32,475 bases of DNA, from contig JAADDS010000034.1 of assembly GCA_013153845.1 (NCBI GenBank), positions 1 to 32,475 of the forward strand. The letters are read 5' to 3'. The notes under the pieces were generated by a model that had not been told where the DNA came from, did no database searches, and saw only the letters and a list, made by a program, of their open reading frames with translations. Positions 1 to 32,475 of this stretch are shown piece by piece (the first letter of the stretch is position 1; the number at the start of each line of letters is the position of its first letter). This DNA comes from Methanococci archaeon. GTDB lineage: Archaea; AGJL01; Methanococci; Methanococcales; Methanocaldococcaceae. The translations under genes were made by a program, and so were the position numbers.

Positions 1-79
1 CAGCAGCAGCTCTACTAACTCTCTCTGCTCCTGCCTTTTTCAAAATTCTTTCAAATGGTGCAACTGGAAGCTCAGCCAT
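1..79 (-). CDS. Archaeal histone, N-terminal part (runs off the window)
   Basis: Reading the minus strand from the ATG at 77-79 gives MAELPVAPFERILKKAGAER followed by VSRAAA. This is the start of HMf-type archaeal histones (alpha-1 helix and the first part of the fold), which wrap DNA as dimers and larger oligomers. A strong ribosome site, GAGGTGAT, lies just before the ATG, so the start is secure. Only 26 codons are in the window; a full archaeal histone has about 67 residues. Its neighbour on the other strand is minD, the arrangement I recall for MJ0168/MJ0169 in M. jannaschii. Confidence 0.88.
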   Translation of the reverse strand, partial: MAELPVAPFERILKKAGAERVSRAAA

Positions 80-422
80 AATATCACCTCACAAAAGATT
101 TTCAATAAATGTTCTTATAAAATGCAGTATTTAAAATTTTCGGTTATATTTCAGTTGTTATGCTAAAAAGATCTTAAAGGAGATGATAACGGTTAAAAAG
201 AATAACACTTATAAAATTATATGATGCGATCGCTCCACTTTCTATATACTATATATTGGAGTTGATTGATAACATCTATTTAAAGACCCAAATATTTTTA
301 AACTATTATTCAAACTATTTTTTAAGAGAAGATATAATCTTGTTAATATAACAAAAACAGTTGAAATATAAAAAGGAAATAACAAAGTAAAAAAACAAAG
401 TAAAAATGCTGATTGGGATATT
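80..422. other. Intergenic region between histone and minD
   Basis: I find no convincing gene in these 343 bases. The left part holds the histone ribosome site and probable promoter. The octamer GCGATCGC near 227-234 is a palindrome that stands out in AT-rich DNA. Candidate AT boxes for minD occur around 240-300 and near 340, but none is clearly best. A minus-strand frame across 242-472 is hydrophobic, has no good ribosome site and runs into minD, so I treat it as spurious. Confidence 0.5.
128..136 (-). promoter_or_regulatory. Probable TATA box of the histone gene
   Basis: On the minus strand the sequence TTTTAAATA, preceded by purines that could act as a BRE, lies about 50 bases before the histone ATG. 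This puts a transcription start near 105 with a leader of roughly 25 bases that contains the ribosome site. The assignment rests on consensus only. Confidence 0.4.
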
Positions 423-1211
423 ATGATTATAACCATTGCATCAGGAAAAGGAGGAGTTGGAAAAACCACCACATCTGCCTCTTTGGCCGTATCTCTTGCA
501 AAATTGGGAAAAAAGGTTTTAACGATAGATGGGGATATATCAATGGCAAATTTGGGGGTCTTATTTAACTTAGAAAGAAAAAAGCCCTCATTACACGAAG
601 TATTGAGTGGAGAGGCAGATGTTAGAGAAGCGATCTATAAACACAAAACAGGAGTTTATGTTCTTCCCACAAGTTTATCTCTTGAAGGATATAAAAAATC
701 AGATATTGATTTACTTCCAGATGTTGTGAATGAAGTGGTAGACGATTTTGACTATATAGTGATCGATGCTCCTGCAGGATTAAACAGAGAGATGGCAACA
801 CACTTGGCAATTGCAGATAAACTACTTCTTGTTGTTACTCCTGAGATGTTTTCAATCATTGACGCTGTTAGGTTAAAAGAGAGTGCAGAAATGGCAGGAA
901 CCCCTCTTCTTGGTATTGTGTTAAATAGAGTTGGAAGGGATTTTGGGGAGATGAGACGGGACGAGATAGAGATGATTATAAAGGGAAAGGTATTAGTTGA
1001 AGTTCCGGAAGATGAGAGTGTTAGGGCAGCAGCACTAAAAAAAATGTGTGTTATTGAATATAAAAAAAATTCTCCTGCTTCTTTGGCATATATGAAATTG
1101 GCTTCAATAATATCAGGAGTTCCTGTTTACATTGAAGAAGATGTTGGAACTAAACATCATAACTTAACCATAATTGACAAAATCAAAAGATATTTAAAAT
1201 TAAAACTTTAA
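423..1211 (+). CDS. minD: MinD/ParA-family ATPase
   Basis: A deviant Walker A P-loop (GKGGVGKTT, residues 8-16, signature Lys9 and catalytic Lys14) starts the protein. A switch region with DGDISMANLG follows at about 37-46, and a Walker B-type VIDAPAGL near 114-121. Family members are dimerising ATPases that position proteins or structures on the membrane or nucleoid. The last 14 residues (TIIDKIKRYLKLKL) form a plausible amphipathic helix resembling the membrane-targeting tail of bacterial MinD. Length (262) is normal. No MinC or MinE is nearby, so a role in division-site selection is not implied. The gene converges with the MscS-type gene. The ATG has only a weak ribosome site. Confidence 0.88.
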   Translation: MIITIASGKGGVGKTTTSASLAVSLAKLGKKVLTIDGDISMANLGVLFNLERKKPSLHEVLSGEADVREAIYKHKTGVYVLPTSLSLEGYKKSDIDLLPDVVNEVVDDFDYIVIDAPAGLNREMATHLAIADKLLLVVTPEMFSIIDAVRLKESAEMAGTPLLGIVLNRVGRDFGEMRRDEIEMIIKGKVLVEVPEDESVRAAALKKMCVIEYKKNSPASLAYMKLASIISGVPVYIEEDVGTKHHNLTIIDKIKRYLKLKL

Positions 1212-1276
1212 AAAATAAAAAATAAGGAAATAAAATAAAAAATAACTTAAAAAATAACTTACCTCATTTCATTGCT

Positions 1277-2323
1277 TTAATTATCCTTATTCAAATAAAC
1301 AGTATACGTTGGAAATGCCATTTCTATCCCTTCTTTCTCAAATTCCTTTTTTATTTTTAAATTTATCTCATCAATTGCATTTAAATAATAATCGAATCCC
1401 ATGTTTCTTATAAAATACTCAACTCTCAAATTTAGAGACCAATCCCCATACTCTTTGAAGTGAACCCTATATGGAGGAAGAGTAGCAGGATGTTCCTCCA
1501 GTATTGTTTTCACAATTTCTTTTGCTTTTTCTATTTTTTCTACTGGTGTGTCGTATGTTAAGCCAATAGTCGTTAAAACTCTTCTTCTATCCCTAACTGT
1601 TAAATTTTCAATTGCTGAATCTAAAAGCTCAGAGTTTGGAATTGTTATTAGTGTATGATCAAACGTTCTTATTCTTGTGCTTCTAATACCAATCTCTTCC
1701 ACTATCCCTTCTGCTCCTTTAACCTTTACCCAGTGCCCTAAACTAAACGGCTTATCTATTAATATTAAAATGCCCGCAATAAAATTTTTTATTGTATCTT
1801 GCATTGCCAGGGCAACTGCTAAACCACCAACACCCAAACCTGCCAATAAAGCGGTAATATCATACCCAACTGAGCTTAAAGCAGTTAACAACCCGAGGAT
1901 AATTGTTAAGATCTTTACAACTTTTTTGAGTGGTTTTATTATATGCTCATCCAACTCTGTTTCTGTTCTCTCTGTCAAGGGGATGAGGTAGTGCTCAAAT
2001 ACCCCATCTAAAAATTTAACTGCAAAATATGTTGCACATAGAATAACTACTACTTTAACTGATTCGTTTATTATTTTAAATAGATAATCTGGCAACGTTA
2101 AGAATCTTAAACCAAAATAAAAAAATATCGTAACAACCAATACAATTATTGGCAGATCAATAGCATCTAACAATATATCGTCAAATTTTGTTTTAGTTTT
2201 GTTTATTATGCGTTTTAAGTAGTTTCTTATAATCCTATCAACGATTTTTCCAACCAATACACCAAACACCGCTATTAGTATAAAAATTATTATATTGTAT
2301 AGATCGTTTCCAAAGACCTCCAT
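1277..2323 (-). CDS. mscMJ: MscS-family mechanosensitive channel (MscMJ type)
   Basis: Hydrophobic segments lie at about residues 8-25, 57-75, 88-106 and 134-152. The pore-lining helix at about 155-190 is rich in small residues (ALLAGLGVGGLAVALAMQD) and is followed by the FIAGILILIDKPFSLG stretch that starts the beta domain of MscS proteins. The cytoplasmic domain ends with a beta-rich tail (FPTYTVYLN). Such channels open under membrane tension and release solutes on hypo-osmotic shock. The protein matches what I recall of MscMJ of M. jannaschii (MJ0170). The ATG follows a GGGGGGAGAGG ribosome site. It is the last gene of an apparent operon with pcm and ligase, 23 bases after the ligase stop. 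Confidence 0.92.
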   Translation of the reverse strand: MEVFGNDLYNIIIFILIAVFGVLVGKIVDRIIRNYLKRIINKTKTKFDDILLDAIDLPIIVLVVTIFFYFGLRFLTLPDYLFKIINESVKVVVILCATYFAVKFLDGVFEHYLIPLTERTETELDEHIIKPLKKVVKILTIILGLLTALSSVGYDITALLAGLGVGGLAVALAMQDTIKNFIAGILILIDKPFSLGHWVKVKGAEGIVEEIGIRSTRIRTFDHTLITIPNSELLDSAIENLTVRDRRRVLTTIGLTYDTPVEKIEKAKEIVKTILEEHPATLPPYRVHFKEYGDWSLNLRVEYFIRNMGFDYYLNAIDEINLKIKKEFEKEGIEMAFPTYTVYLNKDN

Positions 2324-2346
2324 TTCCTCTCCCCCCTAAAAATATC

Positions 2347-4068
2347 TCACTTTCTACCTCTCTGTATCTCATAAATTCTTTCCACATCTTTTACAGTGTT
2401 TATATCATCCTTTCCCTTATCAAATCTAAATCTTACAACCCTTGGAAACCTTAGGGCATAACCACATGGATACTTATCTGATTTCTGAATTTCTTCATAA
2501 GCAACTTCAATAACAATTTTTGGTTCAACTTCAACCTCCTCTCCGAGATCTCTTTTTATTATTTTGTCAATTTCCTCTTTTAACATTTCCAAATCCGCTT
2601 CACTTAATCCAGTTCCAACATAACCTATCGGATATAGATTCCCTTCTTCATCTTTAACGCATATTTCAAACGATCCATACCAATCTTTCCTCTTTCCCAT
2701 TCCTCTCTTTGCCTTTGTTATAACAACATCTAAACTTTCAAGAGTTGGTTTAAACTTATACATTGTCCTAACTCTACTACCTGGAGTGTAAGGGGCTTTT
2801 AGGTTTTTTATCATAACCCCTTCATGCCCGATTGATAAACTCCAATTGTAAAATTCCCTTGCCTCCTTTGGATCATCACTAACTAATTTGTAGGAAATAT
2901 CCACAATCTTGTCAGATTTTAACTCTCGTTCTATTCTTTCCCGTTCTGTCCTCCAATCGTTTTCATAACCTACAATATCTTCTAATTCTTTTCTTCTTTT
3001 TTCAAATTCCTCATCTATCAAAGATGTTCCGTTTTTATAGAGAATATCAAATAAATAAACTCTCAAATTTATTTCTTTCATCATCTTTCCAATGTCATAT
3101 TTCCTTCTAAATCTCCTAAGAATGTCTTGGAAAGGCCTTGGTTTTCCTGTTTGTTTATCTATTGCAACACACTCTCCTTCTACAATTAACTCATCAACAT
3201 TTATCTTTTTAATCGCATCCACAATTTCTGGAAGAGCATTTGTAACATCTTCCAATCTTCTACTGTATATTTTAACTTTATCCCCTCCTTTGTGAATTTG
3301 AACTCTCGCCCCATCATATTTCGTCTCAAATTGGGCTTTTCCCATCTCCAATAATGCCTCTTCAATTGAAGGGGCTAATTGTGCCAGCATAGGTTTTATC
3401 GGCCTAAATAATCTTAACTTCAAGTCCTCACTTTCTAACTCATTTTTAATTAATTTTTCAGCCAATAGTCCAATGTCATTGGTTATAGCATATATCTTCT
3501 CCAACTTTTCCTTTGGAACGTTGAAGTAAACTGAGAGAGCATCAAGTATCGTAGGAACGTTCATACCAAGTCGCATATCCTCTAAAATCAATCTTGCTAA
3601 GTATCTACACTCTATTGGAGAGGCCCTCATAAACAAACTACTTATTAATCTTAATTTCTTCTTTTGGGAGCCCTCTCCTTCAATCTCTCCAACTCTTTTT
3701 AAGGTTTCATAAACATCATCCACAGTTAAAGGAGATAGAAGCAAAGATAGCTGTTTTGTTTTTGATTTTAACTGTTCTACTGCAAACCCAATATCTCCTG
3801 TCTCTTTAATCTTTTCTAATAATTCCTCTTTTTTAATTCCCATCGAAGTTATTGCATTTATTAGTAGTTTTTCTCCAATGCCAAGTTCCCTTTCGTCATA
3901 TTCGGGATATACTCTTCCAATAGCCATATAACATATTTTCTTTAAATCTTCTGGTTTTCCTTTTTCTTTAACAAGATCTATTAATTTAATGAAATAATCC
4001 CTTTTCTCTAACCGTTTTGTTGTATTTTCTATTTTATCAAATATCTCACAAACATCTTTCCAAAGCAT
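2347..4068 (-). CDS. lig: ATP-dependent DNA ligase (archaeal Lig1 type)
   Basis: The 573-residue protein has the three-domain layout of archaeal/eukaryotic ligase I: a helical DNA-binding domain (about 1-220), an adenylation domain and an OB-fold domain (about 410-573). The nucleotide-binding motif is ETKYDGARVQIH with the lysine that becomes adenylated at position 250. Other nucleotidyltransferase motifs visible are YSRRLEDVT, VEGECVAID, HEGVMIKN and MYKFKP. It seals nicks in replication and repair. The ATG is preceded by GGTGAAATA. The gene sits between pcm and the channel on the same strand and length is typical. Confidence 0.96.
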   Translation of the reverse strand: MLWKDVCEIFDKIENTTKRLEKRDYFIKLIDLVKEKGKPEDLKKICYMAIGRVYPEYDERELGIGEKLLINAITSMGIKKEELLEKIKETGDIGFAVEQLKSKTKQLSLLLSPLTVDDVYETLKRVGEIEGEGSQKKKLRLISSLFMRASPIECRYLARLILEDMRLGMNVPTILDALSVYFNVPKEKLEKIYAITNDIGLLAEKLIKNELESEDLKLRLFRPIKPMLAQLAPSIEEALLEMGKAQFETKYDGARVQIHKGGDKVKIYSRRLEDVTNALPEIVDAIKKINVDELIVEGECVAIDKQTGKPRPFQDILRRFRRKYDIGKMMKEINLRVYLFDILYKNGTSLIDEEFEKRRKELEDIVGYENDWRTERERIERELKSDKIVDISYKLVSDDPKEAREFYNWSLSIGHEGVMIKNLKAPYTPGSRVRTMYKFKPTLESLDVVITKAKRGMGKRKDWYGSFEICVKDEEGNLYPIGYVGTGLSEADLEMLKEEIDKIIKRDLGEEVEVEPKIVIEVAYEEIQKSDKYPCGYALRFPRVVRFRFDKGKDDINTVKDVERIYEIQRGRK

Positions 4069-4139
4069 TATTTCACCAAAAAATTGTTATTATTTTCTAA
4101 TCCGCATGTCTTTTATTTAAATAAAACTAAAAAACTAAA

Positions 4140-4790
4140 TCAGTACTGGGGAAACCCTTCTTTACCAATTAAAGGAACAAAAGCCACGTCTCCATAGTCC
4201 TTCATAATCAATTCGTCTCCTTTTTTCTCTACCAATACTAACTTTTGTAAATATTTCCCAACAGGCATTAATAACTTTCCACCATCTTTTAATTGCTCTA
4301 TTAACGCTTTTGGAATCTTTGGGCCAGCTGCGGTAACGTAGATCCTATCGTAAGGGGCTAACGGTTTATATCCGAGCGTTCCATCTCCCACAACTACAAT
4401 CACGTTATCGTATCCTAACTTTCTTAAAGTTTTCTCAGCTTTTTCTGCTAACTCTGGAATTCTTTCAATACTAACTACCAATCCTTCTTTTCCAACAATC
4501 TCAGCAGTTATCGCTGCGTGATAACCGCAACCTGTTCCAATTTCTAACACTTTCATCCCTGGTTTCAAGTCCAAAAGTTCACTCATCAATCCAACCATGT
4601 GAATTGCTGAGATCGTTTGTCCATGGCCAATATCCAAGGGAGTGTCTACATAGGCATATTTTCTCAGATGTTCTGGAATAAACTCCTCCCTTGGAACCTT
4701 CATCAGTGCATCTATAACCCTCTTACTTTTAATATATCCCTCTCTTATAAGTTTTTCAATAACTCTTCTTTTTTCCTCGTCAAGATCCAT
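4140..4790 (-). CDS. pcm: Protein-L-isoaspartate O-methyltransferase
   Basis: The 216-residue protein carries the PIMT signature [14 protein letters not shown] (about 52-65), the SAM-binding glycine motif [13 protein letters not shown] (about 80-92) and the later GDGTLGY and [10 protein letters not shown] segments. The enzyme methylates L-isoaspartyl residues in damaged proteins so that they can be restored, which fits a hyperthermophile where isomerisation is fast. The ATG follows AGAGGGGAAG. It appears to be the first gene of the pcm-ligase-channel operon, 71 bases before the ligase start. Its promoter would lie in the 234-base divergent gap shared with the Tfx-type gene. Confidence 0.95.
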
Positions 4791-4915
4791 AATCTTCCCC
4801 TCTTTCTAATCTCTTATTTCTATCATTTCCATTTTTTATTATTTCATTACATTACTTTATTTTTATCCTTTGTTTTGAGTAGAGTTTTTATATCATATGG
4901 CATAGCAAAATAATT

Positions 4916-4926
4916 ATAATGATTAT
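4916..4926. promoter_or_regulatory. Short perfect palindrome in the pcm/Tfx divergent gap
   Basis: ATAATGATTAT is a perfect 11-base inverted repeat between two divergent genes, one of which encodes a DNA-binding protein. It could be an operator, but short AT-rich palindromes arise easily in such DNA, so confidence is low. Confidence 0.2.
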
Positions 4927-5024
4927 TGATTAACCTTAACCTTATGAAATTAACAGTCAAATTCGGAGTTCTAGATCATAAAAAGATGCCATATTTTAAA
5001 TATTCTGAATTATAGGTGTTTGTT

Positions 5025-5438
5025 ATGGTGGAGGACTCATTTTTAACTGAAACGCAAATAAAGGTATTAAAATTAAGAAAAAAAGGCCTTACTCAGGAGG
5101 AAATTGCGAAAATACTTGGGACAAGTAGAGCAAACATAAGTATGATAGAAAAAAGAGCGAGAGAAAATGTAAAAAAGGCCAGAAACACTTTAAGAATATA
5201 TAACAAGATAATGGCCCCGATCTTTCTCGATATTGAAGAGGGAACTGACGTGCTTGAAATACCTGAAATTGTTTTTAAAGAAGCAGATACCGCTGGAATA
5301 AAAGTAAAATATAATACATTAGAACTTTTAGATGTTTTAAAAAATTCTGCCTCAGAATTTATTGAGAAAAGAACAGTTAAGAAGAAATTTAGAATATATG
5401 TCCTTGAAAATGGAGATATTGATGTAGGACAGATTTAA
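5025..5438 (+). CDS. tfx: Tfx-family DNA-binding transcriptional regulator
   Basis: An N-terminal helix-turn-helix spans about residues 6-45 (LTETQIKVLKLRKKGLTQEE, then IAKILGTSRANISMIEKRA). A C-terminal alpha/beta domain follows that is typical of the Tfx family, first described as a regulator of the formylmethanofuran dehydrogenase operon in Methanothermobacter. I chose the ATG at 5025 because TATAGGTG lies just before it; the GTG at 5016 is part of that ribosome site. This gives 137 residues. The gene is 33 bases upstream of pelota and may be cotranscribed with it. Its target genes cannot be read from this window. Confidence 0.85.
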   Translation: MVEDSFLTETQIKVLKLRKKGLTQEEIAKILGTSRANISMIEKRARENVKKARNTLRIYNKIMAPIFLDIEEGTDVLEIPEIVFKEADTAGIKVKYNTLELLDVLKNSASEFIEKRTVKKKFRIYVLENGDIDVGQI

Positions 5439-5471
5439 ATTATATTTAAACCCAGATAAGGAGGTGTGTAA

Positions 5472-6515
5472 ATGAAAATAATAAAAGAAATTCCTCAAAA
5501 GCAGACAATAAAACTCATGCCTGAAAATTTAGACGATCTTTGGGTTATCTACAACATAATAGAAGAAGGGGATAAAATATTTGCAATAACTGAAAGAAGA
5601 GTTCAGGATAAAGGAGATATGATAAGAGCAGATAGGGGAGCTAAGAAAAAAATGTTTTTGGGAATTGAGACAAAGAACGTTGAATTCGACGAAAACACGA
5701 AACGAGTTAGAATTCTTGGAACTATAATTAGCGGACCTGAGGATGTTCCTCTTGGAAGTCATCACACGATAGAAGTTAAACCCTACGATGAGCTCTCAAT
5801 AGAAAAGGACTGGAAAAAATGGCAAATAGAAAGAATAAAAGATGCAATTAATTCCTCAAAAAGACCAAAAGTTTTGGTTGTAATAATGGATGATGAAGAG
5901 GCAGAAATATTCGAAATCAGAGATTATAATATAAAAGAGATCTGCTCAATAAAATCCCACTCATCAAAAAAACTTGACTACAAGATAAATGAAGAGTTAA
6001 AAAAAGAGTATTATCATGAGATAGCGAAGGTTTTATCGGAGTATGATGTTGATAATATTTTGGTTGCAGGCCCAGGATTTGCAAAAAATAGTTTTTATAA
6101 CTTTATCTCATCACAATATCCCGACTTAAAAAGAAAAATTGTAGTTGAAAGTATTTCAACAACATCAAGAGCAGGAATGAATGAAGTTATTAAAAGAGGG
6201 ATAATAAACAGAATCTACAAAGAATCAAGGGTTGCAAAAGAAACTCAACTAATAGAGAAACTATTGGAGGAGATAGCAAAAAAAGGATTAGCTGTTTACG
6301 GAATTGATGAAGTAAAAAAAGCGTTGGAGTATTCTGCAATAGACACCTTACTGGTTTCAGACAGTTTTGTTCGAAATAGAGAAATTGAAGAAATAATAAG
6401 TCGTGTAGAGGAGATGGGTGGGAAAGTTGTAATCGTCTCATCAGAACACGATTCTGGAAAGCAATTAAAGGCATTAGGAGGGATAGCAGGGTTATTGAGA
6501 TTTCCTATTGAATAA
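5472..6515 (+). CDS. pelA: Pelota (Dom34) translation-recycling factor
   Basis: The 347-residue protein has the three-domain structure of archaeal pelota: an Lsm-like N domain (about 1-130, including DKGDMIRADRG and the KKMFLGIE segment), then a central and a C-terminal domain resembling release factor eRF1/aRF1 but without the GGQ peptide-release loop. The segment SISTTSRAGMNEVIKRGI, near 225-242, is well conserved in the family as I know it. With its GTPase partner it binds stalled ribosomes and helps split them. The ribosome site AAGGAGGTG is strong. The gene converges with the translin-family gene; 34 bases separate the stops. Confidence 0.94.
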   Translation: MKIIKEIPQKQTIKLMPENLDDLWVIYNIIEEGDKIFAITERRVQDKGDMIRADRGAKKKMFLGIETKNVEFDENTKRVRILGTIISGPEDVPLGSHHTIEVKPYDELSIEKDWKKWQIERIKDAINSSKRPKVLVVIMDDEEAEIFEIRDYNIKEICSIKSHSSKKLDYKINEELKKEYYHEIAKVLSEYDVDNILVAGPGFAKNSFYNFISSQYPDLKRKIVVESISTTSRAGMNEVIKRGIINRIYKESRVAKETQLIEKLLEEIAKKGLAVYGIDEVKKALEYSAIDTLLVSDSFVRNREIEEIISRVEEMGGKVVIVSSEHDSGKQLKALGGIAGLLRFPIE

Positions 6516-6549
6516 AACTTTAAGAAAGTTTCATCAAAATAAATATGAA

Positions 6550-7155
6550 TTAAGGATTTTGCACTCTCTTTAACTCCTCTCTAAGTTTAAGATTTTGAAT
6601 GAAATTAACAATATCTCCATGAGTTCTCTCTAAAATTCCCCTACAAATATCCTGTTTTCTCCTCAAATTATCAACTACGTGGTAATAATCAAAATTCATT
6701 AAAAACTCATAAATATCTTCCATAAATCTAAAAAATCTCTCCACATTTTCTAAGTTATCATCTTTCATTGCTTCTAAAACCTCCCTCCTCAACTCTCCAA
6801 CTACATCTGCCAAGCCCAATATGTAATTTTCTTTTCTAACAAATTCAACATCTTTATATCTTGGAATTTTATCATTAAATTTTATCTCATAAAGAGATAG
6901 TGCCTCTACAAACTCCTGCTGAGGTGTAGATAGATAATTAACAAATTCTGGGAAAGTTGCTAACGAATTCAAGTTTTTAATCTTTTCAGCGATTTTATTT
7001 AACTCTTCTTCAAACTCTCTGCCATCATCCGCTTTGTGTATCTTTCTTATCAACATTGCACAATCTCTCGTTATCTCTCTCGATAACTTCAATACCTCCT
7101 CCCTAACCTCATCTTTATTTGCAAGATAATCCACAAGATAACCTACATCTTCCAC
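6550..7155 (-). CDS. Translin-family protein
   Basis: The all-helical protein of about 201 residues has features of archaeal translin/TRAX homologues: a basic SREITRDCAMLIRKIHKA helix, an FPEFVNYLSTPQQEFVEALSLYE segment and YILGLADVVGELRREVLEAM. The family binds RNA or single-stranded DNA as ring oligomers, and related archaeal proteins have nuclease activity on RNA. I set the start at the GTG at 7153-7155 because GGTGAT lies four bases before it. A longer frame back to 7206 would add 17 residues (YNQIQHNRY...) that look unconserved, although a GGAGGAG stretch precedes it. Family assignment is from residue patterns; the archaeal in vivo role is not known to me. Confidence 0.75.
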   Translation of the reverse strand: MEDVGYLVDYLANKDEVREEVLKLSREITRDCAMLIRKIHKADDGREFEEELNKIAEKIKNLNSLATFPEFVNYLSTPQQEFVEALSLYEIKFNDKIPRYKDVEFVRKENYILGLADVVGELRREVLEAMKDDNLENVERFFRFMEDIYEFLMNFDYYHVVDNLRRKQDICRGILERTHGDIVNFIQNLKLREELKRVQNP

Positions 7156-7251
7156 ACTGATCACCAAAAATTTTATATACCTATTGTGTTGTATTTGATT
7201 ATACACTCCTCCTTTTCTTTTTGATCATATTTAATTTTAAGTTTATATAAT

Positions 7252-7305
7252 GCAAACCTGAAAAGCCCACAGGGGCAATGACAGGTTTGCGAAATCGAGC
7301 AAACC
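7252..7305. ncRNA. GC-rich element with two mutually exclusive hairpins (candidate small RNA or leader)
   Basis: Three strands of one sequence family occur in a row: GCAAACCTG (7252-7260), CAGGTTTGC (7282-7290) and GCAAACC (7299-7305). The middle strand can pair with the first (9 bp, enclosing an inner GCCC/GGGC stem) or with the third (7 bp, 8-base loop), but not with both. The element is clearly richer in GC than its surroundings, which in hyperthermophiles usually marks structured RNA. TATA-like motifs flank it at 7242-7249 and 7325-7333. The second, read on the minus strand, is about 24 bases before the GGTTTGC at 7305, suggesting a minus-strand transcript starting at the hairpin. Strand and function are undecided; I do not recognise the family. 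Confidence 0.4.
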
Positions 7306-7324
7306 ATATAATTTACCTTAATAC

Positions 7325-7332
7325 TTTATATA
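7325..7332 (+). promoter_or_regulatory. Probable TATA box of the ribosomal protein cluster
   Basis: TTTATATA lies 79 bases before the rpl3 ATG, which would place transcription start near 7355 and leave a leader of about 55 bases ending in the ribosome site GGGAGGT. The motif is nearly symmetric and could also serve the minus strand. Confidence 0.45.
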
Positions 7333-7410
7333 ATCCTAAAACAGTAAAAAATAAAAATCGAAAACACTTGGATTTTAAAGAACATCAAAATGTATTCGGG
7401 AGGTTAGATT

Positions 7411-8418
7411 ATGGGATTGAGTATTAATAGACCAAGAAGAGGATCGTTAGCATTTAGTCCAAGAAAAAGAGCAAAAAGACCAGTTCCAAGAATTAGAAGC
7501 TGGCCAGATGAAGAGACAGTAAGATTACAGGCATTTCCAGTTTATAAAGCAGGAATGAGCCATGCATTCATAAAAGAAGATAATCAAAAAAGTCCAAAAG
7601 CAGGGCAAGAAGTGTTTACTCCAATCACAATATTAGAAGCACCACCAATCAATGTATGTGCTATAAGGGTCTATGGAAGAAACGAAAGAAACTACTTGAC
7701 AACATTAACAGAGGTCTGGGCAGACAACTTAGACAAGGAATTAGAAAGAAAAATAAATCTTCCAAAAAAAGAAGAAAGAAAGACAATCGATGATTTAGAG
7801 GCAATAAAGGATAAAATAGAAGATGTTAGAGTTCTCGTTCATACAAATCCAAAATTAACTTGCTTGCCAAAGAAAAAACCAGAGATCTTGGAAATTAGAA
7901 TTGGAGGAAAAGACATCGAGGAGAGATTAAACTACGCCAAAGAGATTTTAGGTAAGCAGTTAAACATTACAGATGTATTCCAAGAAGGAGAATTAGCAGA
8001 CACAATTGGAATCACAAAAGGTAAGGGCTTCCAAGGACAGGTTAAAAGATGGGGAGTTAAAATACAATTTGGAAAGCATGCAAGAAAAGGGGTTGGAAGA
8101 CACGTTGGTTCTATTGGGCCATGGCAACCAAAGATGATCATGTGGACAGTTCCAATGCCAGGACAAATGGGTTATCATCAAAGAACAGAATATAACAAAA
8201 GAATATTAAAAATTGGGAACAATGGAGAAGAGATAACTCCAAAAGGTGGCTTCTTACACTATGGAGTTATAAAAAACAACTATGTTGTATTAAAAGGTTC
8301 AGTTCAAGGGCCTGCAAAAAGATTAATTGTATTAAGAAGGGCTATAAGACCAGAAGAGCCATTAATAAAAGTTCCAGAAATAACATACATAAGCACAACA
8401 TCAAAACAGGGGAAATAA
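7411..8418 (+). CDS. rpl3: 50S ribosomal protein L3 (uL3)
   Basis: The 335-residue product has the archaeal/eukaryotic L3 layout. The basic N-terminus is [20 protein letters not shown]. The core includes AYKAGMSH-like [10 protein letters not shown] near 45-54, and [18 protein letters not shown] near 195-212, the tip that reaches the peptidyl transferase centre. It ends with RRAIRP and [13 protein letters not shown]3 initiates large-subunit assembly. The ATG follows GGGAGGT. It is the first gene of an L3-L4-L23-L2-S19 cluster. A 189-base A-rich gap separates it from rpl4. Confidence 0.98.
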
Positions 8419-8607
8419 GTAAGAAAATTTGAAAATTAGAAAATATAATAAAATTAAATAAAATAACAAAGAAAATAATAAAAAGAAAAACAAAAAAGAG
8501 ATCAAAACACCTAAAAATAAAAATTATCCAAAAATTAAGGAAATAAAGGGAATAACTGAACTAAAAAGGATCGAATATTAAATAATGGAGAGAGAAGGTG
8601 GATAGTA
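8419..8607 (+). other. A-rich spacer between rpl3 and rpl4
   Basis: These 189 bases contain no gene. They are dominated by A runs on the plus strand with a few short T stretches, a composition expected for an unstructured RNA spacer. The ribosome site of rpl4 (GAAGGTGGAT) lies at its end. Ribosomal protein genes in operons are usually packed far more tightly, so an internal promoter or processing site is possible. Confidence 0.4.
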
Positions 8608-9366
8608 ATGAAGGCAGTTGTTTATAACCTCAACGGAGAAGAAATAAAAGAAATCGACCTACCCTCAATATTCGAAGAAGAATACAGACCTGATTTAATA
8701 AAAAGAGCATTTTTATCTGCATTCACGGCAAGATTACAGCCAAAAGGATCTGACGTATTAGCAGGTTTAAGGACAAGTGCCAAAAACATTGGTAAAGGCC
8801 ATGGTAGAGCAAGAGTAGATAGAGTTCCACAAGGATGGGCTGCAAGAGTTCCTCAGGCAGTTGGTGGAAGAAGAGCTCATCCTCCAAAAGTTGAAAAGAA
8901 ATTATGGGAAAGAGTAAATAAAAAAGAAAGAATTAAAGCAATAAAAAGTGCTATTGCAGCAACAGCAAATCCTGAATTGGTTAAAGAAAGAGGGCATGTA
9001 TTTGAATTTGAAAACTTACCTATTGTTGTAGAGGAGTCATTTGAAAATCTACAAAAAACAAAAGATGTATTTGCTGTCTTTGAAAAGTTGGGAATTGATA
9101 AAGATGTTATAAGGGCAAAGAATGGAATTAAAATTAGAGCAGGAAAAGGTAAAATGAGAGGAAGAAGATACAGAAAACCAAGAAGTGTTTTAGTTGTTGT
9201 TGGAGATAAATGCGAAGCAATTTTAGCTTCAAGAAACCTTCCAGGAGTTGATGTCATAACAGCCAAGGACTTGGGGATAATACACTTAGCCCCTGGAGGA
9301 GTTGCTGGACGATTAACCGTTTGGACAGAAAATGCAATTGAAAAACTAAAAGAGAGATTTGAATAA
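8608..9366 (+). CDS. rpl4: 50S ribosomal protein L4 (uL4)
   Basis: The 252-residue product shows the archaeal L4 features. These are an N-terminal strand ([19 protein letters not shown]), the long internal loop that lines the exit tunnel ([18 protein letters not shown], then [20 protein letters not shown], about 42-90), and the [19 protein letters not shown] segment followed by [14 protein letters not shown] near the C-terminus. L4 binds 23S rRNA early in assembly, and in some bacteria it also represses its own operon; nothing here shows that. The start follows GAAGGTGGAT. Confidence 0.98.
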
Positions 9367-9432
9367 GTTTGATTTTTTCAAAATATTATAATAACTTGTA
9401 AAAAAAGAAAATATCGAAACAAGGGGATAAAA

Positions 9433-9693
9433 ATGGACGCCTTTGACGTAATAAAAATGCCAGTAGTAACGGAAAAGACCGTTAAAATGATAGAAGAAGA
9501 AAATAAATTAGTATTCTATGTAGATAGAAAAGCTACAAAAGAGGATATAAAAAAGGCAATGAAAGAGTTATTTGATGTGGAAGTTGAAAAAGTAAACACG
9601 TTAATAACTCCAAAAGGAGAGAAAAAAGCATATGTTAAATTAAAACCAAAATATGATGCAACCAAAATTGCAGCAAGCTTAGGAATCTACTAA
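9433..9693 (+). CDS. rpl23: 50S ribosomal protein L23 (uL23)
   Basis: The 86-residue product has the typical archaeal L23 sequence: [38 protein letters not shown], then [22 protein letters not shown], and a C-terminal [14 protein letters not shown]23 sits at the tunnel exit and forms part of the docking site for SRP and nascent-chain factors. Length is normal. The ATG follows AGGGGAT. It lies 66 bases after rpl4. Confidence 0.98.
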
Positions 9694-9783
9694 ACATAAA
9701 AACTATTAAATGACAAAGAATGTAAATGTTATAATAAACAAATGATAAATAATGAAATAATGGAAATTTCTCTCTATTCAAAC

Positions 9784-9797
9784 TGATAAATTTATCA
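9784..9797. promoter_or_regulatory. 14-base perfect palindrome between rpl23 and rpl2
   Basis: TGATAAATTTATCA is a perfect inverted repeat about 50 bases upstream of the rpl2 ATG, inside a gap of 154 bases in the ribosomal cluster. It could be an operator for an internal promoter, or a weak RNA hairpin. Its length exceeds that of most chance palindromes nearby, but the AT content lowers its weight. Confidence 0.3.
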
Positions 9798-9847
9798 CTA
9801 AATCAAACGTCAAAACACTTTAAAATTTACCTCAAGTGGTGGTGAAA

Positions 9848-10576
9848 ATGGGAAAAAGATTGATCTCTCAAAGAAGAGGTAGAGGATCTTCAGTTTATAC
9901 TTGTCCTTCACACAAAAGAAGAGGAGAAGCAAGATACAGAAAATTCGATGAGTTAGAAAAAGGAGGAAAAGTTATTGGAAAAATCGTTGATATACTCCAC
10001 GATCCAGGAAGAAGTGCTCCTGTTGCAAAAGTTGAGTATGAAACAGGAGAAGAGGGATTATTGGTTGTGCCAGAAGGAGTAAAAGTTGGAGATATTATTG
10101 AATGTGGTGTCTCTGCAGAGATAAAACCCGGAAACATTCTACCATTAGGATCAATTCCAGAGGGGATTCCTGTCTTTAACATAGAATCAATTCCAGGAGA
10201 TGGAGGAAAGCTAGTAAGAGCAGGGGGCTGCTACGCTCATATCTTAACCCACGATGGAGAGAGAACCTATGTCAAATTACCTTCAGGACATATTAAAGCA
10301 CTTCACTCCATGTGTAGAGCAACAATAGGCGTTGTTGCAGGAGGAGGTAGAAAGGAGAAACCATTAGTTAAGGCAGGAAAGAAATACTATGCAATGAAAG
10401 CAAAAGCAGTTAAATGGCCAAGAGTTAGAGGAGTTGCAATGAACGCTGTCGATCACCCATTCGGTGGAGGAAGACATCAACACACTGGAAAACCAACAAC
10501 CGTTTCAAGGAAAAAAGTTCCACCAGGAAGGAAAGTTGGACATATATCTGCAAGAAGAACGGGAGTTAGAAAATAA
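9848..10576 (+). CDS. rpl2: 50S ribosomal protein L2 (uL2)
   Basis: The product starts MGKRLISQRRGRGSSVYTCP and contains the L2 hallmarks: the RNA-binding KVEYETG/LLVVPEGVKVGD barrel in the middle and the C-terminal GVAMNAVDHPFGGGRHQHTG segment (about 199-218) that reaches the peptidyl transferase centre. I place the start at the ATG at 9848; the tandem GTG codons before it (from 9836) are part of the GGTGGTG ribosome site. This gives 242 residues, normal for archaea. Confidence 0.98.
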   Translation: MGKRLISQRRGRGSSVYTCPSHKRRGEARYRKFDELEKGGKVIGKIVDILHDPGRSAPVAKVEYETGEEGLLVVPEGVKVGDIIECGVSAEIKPGNILPLGSIPEGIPVFNIESIPGDGGKLVRAGGCYAHILTHDGERTYVKLPSGHIKALHSMCRATIGVVAGGGRKEKPLVKAGKKYYAMKAKAVKWPRVRGVAMNAVDHPFGGGRHQHTGKPTTVSRKKVPPGRKVGHISARRTGVRK

Positions 10577-10703
10577 TTTAAATTTTATTTTTTAAGGAAA
10601 TAAAATAAGAAATACTATAAAATTAATATTGAAAAAGATAATGTAAAAAAACGTTAAAAATAGACGGGAGAAGGATGAGAAAAATAATTTAAGGTGAATA
10701 ATA

Positions 10704-11162
10704 ATGGCATCTGTAAAAAGAAGAAGAATCAAAAAGAAAAAACAAGTAATTTCAAGAAAGATTGAATTTAAGTATAGAGGATACACGTTAGAGGAGTTGC
10801 AACAAATGCCTTTAAGAGAGTTCGCAAAGTTGTTGCCTGCAAGACAGAGAAGAACATTATTAAGAGGATTAACCCCACAACAGAAAAAATTAGCAATGAA
10901 AATCAAAAAAGCGAGAAGATTATTAAATAAAGGAAAAGAACCAAGAACTATAAGGACACATTGTAGGGATTTTGTTGTAACTCCTGATATGGTTGGAATA
11001 ACCTTTGGAATTTACAACGGAAAAGAGTTTGTAGAAGTGAAGATCTCTCCTGAGATGATTGGGCATTATTTAGGAGAGTTTGCGTTAACAAGAAAACCAG
11101 TTCAGCATGGAAGCCCAGGTATGGGAGCTACAAGAAGTTCAATGTTCGTTCCAATCAAATAA
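10704..11162 (+). CDS. rps19: 30S ribosomal protein S19 (uS19)
   Basis: The 152-residue product has the longer archaeal/eukaryotic form of S19. It starts with a basic N-terminus ([20 protein letters not shown]) and a [24 protein letters not shown] helix. The conserved core follows: [18 protein letters not shown], then [28 protein letters not shown] and [18 protein letters not shown]19 binds the head of the small subunit. In many archaea L22 and S3 follow; here the cluster stops and a T-rich tract follows, as I recall for M. jannaschii where L22 is elsewhere. Confidence 0.97.
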
Positions 11163-11173
11163 TCCCGCAATTG

Positions 11174-11209
11174 TTTCTTTTTTATTTTATTTTTATTTTT
11201 TTATTTAAT
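11174..11209 (+). terminator. T-rich terminator after the ribosomal cluster
   Basis: Starting 12 bases after the S19 stop the plus strand has consecutive T runs (TTTCTTTTTTATTTTA and more). Archaeal RNA polymerase terminates at such oligo-T stretches without need for a hairpin, and no gene continues the cluster. Confidence 0.6.
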
Positions 11210-11235
11210 TGTCTATTTATATATGTGGATAAACT

Positions 11236-11257
11236 GTTGACTATTAAATTCGTCAAC
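11236..11257. promoter_or_regulatory. Inverted repeat upstream of the TDT-Usp operon
   Basis: GTTGAC and GTCAAC form a perfect 6-base inverted repeat with a 10-base AT spacer. The half-sites are GC-containing in otherwise very AT-rich DNA, and their centres are 16 bases apart. The site lies about 60 bases upstream of the probable TATA box at 11318, a position suited to an activator rather than a blocking repressor. No cognate protein can be named. Confidence 0.4.
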
Positions 11258-11317
11258 CCATTAAAATTTATTTAGATATTTTTTAAAAATATTGAAATAC
11301 ATTTGTTAATCAAAAAC

Positions 11318-11325
11318 TATAAATA
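11318..11325 (+). promoter_or_regulatory. Probable TATA box of the TDT-Usp operon
   Basis: TATAAATA lies 136 bases before the transporter ATG and downstream of the inverted repeat at 11236-11257. A start near 11348 would leave a leader of about 105 bases. Consensus match only. Confidence 0.35.
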
Positions 11326-11453
11326 TAAGTGTAAATATTTAATGCGTTAAAGCAGATAACCCAACTACAAAAACAAATTTAGAAGTAGAATTAAATAATT
11401 AAAAATAAAACTACATTATAAAAAATAAAAAACAGACATTTTAGGTGAAAATA

Positions 11454-12494
11454 ATGTTCGAAGCATGCGAATCAAAATTAGATATAATAAAAAATTTTAT
11501 TCCCTCATGGTTTGCAGCGGTAATGGGAACAGGAATCTTAGCAATAGATAGCTTACTTTATTCAACCTATTTCCCACTATTAAAGAGTTTAGCATTTCTG
11601 CTATTTTATTTCAACATAATCATGTTTTTTATATTCATAATTCCATGGACATTAAGATGGATAATGTTTCCAAAAAATGCATTTGCTGACTTAAAACATC
11701 CAATATTGAGCTCTTTCTACCCAACAGTTGCAGTTGCATGCCTTGTATTGGCCTCCGACTTTATAATGATTGCAAATAACATGTTTATCGGAGAGATCTT
11801 CTGGTGGTTGGGAGTTGTTGGAATGCTTATATTCAGCACAATAGTAACGTTTTACATGTTTAAATCTGAACACATAAAATTAGATCACGTAAATCCCGGG
11901 TGGTATATTCCTCCAGTAGGTTTACTTGTTATGGCAATCGCTGGCAGTTTATTAATGCCACACTCCTCCGGACTTCTCTACGAGTTAATCACTCTTGTAA
12001 ACTACTATGGATTAGGATCTGGGTTGTTCGCATATTTAGCACTACTGGCAATAGTCATGTATAGGTTTATATTACACAACCCCCTTCCCTCTGCATTAGC
12101 CCCTACAATATGGATAAATCTCGGTCCAATAGGGGCAGGAATAATAGCAATAATAAATCTGGTTAACAACTCTCCGCTTGTCTCAGTTAAAAACCCATTC
12201 TATATATTTTCCTTTTTATTCTGGGGTTTTGGTCTTTGGTGGACTATAATGGCAATTATAATGACGATCTACTACATAAAAAACCTAAAACTACCTTACG
12301 GAATGCCATGGTGGGCTTTTATCTTCCCCCTCGGAGCTTATGTTGCTTCATCTCACTTAATATTTAATCTATTTAAACTGAATATTGTAGATTACATCGG
12401 CTTTGCACTCTACTGGCTACTACTCTTCCTGTGGACGATAACTTTAATAAAAACAATAAACAAAGTTTATACGGGAGAGTTATTCAAAGGTTAA
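11454..12494 (+). CDS. TDT-family transporter (TehA/malic-acid/SLAC1-like)
   Basis: The product of 346 residues is almost entirely hydrophobic with about ten membrane segments. It shows the family pattern NFIPSWFAAVMGTGILAI at the N-terminus (about 13-30), LKHPILSSFYPTVAVACLVL near 82-101, the WYIPPVGLLVMAIAGSLL segment, and WWAFIFPLGAYVASS near the end. Members include the E. coli tellurite-related TehA, yeast malate permease and plant SLAC1 anion channels, so the substrate is probably an anion or dicarboxylate; it is not identifiable here. The ATG at 11454 follows AGGTGAAAATA; the GTG at 11445 belongs to the ribosome site. It is followed after 12 bases by a universal stress protein gene. 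Confidence 0.85.
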   Translation: MFEACESKLDIIKNFIPSWFAAVMGTGILAIDSLLYSTYFPLLKSLAFLLFYFNIIMFFIFIIPWTLRWIMFPKNAFADLKHPILSSFYPTVAVACLVLASDFIMIANNMFIGEIFWWLGVVGMLIFSTIVTFYMFKSEHIKLDHVNPGWYIPPVGLLVMAIAGSLLMPHSSGLLYELITLVNYYGLGSGLFAYLALLAIVMYRFILHNPLPSALAPTIWINLGPIGAGIIAIINLVNNSPLVSVKNPFYIFSFLFWGFGLWWTIMAIIMTIYYIKNLKLPYGMPWWAFIFPLGAYVASSHLIFNLFKLNIVDYIGFALYWLLLFLWTITLIKTINKVYTGELFKG

Positions 12495-12506
12495 CTGGTG
12501 ATAAAA

Positions 12507-12998
12507 ATGTGCAAAAAATATGAAAAGATCCTCTATCCAACAGATTTCTCTGAGACCGCTGAACTTGCCTTAAATCATGTAAAAGCATTTAAAAAACTTA
12601 AATCAGAAGAAGTTGTAATACTACACGTCATAGATGAAAGAGAAATAAAAAAGAAAGATATATTATCTTTACTTTTAGGTGTAGCTGGGCTAAATAAATC
12701 AGTTGAGGAATTTGAAAAGGAATTAAAAGATAAACTAATGAAAGAGGCAGAAAGTAAGATAGAACCAATTAAAAAAGAACTTGAAAATATAGGTTTTAAA
12801 GTTAAAGACCTTATAGTTGTTGGCGTTCCACACAAAGAGATCGTAAAAGTGGCAGAAGAAGAGCAAGTAGATATTATAATAATGGGATCCCACGGTAAAA
12901 CCAATCTAAAAGAAATACTCCTCGGCTCCGTTACAGAAAACGTGATTAAAAAATCAAAAAAACCTGTTTTAATAGTTAAAAGGAAAAAAGTTGAATAA
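12507..12998 (+). CDS. Universal stress protein (UspA family, ATP-binding type)
   Basis: The 163-residue product has the Usp fold: an N-terminal strand YEKILYPTDFSETAELAL, a central helical insert of about 40 charged residues, and the nucleotide motif G-x2-G-x9-G-S (GSHGKTNLKEILLGS, near 130-144) that marks ATP-binding members. It ends KKPVLIVKRK. The start is the ATG at 12507, four bases after GGTGAT. It lies 12 bases after the TDT transporter, so the two are very likely cotranscribed. Usp proteins are often paired with transporters and may tune them in an ATP-dependent way; that link is an inference here. Confidence 0.88.
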   Translation: MCKKYEKILYPTDFSETAELALNHVKAFKKLKSEEVVILHVIDEREIKKKDILSLLLGVAGLNKSVEEFEKELKDKLMKEAESKIEPIKKELENIGFKVKDLIVVGVPHKEIVKVAEEEQVDIIIMGSHGKTNLKEILLGSVTENVIKKSKKPVLIVKRKKVE

Positions 12999-13053
12999 AA
13001 TAAAATTAGCCAATATATTAAACCTAATTATTTTTTAAGAAAAGGTGAGAATC

Positions 13054-13773
13054 ATGGACATTAACTCAATGAAAAAAAAGCCACTATACAGCGGAAAGGC
13101 AAAATCAATTTACGAAATTGACGATGAAAAAGTGTTAATAGAATTTAGAGACGATATAACTGCTGGAAATGGAGCTAAGCACGATGTTAAAGAAGGAAAG
13201 GGGTATCTAAACGCTTTAATCTCATCAAAGTTGTTCGAGATCTTGGAGGAGAATGGAATTAAAACCCATTACATAAAATACATAGAACCAAGATATATGA
13301 TTGCTAAAAAAGTTGAGATAATCCCAATAGAAGTGATCGTGAGAAATATCGCAGCAGGAAGCTTATGCAAAAAATATCCTTTTGAAGAAGGGAAAGAATT
13401 ACCTTTCCCAATTGTTCAATTTGACTATAAAAACGATGAATACGGAGATCCTATGCTAAATGAAGATATTGCAGTGGCTTTAAACTTAGCAACAAGAGAA
13501 GAATTAGAAGAAATCAAAAAAATTGCATTAAAGGTTAATGAAGCATTAAAAAAATACTTTGACGAAAAAGGTATTTTATTGGTGGATTTCAAAATTGAAA
13601 TTGGTAGAGATAAAGATGGCAATTTATTGGTTGCAGATGAGATAAGCCCAGATACTATGAGGTTATGGGATAAAGAAACAAGAGATGTATTGGATAAAGA
13701 TGTATTTAGAAAGGATTTAGGGGACGTTATTGCAAAATATAAGGTAGTTGCTGAGAGATTGGGTCTATTATAA
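13054..13773 (+). CDS. purC: SAICAR synthetase
   Basis: The 239-residue product carries the PurC signatures LYSGKAKSIYEI (ATP-binding loop), FRDDITAGNGAK, EVIVRNIAAGS, LVDFKIEIGRD and ADEISPDTMRLWD. It joins aspartate to CAIR in purine biosynthesis. The ATG at 13054 follows AAAGGTGAGA; the GTG at 13045 is part of that site. It is followed 20 bases later by purS, so two purine genes form an operon, as I recall for MJ1592/MJ1593. Confidence 0.96.
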   Translation: MDINSMKKKPLYSGKAKSIYEIDDEKVLIEFRDDITAGNGAKHDVKEGKGYLNALISSKLFEILEENGIKTHYIKYIEPRYMIAKKVEIIPIEVIVRNIAAGSLCKKYPFEEGKELPFPIVQFDYKNDEYGDPMLNEDIAVALNLATREELEEIKKIALKVNEALKKYFDEKGILLVDFKIEIGRDKDGNLLVADEISPDTMRLWDKETRDVLDKDVFRKDLGDVIAKYKVVAERLGLL

Positions 13774-13793
13774 ATAAAATTTTTGGTGATAGG

Positions 13794-14042
13794 ATGTATA
13801 AAGCAACAGTTATAATAAAATTAAAAAAAGGGGTTTTAAATCCTGAAGGAAGGACAATAAACAGGGCATTAAACTTTTTAGGATTCAATAACGTTAAAGA
13901 TGTTCAAACATACAAGATGATCGATATGATCATAGAAGGAGATAACAGAGAAGAGATCGAGAAAGAAGTTGAAGAGATGTGTAAAAAGTTATTAGCAAAC
14001 CCTGTTATTCACGATTATGAGATAAAAGTTGAGAAGATTTAA
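13794..14042 (+). CDS. purS: FGAM synthetase small subunit PurS
   Basis: The 82-residue protein matches PurS: YKATVIIKLKKGVLNPEGRT, INRALNFLGFNNVKDVQTYKM and a C-terminal NPVIHDYEIKVEKI. PurS bridges the glutaminase (PurQ) and synthetase (PurL) subunits in the fourth step of purine synthesis. The start follows GGTGATAGG. PurQ and PurL are not in this window. Confidence 0.95.
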   Translation: MYKATVIIKLKKGVLNPEGRTINRALNFLGFNNVKDVQTYKMIDMIIEGDNREEIEKEVEEMCKKLLANPVIHDYEIKVEKI

Positions 14043-14242
14043 TAACTCTTTTTTAATTTTTTGTGAAATTCATACCAAATAAATAAAATAGAAAATATTA
14101 ACAAGTTGTTATCTTAAATCATAAGTAGATGTCCTTCATTTATATTATTATATTATTAAAAAAATTTATACTATATCAAATTCAAATGACGTTGATAATC
14201 TTCAATCTATTGCCCAAAAATTTGATATTTAAGGTTGAGATT

Positions 14243-14422
14243 ATGAGAGTTATTGATAAAAATGATTTATTAAATAACTTTATATATTTTGTAATAAATG
14301 GAAATCATAGGAAACAGATTATTATTTTAAAGACCGAAAAATACAACAGAGAAGATAAAATTATCTATTTTTCTAAGAGTCCATTTAAAAGTTTAAAGAT
14401 GTTCAAAACAAACAAAACATGA
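14243..14422 (+). CDS. Small ORF, possible degraded regulator
   Basis: A frame of 59 codons starts at an ATG preceded by AAGGTTGAGA and reads MRVIDKNDLLNNFIYFVING, then NHRKQIIILKTEKYNREDKI, then a lysine-rich end. The DLLNNFIYFVINGNHRKQII part resembles the first helices of a winged-helix domain, but the rest of such a domain is missing. The frame is open further upstream (from 14129), where the sequence is hydrophobic and looks non-coding. It may be the truncated remains of a regulator, a genuine small protein or chance. Nothing else gene-like is seen in 14043-14570. Confidence 0.25.
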   Translation: MRVIDKNDLLNNFIYFVINGNHRKQIIILKTEKYNREDKIIYFSKSPFKSLKMFKTNKT

Positions 14423-14570
14423 ATTTTATAAATCCAGACATAAACATTAACTCTAAAATCATATAAGTTAAAAGAAAAACATTAATTGAAAATGCAGAAT
14501 TAATAATTTAAAAACTCACTTGAATCTAAATTTATAATAGGTAATTAAAGAATTGGAGAGCGGTGATTAA

Positions 14571-15215
14571 ATGGAAAAAAAGAAACTTATTTTATTTGAT
14601 TTTGATAGCACATTGGTTAATAATGAAACAATAGATGAGATTGCAAAAGAAGCAGGAGTTGAAGAAGAGGTTAAAAAAATCACAAAAGAAGCGATGGAAG
14701 GAAAATTAAACTTTGAGCAATCTTTAAGAAAAAGAGTAAACTTACTAAAAGATCTCCCAGTCGAAAAAGTAGAAAATGCTATGAAGAGGATAACGTTAAC
14801 AGAAGGAGCCGAAGAGACCGTTAAAGAGTTAAAAAATAGAGGATATATTGTTGCTGTTGTTAGCGGTGGATTTGATATTGCAGTTAATAGGATTAAAGAA
14901 AAATTGGGATTGGATTATGCTTTTGCAAATCGGCTAATTGTTAAAGATGGCAAACTAACAGGAGAAGTTGAAGGAGATGTTTTAAAAGAAGATGCAAAAG
15001 GGGAGATACTGCAAAAAATAGCCGAAATTGAAGGAATAAAATTAGAAGATACTGTTGTTGTAGGAGATGGGGCTAATGATATAAGTATGTTCAAAAAGGC
15101 AGGTTTTAAAATAGCTTTTTGTGCTAAACCAGTATTAAAAGAAAAAGCAGATGTTTGCATTGAAAAAAGAGATCTGAGGGAGGTTTTAAAATATTTAAAA
15201 AGAGAGGAGGGATAA
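14571..15215 (+). CDS. serB: Phosphoserine phosphatase
   Basis: The HAD-type motifs are all present: DFDSTLV (nucleophile Asp10, acid Asp12), VVSGGFD near 101-107, the lysine of KEDAKGEIL, and [14 protein letters not shown]. The 214-residue length and the cap-domain pattern match the M. jannaschii enzyme MJ1594, whose structure is known. It hydrolyses phosphoserine in the last step of serine synthesis. The ATG follows GGTGATTAA. The stop is one base before the trpD start, so the two genes are translationally linked. Confidence 0.96.
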
Positions 15216-15216
15216 C

Positions 15217-16227
15217 ATGATTGAAAATGCCATAAAAAAAATAGTAGAGTTTAAAGATTTAGATAAAAAAGAAGCAGAAGAAGTTATGGAAGAAATCATG
15301 AGTGGATATGCAAAACCCACACAAATTGCCTCACTATTAACTGCTTTAAGAATGAAAGGGGAAACAATAGACGAAATAACTGCTTTTGCAGAAATCATGA
15401 GAAAACATTCAATAAAAATACATCCAAATGTTCCTAAGCTTTTAGATACCTGCGGAACCGGGGGAGATAACTTAAACACATTCAATATAAGCACTGCCAC
15501 TGCCTTCGTCGTTTCAACCTACGTTCCAGTAGCAAAACATGGAAATAAAGCAGTTAGTAGTAAAAGTGGTAGTGCAGACGTTTTAGAAGCATTGGGGGTT
15601 AATTTAAATGTCCCTATGGAGAAAATAAAAAGATCCATTGAAGAATTAGGAATTGGATTTTTATTTGCCCCCCAATTCCATCCAGCAATGAAGTATGCAA
15701 CACCCGTTAGGAGAGATTTAGGAATTAGAACTGTTTTTAATGTTTTAGGTCCTTTAACTAATCCCGCCAATGCCAATTATCAACTAATGGGCGTTTATGA
15801 TGAAAAATTAACTGAAAAATTAGCAAATGTATTAAAAAATCTCGGATTAAAAGGAGCACTTGTAGTTCATGGGAGTGGAATGGACGAAATAACAACAATT
15901 GGAAAAACAAAAATCTCAGAAATGAAAAACGGAGAAATAAAAACATACTATATTGATCCAGAAGATTTCGGGATTAAAAAAGCTAAATTAGAAGAAATTA
16001 AAGGAGGAGACGCCGAGGAGAATGCAAAGATAATTAGAGAAATATTCGAAGGAGAAGAAGTGGGTGCTAAGAGAGATATTGTTGTATTAAATGCTGCCTT
16101 TGCCCTATATATTGCAGATGAAACCAAAAATGTAGAAGAAGGAATTAAATTGGCCGAAAAATCTATTGATAGCGGAAAAGCATTGAAAAAATTAGAAGAT
16201 CTAATTGACTTTTATAGAGAGGGTTAA
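15217..16227 (+). CDS. trpD: Anthranilate phosphoribosyltransferase
   Basis: The 336-residue product has the conserved PRPP-binding loop [19 protein letters not shown] (about 72-90), [22 protein letters not shown] (about 107-128), the metal-binding region, and GMDEITTIG near 224-232. It transfers phosphoribose to anthranilate in tryptophan synthesis. A strong ribosome site (GGAGGGAT) lies within the end of serB. A small gene follows after 2 bases, then thiDN, so serB, trpD, the small gene and thiDN look like one transcription unit. The other trp genes except trpG are outside the window. Confidence 0.96.
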
Positions 16228-16229
16228 CC

Positions 16230-16478
16230 ATGGAAAAAGTAATCATAAATTCAATGAAAAAAGTATTTTCAGATGAGATGAAAGATATTGAAATAGAAAT
16301 AAACAATATTCTCGGAAAATATGGAGTTAAAACAAAAAAAGAATTAAAAGAAAAAATTTCTAATGGAGAAATTGACAGAAAAGAAGCAGAAGAAGATTTA
16401 GAAAAAATAGAGCTCTTAGAAAAAAACCTTAATAGAATTATGGAATGTTTAAGAGAAATAAATGTAAAATCATTATAA
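16230..16478 (+). CDS. Conserved small coiled-coil protein of unknown function
   Basis: The 82-residue protein is highly charged and predicted to be helical throughout (EKVIINSMKKVFSDEMKDIE, then a hinge at NNILGKYGVKTKKELKEKIS, then EAEEDLEKIELLEKNLNRIM). It is likely a two-helix coiled coil. The ATG is 2 bases after the trpD stop and thiDN starts 41 bases later. I recall an MJ0235 in the same place between trpD and the thiD gene, suggesting it is conserved and real. I cannot assign a function. Confidence 0.7.
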   Translation: MEKVIINSMKKVFSDEMKDIEIEINNILGKYGVKTKKELKEKISNGEIDRKEAEEDLEKIELLEKNLNRIMECLREINVKSL

Positions 16479-16519
16479 ATACTTCAATCATACCAGATTA
16501 AAACCTAACTGGTGATTTT

Positions 16520-17773
16520 ATGGTTATTTTAGCAATTGGGGGCTATGATCCCACAGGTGGAGCTGGTATCTCTGCAGATATGAAAACAGCCCATACGTTA
16601 AATGTTTACTGCCCAACAATAACAACCTCAATAATTCCACAAAATAACAAAATGGTTTATGAAAAGTTCGATTTATCAGAAAACAATATAAAAAGTCAGT
16701 TTAAAGCGGTCTTTGAGGAGTTTGATATTGAATACGTTAAGACAGGTGTTTTAACAACAACTGCCATCAATGTTTTATTAAAATATATTGACAATTATGG
16801 ATTAAAAGTTATCTGCGATCCAGTTTTAGCATCAACAACAAAATTTCCCTTTGCAGATGAAAAATTGATGACTACCTATATTAAACTCTTCAATAAAAGC
16901 TTTTTGATAACCCCAAATCAACAAGAATATAAAGAAATAATCAACTTTACCAAAAATAACAAATTAAAGTTAAAAGACGATTTAAATATCCTAATTACTG
17001 GCATTGATGACATCTTATTAAAAAACTCAAAAATTATAAAAACATTTAAAGGATTCAGAATTAACAGGGAAGTCCATGGAACTGGATGCGTTTATTCAAC
17101 AGCCATAACCGCGTTTCTTTCCAAAGGTAGAAATTTGGAAGAAGCCATTAAAGAAGCAAAAAAATTTACACTATCCTCAATCATCTACTCAAAAAAATCA
17201 AAACTCGGATATAACAGCAACCCCACATACATCAACAAAGAAACAGTTATTAAAAACCTTAGCTATGCATTATATCTTCTAAAACATATGAATTTCAACT
17301 TAATCCCAGAAGTAGGTAGTAATATTGCTGAATCTCTTCCAATTCCAAAAGATTTTAAAGATGTTGCTGCACTAACTGGAAGAATAATAAAAAATAAACT
17401 TGGAGGTTTTTATATCGTTGGAGGTGTAGAGTTTGGAGCTTCTGAGCATATTGCAAAGATAATTTTATCTGCAAGTAGATTCAACCCAGAAATAAGATCT
17501 TGTATGAACATAAAATATGATGAGGAGTTAATAAAAATATTACAAGATAAATTTACCATATCTTCATTTGACCGAAAAGATGAACCGCCAGATGTTTCAA
17601 CTATGGAATGGGGAACAACACTTGCCTGTGAAAAGTTTGGAGGAGTTCCAGACCTTATTTATGATAAAGGAGGAGAAGGAAAAGAGCCGATGATTAGAGT
17701 TTTAGGTAGAGATGCAGTTGAAGTTATTAAAAAAGTTGAAGTTATTCAAAAGATCTATGATTCTTTAAGATAA
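16520..17773 (+). CDS. thiDN: Bifunctional HMP/HMP-P kinase and thiamine-phosphate synthase (ThiD-ThiN)
   Basis: The N-terminal domain (about 1-240) is a ribokinase-fold ThiD: GGYDPTGGAGISADMKTAHT (about 7-26), VCDPVL-like VICDPVLAST, LITPNQQEY, and GTGCVYSTAITAFLS with the family GTGC anion hole. The C-terminal domain (about 245-417) is ThiN, with FGASEHIAKIIL, DRKDEPPDVSTMEWGT and GKEPMIRVLG. In archaea lacking ThiE, ThiN joins HMP-PP to the thiazole phosphate, so the protein covers phosphorylation and coupling. The ATG follows CTGGTGATTT. Length is normal for the fusion. Regulation is not evident; I see no THI-box riboswitch in the 41-base gap. Confidence 0.92.
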   Translation: MVILAIGGYDPTGGAGISADMKTAHTLNVYCPTITTSIIPQNNKMVYEKFDLSENNIKSQFKAVFEEFDIEYVKTGVLTTTAINVLLKYIDNYGLKVICDPVLASTTKFPFADEKLMTTYIKLFNKSFLITPNQQEYKEIINFTKNNKLKLKDDLNILITGIDDILLKNSKIIKTFKGFRINREVHGTGCVYSTAITAFLSKGRNLEEAIKEAKKFTLSSIIYSKKSKLGYNSNPTYINKETVIKNLSYALYLLKHMNFNLIPEVGSNIAESLPIPKDFKDVAALTGRIIKNKLGGFYIVGGVEFGASEHIAKIILSASRFNPEIRSCMNIKYDEELIKILQDKFTISSFDRKDEPPDVSTMEWGTTLACEKFGGVPDLIYDKGGEGKEPMIRVLGRDAVEVIKKVEVIQKIYDSLR

Positions 17774-17879
17774 CACTTAAAAAACGTTAATTAAAAAATT
17801 TATGGGTTAATTGATTTAAACGTGCTGATTTTAACATTATAACTTATCACAGTCATTATTCGAAATTACAAAAATAAAA

Positions 17880-17956
17880 TGGTGGACTGGGCGGGATTTG
17901 AACCCGCGGCCTCCGCACAGCCAATGCGGCGCTCTCCCATGCTGAGCTACCAGCCC
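17880..17956 (-). tRNA. tRNA-Ala (anticodon GGC)
   Basis: The minus strand folds as a complete cloverleaf. Acceptor stem GGGCTGG/CCAGTCC contains the G3-U70 pair that identifies alanine tRNA. D stem is GCTC/GAGC, anticodon stem CCGCA/TGCGG with loop TTGGCTG (anticodon GGC), and T stem GCGGG/CCCGC with loop TTCAAAT. The discriminator is A and CCA is encoded. There is no intron. Position 37 is U, not the usual purine. A TATA-like TTTATATA lies about 35-40 bases upstream (near 17990-17997 on the plus strand), and a T-rich stretch follows the CCA. It stands alone between thiDN and argS, on the opposite strand to both. Confidence 0.97.
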
Positions 17957-18146
17957 ATAAAATTACAGTTGTTAATATTAATCCCTAATATATAAAATTT
18001 TCTATTTTCAGAGACATATTTAAATTTGTAGATTAAGATGAAGGTATTTAAAGAAATCCTGCAATTTTTAAAATAAAGTAAACAACATAAAAATAAAATA
18101 AAAATAAAAAGTAAAAAATTAAAAGAATAAAACAGAAGGGGAAAAA

Positions 18147-19847
18147 ATGGACGTTAAAGAGAAGATAATCAAAGCATTGGAAGATACAATTAAAGAATAC
18201 GTTGGAGAAGAGATAAGTATAAAATTAGAAAAACCTCCAAATACAGAGTTAGGAGATTACTCGGTAAATATTTGCTTCAAATTAGCAAAACTGCTGAAAA
18301 AAAGCCCGAAGATGATCGCAGAAGATATTGTTAAGAAACTAAAAGAAAAAAATATAGAAGGAATTAAAGAAATTAAAGCGATTAATGGTTATATAAACTT
18401 TTATATAGACAGCAATGCTTTTGCTAAATACCTAACTGAAAAAATTTGCGAAGAAAAAAGCAACTATGGAAGAGGGTATAAAAAAAGCGTGAAAATTATA
18501 TTAGAGCATACATCAGCAAATCCTAACGGTCCTTTACACATTGGACATTTGAGAAATGCGATTATTGGAGATTGCTTAAAAAGAATTTTAGAATTTTATG
18601 GTTATGATGTTGAAACCCACTACTACGTAAATGATATGGGAAGACAGATGGCATTAGTTGTTTATGGAATTGAATTATTCGGCTTAGACAAAAACAAAAA
18701 GAAAGATCATGCGATAGCTGAAACATATATTAAAGTAAACAAATACTTAGAAGAAAACCCAGAAGATGAAGAAAAGATTTTAGAATTAATGAGAAAATAT
18801 GAAGATGCATTAGAAAAAAACGAAGACAACGAAATAACTAAAAAATTTGAGTTTGCTGTTAATTACGCCTTAGATGGGATAAAAGAAACATTAAATAATC
18901 TAAAAATTAAGCATGATACCTTTGTTTGGGAAAGCTCCTATGTAAGAAATGGATTAGTTAAAGAAGTTATAAAAAAATTAATGGAGACAGGAAAGATAAT
19001 CAAAGAAGAAACCTATATGCTTGATCTCTCTGATTTTGGCATTGAAAAGAAGATGGTTTTAGCGAGAGCCAATGGAACAAGCTTGTATTCAACAAGAGAT
19101 ATTGCCTACCATTTAGACAAATTATCTAAATGTGATATAGGAATAGATGTCTTAGGAGCAGATCATAAATTAACCGCTGAAATGGTTAAAGCCGCCTTAA
19201 AATTGCTCGGAAGTAAAGTGCCAGAAATAATATTTTATGAATTTATCTCCCTTCCAGAGGGCTCAATGAGCACAAGAAGAGGAAGATTCATAAGTGCTGA
19301 TGAGTTGTTGGAGGAAGCGATAAAAAGAGCCAAAGAAGAGTGTAATAAGAGAGGCGTTGAAGAAGAAATTGCCTACGATATTGGTTTAGGGGCTGTAAGA
19401 TACAATATAGCAAGAATCTCCCCAGAAAAACCAATGATATTTAAATGGGAAGAGGCATTGGATTTTGAAAAAGTTGGATGTCCGTTTATACAGTATGCTC
19501 ATGCAAGATGTTGCAGTATCCTAAAAGAAGCAGAAAATAAAGGAATTGAAAATGAAGCGATATTTAATTATGAATTAACAAAGGAAGAAAAAGAGTTAAT
19601 TAAAAAATTAGATGAATTTAAAGACATAATTAGAGAAAGTGCTGAAAATAGGAAAGTGCACATATTGGCTAACTACTTATTAGAGCTTGCTAAGATATTT
19701 AATAGATTCTACGCAAACTGTCCAATTCTATTGGAAAAAGTTAATGACGATGTTAAAAAATCAAGATTAAAGATAGTTAAAAGCACTAAAATAGTTTTAG
19801 AGATTGGCTTGGGATTGTTGGGAATAAATTGTCCAGGAAGGATGTAA
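18147..19847 (+). CDS. argS: Arginyl-tRNA synthetase
   Basis: The 566-residue class I synthetase starts with the ArgRS-specific N-terminal domain (about 1-110). The HIGH motif follows inside EHTSANPNGPLHIGHLRNA (HIGH at 131-134). The KMSKS counterpart is MSTRRG, lacking the usual second lysine, as is common in ArgRS. The alpha-helical anticodon-binding domain (about 440-566) ends with LLGINCPGRM. It charges tRNA-Arg. The ATG follows AGAAGGGG. Its upstream neighbour, on the other strand, is the tRNA-Ala gene. Confidence 0.96.
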   Translation: MDVKEKIIKALEDTIKEYVGEEISIKLEKPPNTELGDYSVNICFKLAKLLKKSPKMIAEDIVKKLKEKNIEGIKEIKAINGYINFYIDSNAFAKYLTEKICEEKSNYGRGYKKSVKIILEHTSANPNGPLHIGHLRNAIIGDCLKRILEFYGYDVETHYYVNDMGRQMALVVYGIELFGLDKNKKKDHAIAETYIKVNKYLEENPEDEEKILELMRKYEDALEKNEDNEITKKFEFAVNYALDGIKETLNNLKIKHDTFVWESSYVRNGLVKEVIKKLMETGKIIKEETYMLDLSDFGIEKKMVLARANGTSLYSTRDIAYHLDKLSKCDIGIDVLGADHKLTAEMVKAALKLLGSKVPEIIFYEFISLPEGSMSTRRGRFISADELLEEAIKRAKEECNKRGVEEEIAYDIGLGAVRYNIARISPEKPMIFKWEEALDFEKVGCPFIQYAHARCCSILKEAENKGIENEAIFNYELTKEEKELIKKLDEFKDIIRESAENRKVHILANYLLELAKIFNRFYANCPILLEKVNDDVKKSRLKIVKSTKIVLEIGLGLLGINCPGRM

Positions 19848-19865
19848 ATTTTTATAAATTATGTA

Positions 19866-19877
19866 TTATGATCATAA
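19866..19877. promoter_or_regulatory. 12-base perfect palindrome upstream of trpG
   Basis: TTATGATCATAA is a perfect palindrome between the argS stop and the trpG start, about 110 bases before the trpG ATG. It might be an operator for the trpG transcription unit. It does not match the TGTACA box known for TrpY in Methanothermobacter. Confidence 0.25.
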
Positions 19878-19986
19878 CGACCACATATATTAAATCATAA
19901 TATTAAATTAAGTTATTATAAATTTTTAATTTTTTAAGTTCAGAATTAAATTTTTAAACCTATAACTCTCAATCTGGTGTGAAACC

Positions 19987-20571
19987 ATGAAGGTTTTAGT
20001 TATCGATAATATTGACTCGTTTGTTTGGAATTTAGTTCAGTATGTAGGAACTTTAGGATATAAAGTTAAGTTAGTAGATAACAAAATCACATTAGAAGAA
20101 ATAAAAAAGATAAATCCAGATAGAATAATCATAAGTCCCGGGCCAAAAACCCCAAAGGAGGCAGGAAATTGCATAAAGATTATTCAGGAGATAGATATTC
20201 CTATATTGGGTGTTTGTTTAGGTCATCAGTGTATTGTCGAGGCATTTGGTGGAGAGGTTGGAAGAGCAGAGAAGGTTATGCATGGAAAAGCAAGTTTAAT
20301 TGAACATGATGGTAAGGGGATCTTTAAGGATCTTCCAAATCAATTTTATGGTGGGAGGTATCATTCTTTAATAGCTAAAGACGTTCCAAAAGAACTTAAA
20401 ATAACTGCTAAGAGTTTAGACGATAATTATATTATGGGGGTTAGACATAAAAAACTACCAATTGAAGGAGTGCAATTCCATCCGGAGAGTATCTTAACGG
20501 AATCAGATACCTTAAAATTTCCACATTTGGGCTTAAAACTAATTAAAAATTTTATTGAGAGTGAATACTAA
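19987..20571 (+). CDS. trpG: Anthranilate synthase component II (glutamine amidotransferase)
   Basis: The 194-residue class I glutaminase has the catalytic triad in GVCLGHQCI (Cys77) and VQFHPESI (His165, Glu167), and the family IDNIDSFVWNLVQY and IISPGPKTPKEAG motifs at the N-terminus. It supplies ammonia to the TrpE subunit for anthranilate synthesis. PabA, the p-aminobenzoate counterpart, is nearly identical in sequence; I prefer TrpG because trpD is only a few kilobases away and this order (argS then trpG) is as I recall in M. jannaschii. The start follows CTGGTGTGAAACC. Confidence 0.88.
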   Translation: MKVLVIDNIDSFVWNLVQYVGTLGYKVKLVDNKITLEEIKKINPDRIIISPGPKTPKEAGNCIKIIQEIDIPILGVCLGHQCIVEAFGGEVGRAEKVMHGKASLIEHDGKGIFKDLPNQFYGGRYHSLIAKDVPKELKITAKSLDDNYIMGVRHKKLPIEGVQFHPESILTESDTLKFPHLGLKLIKNFIESEY

Positions 20572-20615
20572 TTTCCAAACTTAATAAAATCTTAAAAAGA
20601 GATTAAGTGAAAAAT

Positions 20616-21095
20616 ATGGATGTTTATGAAACTCTGTATCAATTTTGTTTAGAATATGAAGTATTGTTAGATGATAAGAAAGTCCCATTATGGAAATTAA
20701 AAAAGGAAGATTTAGATAAAGTTGATTTAGATCTACCTTGGAATTCTATTAGGGATTTAGCGATCTATTTATATGAACTAAAAAAGAAACAACAAAATTC
20801 TAAAGAGCTTGTTAAGTGCGATATAGTTGAAATTTTAGTTGGAATTTCTTTATTAAAGCCAGAAGAGGACTATATGAGATATGTTCATGAAGATACCTGC
20901 TTAGGATATTTAAGCGAATTAATAACTGCAAGAATTAACTGTATTGCAAAATATTATTACATGATGAAAAAGCCCCACAATACTGATATATTTGACGAAA
21001 TAATTTTAAAATTCCCACAAAAAAAAGATTTAAGGGCATCAAACATAAACGACCTAAGGTTGATCATCGATAGAATTAGAAATTACTTCAAGTAA
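20616..21095 (+). CDS. Uncharacterised protein, helical
   Basis: I do not recognise this 159-residue protein. It is mostly predicted helix, with a leucine/lysine-rich N-terminal half (PLWKLKKEDLDKVDLDLPWN), a middle segment CDIVEILVGISLLKPEEDYM and a C-terminal FPQKKDLRASNINDLRLIID. There are no membrane segments and only scattered cysteines (no metal motif). The ATG at 20616 follows AAGTG, a weak ribosome site, 44 bases after trpG, so cotranscription is likely. The pattern suggests a DNA- or RNA-associated helical protein, but that is only impression. Confidence 0.65.
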   Translation: MDVYETLYQFCLEYEVLLDDKKVPLWKLKKEDLDKVDLDLPWNSIRDLAIYLYELKKKQQNSKELVKCDIVEILVGISLLKPEEDYMRYVHEDTCLGYLSELITARINCIAKYYYMMKKPHNTDIFDEIILKFPQKKDLRASNINDLRLIIDRIRNYFK

Positions 21096-21190
21096 TCAAA
21101 ATAAATGCCATTATTAATTACTTAAATTTAATCAATAATTTAATTAATATTCAGCTAATACCTATTAAAAATCAGATTTTTGGGGATAAA

Positions 21191-21367
21191 ATGAAAAAAA
21201 TCAGCATATTAAAACATTGCGTTGGTTGTGGAACGTGTGTGGTATTTTGTCCTAAAAAAGCAATAAAAACATATGGAGTTGCAATAATAAACAAAGAAAA
21301 ATGCACAACTTGTGGTATTTGTATAAAATACTGCCCAATTGACGCAATAAAAATAGACACAACTTAA
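21191..21367 (+). CDS. Small 2[4Fe-4S] ferredoxin (58 residues)
   Basis: An ATG eight bases into a GGGGATAAA ribosome site opens a frame of 58 codons. It contains two complete bacterial-type clusters: CVGCGTCVVFCP (residues 10-21) and CTTCGICIKYCP (38-49). Such small ferredoxins carry low-potential electrons between oxidoreductases in methanogens. It sits alone between the unknown 159-residue gene and purO, so its partner is not indicated. Each half shows the CxxCxxCxxxCP repeat of an ancestral duplication. Confidence 0.93.
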   Translation: MKKISILKHCVGCGTCVVFCPKKAIKTYGVAIINKEKCTTCGICIKYCPIDAIKIDTT

Positions 21368-21400
21368 TTACTTCCTAAAATAAAAAAAGAGGTGAATTTA

Positions 21401-22012
21401 ATGTATATTGGAAGATTTTTGGTAGTTGGAAAAACAAGGGAAGGAAAAGTTTTTGGGGCATATCGGGTCTCAAGCAGAAGTTTTCCAAATCGAGAAGCGA
21501 AAAAATTAAATGAAAATACAATTGCAATACTCCCAAAGAACTTAAATGAAATGTTTAAAAACCCATATATTACCTATAACTGCATAAAAGTTGTAGATAA
21601 AACAGTTGTCGTTTCTAACGGAACACATACTGATTTTATCGCTGAAAAACTACATTTTGGGAAGAGGGATGCTCTAACTTATGTATTGGCAGTTATGGAT
21701 TATGAAAAAGATGAGTATAATACTCCAAGAATCGGAGCAGTTTTGGATGAAGAGGAATGTTATTTAGGATACGTCTCTTGTGAAGATATTCGTGTAAAAA
21801 GAATAAATTTAAAAAACGGAAAGGGATATTATTTAGGTGTTTATAACGCATGTAGTATAGATGAAAGCCAGGAAATTGAAATTGAAGGAGAAACTGCCGA
21901 AGAGATAGCAAATTACATACTAAATTATAAGGAATTCGAATATCCAGTAGCATGTGCAGTTGCAGTTATTGAAGGAGAAAACATCTCTTTGGCTATAAAA
22001 AACAGGAATTAG
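21401..22012 (+). CDS. purO: IMP cyclohydrolase (archaeal PurO)
   Basis: The 203-residue product starts MYIGRFLVVGKTREGKVFGA, with YRVSSRSFPNREAKK near 21-35, and contains SNGTHTDFI and the VLDEEECYLGYVS segment. This is the archaeal enzyme that closes the purine ring (FAICAR to IMP), structurally unrelated to bacterial PurH. The ATG at 21401 follows AGAGGTGAA; the GTG at 21392 is part of the ribosome site. It converges with cofE, 47 bases between stops. It is one of three purine genes in the window but is not linked to purC and purS. Confidence 0.93.
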   Translation: MYIGRFLVVGKTREGKVFGAYRVSSRSFPNREAKKLNENTIAILPKNLNEMFKNPYITYNCIKVVDKTVVVSNGTHTDFIAEKLHFGKRDALTYVLAVMDYEKDEYNTPRIGAVLDEEECYLGYVSCEDIRVKRINLKNGKGYYLGVYNACSIDESQEIEIEGETAEEIANYILNYKEFEYPVACAVAVIEGENISLAIKNRN

Positions 22013-22059
22013 AAATTATAATTAGTAAATAATCATGAAATTGGATAAACTATCTAAAA

Positions 22060-22818
22060 CTATCTAAAAATGTCCTCCTCCTTTGGTCTAATTAGATCTT
22101 TCCCTTTTCCTTGTCCAAAAGGAACTCCTGAACCTCTAATTATCACAACTGGAATTCCTTCATCTGCCTCCCCCATTACAACATTTGCCATACTTGCCAA
22201 TTCATCTGCTATTGCAACCTCTGTTGTTTTTAAGTCCCTGCCAAATAGGTCTTTCTCCCCCTTTCTATCCCACAAAGCAATGATTCCGCTAACACCTATT
22301 GCGATTCCAACAGCCCCCTTTCTAAATGGCCTACCGACACTATCTGATATTATTACCCCAACTTTCTTTCCAGTTAGTTTTTCAATTTCTTTTCTAATTT
22401 TTTCAGCACTTTTATCTGGATCTCTTGGTAGAACTTTTATACCACCACCAACATTGCTCTCATCCACACCACTGTTAGCACATACAAAGCCATGTTTTGT
22501 TTCAGTTATGATAAAGTTCTTTCCAACTTTAACGATCTCCTTTGCTTCGTCTAAGATAATCTGCATAACCTTTGGATCTTTTCCCGTCTTTTTAGCCAAT
22601 TCAATGGCCTTCTGCGATGGAATAATCTTATCCCTATCTACAACCCCTCCCTCTAATTTTGAGACCAATGTCTCTGCAATAACAACCACATCTCCGTCTT
22701 TAATTGGATACTGGGCAATTAATTCAGATAAGTTTATCTTTTCATTACCTTTAAAGATTGGGAGTTCTAATCCAATAACTTCAACCTTTTTCTTTTCTTT
22801 TATGCTGATCGATGACAA
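22060..22818 (-). CDS. cofE: Coenzyme F420:L-glutamate ligase
   Basis: The product has the CofE sequence pattern: VIAETLVSKLEGGVV, NFIITETKHGFVCANSGVDESNVGGG (metal and GTP site region), VGVIISDSVGRPFRKGAVGIAIG, and IPVVIIRGSGVPFGQGKGKDLIRP at the C-terminus. It adds gamma-linked glutamates to F420-0, the deazaflavin cofactor of methanogens. Start choice: GGTGAT ends at 22823, so the ATG at 22822-22824 overlaps it. The TTG at 22816-22818, four bases after the site, fits the spacing of neighbouring genes better and gives 252 residues. An ATG start would add two residues. It is transcribed away from the NikR-like gene. Confidence 0.93.
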   Translation of the reverse strand: MSSISIKEKKKVEVIGLELPIFKGNEKINLSELIAQYPIKDGDVVVIAETLVSKLEGGVVDRDKIIPSQKAIELAKKTGKDPKVMQIILDEAKEIVKVGKNFIITETKHGFVCANSGVDESNVGGGIKVLPRDPDKSAEKIRKEIEKLTGKKVGVIISDSVGRPFRKGAVGIAIGVSGIIALWDRKGEKDLFGRDLKTTEVAIADELASMANVVMGEADEGIPVVIIRGSGVPFGQGKGKDLIRPKEEDIFR

Positions 22819-23139
22819 TTTCATCACCTAAAACTTTTTTTTACTTTTGATATTTTTTAGACGATTTTAATTTTATCTTTTATTTTTTGTAAAAATATCT
22901 TCTAACTTTTAAACGTTTTATTCAATTGTTATTAACAATATTTACAAATATATTGTAATATATGCAATTATAGATATAAGGGCTATCTTGAAAAAATTAG
23001 AAAAATTTATTTATTATGTTGAAGAAAGTAAACTTTTAAAATCCAGAAAATTTTAATAATCTGTAAAAATTGTGTAATAATGATGATTAAATTGTTCTTA
23101 ATAATTTGATATTTTTGTTATTTTAGGATCGGTGGGAAG
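22819..23139. promoter_or_regulatory. Divergent cofE / NikR-like intergenic region
   Basis: No gene is seen in these 321 bases. Two near-palindromes lie side by side: ATTGTT-ATT-AACAAT (22925-22939) and TACAA-ATATA-TTGTA (22943-22957), with centres 18 bases apart, about two turns of the helix. AT boxes suitable for both directions surround them. A pair of phased inverted repeats ahead of a ribbon-helix-helix regulator suggests autoregulation, because NikR-type dimers bind palindromic operators. Confidence 0.4.
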
Positions 23140-23547
23140 ATGGTTAATGTTGAAAGAATAAGTATATCTTTTCCAAAATTTTTATTAAAAGAGATCGATG
23201 AGGTCGTTAATAAAAAAGGATACTCAAGCAGAAGTGAACTTATTAGAGATGCAGTTAGGAAACATATTCTCGAAAACAATCCATTAAATAAGAACGAAAA
23301 AGTTAGTGGAATTATAATTGTTGTTTACGATCCAACAAAAGAGGCCTTAGAAAAAATGAGTAAACTTTATTTTGAATACAACCATATTGTAAAATCCCTA
23401 AATCAGGCCTACGTAACAACATCATGCGGAAAAAACGCAAAAGTTGAGATTTTTGTAGTAGAAGGCCACTCTTCAGATATTTCAAACTTTTATGAAGAGA
23501 TAGAAAAAATAAATGGGAAAATATACGATAAAGTCATTATCTTTTAA
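23140..23547 (+). CDS. NikR-like regulator lacking the canonical nickel ligands
   Basis: The 135-residue protein has the NikR layout. An N-terminal ribbon-helix-helix (RISISFPKFLLKEIDEVVNK, then GYSSRSELIRDAVRKHI, residues 6-43) is followed by an ACT-like domain beginning SGIIIVVYDPTK (56-67) and KVEIFVVEGHSSDISNF near 101-117. The high-affinity nickel site of NikR (His87, His89, Cys95 in the E. coli protein) should fall near residues 92-101, but the sequence there is VTTSCGKNAK, with no histidine and only one cysteine, shifted. His82 might correspond to E. coli His76. So it may sense another metal or ligand, or none. The start follows CGGTGGGAAG. The next genes are a ferredoxin and hcp on the same strand. 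Confidence 0.75.
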   Translation: MVNVERISISFPKFLLKEIDEVVNKKGYSSRSELIRDAVRKHILENNPLNKNEKVSGIIIVVYDPTKEALEKMSKLYFEYNHIVKSLNQAYVTTSCGKNAKVEIFVVEGHSSDISNFYEEIEKINGKIYDKVIIF

Positions 23548-23672
23548 AAATTCAAATTTAAAAAATTTTAAATAATGGGTTATAAATAAAATTGTTCTAA
23601 TAAATAATCTAAATAAAAAATAAAAATAAATAGCTTAAAAATAAACAAAAGTTTCGTAATTAGGGGGATAAA

Positions 23673-23939
23673 ATGCTCTCAAAACTTTTAAAATTTATTA
23701 AAGGAGAAAAAGATAAGCCGTTAGATAAAAATGTCGAAGAAACTTGGGGGCCTACAATAGATTATGACCGATGCAAAAACTGTGCAAGTTGCTACAATTT
23801 TTGCAAGTATGATGTTTATGCAATAGAAAACGGAAGAGTTGTTGTAAAAAATAAATCAAACTGCATTGAAGGATGCTCTCTATGCTTAGATGTATGCAGA
23901 TATGGGGCATTATCATTTCCAGATCAAAATAAAACCTAA
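23673..23939 (+). CDS. 2[4Fe-4S] ferredoxin-like protein
   Basis: The 88-residue protein has a basic N-terminal extension (MLSKLLKFIKGEKDKPLDKN) and two cluster motifs: CKNCASCYNFC (about 35-45) and CIEGCSLCLDVC (about 65-76). The second motif has an extra residue between its first and second cysteines (C-x3-C-x2-C-x3-C), and neither ends in the usual Cys-Pro. It is probably an electron carrier. The ATG follows TTAGGGGGAT. It lies 125 bases after the NikR-like gene and 247 bases before hcp, so it could be a partner to Hcp; that is positional inference. Confidence 0.85.
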   Translation: MLSKLLKFIKGEKDKPLDKNVEETWGPTIDYDRCKNCASCYNFCKYDVYAIENGRVVVKNKSNCIEGCSLCLDVCRYGALSFPDQNKT

Positions 23940-24186
23940 CTAAATAATAAAACTAATAATAAAACAAGAAAAATTAAAAAATTGAATAAATAATAAATAA
24001 AAATAAAATTAAAAATTAGTATTACACATATTAAAATTTTCATAAAAATTATATCAACAACATACAAATGTGGGGCAAATTTTGATCGCATCCAAAATCC
24101 AGAGATCTCAAAAACCTATATATACTTCAAAAAATAAATCAAGTAAATGTTAAAATGTCAAAAATAAAAAAATCAAGGGTGAAATA

Positions 24187-25833
24187 ATGAAATTTGAACC
24201 AAGACCTACAAAAATGTTCTGCTTCCAATGTCAAGAAGCAGCAAAAAACGAAGCTTGCACTATAAAAGGTGTCTGTGGAAAAGATGATGTTGTAGCAAAC
24301 CTCCAAGATCTATTAATTTATACTATAAAAGGTTTATGCTATGCATGCAATAAAGCCAACTACTTAGACGATGAAGTTATGGACTACATTCCAAAGGCAT
24401 TATTTGTAACAATAACTAACGTCAATTTTGATGATAAAGATGTAATCGACTGGATAAAGAAAGGAGTCGCTTTAAGAGAGAAAATTATAGAAAAAACTAA
24501 TTTAAATAAAGAAGAACTTCCTCACTGTGCTACTTGGACTTACGAAACCGACGAAGATCTAATAAATTTAGCTAATACAAAGGAAGTTAGCGTCTTAGCA
24601 GAGGATAATGAAGACATAAGATCTTTAAAAGAACTTATAACCTATGGAATTAAAGGAATAGGAGCTTATTTAAGCCATGCCATGCATCTCGGATACAACA
24701 ATGAAGAAATCCATAAATTTATAATTAAAGCATTTACTAAAATCGTTGATAGCAAAGATGCTGATGAGTTATTTAATTTAGCAATGGAGACAGGAAAGTA
24801 TGCTGTTGAGACATTGGCATTATTAGATAAGGCAAACACTGAAACCTATGGACATCCAGAGATAACGGAGGTTAATTTAGGAGTTAGAGATAGGCCAGGA
24901 ATCTTAATAAGTGGGCATGATTTAAAGGACTTGGAGGAGTTGTTAGAGCAAAGTAAAGATGCAGGAGTTGATATTTACACCCATTGTGAGATGTTGCCAG
25001 CCCACTACTACCCATTCTTTAAGAAGTATGAGCACTTTGTAGGGAATTATGGGGGCTCATGGCCATTCCAAAGAGAGGAGTTTGAGAAATTCAACGGCCC
25101 AATAGTGATGACAACAAACTGTTTAGTTCCACCAAAGGACTCATACAAGGATAGGGTTTATGTAACCAACGAAGTTGGCTATCCTGGCTTAAAGAGAATT
25201 CCAGTAAAAGAGGACGGAACTAAGGATTTCTCAGAGGTTATTGAACATGCTAAAAAATGCAAGCCACCAACACCACTCGAAAATGGAAAGATCGTTGGAG
25301 GATTCGCTCACAACCAAGTTTTAGCACTGGCAGATAAAGTAATCGAGGCAGTTAAAAGTGGAAAAATAAGAAAATTCGTTGTAATGGCTGGATGTGATGG
25401 AAGGCATAAAACAAGAGAGTATTATACTGAATTTGCCAAGAAACTGCCTAAAGATACAGTTATATTAACATGTGGATGTGCAAAATATAGGTTTATTAAA
25501 TTAGGGCTTGGAGACATTGATGGAATTCCAAGAGTGTTAGATGCTGGGCAGTGTAATGATAGTTATTCATTAGTTAAAATTGCATTGGCTTTAAAAGATG
25601 CATTTGGCTTAAATGATGTAAATGAGCTTCCAATCGCTTATAATATCTCCTGGTATGAGCAAAAAGCAGTTACCGTATTATTGGCCTTGCTTTACTTAGG
25701 AGTTAAGGATATTGTATTAGGTCCAACATTACCGGCATTCTTATCTCCAAATGTTGCAAAGGTCTTGGTCGAGAAGTTTGGAATCTCAACGATCTCAACA
25801 GTTGATGAAGATATTAAAAGATTAGTTGGATAA
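24187..25833 (+). CDS. hcp: Hybrid cluster protein (hydroxylamine reductase)
   Basis: The 548-residue protein has the N-terminal cluster motif C-x2-C-x8-C-x5-C (Cys12, 15, 24, 30). All ligands of the Fe-S-O hybrid cluster are visible: His in SGHDL, Glu in [12 protein letters not shown], Cys in TTNCLVPP, Cys in AGCDGRH, Cys in CGCAKYRF, Cys in AGQCNDSYS, and Glu in WYEQKAV. Hcp reduces hydroxylamine in vitro and in bacteria acts on nitric oxide and nitrosylation. The ATG follows AAGGGTGAAATA. A probable TATA box (CTATATATAC) is near 24117-24126. Length is that of the full-size class. The gene is followed by a T-rich terminator, so the cupin gene may be separately transcribed. Confidence 0.96.
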
Positions 25834-25860
25834 ATATATAATATAAAATCATAAGATAAC

Positions 25861-25909
25861 CTTTAATTTTTAATTTTATCTTTTATATTTTGGATTTTTT
25901 ATTTTTTAT
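25861..25909 (+). terminator. T-rich terminator after hcp
   Basis: From about 28 bases after the hcp stop the plus strand carries repeated T runs (TTTAATTTTTAATTTTATC and on to GGATTTTTTATTTTTTAT). This is the oligo-T form of archaeal terminator. Confidence 0.5.
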
Positions 25910-25990
25910 AAGATTATAAATCAGCAAAATTAATTAATTGGATTAGTAAATTAGGTTAAAATTCAGTTGCACTTGTATATGGGTGATTAG

Positions 25991-26341
25991 ATGATAGAGA
26001 AAGTTTATGAGTTTAAAAAAGATGCTAAAACAAAGGTTGTTGAAAAAATTGTCAATACCGAGCATGTTCAGATCAATCATATTGTTTTGCCAAAAGGAGA
26101 GCAGATGCCAAAGCATTACTCAAACTCCTACGTTCATTTAATAATAATTAAAGGAGAGATGACTCTAACCTTAGAAGACCAAGAACCACACAACTACAAA
26201 GAAGGGAATATTGTTTATGTTCCATTTAATGTAAAAATGCTAATACAAAACTTAAATTCAGATATTTTGGAGTTTTTTGTTATAAAAGCCCCTCATCCAA
26301 AGAAATTAAATGCTCCAGAGGAGGCAATCAAATGTGAATAG
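25991..26341 (+). CDS. Small single-domain cupin
   Basis: The 116-residue protein has a cupin barrel pattern: INHIVLPKGEQMPKHYSNSYVHLIIIKGEMTLTLEDQ, then PHNYKEGNIVYVPFNVKMLIQNLNSDILEFFVI. The first motif lacks the standard HxH spacing (His45 and His52 are present separately), and the second motif has no clear metal histidine, so metal binding is uncertain. Small cupins can bind metals, sense ligands or act as isomerases. The ATG follows GGGTGATTAG. It ends 8 bases before the next gene, forming a two-gene operon. Confidence 0.75.
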   Translation: MIEKVYEFKKDAKTKVVEKIVNTEHVQINHIVLPKGEQMPKHYSNSYVHLIIIKGEMTLTLEDQEPHNYKEGNIVYVPFNVKMLIQNLNSDILEFFVIKAPHPKKLNAPEEAIKCE

Positions 26342-26349
26342 GTGGGATT

Positions 26350-26730
26350 ATGAAGGAAGTAAGAAAAGATGTTGATATAAAAGAAAATCTAACGAAAATA
26401 TTAGAGAACAAAATAAAACTAATGATGCTTTCTAAATTTAGATCTATTGATGAGTATAGTGGAGAGATCTTTAAAGAGTTATCTGATGTGGAGATGAAAA
26501 ACTTAGAGATCTTGTATGAGAAATATCTTATCCACTTTAATGAGAAACCAAACATAAAGGCAGAGGTTGATATAGATGAAGATATTCTCAAACTACTAAA
26601 AGAAACCATAGATATGGAGAGATCATTGGCTAAGAAATTAGGGCCAAATTTTGGTGTTAGACAGGCAGTTATTCATTCATTATCTGATGATGAGAGATTA
26701 TACTACTATTTAAACAAAGAAAAACATTGA
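26350..26730 (+). CDS. Uncharacterised helical protein, linked to the cupin gene
   Basis: The 126-residue protein is acidic and mostly predicted helix (NLTKILENKIKLMMLSKFRS, LSDVEMKNLEILYEKYLIHF, EDILKLLKETIDMERSLAKK) and ends with GPNFGVRQAVIHSLSDDERL. The ATG follows AATAGGTGGGAT, 8 bases after the cupin stop, so the two are cotranscribed. I do not recognise the family. There are no cysteines or histidine clusters that suggest a metal site. The helical layout with conserved-looking Glu and His residues could be a four-helix bundle. Confidence 0.65.
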   Translation: MKEVRKDVDIKENLTKILENKIKLMMLSKFRSIDEYSGEIFKELSDVEMKNLEILYEKYLIHFNEKPNIKAEVDIDEDILKLLKETIDMERSLAKKLGPNFGVRQAVIHSLSDDERLYYYLNKEKH

Positions 26731-26914
26731 AAAATAAAAATTATAAAAGCATTGGAATGTAATGGACAATGGATATTAAAAAACTTTTTTAAGTAATTTT
26801 CAATTATAACTTTTATCGATTAACCAAAATAATAATTTAAACCAAAACAATTTAAACCATATATGGAAATATAAAAAATAAAAAAATAAAGATATTTAAG
26901 CGATAGGGGAAAGT

Positions 26915-27670
26915 ATGATAGATGCTCACACTCACTTAGATGTTAGGAGCTTTGAAGATTTGGAAAAGATGGCTTTGAGTGGCATTGAGACGATTATAAC
27001 CTGTGCTCACGATCCTTACAAAATGAGTGTTCCAGAGGTGTATTTAGATCACTGGGATCGGTTGATTAATTTAGAGGTTAAAAGAGGAAAAATGGCTAAT
27101 GTTGAAGTTAAAGTGGCAGTTGGAGTTCATCCTATGGGTTATCCAAAAAATTGGGATGTCTTAATAAAAAAACTGCCTGAATTTTTGGAAAATGAGAATG
27201 TTGTAGCTATCGGAGAGACGGGATTGCATTATCTAAATGAAGATGAAAAAAATCTTTTAAAAGAGCAGTTATACTTAGCAAAAGATCTCAATATGCCTAT
27301 TATAGTTCATACTCCTGAGAAGAACAAAAAAGAGGCATTAATTGAAATTTTAAAAATTTTAGATGAAGTTAAAATAAAGGATGAGTTGGTTATGATCGAT
27401 CACATAAATAAGGAGACGGTTGATTTAATCGATAGGGATGTTTATATTGGCTTAACTGTTCAACCATCAATGAAATTAACTCATGAAGAGGCAGGAGAAA
27501 TAATTAAAAATTATGACAAAAAATTTATTTTAAGCAGTGATTTAGGAAGTTTAAAGGCAGATATATATGCTTTACCAAGAACTAAGTTGTATATGAAAAA
27601 AATCGGCGTTGATGAAGATAAAATTATTGCCTCAATTTATAAGAATGCAAAGATGTTTTATAAACTCTAA
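26915..27670 (+). CDS. TatD-like metal-dependent hydrolase
   Basis: The 251-residue TIM-barrel protein has the metal-binding pattern of the TatD family: DAHTHLD (His5, His7), VAVGVHPMGYP, AIGETGLHY (metal Glu), IIVHTPEKNK, MIDHINKE and ILSSDLGS (metal Asp). TatD proteins include DNases, but this archaeal subgroup has diverged and its substrate is not known to me. The ATG follows GATAGGGGAAAG. Its stop overlaps the end of the convergent RIO2 gene by 4 bases. Confidence 0.85.
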   Translation: MIDAHTHLDVRSFEDLEKMALSGIETIITCAHDPYKMSVPEVYLDHWDRLINLEVKRGKMANVEVKVAVGVHPMGYPKNWDVLIKKLPEFLENENVVAIGETGLHYLNEDEKNLLKEQLYLAKDLNMPIIVHTPEKNKKEALIEILKILDEVKIKDELVMIDHINKETVDLIDRDVYIGLTVQPSMKLTHEEAGEIIKNYDKKFILSSDLGSLKADIYALPRTKLYMKKIGVDEDKIIASIYKNAKMFYKL

Positions 27671-28575
27671 CTCCTTCCAGTAATGTAGTTGAATATTTTG
27701 TCAGTATCTATATTTTCATCATCTCTGTCTATCTTGTATTTTTTAAAGTATCGAATTACATTTTCAATATCTCTTTTTAAGTAAAATTCTGCCTCAGGAT
27801 GGAATTTAGAAACCGCCTGTGGCCAATCTATTATCACAAACTCCTCTCCATCAAAGAGTATATTAAATTCACTTAAATCTCCATGGATATACCCTAATTC
27901 ATAAGCTTTTTTAACTTCATCTATTATCTTCCAAAATAGTTCTTTTATTTCATCTCTGCTCATGAATTTAGATAAGTCGATTCGCTTTAACTCCTCTCCC
28001 ACGACTTTTCCCATAATTATCGCGTGTCTATTCCAGTGTATTGGCTCTGGAACTTTAACTATTGGAAAAAGTTCATTCAAAATCTCAAACTCTCGCTCAG
28101 CGGTTAGTCGTGAAACATATAACCAACTTATATGATGTTTATCCGCTATATACTCTCTATACCTCTTTCCTCTTGTAAAACACGTCCTTCCATGCTTATG
28201 GAATTTTAACACTGCTTCTCTTCCATCTTCTAACAATACACCATACACATCTCCTTCTTTTCCAACACCTAATTTATTACCTACTGCTTTTAAAATTCCT
28301 TTTTTGACAAATGCATTTATTGCAAGGGCATCATAACCCCCCATTGAAACCGCATAACCATACGTGCTCCTAACTACAAATTCAAATTTATTTAATCGCT
28401 TTAATCTATATAAAACATCTTTTTCTGGCATTTTTGCCTTTCTAACAATCTCCTCCAGAGGAACCCATTCGTAATGCCTCATTGATATTTCTATTATTTT
28501 TAATATCTTAAAGTCCTCATCTTGCGCTTCTTTTAATCTCTCAATTAGTTTTTTAATTATGGTAATCCCCTCCAT
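27667..28575 (-). CDS. rio2: RIO2-type serine/threonine protein kinase
   Basis: An N-terminal winged-helix domain (about 20-90) precedes the RIO kinase domain. This has an ATP loop GVGKEGDVYG (103-112), Lys124 in AVLKFHKHGRT, a hinge near HAIIMGKVVG, the catalytic loop YIHGDLSEFNILF (Asp233, Asn238) and the metal Asp250 in IIDWPQAV. Archaeal and eukaryotic RIO2 act in late small-subunit ribosome assembly. The ATG at 28573-28575 has no ribosome site before it. A GGAGGGGAT lies directly after it, so the message may be leaderless or the true start may use a non-standard codon shortly after. Length (302) is normal. Confidence 0.93.
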   Translation of the reverse strand: MEGITIIKKLIERLKEAQDEDFKILKIIEISMRHYEWVPLEEIVRKAKMPEKDVLYRLKRLNKFEFVVRSTYGYAVSMGGYDALAINAFVKKGILKAVGNKLGVGKEGDVYGVLLEDGREAVLKFHKHGRTCFTRGKRYREYIADKHHISWLYVSRLTAEREFEILNELFPIVKVPEPIHWNRHAIIMGKVVGEELKRIDLSKFMSRDEIKELFWKIIDEVKKAYELGYIHGDLSEFNILFDGEEFVIIDWPQAVSKFHPEAEFYLKRDIENVIRYFKKYKIDRDDENIDTDKIFNYITGRS

Positions 28576-28861
28576 CTTTAAACTATTTGTATATTTTATT
28601 TTTTATGTTATATTATAAAGGTTGTTTGTTATAAATGGATTTATTGTTTTTATATTTTGTTTTTATATTATTTTTTATACATTACAATCTGTTGGCTATT
28701 TTTTAGTGTTAGTTATTGCTCTTGACCAAGTTTTACTAAATTTTAAGATCGTTTCAAGATCAGGAAAAAAAGGAACTTAAAAAAAGAAAAAAATTATAAA
28801 AGTTAATAGAAACAATAGAAAATTTATAAGATTGAAATAAAATGATATGAGGTTGTGTATA
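28576..28861. other. Intergenic region between RIO2 and Sua5 genes
   Basis: These 286 bases separate divergent genes. Long T runs (28610-28680) and A runs (28765-28800) dominate, with AT boxes for both directions. I see no gene, no stable hairpin and no RNA-like GC island here. Confidence 0.4.
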
Positions 28862-29500
28862 ATGCCCCCAAAAATCATAAAAATATACGATCTTGATAAA
28901 GAAAAACAGAAAGAGGTGTTGAACTTTTTAAAAAAAGAAATCTTAGATGGAAAAATAATAATTTGTGGAACTGATACTCTATATGGTATCTCGGCAAATG
29001 CTTTAAATGAAAAAGCAGTTAAAAAAATATATCAAATAAAAAAAAGGGACTATAACAAACCATTATCAATATGTTTAAAAGATATTGATGAAATTAAAAA
29101 ATATGCATATGTTAATGAACTGGCAGAGAAAATTATTAAACATTTTCTTCCTGGGCCAATAACAATAATAGTGAAAAAGAAACCAAATATTCCAGACATC
29201 GTTTCTAAAGAATATATTGGGATTAGAATTCCAGATGAGGATATTATTAGAGAGTTAGCAATAGTTCCATTAACAACTACTTCTGCAAATATTTCAGGAG
29301 GAAAAGACCCTACCTGTGTGGAAGAGATCGATGGAGAAATAATAAAAAATGTTGATTATGTCATAGATATTGGAAAATGTAAGTATTCAAAACCATCTAC
29401 AATAATCAAAATAGAAGATACTTCAATAGCCCTTATAAGAGAGGGAGCAATTCCATTTTCAGAGATATTATCATCATTAAACAAAGTAAAAAATAAATAA
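28862..29500 (+). CDS. Sua5/YrdC-type threonylcarbamoyl-AMP synthase
   Basis: The 212-residue product has the YrdC domain: GTDTLYGISANALNEKAVKKIYQIKKRDYNKPLSI near 39-73, LPGPITIIVKKK, IGIRIPD and TTTSANISGG near 140-149. The enzyme makes threonylcarbamoyl-AMP from threonine, bicarbonate and ATP for the t6A modification at position 37 of ANN-decoding tRNAs. The ATG at 28862 follows GAGGTTGTG; the ATG at 28847 is closer to AT-rich leader and less likely. There is no C-terminal Sua5 domain, so this is the short form. It is the last ordinary chromosomal gene before the TnpB island. Confidence 0.92.
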   Translation: MPPKIIKIYDLDKEKQKEVLNFLKKEILDGKIIICGTDTLYGISANALNEKAVKKIYQIKKRDYNKPLSICLKDIDEIKKYAYVNELAEKIIKHFLPGPITIIVKKKPNIPDIVSKEYIGIRIPDEDIIRELAIVPLTTTSANISGGKDPTCVEEIDGEIIKNVDYVIDIGKCKYSKPSTIIKIEDTSIALIREGAIPFSEILSSLNKVKNK

Positions 29501-29598
29501 TAAAAAATAAAAACCCTCTATATTAAAAATATTAATACTCTGATTAGACATACCTTATAATCATTTAATCAAAACATTGATCGTGTGGGGGGAGGGGT

Positions 29599-29652
29599 AT
29601 GAAAGATAAAAGTGGAAATTGGATAAATAACATAATAGATGATTTAAACAAT
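29599..29652 (+). pseudogene. N-terminal fragment of an interrupted gene
   Basis: A strong ribosome site (GGGGGGAGGGG) precedes an ATG that opens MKDKSGNWINNIIDDLNN in normal AT-rich host style. The frame then runs at about 29653 into the GC-rich structured element and becomes meaningless. This is what an insertion into codon 19 or so of a gene would leave. No protein family can be named from 18 residues. Its missing part is not obvious downstream, although AT-rich sequence between the two TnpB elements (31002-31100) may be a further piece. Confidence 0.4.
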
Positions 29653-29765
29653 CCTGACCTCCTCTCCGAGCTAAAGCTCGGAGGTTCCCATAGGGAACTC
29701 CCTTGCACTCCTGTCGCCAGGAGGTCATCGGGTCGGTTCTGTCATCGGGCCGGGTCAGGCGACCC
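29653..29765 (-). ncRNA. GC-rich structured element, probably a solo right end/omega RNA of a TnpB element
   Basis: The segment folds into nested stems. TGACCTCCT (29655-29663) pairs with AGGAGGTCA (29719-29727). It encloses the hairpin CTCCGAGC-TAAA-GCTCGGAG (29664-29683) and the hairpin GTTCCC-ATA-GGGAAC (29684-29698). GGGTCG/CGACCC (29730-29735, 29760-29765) forms an outer arm, and CCTGAC (29653-29658) can alternatively pair with GTCAGG (29754-29759). On the minus strand the final GAGCTTTAGCTC hairpin followed by GAGGAGGTCA resembles, from memory, the right end of IS605/IS1341-type elements, where the guide-bearing omega RNA ends. No tnpB body is attached on that strand. Alternative: left end of the following TnpB element. 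Confidence 0.45.
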
Positions 29766-29791
29766 ATCGATAATAATATATATTCCCACTC

Positions 29792-29800
29792 TTATAAATA
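29792..29800 (+). promoter_or_regulatory. Probable TATA box of the first TnpB gene
   Basis: TTATAAATA lies 42 bases before the tnpB ATG, placing transcription start near 29820, within the hairpin described next. Confidence 0.4.
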
Positions 29801-29809
29801 CCTTACGGT

Positions 29810-29831
29810 GTCGTAATGTTAGTATTACGAC
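29810..29831 (+). repeat. Hairpin just before the first tnpB (possible left end)
   Basis: GTCGTAAT and ATTACGAC form a perfect 8-base inverted repeat with the loop GTTAGT, ending ten bases before the tnpB ATG. IS200/IS605 elements carry subterminal single-strand hairpins of this kind at their left ends, recognised by TnpA. It could also occlude the start of the message. Confidence 0.4.
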
Positions 29832-29841
29832 GGTGGTATAG

Positions 29842-30918
29842 ATGAAAAAATCATTAGTCATGAAGGTTAGAGAATCATTAACAACCCATGCTCAAATGAA
29901 AATCGAACAATCCCTTGTTGATTTTAGAAATGCTGTTAATGATTGGATAAGAATATCGATAAATAATGGTTGGATTACTACAAGAACACTACAAAAATTC
30001 GGTTATAAACAACTTAGAGAGAAGTATTCTAACTTATATTCGGCAGTGTTGTTAGAGGCAATGGATGTAGCTATAGGAATACTAAAATCGGCAAAATCTA
30101 AAGGCATCGTCCCAGAGTTCGATGCAGATGTTATATGCTTTAAAAACCAACACTATAAATTGCACAGTTCGAGAGTTATCGTTCCATTATGCGGAGAGAA
30201 AACATACATTCCATTATACATTCCTAAGAAGTTTCGAAAATACTTGGCTAATTATAAGTTAGGAAGATTAACGATTTTTAAGAGGGATGATTGGTATTAT
30301 ATCTCAATCTCTGTGAAAATCGAACCACCAGAGAGGAAAGTTACTAATGTCATTGGAGTCGATTTAGGAGTGTATAATTTTGTGGTTGTAGCTGATGCGA
30401 AGGGGAGGGAGTTGTTGAGAATTTCTGGGAAAGATATTATCGAACGGAAGAAATTGTTAGAGTATAAGTATTCGGTAAAACAGCAGAGGGCTCGTAGGTA
30501 TTCGAAAAATCGTGTAATTGGACACAAATATAAGAATTATTCGAAGTATGTTAATCACTGTATAGCTAAAAAAGTTGTTGAAATTGCTAAAAAGTATAAT
30601 GCGATGGTTGTTTTAGAGAATCTTAAAAGAATTAGAGGGAAATCGAAGAGTTTGAGGAGGTTGTTTAGAAAGTGGCCGTATTTCGATTTGATACAAAAAA
30701 TCGAATACAAGGCTAAGGAAAATGGTATTCCAGTAGTTAAGATTAATCCGAGAAATACATCGAAAACTTGTAGTCGGTGTGGGTATGTTGATAGGAAGTT
30801 GAAGAATGAGAGGATTTTTGTGTGTCCGAAGTGTGGTTTAAGGATTGATAGGGATTTGAATGGTGCGATAAATATTGCCCGAAAGGTAGTCCCACCTCCT
30901 CCCTATCTTCGAGCGTAG
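29842..30918 (+). CDS. tnpB: TnpB RNA-guided nuclease, IS605/IS1341 type, intact catalytic residues
   Basis: The 358-residue protein has the OrfB layout: helical N-terminal domain with beta wedge (about 1-165), then RuvC. RuvC I is IGVDLGVYNF (Asp174) and RuvC II is MVVLENLKR (Glu259). The zinc ribbon is CSRCG/CPKCG (Cys310, 313, 328, 331), and RuvC III is RIDRDLNGAINIA (Asp338). All catalytic acids are present. TnpB cuts DNA guided by an omega RNA made from the element's right end, which favours retention of the element. There is no tnpA beside it, so it is a solo element moved in trans or no longer mobile. Codons such as TCG and ATC-G junctions give more CpG than in host genes, consistent with transfer. 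A GACGGTGG ribosome site lies before the ATG. Confidence 0.92.
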   Translation: MKKSLVMKVRESLTTHAQMKIEQSLVDFRNAVNDWIRISINNGWITTRTLQKFGYKQLREKYSNLYSAVLLEAMDVAIGILKSAKSKGIVPEFDADVICFKNQHYKLHSSRVIVPLCGEKTYIPLYIPKKFRKYLANYKLGRLTIFKRDDWYYISISVKIEPPERKVTNVIGVDLGVYNFVVVADAKGRELLRISGKDIIERKKLLEYKYSVKQQRARRYSKNRVIGHKYKNYSKYVNHCIAKKVVEIAKKYNAMVVLENLKRIRGKSKSLRRLFRKWPYFDLIQKIEYKAKENGIPVVKINPRNTSKTCSRCGYVDRKLKNERIFVCPKCGLRIDRDLNGAINIARKVVPPPPYLRA

Positions 30919-31001
30919 CGAGGAGAGTAATGAAAACCGTTAGGTTTTCATCTGAATTCATCACTACCCTAAGCAGAGTTTCTTAGCGACAACTAAGGGT
31001 A
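30850..31001 (+). ncRNA. Predicted omega RNA / right end of the first TnpB element
   Basis: The end of tnpB and the following 80 bases are rich in structure. There is a perfect hairpin TGAAAACC-GTTA-GGTTTTCA (30931-30950). A closing stem TACCCT/AGGGTA (30965-30970, 30996-31001) surrounds CTAAG (30969-30973) and CTTAG (30982-30986), which can also pair with each other. Such alternative pairings are typical of omega RNA 3' ends. In this family the scaffold ends at the right end of the element and the next 15-20 bases of flanking DNA act as guide, which here would begin close to 31002. The 5' boundary is a guess. Confidence 0.5.
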
Positions 31002-31100
31002 AAAAATGAGATGATAGATTTAAAACATTCGTTAGAAGAGTCGACATTTAAAATAAATAACAGATACAACATATTAGAACAGGGGTCTTCCCAACGTGGT
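31002..31100. other. AT-rich leftover between two TnpB elements
   Basis: This stretch returns to host-like composition and has an open frame (IDLKHSLEESTFKINNRYNI, then LEQ) that leads into the second element's right end. The start ATGATAGATTTAAAACA resembles ATAATAGATGATTTAAACA at 29629-29648 to the left of the first TnpB element, so the two flanks may derive from one site. It may be a remnant of the interrupted gene. Confidence 0.3.
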
Positions 31101-31260
31101 CATTCATGGACAATTATAGATTTTGAGAAATCTCCCATTCAAATCTACAGTATAGCTCACATTGGGATTGGGCTTCATCGGTCTCAACTCCCCTCTGGGT
31201 TCATTGGAGAGTAAATCATCGACCTCAGCCCCAGCCACGGGAACCCCAACTCCGCCTAAG
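31080..31260 (-). ncRNA. Possible omega RNA / right end of the IS607-like element
   Basis: The 3' end of the minus-strand tnpB contains the hairpin AGATTT-CTCA-AAATCT (31118-31133 on the plus strand) close to the stop at 31104-31106, and a GC-rich CCCAATCCCAATG segment upstream. By analogy with IS607-type TnpB elements the right end and guide boundary would lie near or just beyond 31100, toward 31080. Boundaries are approximate and the fold is weaker than that of the first element. Confidence 0.3.
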
Positions 31261-32423
31261 AGTTTTTTAGCTAATCTAACTCCTCTTTTAAAAATATTAT
31301 AGCAACCAACAAACTGCCTATTAAAAATTCCACACTTATCGCATTTTACAACCTGCCCCTCTTGGGACTTCATTTTACTCCCGCATACGGGGCAGGTTTT
31401 TGAAGTATAGTGAGGATTAACGTATAGGACAACACTCTTATACTCCAACTTTTTCGCTATTTTTCTCCAGTTAGTTCTATCCAAATCCCTATTAAAATCC
31501 GAATTCTTATCATACATGTTGAATTTATCTAAATCTTCAAAGATGAAAATCGCATCTGGAAAGAGTTTAGATAGTTGGGACGTTAGCTTGTTAATAAAAT
31601 CTTCGACTCGGTTTTTTCTCCTATTCCAGTATTTTTTCAATAATTTACCAATTCTCTTCGGAGCTTTTTTATAGATAGATTTTAACTTATCGATAATAAC
31701 ATCATAAACCCTCTTTAGTCGATGCAATTCAGATAAATCAATACGAACCCAACCTTCTATCGGATGATATAAGTCCAACGACTTTAGATTGCTATCTACA
31801 CCAATAACAACTTTTTTATCGGATAAATCAAATGGTTTTTTAAAAGTTATTAATGCCTCATTTTCCTTTAAGATAACCTCTCCAACGTCAAAATCTTTAA
31901 CTCTTTCGAAAAACCACTCATCTTTAATGTTTAAAATTAAATACTCTTTTCTCGGTTTTATTGTAATCCTTATCTTTCCAGTTTCTTTATCGTACTTCAT
32001 TAGAGTGGTCTTAACTCTAACAAAAGGTCTTTTGAATATCGGTTTGTTTCTTCTTCTCTTTCCATTCAAATAATTCGATTTCCAACTCCCTATCGCTGAA
32101 TAAGCTGTCTTAATAGCTCCATCGATATAGTGGGATGCAAACTTCCAGTCCTCCAATAAACAATTTCTTAACTCTCTTTTAAAATCATTATCCTTTGGAA
32201 TTTCGGGAATTAGTCGGGTGGTCGTGTAATATTTGTATTTCTTTCCAACTTTGTATCGATGTTTAACCGTCTTTTCCTTCCAATTGATATTCTCCCAAAT
32301 AATATCGACGGCTCTTTGAGAGATTTTTATAAACTCGTATGGCAGGTTTTTTAAATCGTGGTTGTGTTTAACCTTGTAAGTCAATACAATTTCGGTTGGG
32401 AGTTTATTCTTTTTCTTTGGCAT
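31104..32423 (-). CDS. tnpB: TnpB, IS607 type, missing the third RuvC acidic residue
   Basis: The 439-residue protein has the TnpB layout. RuvC I is VVIGVDSNLKSLDLY (Asp210), RuvC II is IFIFEDLDKFNMY (Glu296), and the zinc ribbon is CPVCG/CDKCG (Cys344, 347, 361, 364). RuvC III should then read DRD; here it is FNRQFVGCYNIFKR, with Asn368 and Gln370 in place of the two aspartates. So two of three catalytic acids are present. The tail from about 390 (GAEVDDLLSNEPRG...) overlaps the probable omega RNA region, as is common. The ATG follows GGGAGGAGG and overlaps by 20 bases the end of an upstream frame that is probably TnpA. It may be a nuclease with a relocated catalytic residue, or a nuclease-dead RNA-guided binder. 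Confidence 0.88.
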   Translation of the reverse strand: MPKKKNKLPTEIVLTYKVKHNHDLKNLPYEFIKISQRAVDIIWENINWKEKTVKHRYKVGKKYKYYTTTRLIPEIPKDNDFKRELRNCLLEDWKFASHYIDGAIKTAYSAIGSWKSNYLNGKRRRNKPIFKRPFVRVKTTLMKYDKETGKIRITIKPRKEYLILNIKDEWFFERVKDFDVGEVILKENEALITFKKPFDLSDKKVVIGVDSNLKSLDLYHPIEGWVRIDLSELHRLKRVYDVIIDKLKSIYKKAPKRIGKLLKKYWNRRKNRVEDFINKLTSQLSKLFPDAIFIFEDLDKFNMYDKNSDFNRDLDRTNWRKIAKKLEYKSVVLYVNPHYTSKTCPVCGSKMKSQEGQVVKCDKCGIFNRQFVGCYNIFKRGVRLAKKLLGGVGVPVAGAEVDDLLSNEPRGELRPMKPNPNVSYTVDLNGRFLKIYNCP

Positions 32424-32475
32424 CCTCCTCCCTTACGATTTCTTTAACTGTTTTTGTAAGCTTTTTATACTTATA
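32404..32475 (-). CDS. tnpA: C-terminal end of a probable IS607 TnpA (serine recombinase), cut by the window
   Basis: A minus-strand frame is open from the window edge and reads YKYKKLTKTVKEIVREEDAK, then EKE and a stop at 32404-32406. It ends 20 bases inside tnpB. This overlap is the standard arrangement of tnpA and tnpB in IS607 elements, and the short lysine-rich helical end fits the C-terminus of their serine recombinase. Only 23 codons are visible, so the identity rests mainly on position. Confidence 0.5.
   Translation of the reverse strand, partial: YKYKKLTKTVKEIVREEDAKEKE

What the first reader, a model, noticed from the sequence alone, without database searches (positions are those of the whole stretch)
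29653..29765. GC-rich structured RNA-like element on the minus strand: solo right end or orphan omega RNA
Several nested perfect stems and one alternative pairing occupy about 110 bases. Read on the minus strand it ends like the right end of an IS605/IS1341 element, but no tnpB precedes it on that strand; instead an oppositely oriented TnpB starts 77 bases away. It could be a small non-autonomous element moved in trans, or a stand-alone guide RNA whose guide would be the flanking bases left of 29653 (the interrupted gene). An orphan omega RNA that TnpB could use in trans would be unusual.
Basis: partly seen in the sequence, partly recalled or inferred. Interest (0 to 1): 0.62.

Follow-up and report, generated by a model that had tools for sequence, protein, structure and literature searches.

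The report
TnpB guide RNA facing backwards
A GC-rich RNA gene of unknown function in heat-loving archaea (HgcC) turns out to be the guide-RNA end of a small jumping element whose TnpB nuclease gene points the opposite way from its guide, and many copies of the guide also sit alone without the nuclease.

Summary
The structured element is real. On the minus strand it is a full-length match to the orphan RNA family HgcC (Rfam RF00062, 101.7 bits), whose function has been called unresolved. It is neither solo nor a left end. It is the guide-bearing right end of a 1,345-bp IS200/IS605-type element (29654-30998) whose tnpB (29842-30918) is inverted and divergent from it.

Evidence. In 23 bounded copies the other end follows a TTAC/TCAC-like target motif, while the HgcC end stops at GGAGGTCAG followed by variable flank. 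Empty alleles read motif + flank without target duplication. The window's motif + guide (TTAC|GATTGTTTAAATC) is intact in contig C58 of the same assembly. HgcC folds with covariation, carries the loop-to-3'-end pseudoknot described for TnpB guide RNAs, and has a TATA box about 30 bp upstream. All eight tnpB copies of this clade (three genera; one decayed 3' fragment aside) have HgcC in the same divergent position. Thermococcales carry a relative of the RNA's 3' half in the usual co-directional place. Most other copies are 210-285-bp tnpB-less derivatives with the same ends: stand-alone guide RNAs.

Not shown: transcription of this copy, binding to TnpB, cleavage.

The parts
29654..30998 (-). 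Whole IS200/IS605-type element, 1,345 bp, read LE to RE on the minus strand: LE - inverted tnpB - HgcC/RE. No target duplication.
   Evidence: End alignment of 23 copies; empty alleles.
29654..29768 (-). HgcC RNA scaffold = right end (RE), ending ...CGGAGAGGAGGTCAG at 29654; predicted omega RNA (reRNA).
   Evidence: RF00062, 101.7 bits; covariation; variable flank begins exactly after GGTCAG in nearly all copies.
29634..29653 (-). Predicted guide (first about 16-20 nt of flank): GATTGTTTAAATCATCTATT. Same sequence next to TTAC in the intact allele on contig C58.
   Evidence: Guide length of 16-20 nt taken from PMC8612924, not measured here.
29753..29758 (-). CTGACC in the apical loop of the first hairpin (P1), 5' half of the predicted pseudoknot.
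   Evidence: 6 of 6 pairs in 18 of the 20 copies scored, 5 of 6 in the other two; nearly invariant, so covariation cannot prove it.
29654..29659 (-). GGTCAG, 3' half of the predicted pseudoknot, directly before the guide.
   Evidence: same topology as the published omega-RNA pseudoknot.
29793..29798 (-). TTTATA, TATA box of HgcC 30 bp before the first conserved base; overlaps a TATA-like TTATAAATA on the plus strand upstream of tnpB.
   Evidence: TTTATA/TTATATA at -25 to -48 in 16 of 22 copies; shuffled mean 1.0, max 5.
29842..30918 (+). tnpB, 358 aa, intact RuvC D174 (GVDLGV), canonical RuvC-II Glu (VVLENLKR), RuvC-III D338 (DRDLNGA) and CxxC/CxxC zinc ribbon; inverted relative to LE and RE.
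   Evidence: Pfam, NCBIfam guided_TnpB 170.6 bits against cut-off 100; alignment; AlphaFold2 pLDDT 87, Foldseek hits Cas12f and TnpB.
30919..30998 (-). Left end (LE), reads CCTTAGTTGTCGCTAAGAAACTCTG... on the minus strand; similar LE flanks the tnpA-bearing element of G007.
30999..31002 (-). TTAC, target/TAM motif immediately outside LE.
   Evidence: TCAC 14, TTAC 4, TGAC 2, TTGC 1 of 21 independent sites; boundary fixed by empty alleles.

Best explanation
The feature is the right end and guide-RNA (omega RNA/reRNA) gene of an IS200/IS605-type element in which tnpB has the opposite orientation to the guide RNA. A divergent promoter region drives tnpB one way and HgcC the other. The HgcC transcript runs out through the transposon boundary, so its last about 16-20 nt are host flank. 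TnpB binds the HgcC scaffold, including the pseudoknot that sets the start of the guide, and cuts DNA carrying T(T/C)AC plus that flank, which is the empty site left after excision or on an uninfected allele. Repair from the occupied copy then restores the element. tnpB-less copies keep both ends and a complete HgcC gene, and would be moved by a Y1 transposase and protected by TnpB, both acting in trans. Shown: element limits, motif, empty alleles, RNA structure, the conserved inverted arrangement, the TATA box, origin of the small copies by internal deletion. Inferred: transcription of this copy, TnpB binding and cleavage, action in trans.
For: (1) RF00062 match and covarying structure. (2) In 21 independent sites LE follows T(C/T)AC-like DNA, and the HgcC end is followed by non-conserved flank. 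This is the IS608-like rule, TTAC on the LE side and guide on the RE side. (3) Empty alleles: the C70 insertion site is contiguous in 11 other genomes with no duplication. The window's guide sits next to TTAC in the intact gene of contig C58 and of G013. (4) All 8 members of the inverted tnpB clade (one decayed 3' fragment aside) have HgcC divergent from tnpB; the clade is supported 100/100. (5) Pseudoknot between the P1 loop at about -103 to -108 and the last 6 nt of the scaffold, the topology of ISDra2 omega RNA, whose pseudoknot nucleotides lie at -102 to -106 and -2 to -6. (6) In Thermococcales-like genomes the 3' half of the same RNA family lies co-directionally at the 3' end of tnpB in 14 loci, and dRNA-seq shows such HgcC RNAs starting inside transposase genes (PMC4247193). 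(7) TATA box about 30 bp upstream in 16 of 22 copies. (8) No room for another guide RNA: only a short LE hairpin follows the tnpB stop in G001, G034 and G035.
Against: No expression or binding data for this genome. The RuvC-II glutamate is canonical in this clade but rearranged in the TnpBs that carry HgcC-like ends co-directionally, so two distant TnpB lineages share the RNA's 3' half; that part could have been kept for transposase recognition alone. The pseudoknot is almost invariant, so covariation does not test it. No tnpA is in the element, and none was found in this assembly (87% complete). The window allele lacks 239 nt of the host gene between the two flanks, so this copy is not a simple insertion.
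Confidence: 0.82

Rival explanations
1. HgcC is a guide RNA, but for another TnpB (or for none now); the inverted tnpB is a passenger captured between ends that belong to a different element.
For: LE and motif are shared with the co-directional tnpA/tnpB element; the 3' half is shared with Thermococcales TnpBs of another lineage.
Against: All eight inverted tnpB copies keep HgcC. The P1/pseudoknot 5' half occurs in 12 of the far copies, none of them in the genomes whose HgcC-like RNA overlaps a co-directional tnpB. The two HgcC subtypes follow the TnpB subclades, G001/G034 against W/G010/G035. No alternative guide RNA is left for this tnpB.
Confidence: 0.1
2. HgcC is only a DNA end: the hairpins are recognised by the Y1 transposase as single-stranded DNA, and the conserved RNA-like folding has no RNA function.
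For: The LE carries a similar hairpin; tnpB-less copies move, so the ends alone suffice for mobility; HgcC copies persist where no clade tnpB was found (G004, G007, G013).
Against: Covarying stems lie up to about 110 nt inside the end, well beyond a subterminal hairpin. A TATA box sits at a fixed distance upstream. HgcC transcripts were verified by Northern blot in earlier work and by dRNA-seq in T. kodakarensis (PMC4247193).
Confidence: 0.05
3. HgcC is a regulator of tnpB (antisense or leader) rather than a guide RNA.
For: Divergent promoters lie within about 75 bp.
Against: The predicted transcripts do not overlap. HgcC is conserved in copies without tnpB, and its 3' end is fixed at the transposon boundary.
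Confidence: 0.03

Closest known systems
TnpB reRNA/omega RNA of IS200/IS605 elements (ISDra2; PMC8612924)
   Same: Scaffold ends at the RE boundary; flank is the guide; motif on the LE side; no target duplication; pseudoknot of the first hairpin loop with the scaffold end.
   Different: There the RNA overlaps the 3' end of tnpB on the same strand, and TnpB can process it from its own mRNA (PMC10278001). Here tnpB is inverted and HgcC must be a separate transcript.
HgcC (Rfam RF00062)
   Same: This is a member (101.7 bits, full length).
   Different: Literature calls its function unresolved (PMC5732400). Association with transposase genes was noted in Pyrococcus furiosus (antisense) and T. kodakarensis (sense) in PMC4247193, without a link to TnpB guide RNAs.
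sotRNAs of haloarchaeal IS1341/IS605 elements (RF02656, RF02657)
   Same: Archaeal RNAs at tnpB elements, now called omega RNAs (PMC12558985).
   Different: Sense-overlapping with tnpB; no Rfam hit of the window element to these families.
Non-autonomous IS605 derivatives (PATE/MITE type; from general knowledge)
   Same: Both ends kept, no genes, presumably moved in trans.
   Different: Each small copy here keeps a complete guide-RNA gene, usually with its TATA box.

Membership tests
HgcC, RF00062 | Covariance-model score above the gathering cut-off | tested here: met
   101.7 against 50 bits, positions 1-130 of 130.
IS200/IS605 element | Insertion 3' of a fixed short motif, no target duplication | tested here: met
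   T(C/T)AC-like motif at 21 sites; empty alleles.
IS200/IS605 element | Subterminal hairpins at both ends | tested here: met
   LE and RE hairpins in the aligned copies.
IS200/IS605 element | Y1 transposase tnpA in cis | tested here: not met
   None in the element and no PF01797 hit in the assembly; present beside a like LE and motif in G007. So it is described as an IS1341-like or trans-mobilised relative, not a complete IS605.
TnpB (RNA-guided endonuclease) | RuvC D/E/D and zinc ribbon, TnpB fold | tested here: met
TnpB omega RNA/reRNA | 3' end of scaffold at the transposon boundary, guide = flank, motif at the opposite end | tested here: met
TnpB omega RNA/reRNA | Pseudoknot of first stem-loop apical loop with nucleotides next to the guide | tested here: inconclusive
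   Complementary in all 20 copies scored (18 at 6 of 6 pairs, 2 at 5 of 6), but almost invariant.
TnpB omega RNA/reRNA | Encoded co-directionally, overlapping the 3' end of tnpB (usual layout, not required for function) | tested here: not met
   tnpB inverted in all eight clade members.
TnpB omega RNA/reRNA | Bound by TnpB and directs cleavage | not testable with these tools
   Needs RNP purification and a cleavage assay.
TnpB omega RNA/reRNA | Transcribed | not testable with these tools
   TATA box here; expression only from papers on other species.

The most novel reading that the evidence does not exclude
HgcC, an orphan archaeal ncRNA family, is a set of mobile stand-alone guide-RNA genes. 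In one TnpB clade the nuclease gene was inverted or captured into an element whose guide RNA became an independent transcript, which freed the guide RNA to spread without the nuclease. One TnpB then serves many insertion sites in trans, and in hosts that lack the TnpB (M. jannaschii, for example) the guides persist as orphans, possibly with a new role.
Probability: 0.35. Interest if true: 0.75.

Novelty: new variant of a known kind. Interest (0 to 1): 0.62.

Why it matters
It offers a testable function for an RNA family that PMC5732400 still called unresolved in 2017. It shows a layout in which the TnpB guide RNA is uncoupled from the tnpB mRNA, so processing of its own message cannot supply the guide; this is the kind of step needed on the way from self-contained OMEGA elements to separate effector and guide loci as in CRISPR-Cas12. 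Several solo guides beside a single TnpB gene give a natural test of use in trans, in hyperthermophiles where a heat-stable compact nuclease would also be of practical interest.

Tried and rejected
Rejected: solo right end for this copy (paired LE and motif found). Rejected: the sequence as the left end of a normal TnpB element (the motif is on the other side, and the flank at this side is not conserved). First reading of the motif as T(C/T)ACCAT was corrected to T(C/T)AC after the empty alleles showed that CAT belongs to the element. MAFFT misplaces P1 by one column in G004b/G001; pairings were re-read per sequence. Plasmid search with the HgcC DNA found nothing; the plasmid tblastn gave only TnpBs under 60% identity. 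The genome-contig scan with the TnpB found one relative only, the MAG contig already seen. Literature searches linking hgcC with TnpB/IS605 listed no paper containing both; the original 2002 HgcC paper is not held.

Full report
WHAT IS THERE. The minus strand of 29640-29780 folds far better than shuffled sequence and is a full-length HgcC RNA, Rfam RF00062, 101.7 bits. The own genome holds two more full copies, on contigs C53 and C70. Seven of 14 genomes of the genus carry copies over the cut-off, as do two genomes of a second genus, G034 and G035.

BOUNDARIES. Read in HgcC orientation, nearly all copies end GGAGAGGAGGTCAG and then differ. At their other end lies a common left end, CAT-TAGTTGTCGCTAAG..., preceded by TCAC (14), TTAC (4), TGAC (2) or TTGC (1) in 21 independent sites. 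The window element follows TTAC at 30999-31002 and runs to 29654, 1,345 bp.

EMPTY ALLELES. The C70 copy lies inside a gene. Its two flanks joined match 11 other genomes across the junction, and those alleles lack the element and three bases of the first-guess flank (CAT). The closest of them read ATTAC followed directly by the guide-side flank, which puts the boundary after TNAC and shows no duplication. For the window, contig C58 of the same assembly begins 56 bases before the RE boundary and continues into an intact gene; there the guide GATTGTTTAAATC is preceded by AATTTAC, that is, TTAC plus guide. The window allele differs from C58 by 239 missing host bases between the two flanks. In G013 a second TTAC lies exactly at the far side (CATTTTTTAC), so the copy probably arose with an adjacent deletion between two TTAC sites, or from two insertions. 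C58 and C67 share only a short word at the fork, as assembly-graph branches do, so both alleles may coexist in the sampled population; this is inference.

TWO KINDS OF COPY. Five Methanocaldococcus/Methanotorris-like copies contain tnpB or its remains, always inverted and divergent from HgcC: the window, G010 C25 and G001 intact, G035 with a frameshift, G034 truncated. The rest are 210-285 bp with the same ends. In G010 the small copies are 95-98% identical to both ends of the tnpB-bearing copy, and at one orthologous site G010 has the long form and G006 the short form. G007b and G007c still hold a scrap of the inverted tnpB zinc-ribbon region. The small copies are thus internal-deletion derivatives. 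G004, G007 and G013 have HgcC but no tnpB of this clade at the threshold used.

RNA. With the Rfam stems and one pseudoknot, 95% of cells pair, 10 pairs change on both sides, and 0 of 500 shuffles reach the covariation score; sliding the partners by one column halves the pairing. Shuffles do not remove relatedness, so this is support, not a probability. The pseudoknot CTGACC/GGTCAG is complementary in all 20 copies scored (6 of 6 pairs in 18, 5 of 6 in two) but varies on one side only. It has the topology described for ISDra2 omega RNA and for other TnpB reRNAs. A TATA box lies about 30 bp upstream in 16 of 22 copies, including the window, against one expected after shuffling.

TNPB. The 358-aa protein matches guided_TnpB over its cut-off, keeps the RuvC D/E/D and zinc ribbon, and its AlphaFold2 model (pLDDT 87) matches Cas12f and TnpB structures. 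Inverted-clade proteins form one clade, 100/100. Their RuvC-II glutamate is in the canonical place. The TnpBs that carry HgcC-like right ends co-directionally have the rearranged form, a Glu six residues before the first CxxC (criterion from PMC10711439).

BEYOND THE GENUS. Fourteen loci of one family, f7 (Thermococcales-like by size), have the HgcC-like RNA overlapping the 3' end of tnpB on the same strand, the textbook omega-RNA position. They share the 3' hairpins and GGAGGTCAG but mostly not the P1/pseudoknot half. A 2014 transcriptome paper already reports HgcC RNAs from transposase genes in T. kodakarensis and, antisense, in P. furiosus.

MECHANISM. The geometry fits the peel-and-paste model: TnpA excises and inserts next to T(T/C)AC; TnpB with a guide equal to the RE flank cuts the motif + flank joint so that repair restores the element (PMC8612924). 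The new point is that the guide RNA cannot come from the tnpB mRNA here. It has its own divergent promoter, which also explains how it survives as a tnpB-less mobile gene. No tnpA is in the element or found in this assembly, but a like LE and the same motif flank a tnpA-tnpB element in G007, so mobilisation in trans is the likely route.

LIMITS. No transcript, binding or cleavage was measured. The paper library is partial, so the HgcC-TnpB link may be published elsewhere.

Noticed in passing
window about 31083-32423 (-): A second, unrelated TnpB element (439 aa, another TnpB clade) is inserted in the same host gene, its right end GGGAAGACCCC next to TGTTCTAATATGTTG; C58 shows the gene without it.
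   Followed up: partly
window 29654-30998 versus contig C58 (L214): The allele with the element lacks 239 nt of the host gene between the two flanks; G013 has a TTAC at each edge of that interval, which suggests an adjacent deletion or a fusion of two insertions.
   Followed up: partly
window 29810-29831: The tnpB leader holds an inverted repeat GTCGTAAT-N6-ATTACGAC; its arms are identical in G010 C25 (L071) while the spacer differs: possible operator or RNA hairpin.
   Followed up: no
LE flanks of many copies (L064-L081, L140-L145): The target TCAC is often the complement of a GGTGA ribosome-binding site, so many insertions sit just upstream of a start codon, with HgcC pointing away from the gene.
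   Followed up: partly
L071 and L068: Orthologous site occupied by the tnpB-bearing form in G010 and by the short form in G006 (same flank CTACGGCAAAACTTGG).
   Followed up: yes
L193-L209 and L085-L087: TnpBs with co-directional HgcC-like ends have the rearranged RuvC glutamate while the inverted clade has the canonical one: two distant nuclease lineages share right-end sequence.
   Followed up: partly
L082 5090-5600 (own contig C66): A decayed copy: LE and a 3' tnpB fragment remain, HgcC and the RE are gone.
   Followed up: partly
L192 (G314): A P1/pseudoknot-type HgcC without a tnpB within 4 kb in a genome of family f7 (Pyrococcus-like by size).
   Followed up: no
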